Source: Polaribacter litorisediminis (GTDB taxonomy: Bacteria > Bacteroidota > Bacteroidia > Flavobacteriales > Flavobacteriaceae). From it: a DNA stretch of 64,000 bases. Where the stretch lies: the NCBI RefSeq assembly GCF_019968605.1, contig NZ_CP082966.1, forward strand, positions 1,723,001 to 1,787,000, read 5' to 3'. Below the pieces are notes generated by a model that saw nothing but the letters and a program-made list of their open reading frames with translations, was not told the DNA's origin and ran no database searches. Position 1 is the first letter of the stretch, and every line of letters starts with the position of its first letter. The translations under genes were made by a program, and so were the position numbers. This document shows positions 1 to 64,000 of this stretch, piece by piece.

Positions 1-2356
1 AAGCAATTAATGCCTCTCTCTCTGTTTGCGGAACTCTAAATCCAGCACAACTATCACTAAAGGCAATGCCATTGTCCGCTATTTGTGGTCTTTGCGCATA
101 CCTTGTATCCCAATTACTCACTTGTGCTGTTGGTACTTCTACACAACTGATAAATGGATTACTACTAATATTGAAATGATAGGTAACACTAGAACGTGCA
201 TTAAAATTAGCAACTGGGGCATCTATTTTTAGGTCTGCTATTTTATTATTATTTAATTGTAATCTTTTTAGCTTGGTTAAATTGGTTAAATCTACTAAAC
301 CACCTATTCCACTATTCGATGCCTCCATAACTTCTAAATTTAACAACTTATTCATGGTTGTTGGTAAACTCGTTAAGTGGTAAACATATTGGCTATTCTC
401 ATAGGAACGCATGTTCTCAAGATACAGTTCCTTTAATGCCCCCAAATCACCAATCTCATCTGGTAAACCTGTAATTTTATTATTAGAATTACTTTGTGAT
501 AAATATAGCTTTTGCAAACTCGATAAACCGCCTATAGTTGTCGGTAAACTAGTTAAATTATTTCCCTGTAACCTTAATTCTAACAAATTGGTTAATCCAT
601 TGATTGTCAAAGGAATAGATGTTAATCTATTATTGTTTAGTTGTAAAGAAGTCAACTTATTCAAATTCCCAATATTAGTAGGCAACTTTTTTAATTGATT
701 ATTATACAAAGTCAACTCTTCCAAATCTACCAAATCACTCATATCTTCCGGTAAATCAGTATTAAAATTAGGGTTATCTTCTCCTAATCTGTTATTGTGT
801 AACCGTAAGAATTTTAGTTTTGTAAAACCACCTAAACCGGCAACTACTTGTAATTCGTTATCATTTAAAAACAAGGTTTCTAAATTGGTCAAATTTGCAA
901 AAGCGGCCGGCGTATTTGATAACTCACAATTGGCAAAATCTAAAAATTGTAATTTGGTTAATTGTCCAAACTCACTGGGTATACTTGCAATATTATTAGG
1001 AGCTGCAACCAATCTTGTCAACTCAACCAAACCACCAATTTGAGGAGGCAATAAAGATATTCTTGTACTTGCAAATTCTAAAGTTTGTAACTTTTTTAAA
1101 TTACCAATAGTTGTGGGTATTAAATCTACTTGAGTATTGCTAAAATATAATTGTTCTAAATCTAAAAAATTACCTAATCCAGCGGCTATTGAAGGTATTT
1201 GATTGTTATTAATGTTTAGTATTTTTAGTTTTACTAAATCGTAAAAATCATTTGGTATGGCAGTAATCGAATTATTATTCAAATACAATTCTTCTAATTT
1301 TGTTGCATTTTTTAGTTCTGTAGCGATGGTATTAATTCCAGAATTGGGTATATGTAAATGAGTTAACTCTGTAAAAACACCAATTTCTGTTGGCATTGGT
1401 CCATTTATTGCTAAACTTGTGGTATGAATTTCTGTAATTCTAGTTTCTCCATTAATAACTTCAACCTCTAACCATTCTGTATCATTTACTCCAGATTTTA
1501 TAGTACTTGCATACGTGTAAGATTTATTTTCGTACAGTTTTTTTAATGCCTCTCTTTCTTTAGTATTTGGTGTTGCTGTTTTATCTGCTTGGTCGTAAGC
1601 TACTATTTTTAAACCCAAATCAAATGAACTACTCCTCAAATTTGTAAAACTAGATACATTTGGTACTTCTATAAATGCCAAGTTTGGCATATCTTTTACA
1701 CCAAAAGAAGTATTTGAATTCATTACTGATGAAATAATACCATTACTAGGAAGTTTTAGAAAGCTAATATTAGATTCTGAAGTAATTATAGTTCTCATAT
1801 CAGGAAAAGAACTAAAATCTAATGTTCCTGAAATATTGTTATATCCAATTGAAATAGTTTGTGTTGACAAAGGAAATAGACTTTCAGAAACATTTCCTAC
1901 AAATTTATTTCGAGTTAGTTGTATATGCAATAAATCACTAAAAGAAGTTAAATCTGGAATATTACCTGAAATATCATTCGTAGATAATTGTAAAACTTGC
2001 AGTGTTGATGGTAATTTATTGACATCAATCTCACCAGATATACTATTATTTGCGATTTCTAAACGTAATAATTTGGTTAAATTTTTAAAATCTGGTAAAC
2101 CACCAACTAGGTTATTACTATTCAAAAATAGTCTAGCAACATGTTTTTGACCATCAACATTATAAGTAGTTACCCCAAACCAAGTAGAAACATCAGAAGT
2201 TGAGTTTGGGTCTGTATTCCAATTGGTATTATTGGTCCAGTTATCGCCATTTGTGGCATTGTAAAAATCGATTAAAGCTTGTCTTTCTGCTTGTGATACT
2301 TGTGCGTTTATAGCAAGGCTTAAAAATGTAAAAAATAAAATTAATTTTGTTTTCAT
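1..2356 (-). CDS. Leucine-rich-repeat secreted/surface protein, 3' end outside window
   Basis: An open frame of about 785 codons begins at the ATG at 2356 and runs off the left edge with no stop. Residues 1-18 form a signal peptide ending in INA before Gln. A motif of the form ERQALIDFYNATNG follows. Leucine-rich repeats then appear in two styles: first plant-like repeats with LxGxIP/LPDFxNL spacing, then Ras-suppressor-like repeats built on LPxxIGxLxxLxxLxLxxN. The ERxAL module start recurs near residue 267 (ERE-ALKKLYENKSY) and again at the window edge (ERE-ALIA), so the protein is built from tandem modules. Such flavobacterial proteins usually end in a T9SS sorting domain, which would lie outside this window. 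Ligand and role are unknown; adhesion or peptide binding is plausible. The LRR identity is clear; the function is not. Confidence 0.85.
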   Translation of the reverse strand, partial: MKTKLILFFTFLSLAINAQVSQAERQALIDFYNATNGDNWTNNTNWNTDPNSTSDVSTWFGVTTYNVDGQKHVARLFLNSNNLVGGLPDFKNLTKLLRLEIANNSISGEIDVNKLPSTLQVLQLSTNDISGNIPDLTSFSDLLHIQLTRNKFVGNVSESLFPLSTQTISIGYNNISGTLDFSSFPDMRTIITSESNISFLKLPSNGIISSVMNSNTSFGVKDMPNLAFIEVPNVSSFTNLRSSSFDLGLKIVAYDQADKTATPNTKEREALKKLYENKSYTYASTIKSGVNDTEWLEVEVINGETRITEIHTTSLAINGPMPTEIGVFTELTHLHIPNSGINTIATELKNATKLEELYLNNNSITAIPNDFYDLVKLKILNINNNQIPSIAAGLGNFLDLEQLYFSNTQVDLIPTTIGNLKKLQTLEFASTRISLLPPQIGGLVELTRLVAAPNNIASIPSEFGQLTKLQFLDFANCELSNTPAAFANLTNLETLFLNDNELQVVAGLGGFTKLKFLRLHNNRLGEDNPNFNTDLPEDMSDLVDLEELTLYNNQLKKLPTNIGNLNKLTSLQLNNNRLTSIPLTINGLTNLLELRLQGNNLTSLPTTIGGLSSLQKLYLSQSNSNNKITGLPDEIGDLGALKELYLENMRSYENSQYVYHLTSLPTTMNKLLNLEVMEASNSGIGGLVDLTNLTKLKRLQLNNNKIADLKIDAPVANFNARSSVTYHFNISSNPFISCVEVPTAQVSNWDTRYAQRPQIADNGIAFSDSCAGFRVPQTEREALIA

Positions 2357-2410
2357 AATATTTTATTATAATTATCTAATTTTGCAATATAGTTCACATA
2401 TAAAAGCAAT

Positions 2411-2434
2411 AAAATACCTACTTGTAGGTATTTT
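2411..2434. promoter_or_regulatory. Perfect hairpin upstream of the LRR gene
   Basis: Eleven-base arms (AAAATACCTAC and GTAGGTATTTT) are separated by TT. On the plus strand the hairpin runs into T residues, like an intrinsic terminator, but no plus-strand gene precedes it. On the minus strand it sits in the probable leader of the LRR gene, just downstream of a possible -7 box (CAAAAATA on the plus strand, 2437-2444). It may be a 5' stabilising hairpin or an attenuator. Confidence 0.45.
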
Positions 2435-2518
2435 TTCAAAAATATTTGTTTCATCATAGTTTTGTAACTGAATCTTTTTTAATGAGAATTAGTGAATTAT
2501 TTAATAATATATCTTTAT

Positions 2519-2526
2519 TATTTTTG
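2519..2526 (+). promoter_or_regulatory. -7 promoter box of tsaE
   Basis: TATTTTTG fits the Bacteroidota sigma-A -7 consensus TAnnTTTG exactly. Its last base lies only four bases before the chosen tsaE ATG at 2531. Transcription would therefore begin at or next to the start codon, giving a leaderless or nearly leaderless mRNA. This also argues against any earlier start. Confidence 0.6.
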
Positions 2527-2530
2527 CAAC

Positions 2531-2941
2531 ATGAATAAAAACTATTCTCTAAAAGAGCTTTCTAAAATTTCTTCTGAAATTATTTCAGCAGCAAAAAATA
2601 AAACACTGCTTTTTTACGGCCAGATGGGTGTTGGCAAAACCACACTCATCAAAGAAATTTGCAAACAATTGAAGGTTACAGATACCATCTCGTCGCCTAC
2701 ATTTTCTTTGGTCAACGAATATCAAACATCAAAAAATAGTAAAATTTTTCATTTCGATTTTTATAGAATTACGCAGGAAGAAGAGGCTTTAGACATGGGG
2801 ATTGAAGAATATTTTGACAATGATGCTTGGTGCTTGATTGAATGGCCAGAAAATATAGAAAATTTATTACCTTTAGGTGCTGTAGAAATTCATTTAAGTA
2901 TTTTAGAAGATGGAAACCGCAATATTCAACTAATACAATAA
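2531..2941 (+). CDS. tsaE: TsaE, tRNA threonylcarbamoyladenosine biosynthesis ATPase
   Basis: The P-loop ATPase TsaE works with TsaB and TsaD to form N6-threonylcarbamoyladenosine at A37 of ANN-decoding tRNAs. The 136-residue product has the Walker A motif GQMGVGKTT near residues 30-38, the family motif SPTFSLVNEY, the HFDFYR segment and IEWPEN near the C-terminus. Length is normal for the family (about 135-155). A longer frame opens at 2492, but its first 13 residues (MNYLIIYLYYFCN) lie upstream of and across the -7 box, so I start at 2531. ald follows after 15 bases and is probably cotranscribed. Confidence 0.93.
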   Translation: MNKNYSLKELSKISSEIISAAKNKTLLFYGQMGVGKTTLIKEICKQLKVTDTISSPTFSLVNEYQTSKNSKIFHFDFYRITQEEEALDMGIEEYFDNDAWCLIEWPENIENLLPLGAVEIHLSILEDGNRNIQLIQ

Positions 2942-2956
2942 CATAAACTATAATTT

Positions 2957-4153
2957 ATGAGTCAATTTTCTCCTTTTAGTAAAGAAGAACTACTACCGCA
3001 AACCGAAATGCTGGAAATTAAAAAGAGAAAAGGTGAATTATTTATCGGGATCCCTAAAGAAACTTACACGGGTGAAAAACGTATTTGCTTAACGCCAGAT
3101 GCCGTTACAGCGCTTTCTGCAAACGGACACAGAATCGTTATCGAAACTGGTGCTGGTGATGGTGCTAATTTTACAGATAAAGAATATTCCGAAGCTGGTG
3201 CAAAAATTTCGTACGATTCAGAGGAAGCATTTAAATGCAACATTGTTTTAAAAGTTGCGCCACCAACTGAAGAAGAAATTAGCTATCTAAACCCGCAAAC
3301 AATTTTAATTTCATCGCTTCAGCTAAAAACACAATCTAAAAAATACTTTGAAAGTTTAGCTAAAAAAAGAATTACAGCGGTGGCTTTCGATTACATTAAG
3401 GATGACCAGGACACCTACCCTATTGTAAAATCTTTGAGTGAAATTGCTGGTACGGCATCTATCTTAATTGCTGGTGAGTTGATGAGTGGCGTAAATAAAG
3501 GAAACGGTTTGTTATTCGGAAATATTGGTGGCGTGCCGCCAACAAGTGTTGTTATTTTTGGAGCAGGAACTGTTGGAGAGTTTGCCGCCAAAACTGCTTT
3601 AGGTTTTGGCGCTAGAGTGAAAGTTTTTGATAACTCAATTACTAAATTAAGAAATTTACAAAGGTATTTGCCCGGACCAATTTATACCTCTACAGTGCAA
3701 CCAAAATCAATAGCAAAAGCAATAATGCGCTGCGATGTTGCTATCGGTGCCATTAGAGGAAAAAACAGATCTCCTATTGTGGTAACAGAAACGATGATTG
3801 AGCAGATGAAAGAAGGTGCTGTTATCGTGGATGTTAGTATCGATAGAGGTGGTTGTTTTGAAACCTCTAATGTTACTTCTCATAACTCCCCAACCTTTGT
3901 AAAACATGGTGTTATTCATTATTGTGTGCCGAATATTCCTTCGAGATATGCTAGAACAGCTTCCGTTTCTATCAGTAATATTTTTACACCTTATTTATTA
4001 GATATCGCCGCAGAAGGTGGTTTTGAAAATGCTGCACGTTTTGATAAAAGCTTACGAAACGGCATGTATTTTTATCACGGAATCTTAACGAATAGAACGG
4101 TTGCAGATTGGTTTGATTTACCTTTTAGAGATATTAACTTATTAATCGTATAA
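2957..4153 (+). CDS. ald: Alanine dehydrogenase
   Basis: The product is an NAD-dependent alanine dehydrogenase that interconverts L-alanine with pyruvate and ammonium. The 398 residues carry the N-terminal AlaDh/PNT substrate domain (IGIPKETYTGEKRICLTP, about residues 31-48) and a Rossmann NAD-binding domain with GAGTVGEFAAKTALGFGA (about residues 202-219). The C-terminal part has the conserved VDVSIDRGGCFE segment. It is slightly longer than the roughly 370-residue Bacillus enzyme because of an N-terminal extension of about 25 residues, which I recall in Bacteroidota homologues. It lies 15 bases after tsaE on the same strand, a gene order also seen in related flavobacteria. Confidence 0.93.
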   Translation: MSQFSPFSKEELLPQTEMLEIKKRKGELFIGIPKETYTGEKRICLTPDAVTALSANGHRIVIETGAGDGANFTDKEYSEAGAKISYDSEEAFKCNIVLKVAPPTEEEISYLNPQTILISSLQLKTQSKKYFESLAKKRITAVAFDYIKDDQDTYPIVKSLSEIAGTASILIAGELMSGVNKGNGLLFGNIGGVPPTSVVIFGAGTVGEFAAKTALGFGARVKVFDNSITKLRNLQRYLPGPIYTSTVQPKSIAKAIMRCDVAIGAIRGKNRSPIVVTETMIEQMKEGAVIVDVSIDRGGCFETSNVTSHNSPTFVKHGVIHYCVPNIPSRYARTASVSISNIFTPYLLDIAAEGGFENAARFDKSLRNGMYFYHGILTNRTVADWFDLPFRDINLLIV

Positions 4154-4312
4154 AGAGATAACTCAAATACAAAAAGCGTTTGGGATCAGAACTTGTAGTA
4201 TAAAAATTTTGTTTGATTTTTTTTAAACTAGATTCAAGTAATAATAAAATTTAACTTTACAAACTCTTTAAAATAAGTTCTCATTAAACAGCAAGAAACA
4301 ACTCAATTTCCA

Positions 4313-4320
4313 TAAATTTG
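4313..4320 (+). promoter_or_regulatory. -7 promoter box
   Basis: TAAATTTG fits TAnnTTTG and lies 17 bases before the ATG at 4338 of the small DUF4258-like gene. Confidence 0.5.
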
Positions 4321-4337
4321 CAATTCAAAATTTTAAA

Positions 4338-4706
4338 ATGCTTCTTAAAAGAATAGGGTATTATTTAGTAGGTTTTTCATTAGGTGCCGTAGGTGTCTAT
4401 TTCTTTTGGCAGAAAAAAAATGCAACTTTCGATTACGGACCGGATGCCAGAACCTTAAAAACGATCAGAATTAGAAAACGAGTATTTTCTGCTGAAGCTA
4501 AAAAATCGATGGAAAAATATAATATAGATACCACCAAAGTTTCTACTATTTTATATTTGGGTGATGTTGATTTCGGAAAAGGGAAACCTAGAGAAAAACC
4601 CTGCGCAGAATACTACGTTACAGGTAAAGACGCGTTAAAAAATGTTCATTTGTATGTTAAGCGTTGCGACTCTACATCCACTATTGAGAAAGTAATGGTA
4701 GACTAG
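4338..4706 (+). CDS. DUF4258-like small membrane-anchored protein
   Basis: The product has 122 residues. One hydrophobic segment (about residues 5-23, IGYYLVGFSLGAVGVYFFW) should anchor it in the inner membrane. The remaining roughly 95 residues form a small basic soluble domain with two Cys (PREKPC, VKRCDS). I recall similar flavobacterial proteins being assigned to DUF4258, but the match is from memory and the function is unknown. The gene stands alone with its own promoter and converges on the trmH-like gene. Confidence 0.6.
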   Translation: MLLKRIGYYLVGFSLGAVGVYFFWQKKNATFDYGPDARTLKTIRIRKRVFSAEAKKSMEKYNIDTTKVSTILYLGDVDFGKGKPREKPCAEYYVTGKDALKNVHLYVKRCDSTSTIEKVMVD

Positions 4707-4773
4707 TTTTTAGATTGAATAGATCTCAACGATCAATAAGCTCCTGAAACTTCTAATTCATTTTGTAAAAAAC

Positions 4774-5448
4774 TCACTCCTTTAGATTACGATAATACAA
4801 GTCCTCAATTTTATCAACATTTTTAATTGTTTTTTTTAACCAATCAAAATATAAAATCTCCTTTTCTTGTGCTGATAATTGCCAATCTATATTGGAGCCT
4901 CTTAACTTTGTTGTTACCTCTTGAAGAATAATCGCTGCCGCAACTGAGATATTTAAGCTTTCTGTAAAACCAACCATCGGTATCTTTAGAAATCCATCGG
5001 CTTGGTTTTTTACAGTTTCCGAAACACCCTCTGCTTCTGCTCCTAAAATAAATGCCGTTTTTTTATGGATATCAAAATCTTGTAAAAAGCAAGAATCATT
5101 GTGTGGCGTTGTTGCTATAATTTGATAGCCATTTTTCTTTAAAGCATGGATACATGATGCTGTATTGTTACCATCTGAATTGTAGCGCGTAGAAGTAATC
5201 CATTTTTGGGCACCTTTTGCAACGTGTCTGGAGACTCTATTTACATATTTATTTTCAATAACATGTACATCTTGTATTCCAAAAATATCACAAGTTCTAA
5301 CCACTGCACTTGCATTATGAGGCTGATAAATATCTTCTAAAACTAAAGTAAAATGCTTGGTTCTATTCTCTAAAACATTTTTAAAGGTTTCTTTTCGTTT
5401 CTCTGTTAAATAGCCTTCAAAATAATTTAATAGGTTTTTATCAATCAT
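4774..5448 (-). CDS. trmH: TrmH-family tRNA/rRNA 2'-O-methyltransferase (SpoU class)
   Basis: This is a SPOUT-fold methyltransferase that transfers methyl from SAM to a ribose 2'-OH; for TrmH proper the target is Gm18 of tRNA. The three SpoU motifs are visible: N-ASAVVRTCDIFG (motif 1, about residues 44-56), ILGAEAEGVS (motif 2) and IPMVGFTESLNISVAAAI (motif 3). At 224 residues, with short N- and C-terminal helical extensions, it resembles TrmH rather than the longer RlmB. Exact RNA target is inferred, not shown. The gene is monocistronic and has its own -7 box five bases before the ATG. Confidence 0.87.
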   Translation of the reverse strand: MIDKNLLNYFEGYLTEKRKETFKNVLENRTKHFTLVLEDIYQPHNASAVVRTCDIFGIQDVHVIENKYVNRVSRHVAKGAQKWITSTRYNSDGNNTASCIHALKKNGYQIIATTPHNDSCFLQDFDIHKKTAFILGAEAEGVSETVKNQADGFLKIPMVGFTESLNISVAAAIILQEVTTKLRGSNIDWQLSAQEKEILYFDWLKKTIKNVDKIEDLYYRNLKE

Positions 5449-5453
5449 ATTTA

Positions 5454-5461
5454 CAAACTTA
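5454..5461 (-). promoter_or_regulatory. -7 promoter box of the trmH-like gene
   Basis: The minus strand reads TAAGTTTG, an exact TAnnTTTG match, five bases upstream of the ATG at 5448. This predicts a leaderless or nearly leaderless transcript. Confidence 0.55.
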
Positions 5462-5569
5462 TCATTTATTTATTATATTTTCGAAATATCTAAAAATATT
5501 TGGTTGTATATTCTTCAAAATTTTAAAATTAAATCTTGTAAGCCTCACATCCTAAAAACTATAAAATAG

Positions 5570-6250
5570 ATGAAAAAACTTGTTGTGTTAACTGGTGCAG
5601 GAATTTCCGCTGAGAGCGGCATCAATACTTTTAGAGGTAGCAATGGTTTGTGGGAAGGTCATGACGTTACTAAAGTTGCGAGTCCTGAGGGTTTTGCTAG
5701 AAATCCTCAATTAGTTTTAGATTTTTACAATCAACGCAGAAAACAATTGCTCGAGGTTTTACCCAATAAAGCGCATTATAATTTAGTGGATTTAGAAACC
5801 GATTTTGATGTTGAAATAATTACCCAAAATATAGATGATTTGCACGAACGAGCCGGAAGCTCTAAAGTAATCCATTTGCATGGAGAGCTTCTTAAAGTTA
5901 GAAGTTCTATTGATGAAAACCTGATTTTAGATTGGAGAAAAGATTTATTTTTAGGCGATTTATGTCATAAAAAAAGCCAATTAAGGCCTCATATTGTGTG
6001 GTTTGGTGAAATGGTGCCGATGTTAAACAAAGCAGCTGAAATTGTTCAAAAAGCGGATGTTTTGATCATTATCGGAACGTCAATGCAAGTATATCCTGCT
6101 GCGAGCTTGATACATTATACACAACCTAATATTCCGATTTATTTTATTGATCCTAAACCGGCGGTTTCTGAAAATAATTTTGAAAATTTAACCATTATTA
6201 AAAATGTGGCAAGCTCTGGAACTACTGAGCTACTTCGCTTATTGCTTTAA
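5570..6250 (+). CDS. cobB: NAD-dependent protein deacylase (sirtuin, CobB-like), zinc site degenerate
   Basis: The SIR2-family enzyme removes acyl groups from lysine using NAD+. Visible landmarks in the 226 residues are GAGISAESGI (residues 9-18), FRGSNGLW, TQNIDDLHERAG (85-96) with the catalytic His in HLHG (His104), VWFGEMVP and GTSMQVYPA. Tyr53 and Arg56 form the YxxR pair typical of class III (desuccinylase/demalonylase) sirtuins. The zinc-ribbon cysteines are almost gone: after His104 only Cys132 remains, where E. coli CobB has an RC and a CHCC motif. The fold may be held without zinc. The gene is isolated and followed by a MITE. Confidence 0.9.
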   Translation: MKKLVVLTGAGISAESGINTFRGSNGLWEGHDVTKVASPEGFARNPQLVLDFYNQRRKQLLEVLPNKAHYNLVDLETDFDVEIITQNIDDLHERAGSSKVIHLHGELLKVRSSIDENLILDWRKDLFLGDLCHKKSQLRPHIVWFGEMVPMLNKAAEIVQKADVLIIIGTSMQVYPAASLIHYTQPNIPIYFIDPKPAVSENNFENLTIIKNVASSGTTELLRLLL

Positions 6251-6318
6251 GACCTTCCGAAGAGTATTTGATTTTAAATTATGATGATTCACTATTGCAT
6301 TTATTTTATAAAAAGATC

Positions 6319-6546
6319 CATTGTTGTCCGATAAAAGATAAAAAGACCGCTTTCGCTGTTAGAATCAAGAACAAAGACTTGAATGTAACTAACTGAAAAA
6401 CAATATCATTACGATTTTAAATTTTTCGATACATCATAAATTCTAAAGCGGTTTTAATAGTAAGATGTACTACTTTAAAAACTCTTAAAAATCAAGACTA
6501 TCAATACTTAAAAAACACTTTAGTTAATTTTAATCGGACAACACTA
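6319..6546 (+). mobile_element. MITE family 1, copy 1, with 9-bp target duplication
   Basis: This 228-bp non-coding element has near-perfect terminal inverted repeats: CATTGTTGTCCGAT at the left and ATCGGACAACACTA at the right, with 12 of 14 positions complementary. It is flanked on both sides by the 9-bp direct repeat AAAAAGATC (6310-6318 and 6547-6555), a target-site duplication. Inside, ACCGCTTT and AAAGCGGT form an internal inverted pair. Two more copies occur at 24611-24837 and, inverted, at 44807-45032. It fills most of the 418-bp gap between cobB and the histidine-kinase gene. A 9-bp duplication is compatible with an IS4-superfamily parent, which is inference. Confidence 0.88.
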
Positions 6547-6668
6547 AAAAAGATCTTTTTTAAAACGCAAAATAGCATTTAGAACTATTGTAAGCAAAAG
6601 CATTCCTGTAAATTTAGATTAAGAAGGAGTTAATCCTTTAGTATTCAAAAAAATTTAAACCGTTGGTC

Positions 6669-7715
6669 TTATTTTTTTAAGGTAAATGTAAAAGTTGTTT
6701 CAATATTTAAGGTTGATTTTATAGAAATTTCACCTTCATAAGCTTCCACAATTTTTTGAACAATTGACAAACCTATTCCTGCAGATTTAAAGTCGTCTTC
6801 CAATTTTTGAAAAGCCATAAAAATTTTATCAAAATAATTTTTTTCAATTCCTTTTCCGTTATCTTTAATTGAAAATTTCCAAAAATTAGGTTCTTCATAA
6901 CATTTAATTTCTACGAAACCTTTTTCTCCTTTGTCATTAAATTTTACAGCATTTTCAATTAAATGATAAAAAAGTAACTCTAACCTATGCTTATCTCCAT
7001 AAATGGTTGGAAATTTATCTAATTTTAAAATTTTAACATCATTTGGGTTGTTAATTTTTAAGATTAGACCAGCTACTAAACTATTCAAGTCTACTTTGTA
7101 ACGCTCTTTTTCTGTTTTACCAATTGTTGAATACTGTAAAATACCACGAATTACGGTATCCATTTTCTCTACATTCTCTCTAATTAAATTGATAATATTT
7201 CTTCCGTCTCCCCCCAATTCATTTTCATAATCTGCTTTCATCCAACTAGTTAAAGCATCTATACTTTGTAGTGGTGTTTTTAAATCATGAGAAACCATGT
7301 GTGTGTAATCATTTAATTCCTGATTTTGACGCTCTAAGCTAGCGACTAATCTATCTTTTTGTTTATTAATTTCAAGAATATCTTTTGTTTTATCGTCAAT
7401 AAAACCTGCTAATGCCAAAGAATCTAAATTTTCTAAATTTTTTGCTTCATCTAAATCATAAAACTTTAACGTATTTACAACATTATTTAATTTAGAAATT
7501 ATTTCTTTTTGCGATTTCGACTCTTGTTTTAACTGTTTATTAGATTCGTAAAGTTCTTCAGAACTAATAGATGCTGCTCTTTGTAATAATATAAACTGAT
7601 CTTCTGAGTTGGTATAAGATTTATCTACAGCATTTAAAAAAAGATCTAAATCCTTATTAGCTTGTAGCTCTTTTGGCAAATATTTTCTTAATTGTCTTTT
7701 TAATAAAGAGTTCAT
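6669..7715 (-). CDS. Stand-alone histidine kinase (NahK/HnoK-like)
   Basis: This 348-residue cytoplasmic kinase has no membrane segment or PAS/HAMP domain. Residues 1-75 (LLKRQLRKYLP, LLQRAASISSEEL) resemble the N-terminal module I recall from kinases partnered with FIST/NosP sensors. A coiled coil follows at about 60-140. The HisKA H-box is SHDLKTPLQS with phospho-acceptor His143. The HATPase domain shows LIENAVKFND (N-box), IKDNGKGI (G1) and GIGLSIV (G2). Its ATG shares one base with the stop of the FIST gene (TAATG), so the two are translationally coupled. It most likely receives its signal from the FIST and/or H-NOX proteins and passes phosphate to the receivers at 9835 or 13117. Confidence 0.9.
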   Translation of the reverse strand: MNSLLKRQLRKYLPKELQANKDLDLFLNAVDKSYTNSEDQFILLQRAASISSEELYESNKQLKQESKSQKEIISKLNNVVNTLKFYDLDEAKNLENLDSLALAGFIDDKTKDILEINKQKDRLVASLERQNQELNDYTHMVSHDLKTPLQSIDALTSWMKADYENELGGDGRNIINLIRENVEKMDTVIRGILQYSTIGKTEKERYKVDLNSLVAGLILKINNPNDVKILKLDKFPTIYGDKHRLELLFYHLIENAVKFNDKGEKGFVEIKCYEEPNFWKFSIKDNGKGIEKNYFDKIFMAFQKLEDDFKSAGIGLSIVQKIVEAYEGEISIKSTLNIETTFTFTLKK

Positions 7716-8854
7716 TATTCGCTAATTAGAGTAATTGCCATTGTTTGGTTGTGCAATTGGCAGTTCATTTCACTATTAAAAGGGGCAATTTCTCCATAGG
7801 AATAGAATCCACAAACTGTAGTTTCTTTACCAATAACCTCTATTACTTCCTCTACCTCTTCCTCTACTCTTTGATCTAGAACTAATTTTCTACCAATACA
7901 ACTTACTAAAATTGCTAATTCTGGCTTATTATTTCTATGCTCTAATGCCTGCACTGCTCCAATTTCTGCCGCACTTATAATGTTATCTACATTCGTCATC
8001 ATCAGCTGCACATAAGAACCTTCTACAATATCACCTGCTAAAATCATCGAGTTTTCTTTTTCATCAATCGTTAAAATTGTTCTTACAATTGATTTATTTT
8101 TATCAGAAAATTTTACATTTAAAGGAAACAACAATGCTGCTCCTGGTAATTCTTTAGATTTATCGCCTAAATATTTTTTATATAAATCTAGAGCAGGTTT
8201 ACCGTCTAATTCATACAAAATATTGTCTTTAGATTTGGTAATTAATCGTTCTGGACCAAAAGGAATCCAACCTCCGTTGGATGCAAAAGAAACTTCTAAA
8301 TGATCTCCATATAAACCTACAGCTACAATTTCTCCTTCTTTAGGAAGTTCATTGTAAGAAGAAAAAGTTTTCTCAAATCTTTCTGAATCCCCACACAAGC
8401 CCCCAGTAATTAAAAGATTATTTTTAGTTGCAGCGTTCATTCCCAAAGCGAGTTGACTTCCATTTATAAAGCTACCTTCAGAAACTACAAAAACATATTT
8501 TAAGCCTTCTTCTGGAAATTGTTCTATTAATTGCCTACCAACAGTAAAGCTATCAATTTGATTTCCAGCATCTAAAACATTCGATTTTTTTATAGTAAAA
8601 TAACTTTTTTCAAATTCAATTGCGGTTATTGTAATAGACTCCTCATCTACAGATTCTGAGGTAATATCTCCAGCAGTTGATCCAAAAACAAGATGACCGT
8701 CTTTAAAAACTGCTCTTATTTCATCAAAAACATTTTTGTCTTGCAACATATATCTATCCCCAAAAATCAGAACTAAAGGAGCCTTTAAGTTTTGTTTTTC
8801 TGATACATATTCTATGCTATTATGTTTATTTTTCTTTAATTGAACAGTTTTCAT
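7715..8854 (-). CDS. FIST-domain sensor, NosP-like
   Basis: The 379-residue product has FIST_N (about residues 25-215) followed by FIST_C (about 225-355), with no membrane segment. FIST_N-like features include VFGSTAGDI and TGGLCGDSERFEKTFS. FIST_C-like features include LVSCIGRKLVLDQRVEEE and the terminal TVCGFYSYGEIAPF. FIST proteins encoded beside a cytoplasmic histidine kinase have been characterised in Pseudomonas and Vibrio as NosP, haem proteins that sense nitric oxide and control the kinase. The overlap with the kinase gene and the nearby H-NOX gene make a NosP role the best inference; haem binding cannot be read from the sequence. A generic FIST ligand sensor, for example for amino acids, is the alternative. 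Confidence 0.85.
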   Translation of the reverse strand: MKTVQLKKNKHNSIEYVSEKQNLKAPLVLIFGDRYMLQDKNVFDEIRAVFKDGHLVFGSTAGDITSESVDEESITITAIEFEKSYFTIKKSNVLDAGNQIDSFTVGRQLIEQFPEEGLKYVFVVSEGSFINGSQLALGMNAATKNNLLITGGLCGDSERFEKTFSSYNELPKEGEIVAVGLYGDHLEVSFASNGGWIPFGPERLITKSKDNILYELDGKPALDLYKKYLGDKSKELPGAALLFPLNVKFSDKNKSIVRTILTIDEKENSMILAGDIVEGSYVQLMMTNVDNIISAAEIGAVQALEHRNNKPELAILVSCIGRKLVLDQRVEEEVEEVIEVIGKETTVCGFYSYGEIAPFNSEMNCQLHNQTMAITLISE

Positions 8855-9293
8855 TGTTTATTTCTTGAGGGTAGTAGACGGTTCCATGTAAATATTTAGA
8901 TTTTTCACATAAAAAAATCTCTATAATTGTAAATTTACAAATTTTTAACTAAAAGCTCATTAAAACGTAACAAATTTTAAATTGCCTTTTTTCTTAAATA
9001 ATTGTACCCTTTTGCTAACTAAATTATTAAAATAATTGACTAACTTTAGTCTCATCACCATTTAAAAGCAGGAGCTTTTTTAAAGTAGTTCCGAAAAAAT
9101 TTTCAGGAATAAATAGGTTTGTTTTGAAACGTGATACAAATAAATTTACTTCTAACTAAATGAAACCGAGATTCAGATTACTAAAACCTCTTCTAATTTT
9201 AAATTTTAGTGTTTTCTAGAAAAATTGTTTTAAATTATTTTTACCAGTTTTTTGTTAAATCGAATTGTGGTAAAACAATATTTTCTTAACTCA
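8855..9293. other. 439-bp intergenic region between nosP-like and H-NOX genes
   Basis: I see no coding potential here. The region is AT-rich and contains the palindrome at 8927-8940. No exact TAnnTTTG box for the FIST gene could be placed, and no terminator with a T-tract was found after the H-NOX gene. Confidence 0.5.
8927..8940. promoter_or_regulatory. Perfect 14-bp palindrome upstream of the nosP-like gene
   Basis: TTGTAAATTTACAA is self-complementary and lies 73-86 bases before the FIST ATG. Its TTG-n8-CAA ends resemble CRP/FNR-superfamily sites. A role as an operator for the putative NO-sensing genes is possible, but AT-rich palindromes also arise by chance. Confidence 0.4.
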
Positions 9294-9833
9294 CTAATTT
9301 TTATTAATGACGAATCTAACTTCAGTGCCATCTTCATTTATTTTATGAAGAGCTATCGTTGCTGTGGCATTAAAATGCTCAAATGTTTTATTCATTAAAC
9401 CCAATCCAAAATGATGCATGGCTCTGCTAGATTTGTATAGCATTGTTAAAGATTTTTCATCTTTTTTTTCTACAATAAAAGTAGGCAATTCGGCATCTGG
9501 ATATATTTTTCTAACCTCTATATGAATATGATTTTCAATAGATGAAAGCATTTCTATAGGATCTTTATAAGTTGCTAGTAAACCTGGATAACTTGTTTCT
9601 ATGATTGAAAAAAAATGCTCACCATAAACCAACAATAAATTATCGATAGAAACACTGGTATGTTTACTTAAACTTTGAAGTAATTGTAACATTTCAGAGA
9701 AACTGTAAGTACCCACAGATGTATAAATACCGCCAGAATCTAATTGAGATTCTGTAATAATTTTATCTACCGTTTCTAAACCAAATTTATCTTCAACTAA
9801 ATCTAAAAATTCGGTAAATACAATTCCTTTCAT
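9294..9833 (-). CDS. H-NOX haem nitric-oxide/oxygen-binding protein
   Basis: This is a single-domain H-NOX (HNOB) protein of 179 residues, normal for bacterial stand-alone sensors. The proximal haem ligand is His104 (NHIH). The conserved Pro lies 13 residues later (Pro117 in AELPTF), and the haem-propionate motif YxSxR is intact as Tyr133-Ser135-Arg137 (LYKSSR). Bacterial H-NOX proteins bind NO on haem and regulate a partner histidine kinase or cyclic-di-GMP enzyme. The receiver gene ends one base upstream, so the two form an operon, and the FIST/kinase pair follows on the same strand after 439 bp. With all signature residues present, haem binding is very likely. Confidence 0.93.
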   Translation of the reverse strand: MKGIVFTEFLDLVEDKFGLETVDKIITESQLDSGGIYTSVGTYSFSEMLQLLQSLSKHTSVSIDNLLLVYGEHFFSIIETSYPGLLATYKDPIEMLSSIENHIHIEVRKIYPDAELPTFIVEKKDEKSLTMLYKSSRAMHHFGLGLMNKTFEHFNATATIALHKINEDGTEVRFVINKN

Positions 9834-9834
9834 A

Positions 9835-10248
9835 TTATAATTTTCTTAATTCATTTGAACTCCAATATGCTAAAACAGTTTCAATTTTTTTTACATAATC
9901 TTCGTACTTTAAAGGCTTTAAAACATAACCAGACATCCCTGTTTTATAACATTCTAATAAATCTTTTTGATTGTTAGATGTTGTTAAAATTATGGTAGGA
10001 ATATGTTTTAAATCATCATTAGCCTTCAAAATTTTAAGAAACTCTATTCCATTTATTTTAGGCATATTTAAATCAAGAAGAATAATATCTGGAATATTAG
10101 CTTTATCCTCTAAAAATTGCAAAGCTTCTTCACCGTTTTTGGCTTCATGTATGGTATGTTTTAGCTTTAATAATGAAATGGTTCTTTTCATTTTCATTAT
10201 CTCTATTAAATTGTCTTCAACCAATAAAACCTTCAAAATTTTCTCCAT
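9835..10248 (-). CDS. Single-domain response regulator (Rcp1/CheY type)
   Basis: The product is a receiver domain of 137 residues without an output domain. The acidic pair is in VLLVEDN, the phospho-acceptor is Asp59 in LLDLNMP, the switch Thr is in IILTTS and the conserved Lys111 is in VLKP. The style resembles Rcp1-like regulators that serve stand-alone sensor kinases. It is the first gene of an operon with H-NOX (one-base gap). It is a likely phosphorylation target of the nearby kinase; since it has no DNA-binding or enzymatic domain it should act by protein contact or as a phosphate sink. Confidence 0.9.
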   Translation of the reverse strand: MEKILKVLLVEDNLIEIMKMKRTISLLKLKHTIHEAKNGEEALQFLEDKANIPDIILLDLNMPKINGIEFLKILKANDDLKHIPTIILTTSNNQKDLLECYKTGMSGYVLKPLKYEDYVKKIETVLAYWSSNELRKL

Positions 10249-10336
10249 TATTACTGTAAAGAATTAAATAAATAAAAATACAAAGCAAAGTAAGTTTAAA
10301 ATAACTTAATTTTTATTAGAACCTGTTTAAAAGATA

Positions 10337-10382
10337 AAATGGTTCGTTAATATACCAAAAAGTATCGATGAACCGTTTTTTC
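10337..10382 (-). terminator. Possible terminator of the DUF6495-like gene
   Basis: GGTTC (10341-10345) and GAACC (10370-10374) form the base of a long-looped stem flanked by A- and T-rich tracts. It lies just past the stop of the 10405-10872 gene and before the receiver gene. The loop is long, so the call is weak. Confidence 0.35.
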
Positions 10383-10404
10383 TATTTCTATAAGTTAAAA
10401 AACA

Positions 10405-10872
10405 TTACCCAACCAATTGACTAAAATAGTCAAAAATTTCACCTTTTGAGATGCCGCCTCCCTTTTCAATTAAATCAAAAACTTCTTGATTTCTTTCTAA
10501 ATGATAAGGTTTTGAACCTTTAAAAATATCTACTGAATTATCCATAGGATTTTTCATCAACCACTCAAATCCTTTTTGATCTAGTAAATTGATATCCCAA
10601 TTTACTTTAATCGCAATTCTATGAATTTCTTCTGCATCACACTTAAACAAATTAACCGTTGTTTCAGAAAAATGTTCTACATAGTTCGTTTTAGACATTA
10701 CATCCTCCCAAACAACATCAGAAAATAGGTTCATCTCTTCTTCTGCCACATTGGGCTGTTCTTTTTTTATCTGATTCCATTCGGTTACATCTATTTTTTG
10801 ACTTGCTAAAAACAGTGCAAATTCTTTGTGTAAATTCTCAAATTGTTCTTTGGTAAGTTGCCTATATTTCAT
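10405..10872 (-). CDS. DUF6495-like conserved protein
   Basis: This is a soluble, acidic 155-residue protein with no signal peptide or membrane segment. It opens with MKYRQLTKEQFENLHKEF and ends with GISKGEIFDYFSQLVG. I recall a Bacteroidota-restricted family of the same length and pattern listed as DUF6495; the name is from memory. Its function is unknown. It is monocistronic, with its own -7 box four bases before the ATG. Confidence 0.6.
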   Translation of the reverse strand: MKYRQLTKEQFENLHKEFALFLASQKIDVTEWNQIKKEQPNVAEEEMNLFSDVVWEDVMSKTNYVEHFSETTVNLFKCDAEEIHRIAIKVNWDINLLDQKGFEWLMKNPMDNSVDIFKGSKPYHLERNQEVFDLIEKGGGISKGEIFDYFSQLVG

Positions 10873-10876
10873 GGTT

Positions 10877-10884
10877 CAAAAATA
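10877..10884 (-). promoter_or_regulatory. -7 promoter box of the DUF6495-like gene
   Basis: The minus strand reads TATTTTTG, an exact consensus, with only four bases between it and the ATG at 10872. A leaderless or nearly leaderless transcript is expected. Confidence 0.55.
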
Positions 10885-10977
10885 CAATTTCAATATTAAT
10901 TTTAAACCATCATCCTTAAAAAAACATGGATATCAATGTGCTCATAATTCTTACAGTTTTACAAGTGATAATTACAC

Positions 10978-12014
10978 CTATTTAAACCGAACACCATAAG
11001 AAACGCCAAAAGATCCGAATACAAAATATTCTCCTTTTGCAAAGGGTTTTTCTTCTCTAAAACCCCCCGTTGTAAATCCCCAAATATTCTTTTTACTTTT
11101 TGATGTTAAAAAATACCCGAAATTAATACTTTGAGAATCTAATCTAAAAATTTCTGAGTCTTTAATTTCTATGCCATCAGAATTAGGAACGAAGCGGTCT
11201 ACTGCTGGTGATGCTCCATAACCAATTTCTACATTTAAATAGTTTTGGGCATCACTTCTATACTTTCTATAAATAACCTACCAGAGGCACTCGTACCAGG
11301 AAAACCTGGAGTTACATAAGATCTTAACGCCCAATAACTATTGCCTGTATACCAACCTAAAGAACCTGTGTAAATAGTAGTTTCTGTAGAAAATTTTAAC
11401 CATCTAAAGCCTAACGAAGCTTCAAAACTTTTTGGTAAAGATTTAAACAATTCTGCTCCATATCTAGCACTAGGGTTTAACGGACTTTGAGACCAACCTC
11501 CACTAACGTATGCATACAAACCTTTTACGATTCTAGGATATAAATCTATTTCTAATTGATAATTATCGGTTAAAAATCTATTTGTATAATTTATTTTTGC
11601 ATTGATACTTCCGTATTTAGTTTGCCTAGCATATTGCACAGTTGTATAGTGCATATGATCTCGATCTTTATTCTGATACACTTCTAAAGAATAATCTATA
11701 CTTAAGGTATTGAAACTTAAATCGCTCTCTAAAGAATTTTTATAATTTAAAACTTCTTCATTATCAGGATGCAATTTTACAGCCTGTTTCATTGTAATTA
11801 AGGCTTCTTGACTATTATTAGAATTTAGTTCTGCTTTTGCTTTTAGTTGCAAAAGATCGGCATCACCAGGGAAAACTAGTAATGCTTTTTGCACTAATTC
11901 TAACGATTTAAAATATTTTTCTGCGTACTGTTCATTTTTAACATAGGCGATCCAATCTGTTTTTCGTTCCTTGTCTTTATTTAAAACAATTCTTAAGATT
12001 TCATCAAACCCCAT
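10978..12014 (-). pseudogene. YaiO-family outer-membrane beta-barrel gene, frameshifted
   Basis: The first frame (11235-12014) encodes a TPR-like N-terminal region (about residues 25-95) and a YaiO-type beta-barrel up to VTPGFPGTSASGRLF, then leaves the family and stops. The rest of the barrel continues in another frame from about 11273 to a stop at 10978, reading YRKYRSDAQNY and ending FGVSYGVRFK. Adding one T to the three-T run at 11271-11273 restores GRLFYRKYRSDAQNY and a protein of about 345 residues. A one-base deletion, or a sequencing error, is therefore likely. The start overlaps the HEAT gene and shows no signal peptide, which is abnormal for an outer-membrane barrel and suggests the 5' end is also damaged. 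Confidence 0.8.
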
Positions 12015-13111
12015 AACTATAATCTATAAAATGAATTATTTTATTGTGAGCTTCATCTTCTGATTTTTTTTCTAATTTGTCATATAAATTGACATCTATT
12101 TTTTTCAAAATACAGAGCGCCTTGTATCTAATCTCAAAGTGATCATTGTCTATATGACTCACAGCAAATAAAGTATCTTTTTTTGTTGCTGTTTTTTCTA
12201 ATAAATTAAAAAAAGCTAATTTTTCTTTTATCGTTAAATCGCTATATCTATTTTTCAGTATTTCTTTAGCTTCAACAATCTCAAAATATGTTAATGTTTC
12301 GATTGTTTTCAACTTTATCTCCAGGTTCGCATGGTTTAATAGTGATAACATAATTTCTTTCGTGTCTAAAAGATTAAAATGTTTAACAAGAGTTAACACA
12401 AATAGTACAACATATTCATTTTCAGATTTTAACCATTTTGAAATGTCCTTTATTTTACGATCTTCAATTTTTTTTATTTCACCTAATAATTGTATTTGAT
12501 CCCATTCTGATAAAGGCAATTTTAAATCATCTAAAAAATTTAATCCTTCCAATTCAAATAGTTCTAAGAAATAAAGGTGCGCCTCTCGCCTAACTTCTTC
12601 TCTTTTATGGTTGATAAATTTTTTTATTAAAGGTGCTACTTTCGTAACTTTAAATTGCCTTAAATCTCGAATACCTTCAACTACCAAGTACCAAGTACCA
12701 TTTTTTACTTTTTAACTTTTTAACAGCATACTCTAATAAACCTAGCTTGTAGACTAATTTTTGCATTGTAACCACCATTTCTCCCGAAACTTCTTGCCTT
12801 AAATCAAAAAAAGTGGCAGTCATTATTTTTCTTTTTCTTTTACTTGGTAGCCCTTTTTTAAACTTCTTTAAGATCTTTTTTTGCTCACTGCTAAATTTTA
12901 CACCTTCTTCATCTGCGTATAAAAATTCAATAAGCAACTTTTCTACGAATTCTGTATGTTTCAAGTTCTTTTTCACGATTTTCCGTGTATGATTTCGTAC
13001 TACTTTTAGAAAGATAACTAAAAACACGATGATAATAATTAATAGTACAACTAGCGTCCAGATTAACTTCTCTACTATGGGAAACATCATAAAACCAAAA
13101 ATAATGAACAA
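12004..13111 (-). pseudogene. Membrane-anchored HEAT-repeat protein gene, broken by a 7-bp tandem duplication
   Basis: The first part (12677-13111) encodes one N-terminal transmembrane helix (about residues 10-37) and a basic region ending KKLKSKKWYLV, then LGS and a stop. The second part (12004-12687) carries HEAT-like helical repeats beginning VVEGIRDLRQFKV. At the junction the 7-base unit AAGTACC occurs twice in tandem on the plus strand (12686-12699). Removing one copy joins the frames seamlessly as KKWYLVVEGIRDLRQ, giving a single protein of about 365 residues. In intact flavobacterial operons, as I recall, such a protein sits with a receiver, a GT2 glycosyltransferase and a YaiO barrel. 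No GT2 gene is present here. Confidence 0.8.
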
Positions 13112-13116
13112 TTAAT

Positions 13117-13509
13117 TTACAGCAGCATTCTTTTTACTCTAATTAAAAGTTCACTTAAACTTAAGGGTTTACACATAAAATCGTTGGCTCCTAAATTAAA
13201 TGCCCTTAAGACCATATCTTCTTGTCCGGATGAAGAAAAAACCAATATTGGTGTTTTACTATTTAACTGATTTCTTACATGACTAACCACTTCTAAACCC
13301 GTCATATAATCCATCATAATATCCGTTAAAATAAGGTCAGGATTTTCATTTTCAATAAATTCTATAGCCTCTTTTCCGTTTTTAGCCATCAGCATTTTAA
13401 AACCCTCTTTTTCTAAACGTGATTTTAAAAGGAGAGATAAAACAGAATTATCTTCTGCAAGCACAATTTTATTTTTATTTTTCACACCAAATAGTTTTCT
13501 AAAAAACAA
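13117..13509 (-). CDS. Single-domain response regulator
   Basis: The product is a receiver of 130 residues with a short basic N-terminal tail (FFRKLFGVKNKNK). It has VLAEDN, phospho-acceptor Asp63 in LTDIMMD, the Ser/Thr switch in VFSSSG and Lys114 in CKPL. There is no output domain. It heads the operon with the broken HEAT and YaiO genes and lies back to back with the Hpt gene at 13621. It may be the receiver partner of that Hpt protein or of the kinase at 6669. Its own reading frame is intact. Confidence 0.88.
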   Translation of the reverse strand: MFFRKLFGVKNKNKIVLAEDNSVLSLLLKSRLEKEGFKMLMAKNGKEAIEFIENENPDLILTDIMMDYMTGLEVVSHVRNQLNSKTPILVFSSSGQEDMVLRAFNLGANDFMCKPLSLSELLIRVKRMLL

Positions 13510-13520
13510 ATTATTTTAAA

Positions 13521-13528
13521 CAAACTTA
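13521..13528 (-). promoter_or_regulatory. -7 promoter box of the receiver/HEAT operon
   Basis: The minus strand reads TAAGTTTG, an exact TAnnTTTG match, 11 bases before the ATG at 13509. Confidence 0.5.
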
Positions 13529-13565
13529 ATAAAATATAAGTAAAAGCTTAGTAATAGTTTTTATT

Positions 13566-13573
13566 TATATTTG
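13566..13573 (+). promoter_or_regulatory. -7 promoter box of the Hpt gene
   Basis: TATATTTG matches TAnnTTTG and lies 47 bases before the ATG at 13621, divergent from the box at 13521-13528. Confidence 0.5.
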
Positions 13574-13620
13574 TATTTTATTTAAAAACAGAATTAGCCT
13601 CGCAAAACAAGCAAAGTAAT

Positions 13621-13995
13621 ATGGAAATTGAATCAATTTTAAAAAGTGATGTTGTAGACTTAACCTCTATAAAAAGTTTTTTTGCTTCGGATAAAGATAT
13701 GCTCATTCAATTAATTAATGTGTATTTATCGGATACAATTCCAAGATTAGAAACTTTAGAAAAAAGCCTTACTGATTTAGATTATGAAGCAGTTAGAGGT
13801 ATTTGTCATTTTTTAAAATCGTCATTAGGTTTAATGGGAGTTAGCTGTTTAGAAGAAGTGGCTATCCTTGAAAAACTAGCACAGAATAATGAAGATGAAG
13901 CAATTATTAAGCAAAAACTGAGTGCTATTATTCCTGTTATAAAAGAAAGTATTACCGAATACAAAATGATTTTAAACAAACTTGATGCTTTATAA
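13621..13995 (+). CDS. Histidine phosphotransfer (Hpt) domain protein
   Basis: This 124-residue all-helical protein carries the Hpt signature ICHFLKSSLGLMG, with His63 as the phospho-transfer residue. There is no kinase or receiver domain, so it is a free-standing relay protein, as in Ypd1- or HptB-type phosphorelays. It is divergent from the receiver gene at 13117-13509, and 16 bases later the COG2509 gene starts on the same strand. It may shuttle phosphate between a hybrid kinase elsewhere and one of the two local receivers. Confidence 0.88.
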   Translation: MEIESILKSDVVDLTSIKSFFASDKDMLIQLINVYLSDTIPRLETLEKSLTDLDYEAVRGICHFLKSSLGLMGVSCLEEVAILEKLAQNNEDEAIIKQKLSAIIPVIKESITEYKMILNKLDAL

Positions 13996-14011
13996 GCTAT
14001 CAATTTTATAG

Positions 14012-15568
14012 ATGATAAAAGAAATACAATTACGCGTAAATTTAATTGAGGAGCGCCAAGAAAATAACCTCTTATATAAGGCTTCTAAACAATTAGGGAT
14101 TGATAAAAATAAAATTTCTGCTGTAAAAGTTCTCCGTAAATCTATTGATGCTCGTAAAAAAGACATCATTTTTAACTACAAAGTTGCGGTTTATATCAAC
14201 GAAGAAGTTCCTGAAAAACCTGATTATATTTTTGAATACCAAGACGTTTCTAACGCCAAAGAAATTCATATTATTGGTTTTGGTCCGGCAGGAATGTACG
14301 CCGCTTTGCGATGCATTGAACTAGGGTATAAACCGATTGTTTTAGAACGCGGAAAGAATGTTCAAGACAGACGAAGAGATTTAAAAGCCATCAATCAAGA
14401 TCAAATTGTAAACGAAGATTCTAACTATTGTTTTGGTGAAGGAGGTGCAGGCACTTATTCTGATGGAAAACTCTATACAAGAAGTTTAAAACGTGGTGAT
14501 GTTCGCAGAATTTTTGAAAATCTTGTTTTTCAAGGTGCAACCTCTCAAATTCTAGTAGATGCGCATCCGCATATTGGCACCAATAAATTACCCAAAATAA
14601 TACAAAACATTCGTGAAACTATTTTAAAATTTGGAGGTGAAATACATTTCGAAACTAAAGTAATCGATTTTGTGGTGAATAACAACAAACTACAAGCTAT
14701 TCAACTTCAAAATGGCAAAGAAATGACTGTAAATGCTGTTATTTTGGCAACGGGTCATTCGGCTAGAGATATTTACGAATTATTGCATAAAAAAGATATT
14801 GCTCTTAAAGCCAAATCTTTCGCAATGGGTGTTCGAGTGGAACATCCGCAAGAAATCATAGATCAAATTCAATACCATTGTTCTGGAAAAAGAGATGAAC
14901 TTTTACCCGCTGCGGCGTATAGTTTAGTGCATCAAGTAAATAACAGAGGTGTGTATTCTTTCTGTATGTGTCCAGGCGGATTTATTGTTCCGGCAGCCAC
15001 TGCAAACGGAGAAGTTGTGGTCAACGGAATGTCGCCTTCTAGAAGAAATAATAAGTTTGCCAATTCAGGAATTGTTGTAGAATTAGATATTGATAAAGAT
15101 TTTAAAAAATACGAGAAATTTGGCGCTTTAAAAGGATTAGAATTTCAAAAAGATTTAGAGAAAATTGCTTTCTTTGCAGGCGGAAGAACACAAACAGCCC
15201 CAGCACAGCGGTTGGTAGATTTTGTTGATGGAAAACTCTCACCAGAATTAAATGATACTTCATATCAACCTGGATTAAATTCGGCTCCTTTACATTCGCT
15301 TTTACCAAAAATAATAGGAAGTAGATTGCGAAAAGGTTTTGTGGCTTTCGGACAAAAAATGCATGGTTATTATACCAATGAGGCCAATATTGTTGGGGTA
15401 GAATCTAGAACATCATCACCCGTAAATATCCCAAGAAAAGAAAATTTAGAGCATATAGAAATAAAAGGGTTGTTTCCTTGCGGAGAAGGTGGCGGATATG
15501 CAGGTGGTATTGTTTCTGCTGCCATGGATGGAGAACGGTGTGCAGAAGCTGCTATTTTAAATTTATAG
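14012..15568 (+). CDS. FAD-dependent oxidoreductase of the COG2509 family
   Basis: This flavoprotein of 518 residues has an N-terminal domain of about 85 residues. A Rossmann FAD motif follows (IIGFGPAGMYAALRCIELG, about residues 87-105), then the family motif CFGEGGAGTYSDGKLYTR (about 143-160). The C-terminal FAD segment is GLFPCGEGGGYAGGIVSAAMDG. COG2509 proteins are annotated as uncharacterised FAD-dependent dehydrogenases; the substrate is unknown. The gene is preceded by hpt and followed 64 bases later by the RimK cluster. The frame is intact and full length. Confidence 0.85.
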   Translation: MIKEIQLRVNLIEERQENNLLYKASKQLGIDKNKISAVKVLRKSIDARKKDIIFNYKVAVYINEEVPEKPDYIFEYQDVSNAKEIHIIGFGPAGMYAALRCIELGYKPIVLERGKNVQDRRRDLKAINQDQIVNEDSNYCFGEGGAGTYSDGKLYTRSLKRGDVRRIFENLVFQGATSQILVDAHPHIGTNKLPKIIQNIRETILKFGGEIHFETKVIDFVVNNNKLQAIQLQNGKEMTVNAVILATGHSARDIYELLHKKDIALKAKSFAMGVRVEHPQEIIDQIQYHCSGKRDELLPAAAYSLVHQVNNRGVYSFCMCPGGFIVPAATANGEVVVNGMSPSRRNNKFANSGIVVELDIDKDFKKYEKFGALKGLEFQKDLEKIAFFAGGRTQTAPAQRLVDFVDGKLSPELNDTSYQPGLNSAPLHSLLPKIIGSRLRKGFVAFGQKMHGYYTNEANIVGVESRTSSPVNIPRKENLEHIEIKGLFPCGEGGGYAGGIVSAAMDGERCAEAAILNL

Positions 15569-15632
15569 AAGAATTGCAATGCCAATTCAGTAACAATCTA
15601 TAACTTTACAGCTTATACCTTAAAACAACTGC

Positions 15633-16073
15633 ATGAAAATTACTATTGGCCGAGAAGATAAAGCTGATTTTCCTGAATTTTTTTTAGAAGACATCGACCT
15701 TAAAATAGATTCAGGTGCTTATACATCTTCTATACATTGCTCAAATATTAAAGAAATTGAATTGGATGGAAAAAAAGTACTTAAATTTACACTTTTAGAT
15801 CCAGAGCATATATTGTACAATAATAAAGAATTTATTTCAGAGGATTACACCTCTAAATTAGTAAAAAGTTCAAATGGAATTTCTGAAATGCGCTTTCGTA
15901 TTCATACAAAAATCATCATTTTTAATAAAAATTTTCCTATTTATTTAACATTAAGCGAACGTAAAGACATGAAATTCCCCATACTTTTGGGAAGAAAATT
16001 TTTAAATAAAAAATTTATCATAGATACTGTAAAGAAAAATTTATCCCACAAAATAAAATATAATAAAATATGA
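15633..16073 (+). CDS. RimK-associated retropepsin-like protease (Zn_protease/DUF785 family)
   Basis: The 146-residue protein has the aspartic-protease-like motif [13 protein letters not shown] (about residues 25-37) and a second hydrophobic strand ([10 protein letters not shown], about 110-119), as in the family once called ATP-dependent zinc proteases and linked to RimK. The catalytic Asp would be Asp26, with a dimeric retropepsin fold. It overlaps rimK by four bases (ATGA), so the two are translationally coupled. It most likely trims peptides or tails made by the ligase; the real substrate is unknown. Confidence 0.83.
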
Positions 16074-16945
16074 GAATTGTAATTCTATCAAGAAACCCAA
16101 AGTTATACTCAACAAGAAGGTTGGTTGAAGCCGCTCAAAAGAGAAAACATGAGGTTTTTGTAGTAGATCACTTAAAATGTAATATTGAAATTGAGAAGAA
16201 AGCTCCTAAAATATATTATAAAGGTGAATATTTAGAAAATATTGATGCTATTATTCCTAGAATTGGTGCTTCTGTAACTTTTTATGGTACAGCAGTAATT
16301 CGCCAATTTGAAATGATGAAGGTTTTTACAGCTGTTTCTTCTATTGGTCTGGTAAGATCTCGAGATAAATTGAGTAGTTTACAAATTTTAGCAAGAGCTG
16401 GTGTTGGTTTGCCAAAAACAGTTTTTACAAATTATACAAAAGATGTAGAACACGTAATAGATTCTGTTGGAGGCACTCCTCTTGTCCTAAAGTTATTAGA
16501 AGGAACCCAAGGTTTAGGAGTTGTTTTAGCAGAAACTCAAAATGCAGCAACTTCGGTTTTAGAAGCTTTTAATGGCTTAGGTGCTAGAGTTATAGCACAA
16601 GAGTTTATCAAAGAAGCTGGCGGAGCAGATATTAGAGTTTTTGTAGTTGATGGCAAAGTGATTGGTGCGATGAAAAGACAAGGTAAAGAGGGTGAATTTA
16701 GATCTAATTTACACAGAGGAGGAAACGCATCTATCATAGAATTAACCGATGACGAGGAAAGAACTGCCTTAAAAGCTACGAAAGCAATGGGGTTAGGTGT
16801 TGCAGGTGTAGATATGCTGCAATCTTCTAAAGGACCTTTAGTTTTAGAAGTAAATTCTTCTCCTGGTTTAGAGGGTATAGAAGTAGCAACTGGTAAAAAT
16901 ATTGCGAAAGAAATCATACGTTATTTAGAATTAAATGTCGAATAA
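16070..16945 (+). CDS. rimK: RimK-type alpha-L-glutamate ligase (ATP-grasp)
   Basis: The 291-residue ATP-grasp ligase aligns along its length with RimK. Its N-terminal RimK domain includes [17 protein letters not shown]. The ATP-grasp domain has [18 protein letters not shown] (ATP-binding loop), [25 protein letters not shown] and the metal-binding [15 protein letters not shown]. In E. coli RimK adds Glu residues to the C-terminus of ribosomal protein S6 and can make free poly-glutamate. Here it sits between a protease and an aspartoacylase-like enzyme, so a tagging or small-peptide role beyond S6 is possible. Confidence 0.9.
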
Positions 16946-17885
16946 ACCTTTTATACTTTTAGGAAAAGTAATTCCGGAAGGAAAACGTACTGTAATAGAT
17001 TTAAAAATCGCTAAATTACATACAAGAACTACCGTGAATGTTCCTGTAATTATAGAGCGATCTCAAAATCCTGGTCCTGTAGTTTTACTACTATCGGGAA
17101 TTCATGGAGACGAAACAAATGGAGTTGGTATTGTTAGAGAAATTATCAATCTAAAATTAAACAAACCCAAAAAAGGAACTATTATTTGTATTCCTGTTTT
17201 TAATATTTTTGGGTATTTAATACAAACTAGAGAATTTCCTGATGGTCGTGATTTAAACCGAATGTTTCCAGGAACTATTAATGGTTCTTTAGCAAGCCAA
17301 TTTGCCTATCAATTTACAAAAGAAATTGCTCCTTTAGTAGATTATGTAATCGATTTTCATACAGGTGGCGGTGAGCGCGACAATATTGCACAAATAAGAT
17401 GCAGTAAAGATGATGAAAAAGCGCTAGAACTAGCTAAGGTTTTTAACCCGCCGATGATTGTTTTCTCTGAAAATATCACAAAATCGTTAAGAGAAACTTT
17501 GCATAAAATGGGGAAAACCGTGTTACTTTTTGAAGGAGGAAAATCTAATGAATTGAATCCTACTATCATTAATGAGGGTGTAAACGGAACTAAAAATATT
17601 TTAATTCGACTTGGTTTAATCGAAGGAGAAATTACAGTGAAAGCAGTACCTGTTTTTGTTTATAAATCGAAATGGTTAAGAGCTTCAGATTCTGGCATGT
17701 TTAAAATAATGGCTAAAAATGGTTCTTTTGTAAAAAAAAGAGAGATTTTAGGGGTTATTCAAGATCCTTTTGGCGAGTTTAAAAAGAAAATATATGCACC
17801 TTTTAACTGTCATATTTTTTGCATTAATAAAACCCCGATTGTAAACAAAGGAGACGCTCTCTTTCATGTAAGTATTACTGATTAA
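16935..17885 (+). CDS. Succinylglutamate desuccinylase/aspartoacylase family metal-dependent hydrolase
   Basis: This 316-residue zinc carboxypeptidase-like amidohydrolase has zinc ligands in [12 protein letters not shown] (His and Glu, about residues 54-65) and [11 protein letters not shown] (His, about 141-151). The catalytic Glu is probably in LLFEGGKS. The C-terminal beta domain of about 90 residues is typical of AstE/AspA. The start overlaps the end of rimK by 11 bases. AstE itself removes succinate from N-succinylglutamate, but no arginine-succinyl pathway genes are nearby, so the substrate is more likely a product of the RimK ligase. Confidence 0.85.
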
Positions 17886-17951
17886 CCTATCATACCTGAT
17901 TTCTAAACATATCGTACCGAAACTTCATAAAATTGTACGACTAAATAGTAT

Positions 17952-17981
17952 ATGTAGATTTAGAAAAATCTATATTTTTTT
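17952..17981 (+). terminator. Intrinsic terminator of the rimK operon
   Basis: TAGATTT (17955-17961) and AAATCTA (17966-17972) pair across the loop AGAA, and the stem can extend outward by about three pairs including one G-T. It is followed by a run of T (17975-17980). It lies 70 bases after the stop of the last rimK-cluster gene. Confidence 0.6.
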
Positions 17982-18061
17982 AGTAATTTTAAAGAATTCT
18001 AAAAATTGTATTTATCAAAAATGAAATCTTCAAAAGTTCATTTTTAAAAAAGTAGATAATC

Positions 18062-19267
18062 ATGTCTAAAAAAGCAAAAAAGGATTTAGAAGTTCAAGGT
18101 CTTACCAATTTAATTATAGATGCTACTTTGGGTGTTACAGATGTGGTGGAAGCTATGCACAAAAAAATTGTACATCCTCCATTTTTACCGTCTACACCCA
18201 TTCAAAACTTAATTACCAGTATTGCTACTATCACTTATAAAAACATCCGATGGAGTACGTTATTCGTGGGTAAAAATCTACATAAAATACTTGGACAATT
18301 AACCCCTACCATTGGTAATTTAAAAACTTCTGATAAAAAAGAAATCATACTTTCTGCTTTAAATGGTGTTATTGGTGATTATTTAGAGGATCAAGAAAAT
18401 CCATTAAAAATAGAAATGCAATTTCGGTTTCAATCAAAAGCATTAAAGGTTTGTTCTGAGGATTTGAAAGCTACTTACTCAAATATTAATGGTAAAATTC
18501 TTTTGATGATACATGGATCTTGCATGAGTGACATTCAATGGACGCGAAAAAATCATAATCATGAAAAAATTTTATCCAAAGAGTTAGAAAAAACACCTGT
18601 TTACTTGCATTACAATTCGGGCAAACATATTTCTGCCAACGGTCAAAATTTAAATACTTCTTTAGAAGAACTATTAAAAAATTGGCCTGTTCCTGTTGAA
18701 GAGCTTATTATTATAGCGCATAGTATGGGTGGTTTAATTGCGAGAAGTGCTATATATTATGGACAACAAGAACAAAAAAACTGGACTAATCTGCTGAAAA
18801 AAGTAGTTTTTTTAGGAACTCCTCATCACGGATCACAGATTGAAAAAGCAGGCAATTATTTAGATATTATTTTAGAAACGGTTCCGTATACAAAACCTTT
18901 AGCTAGATTAGGAAAAATACGAAGTGCTGGTGTAACTGATTTACGATATGGCAATCTTGTAGATGAAGATTGGCAAAATAATGATCGCTTTGAGCTAAAA
19001 AGAGACCAAAGACAAAATATTCAGTTACCGAAAGAAATTGAATTTTATAGCATCGCAGCAATTATAGGAGAAAAAAAATCTTCTGCATCCTCAAAAATAT
19101 TAGGAGATAATTTAGTTGATGTAAAAAGTGCATTAGGTCAACATAAAAACCCTGATAAAAACTTATCTTTTAAAGAGGAAAATACTTGGATTGCTTATGA
19201 AAATAATCATTTAGATTTGTTGAGTAATCCGAAAATAACAGCTAAATTAAAGAAATGGTTACTTTAG
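18062..19267 (+). CDS. Alpha/beta-hydrolase, lipase/PGAP1-like
   Basis: This soluble 401-residue hydrolase has no signal peptide. Residues 1-140 are a family-specific helical region. The hydrolase core follows: LLMIHGSCMSD (oxyanion strand, about 149-159), IIAHSMGGLIARSA (nucleophile elbow with Ser about 224), and VVFLGTPHHGS, typical of PGAP1/lipase-like enzymes. The likely catalytic His is in NNHLDLLSNP near the C-terminus. It probably cleaves an ester of unknown identity. The gene stands alone between the rimK terminator and trmD. Confidence 0.78.
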   Translation: MSKKAKKDLEVQGLTNLIIDATLGVTDVVEAMHKKIVHPPFLPSTPIQNLITSIATITYKNIRWSTLFVGKNLHKILGQLTPTIGNLKTSDKKEIILSALNGVIGDYLEDQENPLKIEMQFRFQSKALKVCSEDLKATYSNINGKILLMIHGSCMSDIQWTRKNHNHEKILSKELEKTPVYLHYNSGKHISANGQNLNTSLEELLKNWPVPVEELIIIAHSMGGLIARSAIYYGQQEQKNWTNLLKKVVFLGTPHHGSQIEKAGNYLDIILETVPYTKPLARLGKIRSAGVTDLRYGNLVDEDWQNNDRFELKRDQRQNIQLPKEIEFYSIAAIIGEKKSSASSKILGDNLVDVKSALGQHKNPDKNLSFKEENTWIAYENNHLDLLSNPKITAKLKKWLL

Positions 19268-19405
19268 AAATTTCATTTATTTTAAACCGTAAAAATTCAT
19301 TTTTACAATAAAACTTGTGAACTCAATTAAAATAAATCATTGTAAGTTAGCAAAATCAACTAAAAAGGGTCACTAAAGAACCGTTAAAAAACATACATTT
19401 ACAAC

Positions 19406-20083
19406 ATGCGAATAGACATTATTTCCGTAGCACCTAATTTGTTAGAAAGTCCTTTTAATCATTCGATTATAAAACGTGCCAAAGAAAAAGGTTTGGCAGA
19501 AATTAAAGTTCATGATTTAAGAACTTATGGTTTAGGCAATTACAAACAAATTGATGACACCCAATTTGGTGGTGGCGCAGGTATGGTAATGATGATAGAA
19601 CCGATAGCGAATTGCATTAAAAAACTACAATCTGAACGTGTTTATGACGAAGTTATTTACATGACCCCAGATGCCAAAACATTAAATCAAGGAACGGCAA
19701 ATACGCTTTCTTTAAAAAAAAATATACTTATTTTAACAGGTCATTATAAAGGCGTAGATCATAGAATTAGAGAATTATTTATCACCAAAGAAATTTCAAT
19801 TGGAGACTATGTTTTAACGGGTGGTGAATTAGCTGCCGCTGTTTTAGTAGACGCTGTAATTCGTTTAATTCCTGGTGTAATTGGTGATGAGCAATCTGCA
19901 TTGACAGATTCTTTTCAAGATAATTTATTATCTCCGCCGGTGTATACAAGACCTTCGGATTATGAAGGAAATAAAGTTCCTGACATTCTATTATCGGGTA
20001 ATTTTCCTAAAATTGAAGATTGGAGAAGTGACCAAGCTTATAAAAGAACAGAAGAAATAAGGCCTGATTTGTTAGATGAATAA
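19406..20083 (+). CDS. trmD: tRNA (guanine(37)-N1)-methyltransferase TrmD
   Basis: TrmD methylates G37 of tRNAs and prevents frameshifting. The 225-residue SPOUT protein carries all signature stretches: [27 protein letters not shown], the trefoil-knot SAM site [27 protein letters not shown], and the C-terminal YTRPSDYEG. Its stop overlaps the start of the GT2 gene by eight bases. rplS, often near trmD in bacteria, lies 3.8 kb downstream, separated by two glycosyltransferase genes and the IS110 element. Confidence 0.96.
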
Positions 20084-20843
20084 AACGCACAAAATTTTTG
20101 AATTATGTATTGTAATTCCCTGTTATAATGAAGGCAAGCGCTTAAAATTTCATGAATTCAATCTATTTTTAAAAAAACACAAACAGGTACTTATCTGTTT
20201 CGTTAATGATGGTTCTTCGGATAACACAAATGTTGTTATACAACAATTTAACGCTTCTTTTTTAGAAAACAGCACACTACTCTCTTTAGAAAAAAACCAA
20301 GGAAAAGCAGAAGCCGTTAGACAAGGAATATTATTTGCAAATAAAAACTTTTCTTTTAAAAATATTGCATATTTAGATGCGGATTTATCAACCTCATTAG
20401 AAGAATGTTATAGAATTAGCCAACAAATTAAAGAGGAAACTATCTTTGCCTTTGGTTCTAGAGTATCAAAAATAGATACAAATATAGAACGAAAAAAATA
20501 TCGTTTTTTAGTTGGACGATTTATTGCAACCTTAATTTCTATACAATTAGATTTAGCAGTTTATGATACGCAATGTGGTTGCAAAGTTTTTAAAAATGAA
20601 ATTACAGCCCCTCTTTTTAAGGAGAAATTTATTTCTAAATGGCTGTTTGATGTTGAAATTTTTCATCGGTTAATTGTTCTTTATGGAAAACAAAATATGA
20701 AAATAATCTGTAAAGAAGAATCTCTAAATTCTTGGATTGATACTGATGACAGCAAAGTAAAAATGACTTATTTCTTAAAACTTTGGTTAGATTTATTAAG
20801 GATTAGAAATAGATATAAATCTGTAAAACAAATAATGAAATGA
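20076..20843 (+). CDS. Family 2 glycosyltransferase, polyprenyl-phosphate glucosyltransferase-like
   Basis: This is a GT-A fold enzyme of 255 residues. The N-terminal nucleotide-binding stretch is [15 protein letters not shown], the first acidic motif is VNDGSSDNT, and the DxD-like motif is YLDADLSTS. The QCGCKVFK segment resembles dolichyl-phosphate beta-glucosyltransferases. No C-terminal membrane helices are seen. It would make an undecaprenyl-phosphate sugar donor, and the GT39-type transferase at 22335 is the natural consumer. An IS110 element now sits between the two genes and begins immediately after this stop codon. Confidence 0.85.
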
Positions 20844-20906
20844 AACATTCATGATTAATTTTTAAACACACAGCGGAATGATTATTTTGCGTTGAAAACA
20901 CAGACC

Positions 20907-22148
20907 ATGGATAAATCAATCAGTTTTGAGCAAGTTGTAGAAAAAGGTTGTGGTATAGACATCCACAAAAAGATTTTAGTAGCGACAATTCGAGGGACAA
21001 ACATTACAGAAGAGACTCGTAGTTTTGATAGTTTCACAGAAAACATAGAAGAACTTCGAGATTGGCTTTTGAAAAATAAAGTTACTCATGTAGCTATGGA
21101 GAGTACAGGTGTGTATTGGAAACCTGTTTTTAATATTTTGGAAGAAAACTTTGAGGTTATTTTAGTCAATGCCCGCCATATTAAAAATGTGCCAGGTCGT
21201 AAGACCGATAAAGCAGATAGCAAATGGATTACAAAGTTACTTTTGAGTGGTTTGTTACGAGGCAGTTTTATCCCTCCCAAGCACACCAGAGAGTTACGAG
21301 ATTTAACAAGGTACAGGAGAAAACTTACGGGTTATATTGCTTCGGAAAAAAATAGACTTCAAAAGATATTAGAAGATGCGAATATAAAGTTATCAAGTGT
21401 TGTCAGTAGTATGAGTGGTGCTACAGCCACAAAGATTATCAATGCAATGATTGATGGCGAGGATAATATAGATGAGTTAATGAAATTTCGTCATGGAAAA
21501 CTTGCTTGTAGCAAGGAAGATTTAGCGAAATCTTTAAAAGGGTGTTTAACCGAACATCATAAATTTATGTTAAGTACTATTAAGTCTTGTATTGTAGAAA
21601 AACAAGCCACTATAGAAATGTTGGATTCACGTATCGATGTCCATTTAAAGAATAACGAACAAAATTTGTCTCTTGAATTGTTACAAACAATTCCAGGAGT
21701 AGGTAAAGATGCGGCATCAGGAATATTAGCAGAGATTGGCAATAATATGGATCAATTTCCAAGCGAAAGGCATTTAGCTTCTTGGGCAGGAATGAGTCCA
21801 GGAAATAATGAAAGTGCAGGTAAAAAAAAAAGTAGTCGCACAACCCATGGCGATAAATATTTAAAAGTATTATTAGTACAATGTGCATGGGCTGCAACAA
21901 GAACAAAGAACACTTATTTAAGAAGTAAATACGACAGTTTGGTAGTTAGAAGAGGTAAAAAAAGAGCATTAATAGCAGTAGGACATAAGATCCTTGTCGC
22001 AGCCTATTTTATACTAAAAGACCAAGTGGCTTATAAAGATTTAGGTGTAGAGTTTTTAGACAATAAGAGAAAAGTAAATCAAATACAACATCATATCAAG
22101 CGATTAAAGGAGCTAGGTATTGATACAGAACAATTACAAGTTGCATAA
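20907..22148 (+). CDS. IS110-family transposase (DEDD recombinase)
   Basis: The 413-residue product has an N-terminal RuvC-like DEDD domain (GCGIDIHKKILVATIRG with the first Asp, VAMESTGVYWKP with Glu, KTDKADSKWI with the Asp pair). It also has a C-terminal Tnp20 domain (LLQTIPGVGKDAASGILAEIG, then SWAGMSPGNNESAGKKK with the serine used in IS110-type recombination). The frame is intact, so the element may be active. A TTG five codons upstream (20892) is in frame, but ATG at 20907 is preferred. IS110 recombinases are guided by a bridge RNA encoded in the element's non-coding end. Confidence 0.92.
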   Translation: MDKSISFEQVVEKGCGIDIHKKILVATIRGTNITEETRSFDSFTENIEELRDWLLKNKVTHVAMESTGVYWKPVFNILEENFEVILVNARHIKNVPGRKTDKADSKWITKLLLSGLLRGSFIPPKHTRELRDLTRYRRKLTGYIASEKNRLQKILEDANIKLSSVVSSMSGATATKIINAMIDGEDNIDELMKFRHGKLACSKEDLAKSLKGCLTEHHKFMLSTIKSCIVEKQATIEMLDSRIDVHLKNNEQNLSLELLQTIPGVGKDAASGILAEIGNNMDQFPSERHLASWAGMSPGNNESAGKKKSSRTTHGDKYLKVLLVQCAWAATRTKNTYLRSKYDSLVVRRGKKRALIAVGHKILVAAYFILKDQVAYKDLGVEFLDNKRKVNQIQHHIKRLKELGIDTEQLQVA

Positions 22149-22300
22149 AGGTCGATTTTTACTGGAGGTTGAAATATCCTATCAAAAATAGGAAACCCCG
22201 AAAATGAAACTGACAACAAACGCTAAGCACACAGCAGTAAGCCATAGAGCTTGAAGATGAAAATTTAACTTTCTTGGTGTTTGCAACTATTTTTTAAAAC
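22149..22300 (+). ncRNA. Candidate bridge RNA in the IS110 right end
   Basis: The non-coding tail after the transposase folds into several hairpins. GGTT...AACC encloses TCCTAT-CAAAA-ATAGGA (about 22172-22199), and AAGC-CATAGA-GCTT follows. IS110-family elements carry a structured RNA in one non-coding end that pairs with donor and target DNA. Here the 3' tail is clearly longer and more structured than the 60-base 5' end, as in the IS1111 subgroup. Guide loops were not matched to the target, so this is a structural inference. Confidence 0.4.
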
Positions 22301-22334
22301 ACTCATTATGAGAATAAAACAGAATTATAAACAG

Positions 22335-23732
22335 ATGAAAAAACTCATCAACAAAAAACATTTTTTTTTGATTTCAATTATCATTTTAATTATTTGGCGA
22401 GCTTTTTTAAATGGGGCAATTCCATTAATGGATAAAACAGAAGCACGTTATGCAGAAATTGCCAGAATTATGGCAGAAACAAACGATTATATTACACCTC
22501 AAATAGATTACGGAATTCCCTTTTGGGCAAAACCACCGCTTTCAACTTGGCTCTCGGCATTAAGCTTCGATGCTTTTGGTGTTTCAGAATTTACTGCCAG
22601 ATTACCTTACCTTTTATTTAGTATTTTATTAGTTTTTTTAATAGGAAAATACGCCACAAGGGAGAAACTTCCATTTTTTCTACCCGGCTTTATAGTGCTT
22701 ACAATTCCCCAATTTTTTATTCATGCGGGCGTTGTTTCTACCGATACTTTACTAGCTTTTTCTGTAGCATTAGTCATGCTATCTTTTTGGGAAGCCATCA
22801 CCAATCCTGAAAATAAAATCTGGAAGTATGCAATATTTGTTGGTTTCGGTATTGGTTTATTAGCAAAAGGCCCTATCGTCTTTATTTTAACCTTACCCCC
22901 TATTTTTATGTGGGCATTAATTTCAAAATCATTTAAAAAAATATTTTCTACAATTCCAATTATTTTAGGAATATTAATGATTACCGCAGTAGCTGGTCCA
23001 TGGTATTATTTAGCAGAACAAAAAACTCCAGGTTTTATTGATTATTTTATTGTAGGAGAACATTTTAAACGTTTTTTTGATAGTAGTTGGTCTGGAGATA
23101 AATATGGTTTTCCAAAACAACAACCTTTGGGAATTATTTGGATTTTTCTTTTGCTATTTGCGATGCCTTGGATACAGGTTGTAATAGGTAAATTATGGAA
23201 AAACAAAAAACAATTATTTTCTAATAAATGGATTCTTTTTTTGGGCGCTTGGCTAGTTTGGACACCTTTATTTTTTACGGTTTCCAAAAGCTTAATTCAT
23301 CCTTATATTTTACCAGTTATGATTCCCATTGCACTTTTAGCCGTTTATTTTTGGAAAGATATAAAACAAAAAGCATTCATTATTACGGTTAGTTTAATTG
23401 TTCCTGTTGCATCAATGATTACTTATAGTATTGGTTTATATGATAATAACATTGAAAATTATGCCAATTCAGATAAATATTTAATACAACATTGTGAACA
23501 AAATAGCAGTGAATTATACCATTTTAACACTAAAAGTTATTCAAGTCAGTTTTATAGTTCAGGAAAAGTAAAATCTATTCATTTGAATGAATTAAAGACC
23601 ATCATAAAAGAAGAAAATAGATTCTATTTTATTATTTCTAAAGGTGATGAAGAAAAAATGAAGTCCTTATTATCTGAAAACTTTCAATTAATTGATGGAA
23701 ATAGAAAAAAAAGGCTTTATTTACATCCATAA
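22335..23732 (+). CDS. GT39-family (ArnT/PMT-like) membrane glycosyltransferase
   Basis: This is an integral inner-membrane protein of 465 residues with about ten predicted helices and a C-terminal periplasmic tail. Near the N-terminus, PLMDKTEARYAEIARIMAE supplies the acidic catalytic loop of GT39/GT83 enzymes. YGIPFWAKPPLSTWLSA follows, as in ArnT-like transferases. It would transfer a sugar from a polyprenyl-phosphate donor, probably made by the GT2 enzyme, to lipid A, protein or another envelope acceptor. I chose ATG 22335 (MKKLINKKHFF); ATG 22308 is also in frame but lies at the IS110 border. Confidence 0.83.
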   Translation: MKKLINKKHFFLISIIILIIWRAFLNGAIPLMDKTEARYAEIARIMAETNDYITPQIDYGIPFWAKPPLSTWLSALSFDAFGVSEFTARLPYLLFSILLVFLIGKYATREKLPFFLPGFIVLTIPQFFIHAGVVSTDTLLAFSVALVMLSFWEAITNPENKIWKYAIFVGFGIGLLAKGPIVFILTLPPIFMWALISKSFKKIFSTIPIILGILMITAVAGPWYYLAEQKTPGFIDYFIVGEHFKRFFDSSWSGDKYGFPKQQPLGIIWIFLLLFAMPWIQVVIGKLWKNKKQLFSNKWILFLGAWLVWTPLFFTVSKSLIHPYILPVMIPIALLAVYFWKDIKQKAFIITVSLIVPVASMITYSIGLYDNNIENYANSDKYLIQHCEQNSSELYHFNTKSYSSQFYSSGKVKSIHLNELKTIIKEENRFYFIISKGDEEKMKSLLSENFQLIDGNRKKRLYLHP

Positions 23733-23850
23733 AAAAGTAAAATCAGAAGCTTAAATTTTAAAATGCAAATTCATTATAGTTTATGATGCATATAAAACAT
23801 TCGGTAAAATAAATTTAAATAATTTTACTCTTATTTTATAAACTTTTTAT

Positions 23851-23858
23851 TACTTTTG
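23851..23858 (+). promoter_or_regulatory. -7 promoter box of rplS
   Basis: TACTTTTG matches TAnnTTTG and lies 68 bases before the rplS ATG, leaving a leader of roughly 60 bases as is common for ribosomal-protein genes. Confidence 0.55.
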
Positions 23859-23926
23859 CAACCGGAAAAATAACCTCTGACGAAAAAATCGTGAACGTTG
23901 TTTTACAAAACTATAAATTATAAGAT

Positions 23927-24277
23927 ATGGAATCTTTAATAAAATTTGTTCAAGACGAATTTATAACAAAAAAGGAATTTGCAGAATTTACTGCGGGTGA
24001 TACAATTACAGTGTATTACGAAATCAAGGAAGGCGAAAAAGTACGTACTCAGTTTTTTAGAGGTGTAGTAATTCAAAGAAAAGGAGTTGCAGCTTCTGAA
24101 ACATTTACAATCAGAAAAATGTCTGGTACTGTTGGTGTAGAAAGAATTTTCCCTGTAAACTTACCTTCTATTCAAAAAATTGAAGTTAATAAAAGAGGTA
24201 AAGTACGTAGAGCTCGTATTTACTACTTTAGAGGTCTTACTGGTAAAAAAGCTAGAATTACTGAAAAAAGAAGATAA
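23927..24277 (+). CDS. rplS: 50S ribosomal protein L19
   Basis: L19 lies at the 30S-50S interface. The 116-residue product carries the family signatures FTAGDTITVYYEIKEG, FRGVVIQRKG, FTIRKMSGTVGVERIFP and RRARIYYFRGLTGKKARI. Length is normal. The gene has its own promoter and a strong terminator and is monocistronic here. Confidence 0.97.
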   Translation: MESLIKFVQDEFITKKEFAEFTAGDTITVYYEIKEGEKVRTQFFRGVVIQRKGVAASETFTIRKMSGTVGVERIFPVNLPSIQKIEVNKRGKVRRARIYYFRGLTGKKARITEKRR

Positions 24278-24301
24278 TCTCTTTTTAAAAAGTTATATGA
24301 T

Positions 24302-24335
24302 AAAGCGTTGTGAAATTCACAACGCTTTTTTTTTA
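24302..24335 (+). terminator. Strong intrinsic terminator of rplS
   Basis: A perfect 13-base inverted repeat (AAAGCGTTGTGAA / TTCACAACGCTTT around a single A) is followed by a run of T. It begins 25 bases after the rplS stop. Confidence 0.9.
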
Positions 24336-24481
24336 TTCAAACAACGTTGCGTTTACATTCCTTTGTTCACAAATGTTCATAACTATGGTTAATATTATGT
24401 TGATTTCTAGTTAATTAAAAAAAACTGCTAATTCACATACGCTGATTCCATTTATATTGATTTTACAATTTAACTGAATGA

Positions 24482-24603
24482 ATTCCATTTTGGACATATA
24501 ATGCCGTAATAAATCGTTTCTTTTTCGCTTTCTTTTTTAAAAAAAATTATTGTAACGAAAGATATCCAATTATTTAAACGCCATCATAAATCTAAATCGA
24601 TAT
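24482..24603 (+). mobile_element. MITE family 2, degraded copy
   Basis: This 122-bp element shares its left part (GACATATAATGCCGTAATAA, then TCGTTTCTTTTTCGCTT) and its right end with the copy at 24841-25003. Its 26-base ends are inverted repeats matching at about 16 positions by eye. No clear target duplication is visible. It ends eight bases before MITE family 1 copy 2. Confidence 0.6.
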
Positions 24604-24610
24604 AACAGAT

Positions 24611-24837
24611 CATTGTTGTCCGATAAAAGATAAAAAGACCGCTTTCGCTGTTAGAGTAAAGAACAAAGACTTGAATGTATCTAACTGAAAAACAATATTA
24701 TTAAGATTTTAAATTTTTCGATACATCATAAATTCTAAAGCGGTTTTAAAAGCAAGGTATACTACTTTAAAGGCTCTTCAAAATCAATACTATCAATACT
24801 TTAAAACATTTTAGCTAATTTTAATCGGACAACACTA
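24611..24837 (+). mobile_element. MITE family 1, copy 2
   Basis: This 227-bp copy is about nine-tenths identical by eye to the one at 6319-6546. It has ends CATTGTTGTCCGAT and ATCGGACAACACTA and the internal ACCGCTTT/AAAGCGGT pair. Its flanks (ATAACAGAT and ATAATACCA) do not form an exact 9-bp duplication, so this copy is older or was rearranged. It sits between the two family 2 copies. Confidence 0.85.
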
Positions 24838-24840
24838 ATA

Positions 24841-25003
24841 ATACCATTTTAGACATCTAATGCCGTAATAAATCGTTTCTTTTTCGCTTACTTTTTATTA
24901 AAAAAAATGACCGTAACGAAGGCTTCGCTAATTGTTTTTTAATTTCAATGAACCAAAAAATAATTCAATTTATTTACACGGCATTTAATAACTAAATTGG
25001 TAT
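24841..25003 (+). mobile_element. MITE family 2, better-preserved copy
   Basis: This 163-bp non-coding element has 26-base terminal inverted repeats (24841-24866 and 24978-25003) that match at about 20 positions. They start ATACCA and end AATGCCGT on the inner side. It begins three bases after MITE family 1 copy 2. No transposase of this type lies in the window. Confidence 0.68.
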
Positions 25004-25364
25004 AAAAGATATAAAATTGAAAAAATGTAAATTTATACGTGAACGTTCTTTAAATTGATGCTCCTTAATAGTGCATTTTTGAAAGATGTATCACTTTAAA
25101 AAAGAATTCTTTTACAAATGTTATTAAAAAAATAGAGAAAGATAATTTCTTCCGAAAAAAGAATTGTACCTGTATTCTTATCTATTTTAAATTCTTAGAA
25201 AATAATCTCAAAACTATTTAAAAAAAATTATATCGTGACCAGTATTTGTTTGATATGGTTTTATATTTTTCACTTCTTCGAAATCGATTTCAAAAATTAT
25301 AATAAATGCAATAAATCGCCTTAATTAATAGCATTTTACCAATAAAAATGCCAACTTAAATTCA

Positions 25365-25372
25365 TAAATTTG
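25365..25372 (+). promoter_or_regulatory. -7 promoter box of idh
   Basis: TAAATTTG matches TAnnTTTG, 71 bases before the ATG at 25444, downstream of the MITE cluster. Confidence 0.5.
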
Positions 25373-25431
25373 TTCGCTTTCAAAACAATATAGTTTTCTT
25401 TAGAAAGTATATTATTCTTACAATTATTTAA

Positions 25432-27663
<2,232 letters not shown>

Positions 27664-27700
27664 TTAAAGTTTTACATAAATTTTCTTAAAATATTAACAA

Positions 27701-27728
27701 AAAGAGTGCTATTTAGCACTCTTTTTTT
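27701..27728 (+). terminator. Intrinsic terminator of idh
   Basis: The arms AAAGAGTGCT (27701-27710) and AGCACTCTTT (27715-27724) enclose ATTT and are followed by a T run. Confidence 0.88.
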
Positions 27729-27762
27729 AGTTAGTTTTGAATCCTAATCAATCTATGAACCA

Positions 27763-29010
27763 ATGAACAAGAAGCGTATTGCCATTTTTACTTCTATAGG
27801 ATTAATTCTAATTTACTTTATTTACAGCTATTTTTCACCCGCAAAAGAAGGTGATATTTACATTACTACAAAAGTAAAAAAGGGAAATTTTATTAGTGAA
27901 GTCATTACTTCTGGCGAAGCACAATCAACTAGCCTGAAAAAAATTAACGGTCCAAGTAATCTTAGAAAATTCCGACTCAATAATATTAAAATTCAAGATT
28001 TAGTGGCTGAAGGTAGTATCGTTAAAAAAGGTGATTATGTTGGAAGGCTAGATCCTAGTGGCGTAAATGAACAAATTTTAGATGCGCAATTAAATTTAGA
28101 AACAGCCGAATCTAAATTTACACAACAACAATTAGATACGACTCTTTCATTAAAACAAGAAAGAAATGCCATAAAAGATTTACGTTTTAGTATGGAAGAA
28201 ACCTCATTAGAACTAAAACAATCTATATATGAGCCACCAGCAACTATTAAAAAACTAGAAATAAATCTAGAAAAAGCTGAGAGAGATTTAAAAGAGAAGC
28301 TAGAAAACTACAAGATTAAAAAGAGACAAGCCAATGCAAAAATGGTTGAAGTAGGTACACAAGTATCTAAAATTAGAAAAAAATTAGATGATTTATTAAA
28401 ATTACTAAAATCTTTTACCATTTATTCTGATGGAAATGGTATGATTACTTATGATAAAGAATGGGATGGTACCAAGAAAAAAGTAGGTTCTGATATTAGC
28501 CCTTGGAATCCTACGATTGCCAGTTTACCAGATTTAACAAAAATGGAATCTAAAACCTACGCAAATGAGGTTGATATCAGAAAAATAAAAAAAGATTTGC
28601 CTGTAAAAATTGGTTTTGATGCATTTCCTGATATAGAAATGGATGGAATTGTAACTGATGTTGCTAATGTTGGTGAAAATAAAAGAGGTTCAGATATAAA
28701 GGTTTTTCAAGTTTTGATAAAATTAAATGGATCTAATACCAATATAAGACCTGGCATGACAACCTCAAACAAAATATTAACTTTTGAAAGAAAAGATGTT
28801 TTAAGTGTTCCTTTAGAAGCTATTTTCTCTAAAGATTCAATTACCTATGTTTATAAAAAGACTGGGTTTTCTGTAGCTAAAAAACAAGTGAAGATTGGCG
28901 ATTCTAATAACGACTCTGTTATAATTTTAGAAGGCTTAACAGCAGAAGATGTTGTATATTTAAACAAACCAGAAGGTTTAGATGATGATCAAATAGCAAA
29001 ATTAAATTAG
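27763..29010 (+). CDS. HlyD/MacA-family periplasmic adaptor
   Basis: This membrane-fusion protein of 415 residues has one N-terminal transmembrane helix (about residues 5-23), a lipoyl/barrel-sandwich part split around a long coiled-coil hairpin (about 95-220), and beta-barrel and membrane-proximal domains to the C-terminus (RPGMTTSNKILTFERKDVLSVPLEAIF). It should link the inner-membrane permease encoded next to the TolC-type channel. The gene order adaptor, permease, TolC is that of a MacAB-TolC-like tripartite system. The gene opens the operon just after the idh terminator. Confidence 0.88.
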   Translation: MNKKRIAIFTSIGLILIYFIYSYFSPAKEGDIYITTKVKKGNFISEVITSGEAQSTSLKKINGPSNLRKFRLNNIKIQDLVAEGSIVKKGDYVGRLDPSGVNEQILDAQLNLETAESKFTQQQLDTTLSLKQERNAIKDLRFSMEETSLELKQSIYEPPATIKKLEINLEKAERDLKEKLENYKIKKRQANAKMVEVGTQVSKIRKKLDDLLKLLKSFTIYSDGNGMITYDKEWDGTKKKVGSDISPWNPTIASLPDLTKMESKTYANEVDIRKIKKDLPVKIGFDAFPDIEMDGIVTDVANVGENKRGSDIKVFQVLIKLNGSNTNIRPGMTTSNKILTFERKDVLSVPLEAIFSKDSITYVYKKTGFSVAKKQVKIGDSNNDSVIILEGLTAEDVVYLNKPEGLDDDQIAKLN

Positions 29011-29017
29011 TTTTTTT

Positions 29018-30391
29018 ATGATTGATAAAATCTATATAGAAAAACTAAAATCTAATTTTAGCGAAGCTGTACGTGTAATTTTAGCCAATAAAGTAAGAAC
29101 CTTATTAACATCTTTAGGTATTATTTTTGGTGTTGCTGCAGTGATAACAATGCTTGCAATTGGTAGTGGTGCAGAAAAAGAAATTTTAGCACAATTAGAG
29201 TTGGTGGGTGTTAACAATATTGTTATTACCCCGATTCCGGATGAAGCAGAAAATGAGAATACTGAAGATGAAACAGATGCCGGTGGCATTTCTCCCAAAA
29301 GGTTTTCTAAAGGTTTAGATATGTTAGATGTGAATAGCATCAAAAAAAATCTGCCCTCGGTAAAAAAAATAAGTCCAGAAATTATTCTAGAAACCTACGT
29401 GATTAAAAAAGGAAGGCAAAGTCCTGTAAAATTAATTGGTGTTTCTTCAGACTTTTTTGCTACCTCAAATATCGATATTGAAAGTGGTAAAAACTTTTCT
29501 GATGCACAAATAGCGTATTCTTTACCCGTTTGTATTATTGGTAAAAAAATTGAGAAAAAACTATTTACTGGAGAAAGTGCTATTGGCAAACAAATAAAAG
29601 TGAAAGATGTTTGGTTACAAGTTATTGGTGTTATCGAAGAAAAATTTATATCAGAAAATGCTCAAGAAAATTTAGGAATTCGAGATTTAAACCAAGATGT
29701 TTATATACCCATTACTACTTTCTTAGTGCGTTATAAAGATCGTAAAATTATTAGTGATAAACCTATAGAAACTGGAGGTGGTATGATTTTTATCAGTGGA
29801 GATCAACAGGGTCCAAAAAAGAAAATTCCTAGAGGTAATTATCATCAAATCGATAAATTAACGATTCAAGTAAATAATTCAGCAGAATTAAATTCAACTG
29901 CAGATGTATTAAGCAGAATGCTTAAAAGAAGACATAATGATATGTTGGATTTTGAGATTTCTATACCCATCCAACTTTTAAAACAGCAACAAAAAACCAA
30001 GCAGATATTTAATATTGTTTTAAGTATTATTGCTGGTATTTCTTTATTAATTGGCGGTATAGGAATTATGAATATTATGTTGGCGTCTGTTTTAGAGCGA
30101 ACAAAAGAAATCGGAATTATTAGGGCAATCGGCGCTACCCAAGAAGATGTTATTCTGCAGTTTTTAACAGAATCTGTTTTGGTAAGTATCGGAGGCGGTA
30201 TTGTTGGAATTTTACTAGGCATTTTTGCCTCCTATATTTTAGAAATAACCACTGGCATAGAAACTATTTTAACTTTAAGTTCCATTCTACTTTCTTTTTT
30301 TGTTGCCACCCTTATTGGATTAATTTTTGGCATTGCGCCTGCAAAATCTGCTGCGAGTAAAAGCCCTATTGAAGCTATTAGACACGAATAA
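29018..30391 (+). CDS. FtsX/MacB-type ABC transporter permease
   Basis: This 457-residue permease has one N-terminal helix (about 28-48, LTSLGIIFGVAAVITMLAIG) and a large periplasmic MacB_PCD domain (about 50-320). Three C-terminal helices form the FtsX domain (IAGISLLIGGIGIMNIMLAS, then ERTKEIGIIRAIGAT). It has the MacB permease topology but lacks the N-terminal ATPase domain, and no ATPase gene is in the cluster, so a separately encoded NBD must serve it. The start is seven bases after the adaptor stop. Substrate unknown. Confidence 0.88.
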   Translation: MIDKIYIEKLKSNFSEAVRVILANKVRTLLTSLGIIFGVAAVITMLAIGSGAEKEILAQLELVGVNNIVITPIPDEAENENTEDETDAGGISPKRFSKGLDMLDVNSIKKNLPSVKKISPEIILETYVIKKGRQSPVKLIGVSSDFFATSNIDIESGKNFSDAQIAYSLPVCIIGKKIEKKLFTGESAIGKQIKVKDVWLQVIGVIEEKFISENAQENLGIRDLNQDVYIPITTFLVRYKDRKIISDKPIETGGGMIFISGDQQGPKKKIPRGNYHQIDKLTIQVNNSAELNSTADVLSRMLKRRHNDMLDFEISIPIQLLKQQQKTKQIFNIVLSIIAGISLLIGGIGIMNIMLASVLERTKEIGIIRAIGATQEDVILQFLTESVLVSIGGGIVGILLGIFASYILEITTGIETILTLSSILLSFFVATLIGLIFGIAPAKSAASKSPIEAIRHE

Positions 30392-30393
30392 CT

Positions 30394-31848
30394 ATGAAAA
30401 ATATTTTAATTACTTTTTGTTTTTTACTATCTATTTACACACATAGTCAACAACAAATTACATTAGACCAAGCTATTGAAATTGCTCAAAAAAAATCTCC
30501 TGAATACAAAGCGCTCATCAATCAAAACCAGGCTAGTTATTGGAGATTTAGAAATTTTAAAGCTAGTTTTTTACCACAATTGCGTTTAGATGCTACTTTA
30601 CCTTCATACTCTAACTCTATCAATAGGCTTACCAATGATCAAGGTGAAGATATTTTTGTACAAACCAATCAATCTAGATTGCAAGGAAATTTATCTTTAA
30701 ACCAAAATTTAGGTTTTACAGGGGGTACATTATCTTTTAGTTCTCAAGTAGAAAGAGTCGATCTTTTTACAAATGATGCAACTAGATTTGCAGTAGTTCC
30801 GTTTTCTATAAACTACAGGCAAAATTCTATCTTTTACAATGAGTTTAAATGGAATAAAAAGATTGAACCCTTACTTTATGAAGAAGCGAAAAGAGATTTT
30901 ATTGAAGGTATGGAAGCTATTTCTCTTAACACTACCAGAAGGTATTTTGCTTTACTAAAAGCACAAGTTCAAGCAAAAATTGCACAATCTAATTTTTCTA
31001 ATCAAGATACTTTATTTCAAATTAGTAAAGGAAGATTTAAAATGGGTAAAATTGCTGAAAATGATTTATTGCAAATTGAATTATCCGTTTTAAATTCTAA
31101 AAATGAAGTAACCACTAACGAAATTGACATCAAAAGAACCTCGCAAAACTTAGCCCGGTATTTAGATTTAGAAACGGAAAACCTTTTGTTAAACGCCCCC
31201 AAAGAATTATCAATATTTACAGTTACAGTAGAAAAAGCTTTAGAGGAAGCTAAATCGAATAGAAAGGCAGTGATTGAATTTAGAAGAAGACGTTTGCAAG
31301 CCGAACAAGATGTGGCAGAAGTAAAAGGTAATAATAGACTGCAACTGCGTTTAAATGCTAATTTCGGAATTTCGCAACAAGGTGATGATTTTAATAACTT
31401 GTTTCAAGATTATAATCAACAACAAAATGTATCGATTTCTGTGGGAGTTCCTATATTAGATTGGGGGGTTTCTAAATCTAGAAGAAAATTAGTAGAAGCG
31501 AACAAAGATTTAGTAAACACCAATGTTGAACAAGATGAACAAGAATTTGAACAAGAGATTTATTTACATACGTTAAACTGGAAAAATCAACGTAACTTTT
31601 TAGAAATTGCTCAAAAAGCACAAGAAATAGCTACAAAAAGATACGATATTACTAAAAAGCGTTTTATTTTAGGTAAAATTACGATAACAGATTTAAACAT
31701 CGCTTTGCAAGAAAAAGATAGAGCTGCTTTAAGTTATTTGAATTCTTTAGAAAAATTTTGGACTGATTACTATACCTTAAGAAGATTAACATTATATGAT
31801 TTTATCAAAAATGAAAAAATTGAAGTTGCGGATTTAATATATGATTAA
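30394..31848 (+). CDS. TolC-family outer-membrane efflux protein
   Basis: The 484-residue protein has a signal peptide (ending YTHSQ, about residues 1-18) and two OEP (outer-membrane efflux) repeats rich in long helices (about 20-235 and 250-470). The opening ITLDQAIEIAQKKSPEY is the typical start of the first OEP domain. It should form the trimeric outer-membrane exit duct for the adaptor and permease encoded just upstream; only two bases separate it from the permease stop. Confidence 0.88.
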   Translation: MKNILITFCFLLSIYTHSQQQITLDQAIEIAQKKSPEYKALINQNQASYWRFRNFKASFLPQLRLDATLPSYSNSINRLTNDQGEDIFVQTNQSRLQGNLSLNQNLGFTGGTLSFSSQVERVDLFTNDATRFAVVPFSINYRQNSIFYNEFKWNKKIEPLLYEEAKRDFIEGMEAISLNTTRRYFALLKAQVQAKIAQSNFSNQDTLFQISKGRFKMGKIAENDLLQIELSVLNSKNEVTTNEIDIKRTSQNLARYLDLETENLLLNAPKELSIFTVTVEKALEEAKSNRKAVIEFRRRRLQAEQDVAEVKGNNRLQLRLNANFGISQQGDDFNNLFQDYNQQQNVSISVGVPILDWGVSKSRRKLVEANKDLVNTNVEQDEQEFEQEIYLHTLNWKNQRNFLEIAQKAQEIATKRYDITKKRFILGKITITDLNIALQEKDRAALSYLNSLEKFWTDYYTLRRLTLYDFIKNEKIEVADLIYD

Positions 31849-31886
31849 TCTCTTTATTTTAACATTTTCTTACGATTTTATAATAG

Positions 31887-31894
31887 TATTTTTG
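31887..31894 (+). promoter_or_regulatory. -7 promoter box of the TonB-receptor operon
   Basis: TATTTTTG is an exact TAnnTTTG match, 40 bases upstream of the TTG start codon at 31935. Confidence 0.5.
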
Positions 31895-31934
31895 TAGATA
31901 AATTCAATGAATTCATTCAACAAAAAATAACAAT

Positions 31935-34304
31935 TTGAAAAAGATTTACTTTCTATTTTTTTTACTATCGCTTTCTATATATAGCCAGGAAAAATTTACA
32001 GTCAGTGGCACTGTTTACGATGATATCAGCAACGAAACCCTCATTGGAGTATCTGTATATTTTCCAGAATTAAACGCAGGCACAACCACGAATGAATATG
32101 GTTTTTATTCGATCACAATTCCTAAAGGCACTTATAAAGTTCAAATTAGTTACTTGGGTTTTACGACCATTATTGAAACTATCAACTTATCAGAAAAATT
32201 AATCAAAAACTTCAATTTAAAAGAGGCATCTGAGAGTTTAGATGAAATTATTATTGAGGCTGATATTGAAAAAATAAATGTTCGTTCTCCTCAAATGAGT
32301 GTCAATAAATTAACATCGGCAACCATTAAAAAAATTCCCGTTGTTTTGGGCGAAGCTGATATTATTAAATCTTTGATTTTATTACCCGGCGTTACGAGTG
32401 CTGGTGAGGGCGCCTCAGGATTTAATGTAAGAGGCGGAGCTGCAGATCAAAACTTAATTTTATTAGATGAAGCTATTGTTTTTAATTCTTCACATTTATT
32501 TGGTTTTTTCTCGGTTTTTAACCCTGATGTAATTAAAGATGTTAAACTATATAAAGGAGGAATTCCTGCTCGTTTCGGAGGAAGATTATCATCCGTTTTA
32601 GATATTTATCAGAAAGAAGGAAACAGTAAAGAGTTTAATGTAAATGGTGGCATTGGCTTGGTTTCTTCAAGATTATTAATAGAAGGCCCCATTGAAAAAG
32701 AAAAAAGTTCTTTTGTTGTGGCAGGTAGAGCCTCTTATGCGCATTTATTTTTACCGCTTTTTGACAATGATAATAAGGCCTATTTTTACGATTTAAATGG
32801 TAAATTCAATTATCGTATTAATGATAAAAATAATGTATTCTTATCTACTTATTTTGGAAAAGATATATTTGGAGTGAGTGATAGCTTTGTGAATGAATAT
32901 GGTAATAATGTCTTAAACTTGCGTTGGAATCATCTTTTTTCTGATAAAATTTTCTCTAATTTATCTTTAATCTATTCAGATTATTTCTACGGATTAATTC
33001 TTGACTTTGTTGGTTTTGAATGGGATTCTGGTATTACAAACTACAATTTAAAATATGATTTTAAACATTATTTAAATGATAAATTTACATTGAGTTATGG
33101 TATCAATAATATATACAACAGATTTAATCCTGGCGAAATTATTCCTAATAGAGAAGATTCAGGCATTCAGCCAGAAAAATTAATAGACAAATATGCCAAC
33201 GAGTTTGCAGTTTATTTAGATGCTGAGCACAAAGTAAGCAACAAATTAAATTTACAATATGGTATTCGTTTTAGTAATTTTACACGTTTAGGGCAAGATG
33301 AATTAAATGTTTACGAAAATAATCAAGCGGTTATTTATAACGCAGAATTTAAAAAATATGAGTCCGCAGAAGCAATTGCCACAGAATCTTTTAAAAGAAG
33401 CGATGCATTAGCGACCTTTAGTAATTTTGAGCCAAGATTTTCTTTGTCTTATGTGCTGAATGATGCTACCTCAATAAAAGCAAGCTATAACAGAATGGCG
33501 CAATATTTACATTTGCTAACCAACACTGCCTCTCCTACTCCATTAGATGTTTGGGCGCCAAGTGGTCGTTTTATAAAACCCCAATTATTAGATCAATATG
33601 CGTTAGGATATTTTAAATCCATCAAAAACAGTGATTATTCTTTAGAAACTGAAGTTTTTTATAAAGATATTCAAAATAGAATCGATTATATAAACGGTGC
33701 AAATTTAGTTGCCAATAACGAGATTGAAACTGTAATTTTAAACGGACAAGCAAGAGCTTATGGTTTAGAGGTTTTATTCAAAAAGAATGTAGGAGATTTT
33801 CAAGGTTGGTTTGCATACACTTTATCAAGATCAGAACAACAAACTTTAGGCAGAACAGCTAACGAGCCGGGTATTAATAATGGTGAATGGTATCATTCTC
33901 CTTTTGATAAAACACATGATATTTCTGTAAATACAAGTTATGAGTTGTCTAAAAAATGGTCGTTAAATGCCAACTTTTTACTACAAACTGGCCAACCTAC
34001 AAATTACCCTGTTGGGCAATATGAAGTGCAAGGTTTAAATGTTCCTATTTTTGATGATAATAGAAGAAATGCAGATAGATTGCCAGCCTATCACAGATTA
34101 GATGTATCTGCTACTTTAACCCCTGATAAAAATAAAAATAAAGAATGGCAAGGAGAATGGGTTTTTGGCCTCTATAATGTATATGGAAGACAAAATGCGG
34201 CTTCTATCAATTTTAGACAAAATACAGAAACCTTTAGAAATGAAGCAATTCAGACTTCTATTTTTGGTTTAGTACCCTCTGTAACCTACAATTTTAAATT
34301 TTAA
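31935..34304 (+). CDS. TonB-dependent outer-membrane receptor with carboxypeptidase-like N-terminal domain
   Basis: The 789-residue product starts at a TTG codon (KKIYFLFFLLSLSIYSQ signal peptide); no in-frame ATG lies nearby upstream. After the signal come a CarboxypepD_reg-like domain (about residues 22-100, FTVSGTVYDDISNETLIGVSV), the plug domain (about 120-225, NVRGGAADQNLILLDEA and FGGRLSSVLDI) and a 22-strand-type barrel to the C-terminus. There is no SusC-type C-terminal signature. The DUF4249 lipoprotein gene follows four bases later, a pairing seen repeatedly in Bacteroidota. The ligand is unknown. Confidence 0.88.
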   Translation: MKKIYFLFFLLSLSIYSQEKFTVSGTVYDDISNETLIGVSVYFPELNAGTTTNEYGFYSITIPKGTYKVQISYLGFTTIIETINLSEKLIKNFNLKEASESLDEIIIEADIEKINVRSPQMSVNKLTSATIKKIPVVLGEADIIKSLILLPGVTSAGEGASGFNVRGGAADQNLILLDEAIVFNSSHLFGFFSVFNPDVIKDVKLYKGGIPARFGGRLSSVLDIYQKEGNSKEFNVNGGIGLVSSRLLIEGPIEKEKSSFVVAGRASYAHLFLPLFDNDNKAYFYDLNGKFNYRINDKNNVFLSTYFGKDIFGVSDSFVNEYGNNVLNLRWNHLFSDKIFSNLSLIYSDYFYGLILDFVGFEWDSGITNYNLKYDFKHYLNDKFTLSYGINNIYNRFNPGEIIPNREDSGIQPEKLIDKYANEFAVYLDAEHKVSNKLNLQYGIRFSNFTRLGQDELNVYENNQAVIYNAEFKKYESAEAIATESFKRSDALATFSNFEPRFSLSYVLNDATSIKASYNRMAQYLHLLTNTASPTPLDVWAPSGRFIKPQLLDQYALGYFKSIKNSDYSLETEVFYKDIQNRIDYINGANLVANNEIETVILNGQARAYGLEVLFKKNVGDFQGWFAYTLSRSEQQTLGRTANEPGINNGEWYHSPFDKTHDISVNTSYELSKKWSLNANFLLQTGQPTNYPVGQYEVQGLNVPIFDDNRRNADRLPAYHRLDVSATLTPDKNKNKEWQGEWVFGLYNVYGRQNAASINFRQNTETFRNEAIQTSIFGLVPSVTYNFKF

Positions 34305-34308
34305 AGCC

Positions 34309-35142
34309 ATGAAAAAGAGATATATACTACCTTTATTAATGCTAATCTTTTTTGCTAATTGTGAAAAAGTAGTTGATATTGATGTACCTTCTATCGAACC
34401 AAAATTAATTATAGATGCTTCTTTTGAAGTGTATTTTGATGAAAGTCCAGTAACAGCAAATACAACTGTAAAATTAAAATTATCTGCCGATTATTTTGAT
34501 GAAGTCATTCCAACCGTTACCAATGCTACTGTTTTTGTGACCAATTTATCAGACAATACGATTATTAACTATGCTGATACCAATGCAGACGGAAGTTATG
34601 AACCCATAACAGCGTTTATCCCACTTGATAATACAGCGTATGAATTAACTGTAATTCATGATAATGAAACCTACAAAGGAAAAGCTACAAAAATAAAATC
34701 TACGCCGTTAACAAGTGTTGTTCAAGGAGATGAAACTTTATTTTCTGGAAATGAAACCGAATTAAAAGTAGATTTTACGGATGTAGGACCCGAAGAAAAT
34801 TTTTATTTATTCGACTTTACAAATAATTTATTTACCTCTATTGAAGACCGTTTCTTTAATAATGTGGATTATAATTTCTCTTATTTTTATGGTGAGGATG
34901 ATATTGATTTACCAACTGTGGTCACTATAAAAATGTCGGGAATGTCTAAAGACTATTACACTTATTTTAGAATTTTGGTAGGTCAGAGTGGTCAAAATTC
35001 TGGAGGTCCTTTTGAAACTGTTCCATCTTCTTTATTAGGTAATATGATCAATACCACAAATGACGATAATTTTCCTTTAGGCTATTTTCATATTGCAGAA
35101 ACTGATACTTTTACCTTAGTTTTGGTTGATAAAAATGAATAG
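34309..35142 (+). CDS. DUF4249 lipoprotein, partner of the TonB receptor
   Basis: The 277-residue protein has a lipoprotein signal peptide whose lipobox ends FFANC (Cys18). A beta-rich body opens with VPSIEPKLIIDASFE, as in DUF4249. It is probably an outer-membrane surface or periplasmic lipoprotein that assists the receptor encoded immediately upstream. It is shorter than some family members (often above 300 residues) but ends naturally. The ligand is unknown. Confidence 0.8.
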   Translation: MKKRYILPLLMLIFFANCEKVVDIDVPSIEPKLIIDASFEVYFDESPVTANTTVKLKLSADYFDEVIPTVTNATVFVTNLSDNTIINYADTNADGSYEPITAFIPLDNTAYELTVIHDNETYKGKATKIKSTPLTSVVQGDETLFSGNETELKVDFTDVGPEENFYLFDFTNNLFTSIEDRFFNNVDYNFSYFYGEDDIDLPTVVTIKMSGMSKDYYTYFRILVGQSGQNSGGPFETVPSSLLGNMINTTNDDNFPLGYFHIAETDTFTLVLVDKNE

Positions 35143-35272
35143 TAACGAGCTGTATCCTTTAAATATTATCCGCTTAAAGTACTTCGATATTTTATATTTT
35201 AGAACATATTTTTTTTACTACTACTTTCTTAAAAGGTTTTTAAAATTTTAAGCTAAAATTGTAAAAAATCAC

Positions 35273-35280
35273 TATTTTTG
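35273..35280 (+). promoter_or_regulatory. -7 promoter box of murQ
   Basis: TATTTTTG matches TAnnTTTG, with only four bases between it and the murQ ATG at 35285. This predicts a leaderless or nearly leaderless mRNA. Confidence 0.6.
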
Positions 35281-35284
35281 AGAG

Positions 35285-36097
35285 ATGACTTTTATAAAAA
35301 CAACAGAACAAGATTCTAAATACAATCATCTAGAAATGATGTCTGTATCTTCATTATTAAGAAATATAAATCATGAAGACAAGGAAGTGCCTATGGCAGT
35401 TCAAAAATCTTTACCACAAATAATAAAATTAACGGAACAAATTATCGCTAAACTTAAAAACGGCGGAAGACTTTTTTATATTGGTGCTGGTACTTCGGGT
35501 AGATTGGGTATTTTAGATGCTTCTGAATGTCCACCAACATTTGGCGTTTCTCATGAATTAGTCATCGGATTAATAGCAGGAGGCGATAATGCCATTAGAA
35601 AAGCCGTTGAATTCGCTGAAGATTCTAAAACACAAGGTTGGTTAGATTTACAAAAACATAAAATATCAGATAAAGATGTGGTGGTTGGTATTGCTGCTTC
35701 AGGCACAACCCCTTATGTAATTTCTGCGTTAGAAAAATGTAATGAACATCATATAATTACGGGTGCTATTTCTTGCAATACCAATAGTCCGTTATCTGCC
35801 GCTTCGCAATTTCCTATTGAAGTAATTGTAGGACCAGAATTTATAACAGGAAGCTCTAGAATGAAAGCAGGAACCGCACAAAAACTCGTTTTAAACATGA
35901 TTTCTACCGCAACCATGGTTCAGCTTGGTAAAATAAAAGGCAATAAAATGGTTGATATGCAATTATCTAATGATAAATTGGTAGATAGAGGAGAAAAAAT
36001 GTTAGTTAATGAGCTTCATATCGACCAAAAGACGGCAAGCGACTTGTTAAAAGAGTTTGGAAGTGTTAGAGAAGCTATAAAAAATTATCAAAAATGA
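35285..36097 (+). CDS. murQ: N-acetylmuramic acid 6-phosphate etherase
   Basis: MurQ cleaves the lactyl ether of MurNAc-6-phosphate to GlcNAc-6-phosphate and D-lactate during peptidoglycan recycling. The 270-residue SIS-domain protein has IGAGTSGRLGILDASECPPTFG (given in part; about residues 66-86), GGDNAIRKAVEFAEDS, VVGIAASGTTPYV and GSSRMKAGTAQKLVLNM. Family length is usually about 295-300, so this is a slightly short but complete version. Its stop overlaps the DUF6095 start (ATGA). Confidence 0.94.
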   Translation: MTFIKTTEQDSKYNHLEMMSVSSLLRNINHEDKEVPMAVQKSLPQIIKLTEQIIAKLKNGGRLFYIGAGTSGRLGILDASECPPTFGVSHELVIGLIAGGDNAIRKAVEFAEDSKTQGWLDLQKHKISDKDVVVGIAASGTTPYVISALEKCNEHHIITGAISCNTNSPLSAASQFPIEVIVGPEFITGSSRMKAGTAQKLVLNMISTATMVQLGKIKGNKMVDMQLSNDKLVDRGEKMLVNELHIDQKTASDLLKEFGSVREAIKNYQK

Positions 36098-36354
36098 GTA
36101 CAGATGTAAATTTATTGGGAAAAGCCTTGATTAAACTTGGCTTTCTTTTATTATTATTTATTGCTTCGCCAGTTTTATTAACAATGAGTTTTAAAGCTAT
36201 TGATAAATTTAATGAAGCTCCAAACCTATATTTTGCATATGTATTTGTTGTGTTTAGTATTTTACTCTTGATTTTTACAATTTATTACGCTTTTAAAACT
36301 TTTAAAACTTTGCAAGACGCTTTTTTTAATGACGATAAGAAAATTAATGGTTAG
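36094..36354 (+). CDS. DUF6095-like small membrane protein
   Basis: The 86-residue protein has two predicted transmembrane helices (about 10-30 and 44-66) and a short charged tail. It overlaps the murQ stop by four bases and is translationally coupled. I recall flavobacterial proteins of this kind next to murQ being assigned to DUF6095. Function unknown. Confidence 0.72.
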   Translation: MSTDVNLLGKALIKLGFLLLLFIASPVLLTMSFKAIDKFNEAPNLYFAYVFVVFSILLLIFTIYYAFKTFKTLQDAFFNDDKKING

Positions 36355-36409
36355 TAATTGCTGAAGTTCAAATCAAATTCAAGTGAAGTTAATGATGCAA
36401 CTATAATAA

Positions 36410-36631
36410 TTGGGGTATCCTGATACGATTGTTAGACCCGCTTATTGGTGAAATTCTAGTAAGGGTTTACACAAATTTGGTATTGGTGAAGAACATACTA
36501 TTAAAGCTAGACATTCAGCACTTCTTTTATTAAAAAAAAGTAAAAAAGATTTTGAAAATATAATTATCTCTGAAAATTCACTATTTAATATTCTAAAAAA
36601 AACATCAATTTATATACCCAACAAATTGTAA
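36410..36631 (+). pseudogene. Gene remnant with an internal stop
   Basis: One frame reads LGYPDTIVRPAYW, then TGA at 36449, then NSSKGLHKFGIGEEHTIKA and on through about 40 more codons to a TAA at 36629. The peptide has the composition of real protein and no start codon of its own, and the frame is closed upstream by consecutive stops. It looks like the C-terminal stub of a decayed gene. I could not identify the family. Confidence 0.45.
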
Positions 36632-36874
36632 AGAAGTTTTCCTATCTTAAAATAATTTCAAGTTTAATTTTAAAACTTTAATTTCATAATCTACTTACTT
36701 TAGATTTTCTACATTCCACAAATCAAATAACACCTTATTTATTAGTTATTTACACTTTTATATTATTTCTGCTTAACCTATATTATATTTTTTGGCATGC
36801 TCTTTGAAATTACAATATCCAAACGCGAAAGTCGAAAAGCATAAAGAGTAGACAAAACCTTAAAACCAGATATT
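36632..36874. other. AT-rich leader region
   Basis: Nothing coding is visible. Together with the remnant it makes up the 520-bp gap after the DUF6095 gene. A near-match -7 box (TATATTTTTTGG, 36783-36794) lies about 80 bases before the next ATG. Confidence 0.4.
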
Positions 36875-37783
36875 ATGAAAAAAGGGATACTTATTTTACT
36901 AGCAATGTTCATGATGGTTTCTACTGTTGAAGCCAAAAAAGACCACAATTTTCCAAACAACAATAGGTTTTATTATTCTTATGACAATGCCGTTAACTTT
37001 GTTGAAAGAGATGTAGAATTCTTCATATTTCCGAATGGTGAATTTGATTTCGATGTATTAAGCAATAATCGATTCAATTTAAATATTGATAGAAATTTTA
37101 GAGGACAAATTAGAAGAATTGGTACAGTTAGAATTTCTTATGATCGATTTAATAATGTAACTAGAATTGGAAATATATTTTTAAGTTATAATAGAGGTCG
37201 ACTAATTAGAGTTGGAAACTTAAGAGTTAATTATAATAGATGGAATGAACCAATTTTTAGCGGATTTGTTAGAGACAACTATTATTTTGATAATGGCATA
37301 AGATTCAACTTAAATCTTGGAGTAACCTATAATTTTAACGATCGTTTTTTCTATGGAAATAACTTTAGGACAAATTACACTCAATTTAGAGAAGATAGAA
37401 ATTTCTATTATTACAAATCAAATCCGAATGCAAGCATAGGAAAAAGAAGTACTATTTTAAAAAGAAGAAAACAAGTTTCTGTAAACAATGGTGCAAGAAG
37501 TACAGCCACTAGAAATTCTAATCAATCTTACAGAAAACAGACAAGAGGCATTGCTATAAAAGAAGGTAGAAACGAAACTACCGCTGATAAAAGAGCAACT
37601 AGAAACTCTGTTACACCAGGTAAACAACCTACTATAAAAAGTAAAAGAGAACCTATAAATCGTGAAAATAGAATTAAAAAAGATGCTAGAAACATCCAAC
37701 CGACTAAGGGTAATTCAAATAGAAAAATAGAAAGAAAATCGATACATAAAAATACAGAAGTTAAAAAAAGACTGCCTTTTTAG
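36875..37783 (+). CDS. Secreted protein with Tyr/Asn/Arg-rich body and very basic tail
   Basis: The 302-residue product has a signal peptide ending VEA (about residue 20). Residues 25-170 are rich in Asn, Arg, Tyr and Phe and contain short repeats around RIGxxxxxYxR (IRRIGTVRISYDRF, VTRIGNIFLSYNRG, LIRVGNLRVNYNRW), suggesting a beta-strand repeat. Residues 185-302 are strongly basic and low in hydrophobics (many KR, SR, NR), hence probably disordered. No known family was recognised. It could bind nucleic acid or polysaccharide in the envelope; that is a guess. Confidence 0.75.
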   Translation: MKKGILILLAMFMMVSTVEAKKDHNFPNNNRFYYSYDNAVNFVERDVEFFIFPNGEFDFDVLSNNRFNLNIDRNFRGQIRRIGTVRISYDRFNNVTRIGNIFLSYNRGRLIRVGNLRVNYNRWNEPIFSGFVRDNYYFDNGIRFNLNLGVTYNFNDRFFYGNNFRTNYTQFREDRNFYYYKSNPNASIGKRSTILKRRKQVSVNNGARSTATRNSNQSYRKQTRGIAIKEGRNETTADKRATRNSVTPGKQPTIKSKREPINRENRIKKDARNIQPTKGNSNRKIERKSIHKNTEVKKRLPF

Positions 37784-37797
37784 GCAGCCCTTTTTTA
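37766..37797 (+). terminator. Terminator overlapping the stop codon
   Basis: CTGCC (37772-37776) and GGCAG (37783-37787) form a stem whose loop contains the TAG stop of the preceding gene, flanked by A and T tracts (AAAAAAAG / CCCTTTTTT). It can work for both converging genes. Confidence 0.65.
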
Positions 37798-37817
37798 ACT
37801 TTATTTATATAATGCTT

Positions 37818-39218
37818 TTATTGTTTAAAGGTATACGAAACGCCAAACTGAATCATACTTGTAGTCATTTCATACCCAATCATACTTCCAGGAATAGCTC
37901 CTAAAGGGTTGGTATTTGCATTCCAAGGACCTCCCATAACATCTGGAGTAGGATCTAGCATGCTCCCTTCAGTTTTACCATCACTCGTTCCATAATGATA
38001 TACACCATTTAACATTAAACTATCCGTTAATGGATAACTAAAGCCAAATTGGAAAGCATTTGCAATGACAGCCGTTGCAGGAATAGAGAAAAATGCCAAT
38101 TCGTTGGCAATAGGATTGCTACTATTTGTATATCCTATTCTTAAAGGTAACTTTTCAATTCCTTTATATTGTAACCCTATTGAAATAATATTGATATTTT
38201 CCCATCCAAATCCTTTTACTGCTCCTGTTGGAAAATTTGCGCCAGGACCACTTGTTGCAATTTCCCATCCATTATCTGCAAAACCATCAGTGTTTTCATA
38301 ATCTACCATTCTATAATCAATAGCGAAATCAAAATCACCTTTTGAATATCCTAAACCAAATGATAAAATTGCCGGATAATCCATATTGAATGCTGTATCA
38401 GGCGCTGAAGTGCCATTTAAATAGGTGTTCTTAAACTCTAAATCTGAAAAAGATTGTGCAGTTTTATAGGATGCTCCTAACTTAAATCCCTTTGGAGAGT
38501 TGTAAAACATTCCAAATTGCGCTCCAAAACCAAGCGAACTCGCTTTATCAGAAGTTGGATATCCCAAAGTTTGACTTGGAGATGATAGCGGACTAGGAGC
38601 CAATTCTAACGCCGCATAATTAAATGTAGGTTGTACACCAATAGAAAAAGTTTCAGTAATTTCATAAGACCACGTAAACCCCACTTGCAAAAGCATATAA
38701 TCAGATTCTACATGACCAAAACCTCTGGCCGCCTGAGGATAATTAACAGGATTTGAGTTTTCTAATGGATTAAATGCAGAACTCATCGGATTGTTTGCCT
38801 CTTCAGGAAAAGTAACTCCAAAACCACTAATACCAAAAGCAGAGACACCAAAAGTATGCTTGCTATCTTCTTTTCCCCAAACCATAGCGATTGCAGGCAT
38901 AAGAGAAATACCTCTATCATCTTCTGTAACGCCAGATACACCAGGTGCTCCAGGGCCTAACATTCCAGCTGGTAGGCTTGAACTTAATTCTGGCGAAGAA
39001 GAAAAAAATCCAATATTAAAATCTATTATTTTACGATCAAAAGTAGAAATCGTTGCCGGATTCCATTGCAACGCTCCAGAAATATCTAGCGGCTGCGCTG
39101 TTGATGCACCTCCCATAGACATGTTTACAGCTCCTACACCTTGCATAATATGACCAGTTTGTCCATAAACTACTGCTGAAAGAAATAAAAATGCACATTT
39201 TAAAAAATATTTTTTCAT
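37818..39218 (-). CDS. FadL/OmpP1/TodX-family outer-membrane transport protein
   Basis: The 466-residue protein has a signal peptide ending VVYGQ. The mature N-terminus (TGHIMQGVGAVNMSMGGAST) matches the FadL-type hatch domain, followed by NPATIS as in hydrophobic-compound channels. The rest alternates beta-strands typical of a 14-stranded barrel and ends in an aromatic strand, FGVSYTFKQ. It probably takes up long-chain fatty acids or other hydrophobic molecules. It is monocistronic. Confidence 0.87.
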   Translation of the reverse strand: MKKYFLKCAFLFLSAVVYGQTGHIMQGVGAVNMSMGGASTAQPLDISGALQWNPATISTFDRKIIDFNIGFFSSSPELSSSLPAGMLGPGAPGVSGVTEDDRGISLMPAIAMVWGKEDSKHTFGVSAFGISGFGVTFPEEANNPMSSAFNPLENSNPVNYPQAARGFGHVESDYMLLQVGFTWSYEITETFSIGVQPTFNYAALELAPSPLSSPSQTLGYPTSDKASSLGFGAQFGMFYNSPKGFKLGASYKTAQSFSDLEFKNTYLNGTSAPDTAFNMDYPAILSFGLGYSKGDFDFAIDYRMVDYENTDGFADNGWEIATSGPGANFPTGAVKGFGWENINIISIGLQYKGIEKLPLRIGYTNSSNPIANELAFFSIPATAVIANAFQFGFSYPLTDSLMLNGVYHYGTSDGKTEGSMLDPTPDVMGGPWNANTNPLGAIPGSMIGYEMTTSMIQFGVSYTFKQ

Positions 39219-39537
39219 AATTTCATTGTTTTTAAAAGTTAATTAAGCTCTAAATTTACTTATTACTATTCAACTTTTATATGACAATCATCATGAAAAA
39301 TGATATGATGCAAATAAGAAAAAATAAGACAAACTAAACTACTATGACCTTGAAGTCCATAGGTTTAAAATCTGACTAAAGTCAGCAATACGTGATTACT
39401 CGAATGAAAGCAACCTATTAGTGAGTTTTTATCTATACTTTTTTAACTGAAAGAAAACTCAATAAAGGTTTTTAGAAGCTAAAGCGAGATGCACACTAAA
39501 GTACATAGTTTTAACCATATTTGAGACTAATAAAAAG
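39219..39537. other. Intergenic region with a short hairpin
   Basis: There is no gene here. A perfect short inverted repeat (CTGACT-AA-AGTCAG, 39372-39385) lies in the middle. The segment holds the fadL-like promoter region, but no exact -7 box was found. Confidence 0.4.
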
Positions 39538-41229
39538 TTAACGAATCAATTTTTTATATTTTATACGTTTCGGCATTAAATCTCCACCCAAGCGTTTTTT
39601 CTTATTTTCTTCGTAATCAGAGAAAGAACCTTCAAAGAAATAAACTTCACTATTGCCTTCAAAAGCTAAAATATGAGTACAAACCCTATCTAAAAACCAT
39701 CGATCGTGACTAATGACCACGGCACAACCTGCAAAATTTTCTAAACCTTCTTCTAATGCTCTTAATGTATTTACATCTAAATCGTTTGTGGGCTCATCTA
39801 ATAAAAGCACGTTTCCTTCTTCTTTTAAAGTCATGGCTAAATGCAATCTATTTCTTTCTCCTCCAGAAAGTGTGTCCACTTTTTTATTTTGCTCACTTCC
39901 AGAAAAATTAAAGCGACTTAAATACGCTCTAGAATTTACTTGCTTCCCTCCCATCATGACTAAATCTTGTCCGTCAGAAAAGTTTTCCCAAATAGATTTA
40001 TCAGGATTTATATTTGAATGTGCCTGATCTACATAGGCTATTTTTACTGTATCACCGACCTTAAAACTTCCTTTATCAGGCTTTTCTTCACCCATAATCA
40101 TTTTAAAAATTGTGGTTTTACCAGCACCGTTTGGCCCAATAATTCCAACAATTCCTGCTTGTGGCAAATTAAATTCTAAATTATCATATAATAATTTATC
40201 ACCAAAAGCTTTAGAAACACCGTTTGCTTCAATTACGTTGGTTCCTAAACGAGGTCCATTAGGAATATAAATTTCAAGTTTTTCATCAACTTGTTTTTGA
40301 TCTTGGCTCAATAATTTATCGTAGTTCTTCAAACGAGCTTTTTGCTTTGTTTGACGACCTTTTGCTCCTTGGCGAACCCATTCTAGTTCACGCTCTAATG
40401 TTTTTTGACGTTTAGAAGCCGTTTTACTCTCTTTCGCCATTCGTTGAGATTTCTGATCTAACCAAGAAGAATAATTTCCTTTCCAAGGAATTCCTTCTCC
40501 TCTATCTAACTCTAAAATCCAACCCGCAACATTATCTAAAAAATATCTATCGTGCGTTACGGCAATTACGGTTCCTTTATATTGCGCTAAATGGTGCTCT
40601 AACCAATGCACAGACTCTGCATCTAAATGGTTTGTTGGCTCGTCTAACAATAAAATTTCTGGCTCTTGTAATAATAATCTACACAATGCAACACGTCTTT
40701 TTTCACCTCCAGAAAGCACACTAATTTTTTTATCAGGCTCTGGAGTTCTCAAGGCATCCATGGCAATTTCTAATTTGGTATCTAATTCCCATGCATTTGC
40801 AGCCTCAATTTTATCTTGTAATTCTGCTTGTTGGTTCATTAGTTTTTCCATCTTATCGGCATCAGAATACACTTCCTCTAAACCAAACATGTCGTTTATT
40901 TTGTTGTATTCATCTAAAATTGCAACCGTTTCAGCAACCCCTTCTTTAACAATTTCTAAAACTGTTTTCTCAGGATCCAATTTTGGTTCTTGCTCTAAAT
41001 AACCCACATTATAACCTGGAGAAAAAGTTACATCACCTTGAAAATTCTTTTCTACACCTGCAATAATTTTTAATAAAGTTGATTTCCCAGATCCGTTTAA
41101 ACCAAGAATCCCAATTTTTGCACCATAGAAAAAACTTAAATAAATATCTTTTAAAACTTGCTTCCCTGTAGATTGGTAAGTTTTAGAAAGTTTATTCATT
41201 GAAAAGATTACTTTCTTATCATCACTCAT
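39538..41229 (-). CDS. ettA: Energy-dependent translational throttle protein EttA (ABC-F)
   Basis: This 563-residue ABC-F ATPase binds the ribosomal E site and gates entry into elongation according to ATP/ADP. It has two nucleotide-binding domains: Walker A GLNGSGKST (about residues 43-51) and GPNGAGKTT (about 345-353), with signatures LSGGEKRRVA and LSGGERNRLH. The linker arm contains RQGAKGRQTKQKARL. Length agrees with EttA (about 555). The small membrane-protein gene lies 59 bases upstream on the same strand and may be cotranscribed. Confidence 0.95.
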   Translation of the reverse strand: MSDDKKVIFSMNKLSKTYQSTGKQVLKDIYLSFFYGAKIGILGLNGSGKSTLLKIIAGVEKNFQGDVTFSPGYNVGYLEQEPKLDPEKTVLEIVKEGVAETVAILDEYNKINDMFGLEEVYSDADKMEKLMNQQAELQDKIEAANAWELDTKLEIAMDALRTPEPDKKISVLSGGEKRRVALCRLLLQEPEILLLDEPTNHLDAESVHWLEHHLAQYKGTVIAVTHDRYFLDNVAGWILELDRGEGIPWKGNYSSWLDQKSQRMAKESKTASKRQKTLERELEWVRQGAKGRQTKQKARLKNYDKLLSQDQKQVDEKLEIYIPNGPRLGTNVIEANGVSKAFGDKLLYDNLEFNLPQAGIVGIIGPNGAGKTTIFKMIMGEEKPDKGSFKVGDTVKIAYVDQAHSNINPDKSIWENFSDGQDLVMMGGKQVNSRAYLSRFNFSGSEQNKKVDTLSGGERNRLHLAMTLKEEGNVLLLDEPTNDLDVNTLRALEEGLENFAGCAVVISHDRWFLDRVCTHILAFEGNSEVYFFEGSFSDYEENKKKRLGGDLMPKRIKYKKLIR

Positions 41230-41288
41230 TATTGTTATTTTTTATAAAATTTAAATTAAAAATTGCTACCGAAAACTGTAGACTTATT

Positions 41289-41471
41289 TTATACTCTTCC
41301 TTTTAAGGCATTAAAAACCCACGCGATACAGAAAAAGCCAATTCCTACGGTTGCAAAACCCCAACCAGCAACATCTTTGTATCTATAGGCACCCAATAAG
41401 ATTAATACTACCCCCATAATAAGCATTAAAAGAGTTGCCCAACCAAGGACTGTATTTTTATTCATTCCCAT
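41289..41471 (-). CDS. CAL67264-type small membrane protein
   Basis: The 60-residue protein has two predicted transmembrane helices (about 8-28 and 34-54) and matches, from memory, a flavobacterial family named after locus CAL67264. It lies upstream of ettA on the same strand. No function is known. Confidence 0.7.
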   Translation of the reverse strand: MGMNKNTVLGWATLLMLIMGVVLILLGAYRYKDVAGWGFATVGIGFFCIAWVFNALKGRV

Positions 41472-41589
41472 ATTTCCTAATTCATTAGTTTATTGGCAAA
41501 TATCGTAATTTATATGATATCGTCAAATTATAGATTTGATTAAAAATATTTAAACTTAAAAGGAAGTTAAAGAATTAATAACCAGTAAT

Positions 41590-42582
41590 TTAATTTCTTG
41601 CAAGCGTACGCAAAGCTACCCATTGCTTCATCTTTTCTCTAGAATCGCAAGCAGGATACCCTACGACTGATTTGCCAGCTGCAACATCACTTATTACCCC
41701 AGAGCCTGCACCTACTTTAGCCCCGGCATGTAGGGTAACATGATCTTTTATCGAAGCACTTCCTCCAATAATAACACCATCTCCCAAAGTTACAGAACCA
41801 GCCAAACCACTATTTCCTGCCATGATACAGTATTTTCCTAAAACCGAATTATGCCCAATTTGCACTAAATTATCAATTTTGCACCCATCACCTAGAATCG
41901 TAGAACTAAATTTTCCTCGATCGATACATGAATTAGCACCTACCTCTACATCATTCCCGATAACAACATTGCCAATATGTTTTATTTTTACTAAACCTCT
42001 ACCGTCATTGGTTGGTCTATATCCAAAACCATCAGCACCAATACTAACATTCGTATGAAAAATACATCGACTTCCTATTTTACTTCGCTCCCGAATAACG
42101 GTTCCAGACCAAATAACGGTTTCATTTCCAATGACAGTATCATCAAAAATAGATACATTCGGATAGATAATTACATTTTCTGCGATGATAACATTTTTAC
42201 CAATAAAGACATTCGCCCCAATTTTACATCCGTTTCCTAAAATAGCAGTTTTGTCTATGACCGCTGTAGGATGGATATCTGTTTCAAAACAAGGGGATTC
42301 TGGCTCAAAAGCATCTAATAAAATTGCCATGGCTAAATCAGGATTTTTAACTTTTATAAATGCTTTTCCTTCTTCTGGAATGATCTTTATTCCGTCATAA
42401 ACAATGGCTACACTAGCATTTGAGTTTTCCCATAAAGCGGCATATTTAGAGTTTCCTATAACGGTAATATGTCCTTTTTTTGCATTTTTAATGTGCTCTG
42501 GCGCAACTATTTGGTCTTTACAATTACCAATAAGTTCACCGTTAACCAGCGAGGTAATTTCTTCAACAGGGAATGATTTCAT
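41590..42582 (-). CDS. lpxD: UDP-3-O-acylglucosamine N-acyltransferase LpxD
   Basis: LpxD adds the second hydroxyacyl chain from acyl-ACP to UDP-3-O-acyl-GlcN in lipid A synthesis. The 330 residues comprise the uridine-binding N-terminal domain (about 1-100), a left-handed beta-helix of hexapeptide repeats (about 103-290; IGANVFIGKNVIIAENV and similar) and a C-terminal helix. The conserved HTNVSIGADGFGYRP and the catalytic-His region QIGHNSVLG are present. It stands apart from other lpx genes in this window. An lpxD paralogue is possible, but the length is right for LpxD. Confidence 0.92.
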   Translation of the reverse strand: MKSFPVEEITSLVNGELIGNCKDQIVAPEHIKNAKKGHITVIGNSKYAALWENSNASVAIVYDGIKIIPEEGKAFIKVKNPDLAMAILLDAFEPESPCFETDIHPTAVIDKTAILGNGCKIGANVFIGKNVIIAENVIIYPNVSIFDDTVIGNETVIWSGTVIRERSKIGSRCIFHTNVSIGADGFGYRPTNDGRGLVKIKHIGNVVIGNDVEVGANSCIDRGKFSSTILGDGCKIDNLVQIGHNSVLGKYCIMAGNSGLAGSVTLGDGVIIGGSASIKDHVTLHAGAKVGAGSGVISDVAAGKSVVGYPACDSREKMKQWVALRTLARN

Positions 42583-42670
42583 ACGTAAATTTAAAAAGTT
42601 TGGTTAAAAATACTATTTTTAACGGTTAGTTCTTAAATATTATAAATAAAATTCAAAAACTAAGAAGGTT

Positions 42671-44791
<2,121 letters not shown>

Positions 44792-44806
44792 TTATATTTT
44801 TAAAAT

Positions 44807-45032
44807 TAGTGTGTCCGATTAAAATTAACTAAAGTGGTTTAAAGTATTGATAGTATTGATTTTCAAGAGCTTTTAAAGTAGGACACCTTGCTTTTAAAAC
44901 TGCTTTAGAATTTATGATGTATCGAAAAATTTAAAATCATAATAATATTGTTTTTCAGTTAGTTACAGCCAAGTCTTTGTTCTTGATTCTAACAGCGAAA
45001 GCGGTCTTTTTATCTTTTATCGGACAACAATG
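44807..45032 (-). mobile_element. MITE family 1, copy 3 (inverted), with 9-bp target duplication
   Basis: This 226-bp copy is in the opposite orientation to the other two. Its plus-strand ends are TAGTGTGTCCGAT (one T lost compared with the other copies) and ATCGGACAACAATG. The direct repeat TTTTAAAAT at 44798-44806 and 45033-45041 is a 9-bp target duplication. The internal hairpin sequences are conserved. Confidence 0.88.
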
Positions 45033-45100
45033 TTTTAAAATAGTAAGTATAATTTTGAATGCTAACTAGAACTTAAAACAAGCATCTTGCTAAAAAAGGA

Positions 45101-45808
45101 TTAATTCATGGGAACATCAATCACTAACAATTTACTTTTTATCGTTGCTTTAACAGGAACGCTCTCGACGGCAGAAATTCCAACGGCATCTCTTTTTTCT
45201 AAAGTTTCATCAGCAATGGTAACATTACCTTCTATTAAGAAAAAATAGGCGCCATTTTTTAGGTGATATTGAGTTTCAAAACCTTCTTCTAAATCAATCA
45301 TAGAAATATAACCTTGCTGATTGATGGGTAAAGAACCTGCGACAAAATTATTTTTTGGAGAAACCAAAACTTGAAAATTATTTTTACGTGCTGCTTCATC
45401 AAACTTTTTTTGATTGTAATACGGCGTTACATTTTCTACTTCTGGAAAAATCCAAAGTTGTAAAAAATTAGAGGCTGTGGTTTTACTATCGTTAAATTCT
45501 GAATGTGTTACGCCCGTTCCTGCGCTCATTACCTGGACCTCTCCTACCTCAATAGACCGTTGGTTATCCATACTGTCTTTATGAGAAAGTGCACCAGAAA
45601 TAGGAATTGATATGATTTCCATGTTTTTATGTGGGTGTTTCCCGAAACCCATTTTAGGTTGTACAAGGTCATCATTTAAAACACGTAACATGCCAAAATT
45701 CATTCTGTTGGGATTTTGATAACTTGCAAAACTAAATGTATGGAACGATTTTAACCATCCATGATTTGCGTATCCTCTTGATGCTGCTTTGTGTATAACT
45801 TTTTTCAT
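45101..45808 (-). CDS. Pirin family protein (YhaK/YhhW-like)
   Basis: This is a bicupin pirin of 235 residues. The N-terminal cupin contains the metal-binding signature FGKHPHKNMEIISIP, followed by GVTHSEFNDS. Bacterial relatives such as YhhW are quercetin 2,3-dioxygenase-like or redox-responsive proteins; the substrate here is unknown. A second, more distant pirin gene lies 130 bases upstream on the same strand, and a MarR regulator follows that. This suggests induction by electrophiles or oxidants. The two pirins are not recent duplicates. Confidence 0.9.
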   Translation of the reverse strand: MKKVIHKAASRGYANHGWLKSFHTFSFASYQNPNRMNFGMLRVLNDDLVQPKMGFGKHPHKNMEIISIPISGALSHKDSMDNQRSIEVGEVQVMSAGTGVTHSEFNDSKTTASNFLQLWIFPEVENVTPYYNQKKFDEAARKNNFQVLVSPKNNFVAGSLPINQQGYISMIDLEEGFETQYHLKNGAYFFLIEGNVTIADETLEKRDAVGISAVESVPVKATIKSKLLVIDVPMN

Positions 45809-45937
45809 TGTATGTTTCGTTTTTATTGTTTAATTAGAGTTTTGCTTTAGGGATTGAGGCATTTGTTGAAGCTCATTTTCTTTTTCAGAAAATAGCGACT
45901 GCCGAAAGCCCGACCCTTTTCGGGGAAAGCCCAAATA

Positions 45938-46807
45938 TTAATATAAGTACCCCATTTTGCCCTGTTGATAATCTCTCATGGCTTCTAAAATTTCGGTCTG
46001 CGTATTCATCACATAAGGACCATATTGGGTTATTTTCTCTTGAATAGGTGCTCCTGACAAAATTAAAACGGTACTTGCCTTTGTAGCTTCAAATTTAATT
46101 GTGTTTCCGTCTTGATGAAACGTAATCATTTGATTTTTTCCTTTCTGAAGAACTTCTGCATTATTGACTAAAATTTCACCTTCTAAAAGATAGATTAACG
46201 ATTGATGATTTTCTGGAATATCAATTTCCATACTTCCGTTGGCATCTACATTTGCTGTAAAAACATTGACGTCTGTTTGGGTTTTTATCAATCCTTTTTG
46301 GTCTAATTGATTTCCTGCAATCACATTTAACAGTACTTTTTTATCGTCTGAAAAAATCTTCGGAATTTGCTCATCCTCTAAATGTTGATAATTTGGAGTC
46401 ATCATTTTATCTTTCGCTGGCAAATTTAACCACAATTGAATGCCCTCTAAATCGCCGCCTTTTTTAACAAATGCTTTTGTTGGTCCTTCGGCGTGCACAA
46501 TTCCACGTCCAGCAGTCGTCCATTGAACTCCGCCCGCTTTTACCACCATGTCATTTCCTAAAGAATCTCTATGCAACTGTTCGCCTTTAAACAATAAAGT
46601 TATTGGCTCAAAACCTCTGTGTGGATGTGGTCCTAAATCAAAAGGATTCGAAAATTCGCTAATGGCGTAAGGCCCATAATGATGTAATAATAAAAAGGGA
46701 TCTACATTTTCTATTCCCTCTGTAGGAAGTGGTTGACGCAATTTTATGGGCCCCATATTTACTAACGGACTTGCTACTTTGTGCTGTACTGTTTTATATT
46801 TTTTCAT
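45938..46807 (-). CDS. Pirin family protein
   Basis: The 289-residue pirin has an N-terminal Pirin domain with the metal-binding LGPHPHRGFEPITLLFKG, then GRGIVHAEGP, and a Pirin_C domain (about 170-275; LSGAPIQEKITQYGPYVMNT). Its length and both domains match canonical pirins (about 280-290). A TTTCCAAGGAAA palindrome, also found in front of the osmC gene, lies about 100 bases upstream of its start. Confidence 0.92.
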   Translation of the reverse strand: MKKYKTVQHKVASPLVNMGPIKLRQPLPTEGIENVDPFLLLHHYGPYAISEFSNPFDLGPHPHRGFEPITLLFKGEQLHRDSLGNDMVVKAGGVQWTTAGRGIVHAEGPTKAFVKKGGDLEGIQLWLNLPAKDKMMTPNYQHLEDEQIPKIFSDDKKVLLNVIAGNQLDQKGLIKTQTDVNVFTANVDANGSMEIDIPENHQSLIYLLEGEILVNNAEVLQKGKNQMITFHQDGNTIKFEATKASTVLILSGAPIQEKITQYGPYVMNTQTEILEAMRDYQQGKMGYLY

Positions 46808-46902
46808 GGTTTGTAGTTTATCACTATGCTCTCGATACCATTCAGATGAAAAATCGGAATCAATCGAACTAATATTTTATTCCTATTCTTCTATTAAAAT
46901 AC

Positions 46903-46914
46903 TTTCCAAGGAAA
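46903..46914. promoter_or_regulatory. Candidate operator TTTCCAAGGAAA (pirin side)
   Basis: This perfect 12-base inverted repeat sits between the MarR gene and the pirin gene at 45938-46807. Nearly the same sequence recurs at 48812-48825 over the promoter of the osmC operon, so a common regulator, perhaps the MarR protein encoded between them, is likely. Confidence 0.5.
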
Positions 46915-46932
46915 CTAATTTAGTAAATTTTT

Positions 46933-47370
46933 TTATCTTATTTTATCTAACAAATCACTTAAAATAAGTGCTTCCTCTGCCGTTATGTTTTCTAAAAAAG
47001 ATTTGTTTTTATTTTGGTCTATGACCGATAATAAATCTAATCCTACATCATTAATTTTAACATAAACGACTCTTCTATCTTGTTCGCAACGTTCTCTTTC
47101 AATGAGGTTTTTATCACATAACTTATCCATTAAGCGCGTTGCATTTGGCGCTCTTTCTATCATTCTATCTTTTACAATTTGTACTTTAATCTTATCTTTT
47201 GCCCCGCGTAATATTCTTAAAATATTATATTGCTGCGGCGAAATTCCGTAGGGCTTAAAAAATTCATTTTCTTTACTATTTAACCAATTGGAAGTATATT
47301 TTATATTGATTAATGCTTTTACTTTATGGTTTTCAAATTTTGATGCTATGTCTTTAGAAATGTCTCCCAT
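46933..47370 (-). CDS. MarR-family transcriptional regulator
   Basis: The 145-residue winged-helix dimer is typical of MarR in length. The recognition region is YGISPQQYNILRILRGA followed by VKDRMIERAPNATRLMDKLCDKNLI (given in part; about residues 68-92). The wing contains RCEQDRRVVYVKI. It has one Cys in the helix region and one before the wing, so thiol-based sensing is possible. It lies between the pirin genes and the UXX-star/FMN-reductase/OsmC operon, the likely regulon. Confidence 0.92.
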   Translation of the reverse strand: MGDISKDIASKFENHKVKALINIKYTSNWLNSKENEFFKPYGISPQQYNILRILRGAKDKIKVQIVKDRMIERAPNATRLMDKLCDKNLIERERCEQDRRVVYVKINDVGLDLLSVIDQNKNKSFLENITAEEALILSDLLDKIR

Positions 47371-47584
47371 TTTTGCGTATTCTGTGTTTAATTGGCTATA
47401 TTCGATGTTAGCGCAGTCGAAAATTAAAAAAGATATTCTTTTACAAGTAGAATTACTTAAAATTTTTCGTTAATTGTTTCTTTATTCTTTGCTATCCTTG
47501 TTGTTGTTTGTAAAAAAGTAACCAAATAGGCATATCAAAAAATAGGTTTCGTATAATTTCCATGCTTTTAAAATCTAAAACATT

Positions 47585-47833
47585 TTAAGCTCTTAATTTT
47601 AAATCTTGCATTATTTTATTAAATTCTTCTGTAGTTGGTGTTAAAAAGATTTTATCATCCACAAATAAAGTAGGATATTTAACTGCTCCATTATACAAAT
47701 CTTTACTATGTTCCCTTGCTGCGGTATCTTGCGAAACATCTTTATAGATATAAGGAACGTCTGTTGAATTTAAGAAGTTTTTAAAAGCTACCGTGTAAGC
47801 ATGCCCTTTTCTTCCATATAAAATTATGTTCAT
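47585..47833 (-). CDS. UXX-star/glutaredoxin-fold protein with His at the redox position
   Basis: The 82-residue thioredoxin-fold protein begins IILYGRKGHAYTVAFKNFL. This matches the UXX-star (seleno)protein pattern, in which a Sec or Cys follows YGxxG; here His11 stands in that place and there is no Cys in the protein at all. The cis-Pro region KYPTLFVDDKIF is present. A redox-inactive or altered role follows if the reading is right. It lies two bases after the FMN-reductase stop, the last gene of the osmC operon. Confidence 0.75.
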   Translation of the reverse strand: MNIILYGRKGHAYTVAFKNFLNSTDVPYIYKDVSQDTAAREHSKDLYNGAVKYPTLFVDDKIFLTPTTEEFNKIMQDLKLRA

Positions 47834-47835
47834 TT

Positions 47836-48372
47836 TTACTGATTTATAGCCTGTTCAAATTTTTCCACTTGTGCTTCCAATACACTAAATACATCTTTAT
47901 TTATAATTTGACCATCTTTAAAATTATCATAAAAACTTGATAATGAGAAATCTGCTACAATATTTCCTCCCATAAATGGAAATCCGCTTTTTGCAATAGC
48001 CAAAACGGTTGCTCCTCCTCTGCCTCCTGGAGATGTTGCCATCAATAACATCGGAATATTCTTCCATACCTTCTGCTCAATTCTAGAGCACCAATCATAC
48101 ACATTCTTAAAAGCTACCGAAAAATTACCGTTGTGTTCGGCCAAGGATAAAATAATGCCGTCTGCGCTATGAACCGCCTTTAAAAACTCAATTGCCTTTT
48201 TAGGAATTCCGTTTTTTGTTTCTTCATCAATCCCATACATCGGTAACTCAAAATCATTTAAATCTAAAATTTCTAGTTCAACATTTTTAACCAAACTAGC
48301 TGTATATGTTGCTAACTCCTTATTGATTGATTTTTTACTATTACTACCGGCAAATACAATTACTTTTTTCAT
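47836..48372 (-). CDS. NAD(P)H-dependent FMN reductase family protein
   Basis: This flavodoxin-like reductase has 178 residues. KKVIVFAGSNSKKSINKELA carries the FMN phosphate-binding loop; AEHNGNFSVAFKNVYDWCSR and LLMATSPGGRGGATVL follow, as in azoreductase/quinone-reductase relatives. The start at 48372 is used; a longer frame to 48435 would overlap the osmC gene. It is cotranscribed with osmC upstream and the UXX-star gene downstream, consistent with quinone or electrophile detoxification. Confidence 0.88.
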   Translation of the reverse strand: MKKVIVFAGSNSKKSINKELATYTASLVKNVELEILDLNDFELPMYGIDEETKNGIPKKAIEFLKAVHSADGIILSLAEHNGNFSVAFKNVYDWCSRIEQKVWKNIPMLLMATSPGGRGGATVLAIAKSGFPFMGGNIVADFSLSSFYDNFKDGQIINKDVFSVLEAQVEKFEQAINQ

Positions 48373-48377
48373 GATTT

Positions 48378-48767
48378 TTATATAATTTTTGATTCTATTA
48401 AGGTTTCTCCTTTTACCATTTTTGCAACAGGACATTTACCTGCAATGATTAATAATTTTTTTCTTTGTTCTTCGGATACTTCTTTTTCAAAGGATATTTC
48501 TTCTGATAAATAGGATTTATTATTTTCTTTAATTTGAAAAACGTTCACCGTAATTTTACCAACATCCCAACCTTTTCTTTCGGCATACATTCTTAAAGTA
48601 ATAGCAACACAACCGCCAATTGCAGTTAATAAATATTCTACCGGAGTTGGTCCAGTATCACCTCCTCCAGATGGAACAGGTTCATCTATCACAGCAAAGT
48701 GATTTCTCATTTTAGCTTCTGCCAAATAGTTTTTTTCAAATAAAGTAACGTTCGATGCTGTTTTCAT
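48378..48767 (-). CDS. OsmC-family peroxiredoxin-like protein
   Basis: The 129-residue OsmC/Ohr-fold protein has the first catalytic Cys in AIGGCVAITLRMYAERKGW (about residue 53) and the second in IAGKCPVAKMVKG. This pattern fits the OsmC subclass that reduces organic hydroperoxides or binds polysulfide-like ligands. It is the first gene of the operon with the FMN reductase and the UXX-star protein, with a promoter directly upstream. Confidence 0.9.
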   Translation of the reverse strand: MKTASNVTLFEKNYLAEAKMRNHFAVIDEPVPSGGGDTGPTPVEYLLTAIGGCVAITLRMYAERKGWDVGKITVNVFQIKENNKSYLSEEISFEKEVSEEQRKKLLIIAGKCPVAKMVKGETLIESKII

Positions 48768-48788
48768 GGTTTGATTTTAAATCCATGG

Positions 48789-48796
48789 CAAACTTA
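48789..48796 (-). promoter_or_regulatory. -7 promoter box of the osmC operon
   Basis: The minus strand reads TAAGTTTG, an exact TAnnTTTG. A TTG (plus-strand CAA at 48817-48819) lies 20 bases upstream, at the -33 position and inside the palindrome at 48812-48825. The ATG at 48767 is 21 bases downstream. Confidence 0.65.
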
Positions 48797-48811
48797 CAAT
48801 AAATATTTTTA

Positions 48812-48825
48812 TTTTCCAAGGGAAA
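48812..48825. promoter_or_regulatory. Candidate operator over the osmC -33 box
   Basis: TTTTCCAAGGGAAA is an imperfect palindrome closely matching TTTCCAAGGAAA at 46903-46914. It covers the -33 TTG of the osmC promoter, an ideal repressor position. Confidence 0.5.
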
Positions 48826-48841
48826 TAAACCCGATACATAT

Positions 48842-50533
48842 TTATTCGTTTTTTCGGATAGAATCTATTTGCTTTTGCAGTCTTTGTATGTCTTTCATTT
48901 TTTTTTGCTGTGCAGATAAAAGCTGAATAGAATCTAATATTTCTCTATTTTTCTCTAAAATGGTCTTCTCTTTTTCAAAATAAATATTAATATGTTCACT
49001 AGCCCTCCATGCTTCATGCAATTGGTTGTAGATTTCTTCGTTCCAAGTGCTTGGTTTTTTTGCATTAATCCATATAACATCTCTGTATTCACTATCTACC
49101 AGCGCCAAATCTGGTGTTGCGGAGCCATCAAACTGCGTCGGATTAGTATTGCTAATTGTAGAGATTGTTCCTAAAAAAAACATCCGTTTTCTACCCGCAA
49201 TGTTTTTAATATACGGTCTAAATTCTACCGGACTATTTAGGCTCCAATCGTATTCTTTCTTCGATTCCTTTACTTTTAAAGGCATGGCGGAAATACCTGC
49301 ATATCCTTGTTTTTTGGAGGCATGATCATAATAATAAATTTTATCTGTACCATCTGCAGGAATAAAAACACTGTAACTTAAAGTGGTTCTTTGTTTGCCA
49401 ATTGGCTCTAAACCAAACCAATGATACAAGCCTGAATAGGCTCCGGTTTTAGTATCTTCAAAATTAAAATCTGTTACATAAGGTTGGTTATTTTGATCAT
49501 TTGGCATGGATGGAATTTTTACAGCACTATTCATATTCCATGGTAAAGGATCCGAAAAGCCTCCTAAAAACTTTAAACTTTCTGCTTGTAACCGTGATAC
49601 TTTTTCTGACAAAATATTTTGTCTGGTTAAATATGGGTGGTTTTTCATTTCTTGGGGAGAAATAAAAGTTCCTTTCCCAATCGTAATTCGCTCTAAATAA
49701 TCGCTAAAATCATGCGCTCCTTGATTAATAACCATTACACCTCCAAAACTTGGGTATGGAAAAAAGAAACCTTTCCACTGTATTAAGCTGACTACTTGCA
49801 CCCAAATACCTTGATCATTTTTCATGTAATAAGTGTCACTTGGTTCGTAGTTAAACAACATCCAAGGGTTTAAACGCTGTACAACAGCATTGTAAGTATT
49901 TCTACTAAATCTTAGAGATTCGCCAATCGAAAATGTAACTGAAATTCTATTTTCACTAGCAAAACGAGGAAAAGGAGTCGTACTAGAAACCGAAAAAAGC
50001 TCTTCAGTATTCTCTTTTATTCCTTGCCAAATATATTTTTCTGTTGGCTGAATTGCCATAGTCCATTGGTTTGAGTCATCTACTCTTACCAAATGAGGCA
50101 AAGAAATATCTTTGGTTTCGCCCACCGACTCATTTGCCATTGAAAATATATTTCTTAGAGGTTGAATTCTTTCATTTTGAGTTAAAGGCAATTCTACAAT
50201 TTCATAGCGATTTAAATTATTGAATACATTGTATGTTTTCATGTAATTGTACAGATCATAATGAAAAACACTAAAATAAAGTGCTCCATAAAAAAATACG
50301 CTAAGCAATAGCGACCCTATTTTTCTTGCAATACCCGCAGACTTTATAAAACTTCGAAGACCTAAAAAAAGAATTGTAAAACAGAGTACAATGATAAAAA
50401 TATATTTTCTAAAAAATAATAAGGCAGGCTGATAGTTATCTCGTAAAAAGAATAATAACCCCACTATAATGAAACTAAAAAAGAGAACTCTCTTTTTTTG
50501 CTTTGCTCCTTTTTTCCAATAATTTTTAATCAT
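48842..50533 (-). CDS. Unknown membrane-anchored protein with C-terminal coiled coil
   Basis: The 563-residue protein was not assigned to a family. The basic N-terminus is followed by three predicted transmembrane helices within residues 18-95 (around VLFFSFIIVGLLFFL, YIFIIVLCFTILFLGL and IGSLLLSVFFYGALYFSVF). A large extracytoplasmic region of about 420 residues follows, with aromatic-rich beta-type sequence (NPWMLFNYEPSDTYYMKND, PFPRFASENRISVTFSIGE). The last 50 residues form a coiled coil (LSAQQKKMKDIQRLQKQIDS). It lies 66 bases downstream of nudK on the same strand and may be cotranscribed. An envelope or cell-surface role is likely. Confidence 0.65.
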   Translation of the reverse strand: MIKNYWKKGAKQKKRVLFFSFIIVGLLFFLRDNYQPALLFFRKYIFIIVLCFTILFLGLRSFIKSAGIARKIGSLLLSVFFYGALYFSVFHYDLYNYMKTYNVFNNLNRYEIVELPLTQNERIQPLRNIFSMANESVGETKDISLPHLVRVDDSNQWTMAIQPTEKYIWQGIKENTEELFSVSSTTPFPRFASENRISVTFSIGESLRFSRNTYNAVVQRLNPWMLFNYEPSDTYYMKNDQGIWVQVVSLIQWKGFFFPYPSFGGVMVINQGAHDFSDYLERITIGKGTFISPQEMKNHPYLTRQNILSEKVSRLQAESLKFLGGFSDPLPWNMNSAVKIPSMPNDQNNQPYVTDFNFEDTKTGAYSGLYHWFGLEPIGKQRTTLSYSVFIPADGTDKIYYYDHASKKQGYAGISAMPLKVKESKKEYDWSLNSPVEFRPYIKNIAGRKRMFFLGTISTISNTNPTQFDGSATPDLALVDSEYRDVIWINAKKPSTWNEEIYNQLHEAWRASEHINIYFEKEKTILEKNREILDSIQLLSAQQKKMKDIQRLQKQIDSIRKNE

Positions 50534-50599
50534 ATCTATTTATTTTTTTGACCTCAACTCACGAATTATATCCTTTCTCCTTTTTGAAATTAAAATACA

Positions 50600-51193
50600 T
50601 CATTCCTTGAATACTCCATGAATTTGTAAATATTGCAACAACATTATTGTTCTTACATCAATTATATGTGCTGTTTCAATCATTTTTAAAGCATCTTCAA
50701 AGCGTATTTCTAACACTTCTATTTCTTCATTTTCTGATGCCAAGCCTCCCCCATTGTCAATTTTACTGTCCTCATTATAGGAGGCTATAAATAAATGAGT
50801 TTGTTCCTTCATTAATCCAGGGGATAAAAAAACGGTACTCACTTTTTTTAATTCAGAAATTGTATATCCTATTTCCTCTTTTGTTTCTCTTATTACTGTT
50901 GCTTCTGGTGATTCATTTTGATCAATCGCACCTCCACAGACTTCAACTGAAAATCCGTTGTTTACACCTGCAACATATATCGGTATTCTAAACTGCTTCG
51001 ATAAAAGCACTTTTTTCGTTTCTTGATTATAAAGTAAAACAGCAACACCATCGCCTTTTCCATAAACCTCATGGGTTAACCGTTTTATTTTTCCATTTTT
51101 AAAACTAAAATCGAAACTTACTTGTTCTAATTTAGCCCAAAAATTTGAAATTACTTTATAAGATACATTACTAATTTTCTCTTTATTTTTCAT
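50600..51193 (-). CDS. nudK: Nudix hydrolase, NudK-like
   Basis: The 197-residue Nudix enzyme has the complete Nudix box: G-AIDQN-E-SPEATVI-RET-KEE-IGY (Gx5Ex7REUxEExGU). The TVFLSPGLMKEQTHLFIASY segment after it is characteristic of ADP-ribose/GDP-mannose pyrophosphatases (NudK/NudF group). It would hydrolyse a nucleotide sugar; GDP-mannose is inferred from the resemblance to NudK. The gene is divergent from the T9SS gene at 51495. Confidence 0.85.
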   Translation of the reverse strand: MKNKEKISNVSYKVISNFWAKLEQVSFDFSFKNGKIKRLTHEVYGKGDGVAVLLYNQETKKVLLSKQFRIPIYVAGVNNGFSVEVCGGAIDQNESPEATVIRETKEEIGYTISELKKVSTVFLSPGLMKEQTHLFIASYNEDSKIDNGGGLASENEEIEVLEIRFEDALKMIETAHIIDVRTIMLLQYLQIHGVFKE

Positions 51194-51242
51194 TTTTCAA
51201 ACTTTTTCTTGTTTCTTAATTCTATGCCTCTCTTTTTTATCT

Positions 51243-51250
51243 CAAAGATA
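51243..51250 (-). promoter_or_regulatory. -7 promoter box of nudK
   Basis: The minus strand reads TATCTTTG, an exact TAnnTTTG match, 49 bases upstream of the nudK ATG. Confidence 0.5.
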
Positions 51251-51291
51251 GTATTTGAAATATAAATATATTATCAGGTTTTATAAATCAT

Positions 51292-51316
51292 ACATCAAAA
51301 ATAATATTTTTGATGT
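51292..51316. promoter_or_regulatory. Long palindrome in the divergent nudK/T9SS intergenic region
   Basis: The 11-base arms ACATCAAAAAT and ATTTTTGATGT surround AAT. The palindrome contains TATTTTTG on both strands, so it could be a bidirectional promoter core, an operator, or both. It lies about 100 bases from nudK and 180 from the 51495 gene. Confidence 0.45.
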
Positions 51317-51461
51317 TGAAAATCAGTAATTTTAGAGCCGTAATTCCGCCGTTTTCAAATATTTAGAAATCTTAATTTTTCTGCATAAAATAGGTACTTT
51401 ACTCGCTCTTAATCCATTTTATATTGGTTGTTAAAAAAATATACTATTCATACTTTTTAAA

Positions 51462-51469
51462 TATATTTG
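51462..51469 (+). promoter_or_regulatory. -7 promoter box of the T9SS protein gene
   Basis: TATATTTG is an exact TAnnTTTG match, 25 bases before the ATG at 51495. Confidence 0.5.
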
Positions 51470-51494
51470 ACAAAACTTATTCAAATACTCCTAA

Positions 51495-54400
51495 ATGAAA
51501 AAATTATTACCCGTTTTAATTCTTTTTTTTACATTATATTCATACTCTCAAAAGGAAGCTAATTTTTGGTATTTTGGTAATAATGCGGCTTTAGATTTCA
51601 CTTCTGGAGAACCAGAACTTGTATCGGGTAGTCAATTAAACACTACAGAAGGCTGCTCTTCTTTTTCTGACTCTCAGGGCAATTTACTATTTTATATAGG
51701 TGCTCCTACAACAGAAACTAGAAATTTAACAATTTGGAATAAAAATAACCAAGCGATGCCTAAAGGCACTGGTTTACAAGGTGATGCTTCAAGTTCTCAG
51801 TCTGCGTTAACAGTACCAGCCCCAGGAAATCCAAATATTTATTACATTTTTACGGTCGGTGCTCAATCTAGTGGTAATGCTGGTTTTTGGTACTACACTT
51901 TGGACATGGCCGAAGAAGGAGGTTTAGGAGATATTGTAGATGGTCCAATTGTTTTAGGAGATGGCCTAAATCATCCACGTTGGTCAGAAAAAGTTACGGC
52001 TGTAAAAGGAGAACAATGCAATACTTTTTGGGTAATTTCTGCACTTGAAAATAGGTTTTATGCTTATAAAGTTGATCAGTCTGGGGTTGATATCACCAAT
52101 CCAATAATTAGTACTATTAATGGCTTTAATGCATCAAACGACCCTAGAGGGTATTTAAAGGTATCACCTGATGGTACAAAATTAGTATCTGCTAATATGT
52201 CGAGTGGTACTTTTTTATTCGATTTTAATAATGAAACGGGAGAAGTTACCAATTTTAATAATTCAACCTTAGCAAATAGCCTTATTTTTGATGGCAATGC
52301 TTATGGAGCAGAGTTCTCTCCTTCTAGCAATAGATTATATATTTCTACGGGAGGTTTTCAGCAAAACACTGAAGAAAACTTGTATCAATTTGATCTGTCA
52401 CAACCCACCATGACGGCTATTAATAGTTCTAGATTTTTAGTTTTTAACTATAGAAATACAAGAAGTGCTTTACAATTAGGCCCTAATGGTAAAATATACT
52501 GGTCTTCTGATGGAGGGACAGGTTCCTTCGGAAATATCGGAAACAATACCACTAATAGTATTAGCGTCATTAATAGACCTGAAGAATTAGGAGCCGCTTG
52601 CGATTATTCGCATCAATCTGTGCTCGTGGGTAAAGGAAATGTAAACCCTACGCAGGGTCTGCCTCCTTTTATTTCCTCATTGCTTTTACCTATCGAAATT
52701 ATAGACTCTGAAACAGGTAATGTTATCAATAACGAAGACTTACAGTTTTGTGTAGGGGATGATAAAACAATTATTCCTGAAACCGTAACAGGTACTAATA
52801 TAACTTACGAATGGACTTTTGATAACGGCGCAGCAACAAACGTCATAAGTACAGACCCTGAGTTAGTTTTATCCAATTTACAAAAAATTAATTCAGGTAC
52901 ATATGCACTTAAAATTGAGTTAACCGATGCATGTGGAAATGTGACCCAATTTAATGGAGATTTCAATATCGAAATTTTCGAAGCTGCAGTTGCCAACAAG
53001 CCATCAGATATTTTTTTCTGTGACACGGACAGAGATGGTTTTAATACATTTGATTTACAAGCAGCGAAAACAGATGAAATTTTAAACGGTTTAGATCCTG
53101 CTATATTTGAGGTTTTATATTATCTAAACCCGGCAGACGCAGACTCTGGTGCTAACCCATTACCTAATCCATACACAAATCCAACTGCTTTTAGCTCACA
53201 AACTATTTATGCAAGAGTGCAAAACAAAAATGCTCCCAATGCTTGTTTTGAAATTACCGAATTTATTTTAGCGGTAACCGACCTACCCATTCCTACCCAA
53301 CCTGAACCTTACAGAATTTGTGATAATTTAGAAAGTGGAAGCGATACAGATGGCATTGTAAATACCTTTATTTTAAGTGATAAAGACAATGAAATTTATG
53401 GTTCTTTAGACACAACACAGTACAATATTAGTTACCACACAACCCAAAATGGTGCGGAAACTAATGATGCATTAACCATCATTAATAAGAATGAAAATTA
53501 CACGGTAACAAACACTAAAACCTTATATGTTAGAATAGAAAACAAAGACAATACAGACTGTTATGATGCTGGTGTTACTTTAGAGTTAGTTGTAGATGCT
53601 TTGCCTATTCTGAAAGCAAATCCTGAAATTGATCAATGTATCAGCGAAGACAACACAAACCCTACCGTTAATTTAACAGTAGCTGAAATTAATATTTCTA
53701 ATAACTATGAAAATGAAAATTTCGAGTATTATGCAGATGCAAATGGCTTCAATCTAATTGCTAATCCGACTTCATACCCTGTTCAAGTAAATACACCTTC
53801 ACCTCAATCTGTATTTGTAAAAGTTATTTCTGAATTTGGGTGCTCTAAAGGTTTAATTGAGTTAAAACTTAATGTTGGTACAACTGTAAATAACGCTTTT
53901 AATGATCTTCAACTTCCTGAATGTGATGATTTTTTAGATGTAAACGGGAATAATACTACCGCTAATGATGACACAGACTTTACTACCAATTTTCGCTTAA
54001 ATAAAGAACAAATAGAAATCGACATCAAAGAAAATATACCAGATTCAGAAAATACAACCATTTTTTTCTATGAAAACGAACAAGACAGAACAAACTCTTT
54101 AAATGAAATTGATATCTCAAATTATAGAAACAACATTGATAAAATTGATGTTACAACGATTCCCGAGGGAATTCAGTTCCCAATCTATTATAAAATTCTA
54201 AGTAATATCAATAACAATTGTCAAGGTTTAGGTGAATTTAATGTACAAATTAATGCCGTTCCAAGGGTTAATTCCACTCCAATTTTTCCTATAATAGCAT
54301 GTGATACGGGTGATGGTGACGGAAATTACTTAAATGGAAGCAATACAAATATTGATTTAACTCAAAAGATTGATGAACTCTTTCTTGGCACCAATCAAAA

Positions 54401-56090
54401 TAAAGAAAATTTTGAAGTCACTTTTTACAAATCCGTAAATGCGGCTCTTGCTGGAGATATAACGAATCCAGATTTTATAAGCAATCCAAATGAATTTACA
54501 AACGATATTCCTGCTGGATTTTCCGAAGGAGACATTGCAACACAGACCATTTTTGTGCGTCTTCAAAGTACAATAACAGGTTGCGCGAATGCACACGCAA
54601 GTTTTGAGGTAATCATTAATCCTTTGCCAATTATTGATGATGAAATTCCGGTTTTAGCAGTTTGTGATACTGGCTCAAATGATGGTAATGCTAGAAATGG
54701 ATTCGCTCAAAACATAGATGTTTCTATCAGAGATTTAGATATTTTAGGGAGCAGAAATCCTAATGATTTTACAATTACGTACCACAAAAATCAATTAGAT
54801 TTAGAAGACTTAACTTCTCCCGGAATTGACAAAACTAACTATGATTCAGACCCTGACAGAATAATATTTAATCCAATAACGAGCATAAGTGAGGAAAATT
54901 TATTTGTCAGAATTATAAACAATGCTACCGGATGTCTTTTTTATCAGGCTACTTTAACCATTATTGTAAATCCTGAACCTTCTTTCGAAATCATTACTGA
55001 CCTTCAGGAATGTGACAACAATAATGACGGTGACGATGCCAACGGAATTGTGCAAAACATTGATTTAAATAGTAAAATTCCTGAAATATTAGGAAACACG
55101 CAAAACCCTGATAATTTTACTGTAACTTTTCATGCTTCGCAAGCGGAGGCTACGAATGGAAATAACCCCATAGCATCGCCTTATGAAAACACAAACCTTA
55201 CAGAAACGATCTATGTGCGCATTGAAAATAAAAATACTTTATGCTTCAATGATGAAGCCACTTTTAATGTAATTGTAAATCCGTTGCCAGATTTTACAAT
55301 CACCACTCCTCAAATTATTTGTTTAAAGGATACACCTTTAAACCTTGTTGTAGAAAGTCCAAGAGATGTGTATACATACATTTGGAAAGACGAAAAAGGG
55401 AACTCTTTAAACACAACTTCTGTTGACAATATTGATATTACAACGGGAGGAATCTACCAAGTAACAGCAACTACAACAAACGGAACTTTCTGTAAGAGAA
55501 CTGAGTTTATTACTGTAAATGAATCGGACCCAGCAATTTTAGACAGCAGTTTTGTAACCATTATTGATGAAGGAAATAATTTAAGCAATGATGGTAATTT
55601 ATCAATTTCTATGGATACCATAACTAATAATTTAGGCTTAGGAGATTACCAATTCGCTATCCTAAATACCGACAATGACCAAAGAATTCCTTTTATAGGT
55701 TTTCAAGATGAACCTCTTTTTGAGAACTTAGAAGGTGGTATTTATCAAATTATTGTCAATGATAAAAATGGCTGCACGCCAGATACTACTTTGTTGGTTT
55801 CTGTAATTCAGTTTCCAAAATTCTTTACTCCAAACGGCGATGGCCAAAATGATTTTTGGGTGATAAAAGGTGCTAACAAAACGTTTTACCCCAATGCAAG
55901 CATCAACATATTTAATAGGTTCGGAAAATTAGTAGCACAAATTCCGATTGACAGTCAGGGATGGAATGGACTGTATCAAGGTAAGCTACTTCCTTCAGAT
56001 GATTATTGGTTTAACGCGACACTCGTTCCAGCCGATCTTACAAAACAACCCATCAATAAAAAAGGTAATTTCTCATTGTTAAGAAAATAA
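51495..56090 (+). CDS. Very large T9SS type B secreted protein with propeller-like head and seven Cys-Asp repeats
   Basis: The 1531-residue product has a signal peptide ending YSYSQ. Residues 22-385 look like a beta-propeller (ANFWYFGNNAALDF start, repeated YFxxxxG/SPDGTKL strands). A PKD/Ig-like domain occupies about 405-495. Seven repeats of about 90-110 residues follow (starting near 509, 607, 715, 812, 935, 1055 and 1172), each opening with C-D or C-I and DG/ND-rich turns and ending with VRVxN...C...L.VNPLP-like strands. Another Ig-like segment comes next, and the C-terminus (FFTPNGDGQNDFWVIKG to SLLRK) is the gliding-motility-associated type B sorting domain. It is exported by T9SS and attached or released at the cell surface, probably as an adhesin. 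Confidence 0.9.
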   Translation: MKKLLPVLILFFTLYSYSQKEANFWYFGNNAALDFTSGEPELVSGSQLNTTEGCSSFSDSQGNLLFYIGAPTTETRNLTIWNKNNQAMPKGTGLQGDASSSQSALTVPAPGNPNIYYIFTVGAQSSGNAGFWYYTLDMAEEGGLGDIVDGPIVLGDGLNHPRWSEKVTAVKGEQCNTFWVISALENRFYAYKVDQSGVDITNPIISTINGFNASNDPRGYLKVSPDGTKLVSANMSSGTFLFDFNNETGEVTNFNNSTLANSLIFDGNAYGAEFSPSSNRLYISTGGFQQNTEENLYQFDLSQPTMTAINSSRFLVFNYRNTRSALQLGPNGKIYWSSDGGTGSFGNIGNNTTNSISVINRPEELGAACDYSHQSVLVGKGNVNPTQGLPPFISSLLLPIEIIDSETGNVINNEDLQFCVGDDKTIIPETVTGTNITYEWTFDNGAATNVISTDPELVLSNLQKINSGTYALKIELTDACGNVTQFNGDFNIEIFEAAVANKPSDIFFCDTDRDGFNTFDLQAAKTDEILNGLDPAIFEVLYYLNPADADSGANPLPNPYTNPTAFSSQTIYARVQNKNAPNACFEITEFILAVTDLPIPTQPEPYRICDNLESGSDTDGIVNTFILSDKDNEIYGSLDTTQYNISYHTTQNGAETNDALTIINKNENYTVTNTKTLYVRIENKDNTDCYDAGVTLELVVDALPILKANPEIDQCISEDNTNPTVNLTVAEINISNNYENENFEYYADANGFNLIANPTSYPVQVNTPSPQSVFVKVISEFGCSKGLIELKLNVGTTVNNAFNDLQLPECDDFLDVNGNNTTANDDTDFTTNFRLNKEQIEIDIKENIPDSENTTIFFYENEQDRTNSLNEIDISNYRNNIDKIDVTTIPEGIQFPIYYKILSNINNNCQGLGEFNVQINAVPRVNSTPIFPIIACDTGDGDGNYLNGSNTNIDLTQKIDELFLGTNQNKENFEVTFYKSVNAALAGDITNPDFISNPNEFTNDIPAGFSEGDIATQTIFVRLQSTITGCANAHASFEVIINPLPIIDDEIPVLAVCDTGSNDGNARNGFAQNIDVSIRDLDILGSRNPNDFTITYHKNQLDLEDLTSPGIDKTNYDSDPDRIIFNPITSISEENLFVRIINNATGCLFYQATLTIIVNPEPSFEIITDLQECDNNNDGDDANGIVQNIDLNSKIPEILGNTQNPDNFTVTFHASQAEATNGNNPIASPYENTNLTETIYVRIENKNTLCFNDEATFNVIVNPLPDFTITTPQIICLKDTPLNLVVESPRDVYTYIWKDEKGNSLNTTSVDNIDITTGGIYQVTATTTNGTFCKRTEFITVNESDPAILDSSFVTIIDEGNNLSNDGNLSISMDTITNNLGLGDYQFAILNTDNDQRIPFIGFQDEPLFENLEGGIYQIIVNDKNGCTPDTTLLVSVIQFPKFFTPNGDGQNDFWVIKGANKTFYPNASINIFNRFGKLVAQIPIDSQGWNGLYQGKLLPSDDYWFNATLVPADLTKQPINKKGNFSLLRK

Positions 56091-56097
56091 AAAAAGC

Positions 56098-56128
56098 AAA
56101 ACCTCTTTGAAATATTCAAAGAGGTTTT
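56098..56128. terminator. Bidirectional terminator
   Basis: The perfect 14-base arms AAAACCTCTTTGAA and TTCAAAGAGGTTTT enclose ATA. With A and T tracts at the two ends it can serve both the T9SS gene (plus) and aceA (minus), which converge here. Confidence 0.88.
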
Positions 56129-56149
56129 ATCATAAATCCAATAACTGCA

Positions 56150-57781
56150 TTAGGCCACTATCCCTATATTAACTACAATTTTTTTAGCTGTTTTAGAAGT
56201 TTCAAACTGATTTGAAGTATTATTTGTTCCGCTTGCTTTCAATGCTTTATCACCTGCAAAAAATGTTTTATGAGCATCCCCTAAATCAGAACCCGCCATT
56301 CTTTGATGTTTTACACAGGAAACTCCTTTTCTAATTTCTTGCCGTTGAACACCTTTTACATAGGCTAACATTCCTTCTTCACCAAAATAACCTTCAGTAA
56401 GCTCATCCATATGCAAAGCTGTTGTATGATAAGTTGGCAACGTAATTAAATGATGAAAAATACCCGCTTCTCTGGCTCCATCTTTTTGAAAAGTTTTAAT
56501 CTTTTTATCCGCTCGATAACTTAATTCAGAAGTATCATACATTTCATCCATCAAATTATTTCGATCATAGGCTGTCATATTTTCTCCTTCTGCAATCATT
56601 TCATCGTACACCTGATTTCTAAAATTTAACGTCCAATTGAAAGAAGGAGAATTGTTGTACACCAACTTTGCATTGGGCACTACTTTTTTAACTCTGTTTA
56701 CCATGTGTGCAATTTGCTGAACATTTGGAGTCGGAGTTTCTATCCACAATAAATCTGCACCATTTTGCAGACTTGTAATACAATCTAACACAACTCTATC
56801 GATGTTTGAACCCTCTTTAAATTTATACAATCCGTTTGGCAATCTTAATGGTCGTAATAATTTTCCGTCTCTTTTTAATAAAACATCATCCTCGTTGGCT
56901 TCTTTTAAGGTAATTTCTTCTGCATCTACAAATGCTAAATATTGAGAAGCTAAATCTCCTGGCTTTAAACTTACCGGTAATTTTTGCGTTAAACCAGCTC
57001 CTTCAGAATCGGTTCTAGCAACAATAATACCTTCATCCACGCCTAATTCTAAAAATGCATATCGAATAGCATTTAATTTCGCAATAAAATCTTCGTGCGG
57101 CACTGTTACTTTTCCATCTTGATGCCCACATTGCTTTGCATCAGAAACTTGGTTTTCAATTTGAATTGCACAAGCGCCTGCTTCTATCATTTTCTTTGTT
57201 AACAAATAGGTTGCTTCCTCATTCCCAAAGCCAGCATCAATATCAGCAATAATCGGCACAATGTGCGTTTCAAAATTATCTATCTCATCTTGTACATCTT
57301 CCCCGTTCTCTAATCTTTTAAACAAATCATTTAATTCAATAGCATCTGCCTGACGAAGAAAATCATAAATTTCACTTATCAAAGAAGGAACCGCAGTTTT
57401 TTCATGCATCGATTGATCTGGTAAAGGTCCAAATTCTGAGCGCAATGCTGCCACCATCCATCCTGAAAGATAAAGATAACTTTTGCTAGTCGTTTTGTGA
57501 TGCTTCTTTACAGCAATCATTTTTTGTTGCGCAACAAACCCATGCCAGCAACCTAAAGATTGAGTATAATTTGAAGCATCAAGATCATACGCGGCCATAT
57601 CTTTTCTCATAATAGCAGCTGTATATTTCGCAATATCTAAACCTGTTTTAAAACGATTTTGGGCCATCATTCTGGCTGAATTTTCTGCGCTGATTGCATT
57701 CCAAGAAGTGCCATATTTTTCTTTTAGATTTCTTACGGTTTCTAAAGCCGAGCTGTAGTTGCTTTTCGCTAAATTTTTCAT
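56150..57781 (-). CDS. aceA: Isocitrate lyase
   Basis: Isocitrate lyase cleaves isocitrate to glyoxylate and succinate, the first step of the glyoxylate shunt. The 543-residue protein has the TIM-barrel landmarks SGWMVAA, IVPIIADIDAGFGNEEATYLL and the catalytic-loop Cys motif KQCGHQDGKVTVP (Lys-x-Cys-Gly-His). IVARTDSEGA and WIETPTPN follow, then YNNSPSFNW. It is longer than the roughly 430-residue E. coli enzyme, in line with an insertion seen in plant and some bacterial forms. It is downstream of aceB (87-base gap with a hairpin), making an aceBA operon. Confidence 0.95.
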   Translation of the reverse strand: MKNLAKSNYSSALETVRNLKEKYGTSWNAISAENSARMMAQNRFKTGLDIAKYTAAIMRKDMAAYDLDASNYTQSLGCWHGFVAQQKMIAVKKHHKTTSKSYLYLSGWMVAALRSEFGPLPDQSMHEKTAVPSLISEIYDFLRQADAIELNDLFKRLENGEDVQDEIDNFETHIVPIIADIDAGFGNEEATYLLTKKMIEAGACAIQIENQVSDAKQCGHQDGKVTVPHEDFIAKLNAIRYAFLELGVDEGIIVARTDSEGAGLTQKLPVSLKPGDLASQYLAFVDAEEITLKEANEDDVLLKRDGKLLRPLRLPNGLYKFKEGSNIDRVVLDCITSLQNGADLLWIETPTPNVQQIAHMVNRVKKVVPNAKLVYNNSPSFNWTLNFRNQVYDEMIAEGENMTAYDRNNLMDEMYDTSELSYRADKKIKTFQKDGAREAGIFHHLITLPTYHTTALHMDELTEGYFGEEGMLAYVKGVQRQEIRKGVSCVKHQRMAGSDLGDAHKTFFAGDKALKASGTNNTSNQFETSKTAKKIVVNIGIVA

Positions 57782-57827
57782 AATTTCGTGTTTTAATTGT
57801 TAAAATTTTCTTGATTTTGATAATTTA

Positions 57828-57858
57828 GTCTCGCATGCTATTGCCGTAGTAGCGAGAC
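57828..57858 (-). promoter_or_regulatory. Intercistronic hairpin between aceB and aceA
   Basis: The arms GTCTCGC (57828-57834) and GCGAGAC (57852-57858) form a 7-pair stem, with CTA/TAG pairs inside. There is no following T tract in the direction of transcription, so it is not a typical terminator. An mRNA processing or stabilising element that sets the aceB:aceA ratio is plausible. Confidence 0.5.
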
Positions 57859-57868
57859 ATTTTTGTTT

Positions 57869-59464
57869 TTAAATGTAATTATAGGCTGATAATGTTAAAA
57901 ATTCTTGATACTCTTTTGATAGCACTAATTCATCAAATAAAGTAATTGCTAATTCAAATTTTCCTTTGGAAAAATGATGTTCGCCAACTAATTTTTTAAT
58001 TTTTATCAATTCTTCTTTTTTTAATTGTTGATACATTTCTTCTCCAAAAAAACGTCCATCCTCTAATTGAACCTTATTGTGTAACCAAAGCCAAACTTGT
58101 GTTCTAGAGATTTCTGCTGTTGCAGCATCTTCCATTAAATTATAAATTGCGGCGGCTCCATTTCCTCGCAACCAACTTTCCAGATACAAAATACCTACGT
58201 TAATATTTTTACGAACTCCATCTTCTGTAATGGTTCCTTTTGGCAACTCAACCAAATCCTCAACACTTACATGTACATCATTTCTTTTTACATGAATTTG
58301 ATTTTTTGTCACCATATGTTCATTAAAAACATTCATTGCCACCGCAACCAAATCTGGATGTGCTACCCAAGTGCCGTCATGACCGTTTTTTACTTCTTGC
58401 TCTTTATCTGCTCGTACTTTTGCAAAAGCAATATTATTAGCAATTTCATCATTTTTAATCGGAATTTGTGCTGCCATTCCACCCATTGCATGGACATTTC
58501 TTTTATGGCACTTTTGAATAACGCTTAAAGAATATGCTTTCATAAAAGGTGTTTTCATGGTTACTTGATCTCTATTAGGTACCATAAAATTTTTATGATT
58601 TCTAAACTTTTTGATGTAAGAAAAAATATAATCCCAACGGCCACAGTTTAAACCAGCCATGTGATTTCTTAACTCATAAATAATTTCATCTAATTGAAAG
58701 CTTGCGGTAATTGTTTCTATTAAAACTGTTGCCTTAATGGTATTTTGCGGAATATTTAAATAATTTTGCGCAAATACAAAAACATCATTCCACAATCTTG
58801 CTTCTAAATAGTGTTCTAATTTTGGTAAATAAAAATAAGTTGCCGAATTTTGGGCTTGTAACGCTTTTATATTATGAAAAAAATACAATCCGAAATCTAC
58901 CAAAGAACCAGACATTTGCTCACCATGAATCAAAAAATGTTTTTCATTTAAATGCCATCCTCTTGGCCTCACCAATAAAGTTGCAGTTTCTTTGTTTAAT
59001 TGATACGTCTTGTCTTTTTTCTCATTGTAGAATGAAATAGTTTTGTTGATGGCATCCCTTAAATTAATTTGACCCTGTAAATTATTATGGATGTTGGGCG
59101 AATTACTATCTTCAAAATCTGCCATAAAAGTTTTGGCGCCAGAATTCAAAGCATTAATCACCATTTTACGATCTACAGGCCCTGTAATTTCTACTCTTCG
59201 GTTTAATAAATCTTCTGGTAACGGCGCACAAACCCATTCAGATTCTCTAATATTTTTGGTTTCTTCTGGAAAAGAAGGATAGTTTCCTGCATCAAAATAA
59301 GCCTGCTCAACCTCTCTTTCTTCGAGTAACTTGAGTCTTCTTTCATTAAATTTTTCGTGTAGTTCTAACAAAAATAATTGAGCTTCATTTGTTAAAACAT
59401 CTTGATAATCATCAATTTTAAAACCTTTAAAACTGATTTCTTTTGTACTAATATTTTCCTCCAT
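57869..59464 (-). CDS. aceB: Malate synthase A
   Basis: Malate synthase condenses glyoxylate with acetyl-CoA to malate, the second shunt reaction. The 531 residues match the AceB (A-form) length. Visible motifs are TFMADFEDSNSP (about residues 113-124), LLVRPRGWHLNEKH, FYLPKLEHYLEARLWND, the AGLNCGRWDYIFSYIK stretch and the C-terminal SWLRGNGAAAIYNLMEDAATAE (in part). It heads the aceBA operon. The promoter region lies opposite the ScfR-type regulator gene and contains a perfect palindrome over its -33 box. Confidence 0.96.
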   Translation of the reverse strand: MEENISTKEISFKGFKIDDYQDVLTNEAQLFLLELHEKFNERRLKLLEEREVEQAYFDAGNYPSFPEETKNIRESEWVCAPLPEDLLNRRVEITGPVDRKMVINALNSGAKTFMADFEDSNSPNIHNNLQGQINLRDAINKTISFYNEKKDKTYQLNKETATLLVRPRGWHLNEKHFLIHGEQMSGSLVDFGLYFFHNIKALQAQNSATYFYLPKLEHYLEARLWNDVFVFAQNYLNIPQNTIKATVLIETITASFQLDEIIYELRNHMAGLNCGRWDYIFSYIKKFRNHKNFMVPNRDQVTMKTPFMKAYSLSVIQKCHKRNVHAMGGMAAQIPIKNDEIANNIAFAKVRADKEQEVKNGHDGTWVAHPDLVAVAMNVFNEHMVTKNQIHVKRNDVHVSVEDLVELPKGTITEDGVRKNINVGILYLESWLRGNGAAAIYNLMEDAATAEISRTQVWLWLHNKVQLEDGRFFGEEMYQQLKKEELIKIKKLVGEHHFSKGKFELAITLFDELVLSKEYQEFLTLSAYNYI

Positions 59465-59491
59465 AATTAGATTTTTTTAATTTCTACACTG

Positions 59492-59499
59492 CAATAGTA
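59492..59499 (-). promoter_or_regulatory. Probable -7 box of aceBA
   Basis: The minus strand reads TACTATTG, one mismatch from TAnnTTTG. A TTG (plus-strand CAA, 59520-59522) lies 20 bases upstream as the -33 element, and the palindrome at 59522-59535 begins on it. Confidence 0.5.
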
Positions 59500-59521
59500 T
59501 AAAATATTTTTAAACTCCACA

Positions 59522-59535
59522 AGCGAACGTTCGCT
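59522..59535. promoter_or_regulatory. Palindromic operator between aceB and scfR-type gene
   Basis: AGCGAACGTTCGCT is a perfect 14-base palindrome, GC-rich against its surroundings. It touches the -33 TTG of the aceBA promoter. A half-site, ATTCGCTA, recurs at 59564-59571, just before the -7 box of the divergent regulator gene. The layout fits repression or activation of aceBA plus autoregulation. Confidence 0.65.
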
Positions 59536-59579
59536 AAATTGTAAAAAAACTTTATTTTAATTCATTCGCTATTTATTCA

Positions 59580-59587
59580 TATCTTTG
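59580..59587 (+). promoter_or_regulatory. -7 promoter box of the scfR-type gene
   Basis: TATCTTTG matches TAnnTTTG and lies five bases before the ATG at 59593. The mRNA is predicted to be leaderless or nearly so. Confidence 0.6.
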
Positions 59588-59592
59588 ATTTT

Positions 59593-61077
59593 ATGATAAT
59601 AGAAGACGAATACATTCGATTAATCTTTGGTTTAAAACTGAAACAAATTAGGACAGAGAAGAATCTTTCTCTTTTTGGTTTGGCAAAATTATCTGGGCTT
59701 TCTAAGTCTTATTTAAATGAAATTGAAAAGGGAAAAAAATACCCTAAAACTGATAAAATCTTATTGCTTTCTGAAAGCTTAGAAGTTCCTTATGACCATT
59801 TTGTCTCCTTAAAATTGGATAAAAATCTTGCGCCAATTGGCGAAATTTTACAATCTAAAATTTTAAAAGAAATTCCGTTAGAGCTCTTTGGTATTAAAGA
59901 AAACAACTTAATTGATATTATTGCAAATGCCCCTGCAAAAGTAAATGCATTTATAAGCACCATTATAAAGATTGCTCAAAACTACAACTTAACAAGAGAA
60001 AGTTTCTTTTTAGCGTCTTTGCGCTCTTACCAAGAAGCGCATAATAATTATTTTGAAGACATTGAAATCGCTGTTGAGAAATTTGCTAATTCGTATCATA
60101 TAGACTTATCAAAAAGAATAAAATCTGTTGATTTAGAAGAAATTTTAATCGAAGAATTTGGCTATACTATTAATGATCATGAACTTTCTAAATATGATAA
60201 TTTAACTGTTTTAAGGAATATTTATATCCAAAAAAAGAAAATACTTTTAATAGACAGAAATATTTCTGAAGCACAAAAAACATTTATTTTCGCTAAAGAA
60301 TTGGCGTATAATCATCTAAAAATTAAAGATAGACTTTACACCTTTCCTTGGATTAAATTTGAGAATTTTGACCAGGTTTTAAATAATTTTACAGCTTCTT
60401 ATTTCGCTGGTGCTTTAATTATTCCTAGAGAAATTCTAACAGAAAAACTCACAAATTTCTTTGAACTTAAAGAGTGGAAACCTTTAAAATTACATCAAAT
60501 AATTAATCATTTTAATTGTTCTCAAGAAACTTTTTATCAGCGTTTAACTAATATTTTGCCCAAGTTTTTCAAAATCAAAAACTTATTTTTCCTGCGCTTT
60601 ACGCACAAAGAGCATCAATCGGAATACAAATTAAGTAAAGAACTACACATTACACAGCAACAAGCTCCGCATGCCAATAGAAATAATGAACATTACTGCA
60701 GACGCTGGGTCGCTATTAAAATGATTCAAGATTTAGAAAACTCATCAAAAGAAAGAGCCACTTTTGGCATTCAAATTTCGTCCTATGAAAATCAAAAAAA
60801 CGAATATTTGGTGCTTTCTTCTGCAACACCAGATCCTTTTAAAAAAGACATCAACAGAAGTGTAACCGTCGGAATGTTGCTTTCACCTCATTTAAAAAAG
60901 AAACTTAAGTTTTTAAATGAAAACACTTTTCAGAAAAATATTGTTGGCGTAACTTGTGAGACTTGTGGGGTAAAAAATTGCGCAGAAAGAATTGCAGCAC
61001 CCATCCGTTTAGAAAAAGAAAACGAACATAAAGAAATTGCCGAAACAGTTGACAATATTATTAATTCTTACAATTAA
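59593..61077 (+). CDS. ScfR/RamB-type short-chain fatty acid regulator
   Basis: The 494-residue regulator has an N-terminal XRE helix-turn-helix (about residues 12-65, LKQIRTEKNLSLFGLAKLSG then SKSYLNEIEKGKKYP). An IrrE/ImmA-like middle region follows (about 200-300) with a degenerate peptidase helix (FIFAKELAYNHL). The C-terminal DUF2083 domain has a Cys cluster (GVTCETCGVKNCAERIAAP). This is the architecture of ScfR regulators and corynebacterial RamB, which control acetate and propionate metabolism, including aceA/aceB. It is divergent from aceBA with a palindrome between, so it most likely controls the glyoxylate shunt and itself. Acyl-CoA is the probable effector. Confidence 0.88.
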   Translation: MIIEDEYIRLIFGLKLKQIRTEKNLSLFGLAKLSGLSKSYLNEIEKGKKYPKTDKILLLSESLEVPYDHFVSLKLDKNLAPIGEILQSKILKEIPLELFGIKENNLIDIIANAPAKVNAFISTIIKIAQNYNLTRESFFLASLRSYQEAHNNYFEDIEIAVEKFANSYHIDLSKRIKSVDLEEILIEEFGYTINDHELSKYDNLTVLRNIYIQKKKILLIDRNISEAQKTFIFAKELAYNHLKIKDRLYTFPWIKFENFDQVLNNFTASYFAGALIIPREILTEKLTNFFELKEWKPLKLHQIINHFNCSQETFYQRLTNILPKFFKIKNLFFLRFTHKEHQSEYKLSKELHITQQQAPHANRNNEHYCRRWVAIKMIQDLENSSKERATFGIQISSYENQKNEYLVLSSATPDPFKKDINRSVTVGMLLSPHLKKKLKFLNENTFQKNIVGVTCETCGVKNCAERIAAPIRLEKENEHKEIAETVDNIINSYN

Positions 61078-61115
61078 AATTTTCTTATTTTAGCCTATAC
61101 TAACAAAAATTTTTT

Positions 61116-62744
61116 ATGGATATCAACTTCAATAAAAACGAAGATTACAACAAACTTTTAGTGTCTGATTTAAAAAGACGTTTTGCCAAAGTAAAATTAG
61201 GCGGTGGTCAAAAAAGAATAGACAAACATCACGAAAAAGGAAAAATGACTGCTCGAGAAAGAGTTGATTATTTATTAGATAGCAAAGCTAAATCGATTGA
61301 AATCGGTGCTTTTGCAGGTCAAGATATGTACGCCGAACATGGCGGCTGTCCTTCTGGAGGTGTTGTTGTTAAAATAGGATACATTAAAGGTAAGCAGTGT
61401 ATTGTAGTTGCCAATGACGCTACTGTAAAAGCAGGCGCCTGGTTCCCTATTACCGGAAAAAAGAATTTACGGGCACAAGAAATATCCATAGAAAATAGAT
61501 TGCCAATTATTTACTTAGTAGATTCTGCTGGAGTTTATCTACCTATGCAAGATGAAATTTTTCCTGACAAAGAACATTTTGGACGTATTTTTAGAAACAA
61601 TGCTGTAATGAGTAGCATGGGAATTACACAAATTTCTGCTGTTATGGGAAGTTGTGTTGCGGGTGGTGCTTACTTACCAATTATGAGCGACGAGGCTTTA
61701 ATTGTAGATAAAACTGCTAGTATTTTTCTTGCTGGAAGTTACCTTGTAAAAGCTGCTATTGGCGAATCTATTGACAATGAAACTTTAGGAGGCGCCACGA
61801 CACATTGCGAAATTTCTGGGGTTACAGATTACAAAGCCAAAGATGATAAAGATGCTCTTGATAAAATAAAATTTATTGTTGATAAAATCGGCGATTATGA
61901 CAAAGCTGGTTTTAGTAAAACCGAATCTTTTCCTCCCAAAGAGAAAGAGGATGATATTTTTGGAATTCTGCCAAAAGAGCGAAATGCTCAATATGACATG
62001 TTAGAAATTATTAAGCGTTTGGTCGATAATTCTGAATTTGAACAATACAAAGAAGGCTATGGACAAACCATTTTAACAGGGTATGCAAGAATAGATGGTT
62101 GGGCTGTAGGTATTGTTGCCAATCAGCGAAAATTAGTAAAAACTAAGAAAGGAGAAATGCAGTTTGGCGGAGTTATTTACAACGATTCTGCTGATAAGTC
62201 AACCCGATTTATTGCCAATTGTAATCAGAAAAAAATACCTTTAGTTTTCTTACAAGATGTTACTGGTTTTATGGTAGGATCTAAATCAGAACATGGCGGT
62301 ATCATAAAAGATGGTGCAAAAATGGTCAATGCTGTAAGCAATTCTGTGGTTCCAAAATTCACTATTATAATCGGTAATTCTTATGGTGCAGGAAATTATG
62401 CCATGTGCGGTAAGGCGTACGACCCAAGATTAATTGTTGCTTGGCCAAGTGCAGAACTCGCGGTGATGAGTGGTAATTCTGCTGCGAAAGTTTTATTACA
62501 GATAGAAACAGCATCACTTAAAAAACGTGGAGAAGAAATTACGCCTGAAAAAGAAGCTGAACTTTTTGATAAAATAAAATCACGTTACGATAACCAAGTA
62601 TCTCCTTATTACGCAGCGGCAAGAATTTGGACCGATGGCATTATCAATCCGTTAGACACCCGAACTTGGATTTCTATGGGAATTGAAGCTGCAAACCATG
62701 CTCCTATTGAAAAGAAATTTAACATGGGCGTTTTACAGGTCTAA
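61116..62744 (+). CDS. Acyl-CoA carboxylase beta subunit (biotin-dependent carboxyltransferase)
   Basis: The 542-residue carboxyltransferase resembles methylcrotonoyl-CoA and propionyl-CoA carboxylase beta chains. Visible features are GGGQKRIDKHHEKGKMTARER (in part, about residues 28-46), LVDSAGVYLPMQDEIFPD, SCVAGGAYLPIMSDE (N-lobe oxyanion), QDVTGFMVGSKSE, and GNSYGAGNYAMCGKAYDPR (C-lobe). The pattern VYLPMQDEIFPDKEHFGRIF favours the methylcrotonyl-CoA type, but the specificity is inferred. The alpha subunit (biotin carboxylase/BCCP) gene is not adjacent. It starts 38 bases after the scfR-type gene on the same strand, so it may share its control. Confidence 0.88.
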   Translation: MDINFNKNEDYNKLLVSDLKRRFAKVKLGGGQKRIDKHHEKGKMTARERVDYLLDSKAKSIEIGAFAGQDMYAEHGGCPSGGVVVKIGYIKGKQCIVVANDATVKAGAWFPITGKKNLRAQEISIENRLPIIYLVDSAGVYLPMQDEIFPDKEHFGRIFRNNAVMSSMGITQISAVMGSCVAGGAYLPIMSDEALIVDKTASIFLAGSYLVKAAIGESIDNETLGGATTHCEISGVTDYKAKDDKDALDKIKFIVDKIGDYDKAGFSKTESFPPKEKEDDIFGILPKERNAQYDMLEIIKRLVDNSEFEQYKEGYGQTILTGYARIDGWAVGIVANQRKLVKTKKGEMQFGGVIYNDSADKSTRFIANCNQKKIPLVFLQDVTGFMVGSKSEHGGIIKDGAKMVNAVSNSVVPKFTIIIGNSYGAGNYAMCGKAYDPRLIVAWPSAELAVMSGNSAAKVLLQIETASLKKRGEEITPEKEAELFDKIKSRYDNQVSPYYAAARIWTDGIINPLDTRTWISMGIEAANHAPIEKKFNMGVLQV

Positions 62745-62756
62745 AAAAATATTGCT

Positions 62757-63833
62757 ATGAAAAAGAACATGCTATTATGGTTTGTTTTCATTAGTTTGAA
62801 TTCTTTGGGCCAGAAAAAAATTCATCCGTTAGAAACAGAAAACAATTACGTTAAACTTTCTATTTATAAAAAAATATCTAGCGAAAAACTCACTAAAAAA
62901 GACTCTGCTAACTTTAAATTTATCAAAGGAGATACTTTAGTTTTTGTAAAGAATTTAAAAAAATTAATTCGAAAAAGCTCGAGAAATAAAAATGCCTCCT
63001 TAATGCATGCAAGTCGAGCTTATATGCCTTTACATCAATACAAAAAAAGGCACTCAGAAATAATTACCAAACAAGATTCCTTAAACTTTAGGCTTAAAGA
63101 CAAAGACACTTTAATTTTAATAAGTAACAAAAAATTTTATCAAAATAAGCAAGGAGTTTCCATTCCCTACGAACCTAAAGGTGATGAATTTTTGAAGGTG
63201 TATACCGATATCGTTTATAAAAAATATCAAAATACAAACAACACGAATCAAAAAACGAGGGAATATATGCGCTTATGGAAAAAACTTATCAAAATATATT
63301 TTGCACCTGGCTTGCATTCTTACTACAAAAAGGCTATCCAACAAGAAGTAAAAAAACTATCGAGTATAGATTCTTTACAAATACTGTATACCAAAAACAT
63401 CAAAGAATCAAACTATATTATTTATCAAATTAACGATGAAAATTCAACAAGATATTCAAAGGAAATAAAAGGCAATAATGCGCTAGATTATTATCTTTTT
63501 TGGAATAATGGACGAATTTATGATGCTAAACTAGCCATCAATCTTAAAAATACCGACGAGGATAAAAAGATTATTGGTAATCATTTAATTCAATATTTTT
63601 ATCAAACGTTAGGTAGATTTTTTACAACCTCTACACTGCCTTGTAAAAGTATATTTTCTAGTTGTACATCAGACAGCAAACAACTTACAAAACAAGATTT
63701 AGAACTTCTTAAATATCATTATTCTTATGGTATTTGCAAATTTACAGATCTTAAAACTTTTGAAGAAAATCATGCAAAAGCAAAAGAAGTTTTAAAAAAC
63801 GGTGGTCAGATGTTATTCACTCATCTTGATTAA
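62757..63833 (+). CDS. Secreted protein of unknown function
   Basis: The 358-residue product has a signal peptide ending NSLGQ. Residues 20-140 contain two similar segments built around TKKDSANFKFIKGDTLVFV and TKQDSLNFRLKDKDTLILI, an internal repeat of about 70 residues. Residues 170-345 form a mixed alpha/beta domain ending LKYHYSYGICKFTDLKTFEE. It contains three Cys that might pair. I did not recognise the family; a protease-like fold related to DUF2927 is conceivable but unproven. It starts 12 bases after the carboxylase stop. Confidence 0.7.
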   Translation: MKKNMLLWFVFISLNSLGQKKIHPLETENNYVKLSIYKKISSEKLTKKDSANFKFIKGDTLVFVKNLKKLIRKSSRNKNASLMHASRAYMPLHQYKKRHSEIITKQDSLNFRLKDKDTLILISNKKFYQNKQGVSIPYEPKGDEFLKVYTDIVYKKYQNTNNTNQKTREYMRLWKKLIKIYFAPGLHSYYKKAIQQEVKKLSSIDSLQILYTKNIKESNYIIYQINDENSTRYSKEIKGNNALDYYLFWNNGRIYDAKLAINLKNTDEDKKIIGNHLIQYFYQTLGRFFTTSTLPCKSIFSSCTSDSKQLTKQDLELLKYHYSYGICKFTDLKTFEENHAKAKEVLKNGGQMLFTHLD

Positions 63834-63885
63834 AATTCAAAAGTAATTTATGATTATTATCACAATTAGTCATTTTTTTATATCT

Positions 63886-63893
63886 TATTTTTG
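63886..63893 (+). promoter_or_regulatory. -7 promoter box of pta
   Basis: TATTTTTG is an exact TAnnTTTG match, 17 bases before the ATG at 63911. Confidence 0.5.
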
Positions 63894-63910
63894 CCATAAA
63901 TTTTCATAAA

Positions 63911-64000
63911 ATGAGTAAAGCTATTTATATAAGTACTATAGAGTCTAACAGCGGTAAATCTTTAATTTCTTTAGGAATTTTAAGAATGATGTTAAATCAA
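63911..64000 (+). CDS. pta: Phosphate acetyltransferase, N-terminal fragment (runs off window)
   Basis: Thirty codons are visible, beginning MSKAIYISTIESNSGKSLIS. This matches the BioD-like P-loop N-terminal domain of long (about 700-residue) bacterial Pta enzymes, which interconvert acetyl-CoA and acetyl phosphate. ackA would be expected beyond the window. The assignment rests on a short stretch; a free-standing BioD-like ATPase is the alternative. Its position beside the glyoxylate-shunt block fits an acetate-metabolism neighbourhood. Confidence 0.75.
   Translation, partial: MSKAIYISTIESNSGKSLISLGILRMMLNQ

Follow-up and report, generated by a model that had tools for sequence, protein, structure and literature searches.

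The window, a stretch of 64,000 nucleotides of the Polaribacter litorisediminis genome, contains a compact group of four signalling genes (locus A) which lie on one strand in the order receiver (REC), H-NOX, FIST and a histidine kinase in which no sensor domain is recognised. Gene calls were made with a simple ORF finder. The stand-alone REC (9835..10248, minus strand) is a 137-aa protein that matches Pfam Response_reg with 85 bits, above the cut-off. The gene of the H-NOX haem sensor follows after 1 bp (9294..9833, minus strand) and encodes 179 aa that score 138.4 bits against Pfam HNOB (cut-off 25.5). A gap of 439 bp (8855..9293, minus strand) separates H-NOX from the gene of a 379-aa protein with FIST and FIST_C domains (7715..8854, minus strand; 135 and 122 bits, above the cut-offs). 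The last gene encodes the FIST-partner histidine kinase of 348 aa, referred to as kinase 2 or FHK (6669..7715, minus strand; HisKA 38 and HATPase_c 75 bits, above the cut-offs), and shares base 7715 with the FIST gene. Coordinates and Pfam matches thus agree with the original prediction, in which a FIST gene and a sensor-less kinase gene overlap by one base and H-NOX and receiver genes sit beside them on the same strand. Both H-NOX and FIST are single in the genome.

Two flanking features lie outside the relay. Upstream, a DUF6495 gene (10405..10872, minus strand; Pfam 206.7 bits) serves as a marker of locus A, and a gene of 155-156 aa, DUF6495-like by length alone, directly precedes REC in the related loci L206, L208, L212, L218, L238, L242 and others. 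Downstream, a MITE-like dispersed repeat (6319..6548, no strand assigned) carries the terminal inverted repeat GTTGTCCGAT...ATCGGACAAC and recurs at 39 further genomic places among the matches listed; it is located directly downstream of kinase 2, at the position that Hpt and LytTR genes occupy in relatives. An Rfam scan of positions 6000-14000 returned two matches, both far under the gathering score. A scan for sigma-70-like promoters found 15 sites, compared with a mean of 22.2 in shuffled sequences, and a Bacteroidota-type promoter had no full match in the locus.

The H-NOX protein bears the residues expected of a haem sensor, as had been predicted: all five are present in the window protein and conserved across 113 aligned H-NOX proteins, with His104, Pro117, Tyr133 and Ser135 in 113/113 and Arg137 in 110/113. 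Its ligand is presumably NO, judging from the family. The closest solved structures are 6bde (321 bits) and 6bdd (319 bits), 6BDD being named in a paper as the H-NOX of Kordia algicida. At hinge position 71 the window protein and 6bde have Gly and 6bdd has Ala, the commonest residue there (76 of the 113 aligned proteins). The REC protein has retained its acidic pair, the phospho-Asp59, the Thr/Ser and Lys111; Asp59 and Lys111 are found in 117/117 aligned RECs and Asp12 in 115/117, in an alignment that excluded RECs below 130 bits, among them two from locus B described below, those of this genome and of Polaribacter sp. IC066, which were inspected by eye. Compared with IC066, a single pair with high dS, dN/dS amounts to 0.042 for REC, the most constrained gene, 0.096 for FIST, 0.124 for H-NOX and 0.205 for kinase 2, which of the four locus A genes is under the weakest constraint. 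The open H-NOX frame bears no mark of decay and, by these ratios, purifying selection on it persists; the REC of locus A is probably the first phosphoryl acceptor of the relay.

The FIST protein had been labelled NosP-like. FIST and FIST_C domains adjoining a sensor-less kinase correspond to the NosP arrangement, whereas the NCBIfam NosP model (NF041558) gives the window protein 66.7 bits against a cut-off of 450, which leaves the label unproven. NF041558 did not match two other FIST proteins, from related operons (L346, L085), at E 1e-10, and a sequence search of solved structures with the FIST protein gave no match up to E 1. Cys319, Cys365 and His368 are invariant in 97/97 close relatives and are candidate haem ligands, invariance being no proof of ligation. 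In kinase 2, Pfam matched no sensor domain; the H-box is present, and the N-terminal 'MNSLLKRQ' region is conserved, with residues that are invariant in 29 aligned sequences.

Directly after the window H-NOX, where an H-NOX/HnoK gene pair would have its kinase, there is only a remnant, and the partner-type kinase resides at another locus. In tblastn searches many kinase queries converge on one place in the gap, within ~9012-9155, with a best score of 28.5 bits and a mean of 20.8 bits over 40 queries; 0/300 dinucleotide shuffles reach either value. IC066, the nearest of the named loci by FIST, holds a kinase (kinase 1) at the position of the gap, and the gap matches this kinase gene with 75% over 104 bp. 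On this evidence the gap is a decayed kinase 1 of which a short remnant of the kinase core is left, so that kinase 1 is missing from the window because it has decayed. Locus A lacks kinase 1, Hpt and LytTR. It could be argued that the whole locus is merely decaying and that signalling has ended, given the kinase remnant, the absent Hpt and LytTR, the mobile-type repeat at its edge, the various losses of parts among related genomes and the comparatively relaxed kinase 2 (dN/dS 0.205). Yet REC, H-NOX, FIST and the FIST kinase all retain open frames, their dN/dS values lie at 0.04-0.21, and the key residues of REC and H-NOX and the kinase H-box are all there, which makes wholesale decay highly improbable.

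The missing parts are evident from the relatives, surveyed in the 'genus' and 'family' groups of the search tool, the former of which takes in records named Polaribacter and Tenacibaculum. Among 80 named FIST loci, the order REC, H-NOX, kinase 1, FIST, kinase 2, Hpt, LytTR recurs in 72; L305 and L334 start too close to FIST to show H-NOX, and L352 and L355 are on one contig and look alike. FHK follows FIST in 80/80 of these loci, including operons without H-NOX, and FIST and kinase 2 occur with no H-NOX between, for example, in L277, L278 and L350. For H-NOX in the family group 80 regions were fetched and 79 retained (L061 was dropped for want of an H-NOX call; a weak match, G076:C2, is outside the fetched set). 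Wherever the gene after H-NOX is readable (78/78 loci), it encodes H-NOX's own kinase, L082 stopping at a contig edge after H-NOX, and REC precedes H-NOX in 75/79; in 39/79 loci H-NOX and kinase have no FIST in the next five genes, some of these stretches being ended by contig edges. In the genus group, where 57/97 genomes have H-NOX and 40 wide regions from 37 genomes were fetched (among them G207, which has no H-NOX), REC lies ahead of H-NOX in 37/37 and a kinase after it in 35/37 H-NOX genes. Of 199 family-group genomes 78 have H-NOX, 63 have FIST and 51 have both, and the proximity of the two is not due to chance because in 41 of these 51 they are within 10 kb of each other. The neighbourhood survey proposed with the original prediction therefore finds the co-location of H-NOX and FIST-kinase conserved and not limited to this genome; a one-genome oddity is ruled out by the conservation of the operon across relatives. 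Among related genomes, parts have been lost in several different ways.

In the relatives a stand-alone REC, an Hpt and an output regulator are encoded together, as in a phosphorelay. The Hpt proteins score 20.0-23.5 bits, just under the Pfam cut-off of 24.6, and the Hpt His is conserved in 112/113 aligned sequences. In a 70-residue stretch centred on the phospho-His, compared for 82 loci, kinases 1 and 2 are on average only 47% identical, which by itself is no proof of a common target.

A second locus of the same genome, locus B, is situated ~364 kb from locus A beside cbb3-oxidase genes and reads REC, kinase, Hpt, LytTR, with no H-NOX. Its 573-aa kinase is an orthologue of the H-NOX-adjacent kinases: it is 61-68% identical over the full length to kinases whose genes, in 12 fetched genomes, share one base with H-NOX, and falls with the H-NOX-adjacent kinases into one clade (SH-aLRT 86, in a quick tree that is weakly supported in places). 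This protein rules out a complete loss of H-NOX-type kinases from the genome. The locus B Hpt scores 20.0 bits against the Pfam cut-off of 24.6 and is 50% identical to the Hpt of L100. All four kinds of phosphorelay part are thus encoded, the window contributing REC and a kinase and locus B a kinase, Hpt and LytTR. Seven genomes with two such loci, an incidental sample that includes one MAG, were read by hand: every part is present at least once in the two loci combined in 7/7, H-NOX is confined to one locus in 6/7 and Hpt likewise in 6/7. Six of the two-locus genomes have a REC at locus B, and in four of them (this one, IC066, G248 and G202) it has lost the second residue of the acidic pair, a residue kept in 115/117 aligned RECs, G248 and G202 being the exceptions; with a dN/dS of 0.335, from the one pair with IC066 and its high dS, the locus B REC is the least constrained gene. 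In G207 the locus B kinase and LytTR occur without any H-NOX match, so the kinase can be retained without H-NOX, perhaps by virtue of its PAS/GAF domains.

Other partners are available in the genome, where a kinase search yielded 43 matching stretches, several of them inside one protein. A 429-aa kinase at ~509 kb has a core 44% identical to kinase 1, and with such kinases at hand H-NOX might be an orphan that works on another kinase or merely buffers NO, independently of the FIST pair. Roles of H-NOX beyond gaseous NO sensing are discussed in a review (PMC8738867). The REC gene 1 bp ahead of H-NOX, as in all 37 genus-group H-NOX genes, and the constraint on both genes speak against independence and make an orphan H-NOX improbable. 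A further orphan Hpt and LytTR pair is found at 4.19 Mb; its LytTR groups with other, distant loci on a long branch of the quick tree. This pair is unlikely, on that placement, to be the one lost from locus A, and it could be the real output of the relay.

The original prediction correctly placed both sensor-type proteins in one signalling locus; a single kinase common to both is not supported, since in other genomes H-NOX and FIST come with separate kinases, kinase 1 of the window has decayed and an orthologue of the H-NOX-type kinase persists ~364 kb away. A single kinase could still have arisen secondarily if H-NOX, its own kinase lost, had been re-partnered with the FIST kinase, which would then integrate both sensors. 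The genes of locus A are close together on one strand, Pfam matched no sensor domain in the FIST kinase, H-NOX remains under purifying selection (dN/dS 0.124), and in G214 and G248, as here, H-NOX directly precedes FIST with no kinase between. Against this, FHK follows FIST in all 80 named loci, even in operons without H-NOX, and all three genomes keep an H-NOX-type kinase at locus B. We consider re-partnering unlikely.

The best explanation, to which we assign a probability of about 0.6, is that locus A is a reduced copy of a Flavobacteriaceae two-input His-Asp-His-Asp phosphorelay, in which H-NOX would act in trans on the locus B kinase and FIST on its neighbour kinase, both feeding one common relay. 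With the operon complete, kinase 1 would be set by H-NOX and kinase 2 by FIST, both kinases would phosphorylate the stand-alone REC, and the phosphoryl group would pass via Hpt to the LytTR regulator, which would bind DNA. The reciprocal losses in this genome and its relatives lead to the prediction that the H-NOX of locus A regulates the kinase ~364 kb away in trans, while FIST would regulate the adjacent kinase 2; both kinases would use the intact locus A REC, followed by Hpt and LytTR from locus B. More broadly, and tentatively, two paralogous NO-type operons of this bacterial group with reciprocal losses may form one distributed two-input phosphorelay, one locus keeping H-NOX and REC and the other supplying the H-NOX kinase, Hpt and LytTR, with the FIST-kinase pair as second input and an output perhaps tied to the cbb3-oxidase genes beside locus B. 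With one kinase per sensor and a seeming convergence of both on a single REC, Hpt and LytTR regulator, the conserved operon of marine Flavobacteriaceae would represent a natural two-input system.

H-NOX and FIST/NosP sensors have been described in Proteobacteria, where they feed c-di-GMP enzymes or quorum sensing (PMC8738867, PMC6769237, PMC12570481, PMC8846402). FIST genes near H-NOX group 1 are already in print (PMC8738867, section 10 and Figure 6, which covers families at most five genes away in at least 20% of genomes). Neither an operon structure nor a second kinase, Hpt or LytTR is described for this neighbourhood in the accessible text of that review, from which the stem 'bacteroid' is absent and in which 'flavobacteri' occurs solely within a reference title. 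In a limited literature search FIST/H-NOX neighbourhoods were mentioned only in this review, and no account of a two-kinase relay or of its splitting was found. The Kordia algicida H-NOX (6bdd/6bde) is the closest solved structure to the window protein, from which 6bdd differs at position 71.

Among characterised systems, H-NOX/HnoK/HnoB of Shewanella oneidensis and Vibrio cholerae likewise relies on a solo H-NOX that targets a separate histidine kinase (PMC8846402), although its output is an EAL phosphodiesterase, whereas the operon of the relatives has a stand-alone REC, Hpt, LytTR and a FIST-kinase pair. Legionella pneumophila H-NOX 2, with the kinase lpg2458 and the CheY-like lpg2457, resembles the present arrangement in that H-NOX adjoins a kinase and a stand-alone receiver; FIST pair, Hpt and LytTR go unmentioned in the accessible account (PMC8738867). 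Unlike in the NosP systems, the FIST protein of the window scores below the NosP cut-off and the identified operon genes include no c-di-GMP enzyme. One component of those systems, LuxU, is an Hpt protein. In NosP-NahK/NosK (Pseudomonas, Legionella, Burkholderia) and NosP-VpsS-LuxU (V. cholerae) a solo FIST protein is encoded with a kinase, as it is here; VpsS hands its phosphate to LuxU, and NosK and VpsS, like kinase 2, have no recognised sensor domain (PMC6769237, PMC12570481).

Four genes on the minus strand make up the window locus (locus A), all recognised as ORFs with Pfam matches: a stand-alone receiver (REC, 9835-10248), H-NOX (9294-9833), FIST (7715-8854) and the FIST-partner histidine kinase, kinase 2 (6669-7715). 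REC and H-NOX are spaced by 1 bp and the FIST and kinase 2 genes overlap by one base, which bears out the layout of the original prediction: a FIST-kinase pair with a one-base overlap, alongside H-NOX and a receiver on one strand. The P. litorisediminis genome, a single contig of 4.34 Mb, contains one H-NOX gene and one FIST gene. The haem residues of H-NOX are intact, as had been predicted, and are nearly invariant in an alignment of 113 relatives; the closest solved structures are 6bde and 6bdd, and a paper passage gives 6BDD as the source of the Kordia algicida (Ka) H-NOX. Hinge residue 71 (about 9621-9623) is Gly in the window protein; of the 113 aligned proteins, 76 have Ala at this position, 32 Gly and five Ser. 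The description of the FIST protein as 'NosP-like' gains no support from the NosP model, below whose cut-off its profile score falls. Cys319, Cys365 and His368 of FIST are invariant across 97 aligned proteins and are at most candidate haem ligands.

The fuller operon is seen in relatives. H-NOX regions of the tool's family group (80 fetched, genes called with a simple ORF finder) gave 79 H-NOX calls; in 78 of them H-NOX is followed directly by a histidine kinase gene, the H-NOX partner kinase 1, and in the other the contig ends there. REC lies upstream of H-NOX in 75 of the 79, and the five genes that follow H-NOX include FIST in 40, Hpt in 68 and LytTR in 67. The Hpt assignment concerns a protein of ~105 aa whose Pfam match (23.5 bits) is just under the 24.6 cut-off and whose phospho-His is kept in 112 of 113 aligned sequences, while the ~237-aa LytTR protein combines REC and LytTR domains. 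With the window FIST as query, 80 loci were collected from named genomes, mainly Polaribacter, Tenacibaculum, Kordia, Winogradskyella, Algibacter and their kin, and 72 of these carry H-NOX, kinase 1, FIST, kinase 2, Hpt and LytTR together. One further locus (L276) has all parts except Hpt; two (L277, L278) have REC before FIST, lack H-NOX and kinase 1 and keep the remaining parts; three (L311, L322, L350) have FIST and kinase 2 with no Hpt or LytTR behind, and L311 and L322 additionally have a separate REC > H-NOX operon, which starts about 2 kb further on; the last two (L305, L334) are cut off by the contig start. These combinations of parts make the H-NOX/kinase 1 and FIST/kinase 2 pairs separable modules, each sensor with its own kinase. 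Two genomes (L085 10254-12505, L240 9668-11916) have another kinase in the FIST-kinase slot, together with a highly divergent FIST (about 20% identity to that of the window), a pattern that looks like replacement of the second input.

Linkage of the two sensors recurs beyond this genome, as the neighbourhood survey established: among 199 family-group genomes 78 have H-NOX, 63 FIST and 51 both, 41 of them within 10 kb (Fisher p for co-occurrence about 1.6e-16, a statistic that ignores shared ancestry). In the phylum group (395 genomes; 27 with H-NOX, 89 with FIST), 18 have both, and in 11 of the 18 they share a contig and are no more than about 3.5 kb apart, judging from coordinates read by hand; ten of the 11 are family-group members. 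Because 71 of the 89 FIST genomes lack H-NOX, FIST has no general tie to H-NOX, and the linkage is mainly a trait of the tool's family group.

Locus A lacks kinase 1, Hpt and LytTR. The 439-bp gap separating H-NOX from FIST contains a single place matched by the kinase cores of many relatives, with a best score of 28.5 bits and a mean of 20.8 over 40 kinase queries, against maxima of 25.8 (best) and 14.5 (mean) in 300 dinucleotide shuffles. In Polaribacter sp. IC066, where FIST has 80% identity to that of the window, a 640-aa kinase occupies the gap position, starting 35 bp after H-NOX with no overlap, and the IC066 DNA matches the window gap at 75% over 104 bp. A non-coding, MITE-like repeat of about 225 bp (27% G+C; 6319-6548, 24611-24838 and 44806-45032), with terminal inverted repeats GTTGTCCGAT...ATCGGACAAC, occurs at 90-100% identity in at least 40 places of the genome, the copy at 6319-6548 counted and 40 of 142 first-look candidates scored; the fetched loci of relatives contain no match to it at E 1e-8.

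Searched against the whole genome, a kinase 1 protein has its best match at 1,362,926-1,364,635, where its core is 60% and its N-terminal part 56% identical. This kinase belongs to locus B, about 364 kb from locus A, where REC precedes the kinase, Hpt and LytTR follow, and cbb3-oxidase genes (ccoN/O, ccoG, fixH, a DsbD-like protein) adjoin. In the genus group (97 genomes searched, 40 regions from 37 fetched, the L277 genome added), 12 genomes have a locus B-type kinase (61-68% identity) right behind H-NOX with a one-base overlap, and in five of these the upstream genes match ccoG, fixH and the DsbD-like gene, by length alone. Locus B has no H-NOX in P. litorisediminis, IC066, G214, G282 and G207. 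Its kinases form one clade (SH-aLRT 86) within which the H-NOX-less members are scattered, and this scatter suggests that H-NOX was lost from locus B repeatedly. The window H-NOX clusters with its locus A counterparts from G214 and IC066 (SH-aLRT 93). In the seven genomes where both loci were met (P. litorisediminis, G214, G282, G248, G202, IC066 and the L277 MAG), REC, H-NOX, H-NOX-type kinase, FIST, kinase 2, Hpt and LytTR are each present at least once across the two loci; H-NOX sits at a single locus in six (both in G248), as does Hpt (both in G282). G207, which retains the locus B kinase without any H-NOX, counts against a strict rule. P. litorisediminis also has an orphan Hpt+LytTR pair at about 4.19 Mb (fetched region L145, 6980-8367), preceded by a degenerate REC stretch whose matches fall in two frames; the LytTR of the pair groups with distant loci, on a long branch.

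By dN/dS, a rough estimate from a single pair with high dS, the locus A REC is the most constrained gene (0.042) and the locus B REC the least (0.335). Of 117 aligned RECs, 115 have Asp as the second acidic-pair residue, and the two that differ are locus B proteins from G248 and G202; among locus B RECs outside the alignment, read by eye, this position is Asn in P. litorisediminis and Gln in IC066. G282 and the L277 genome retain Asp in their locus B RECs, and G214 has no locus B REC. Among the genomes with both loci, four of six locus B RECs have thus lost this Asp, a pattern that fits both kinases working through the locus A REC. Around the phospho-His, kinases 1 and 2 have a common H-box and a mean identity of only 47% over 82 loci, a level compatible with a common target or with separate ones.

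Gene content, decay, orthology and conservation are the parts of this account established here. In the mechanism we propose, H-NOX would act in trans on the locus B kinase and FIST on the adjacent kinase 2, and both kinases would feed REC, Hpt and LytTR. The integrated NO-sensing unit of the original prediction is accordingly plausible through a shared relay; its shared kinase is not upheld, as relatives have one kinase per sensor.

NosP has reportedly been tied to the H-NOX network in a Shewanella paper. In the literature searched, on H-NOX, FIST and NosP and on Bacteroidetes and flavobacteria, no account was found of a REC/H-NOX/FIST operon with two kinases, Hpt and LytTR. One review places FIST genes near H-NOX group 1 (PMC8738867), and known H-NOX and NosP kinase pathways are described in PMC8846402, PMC6769237 and PMC12570481.
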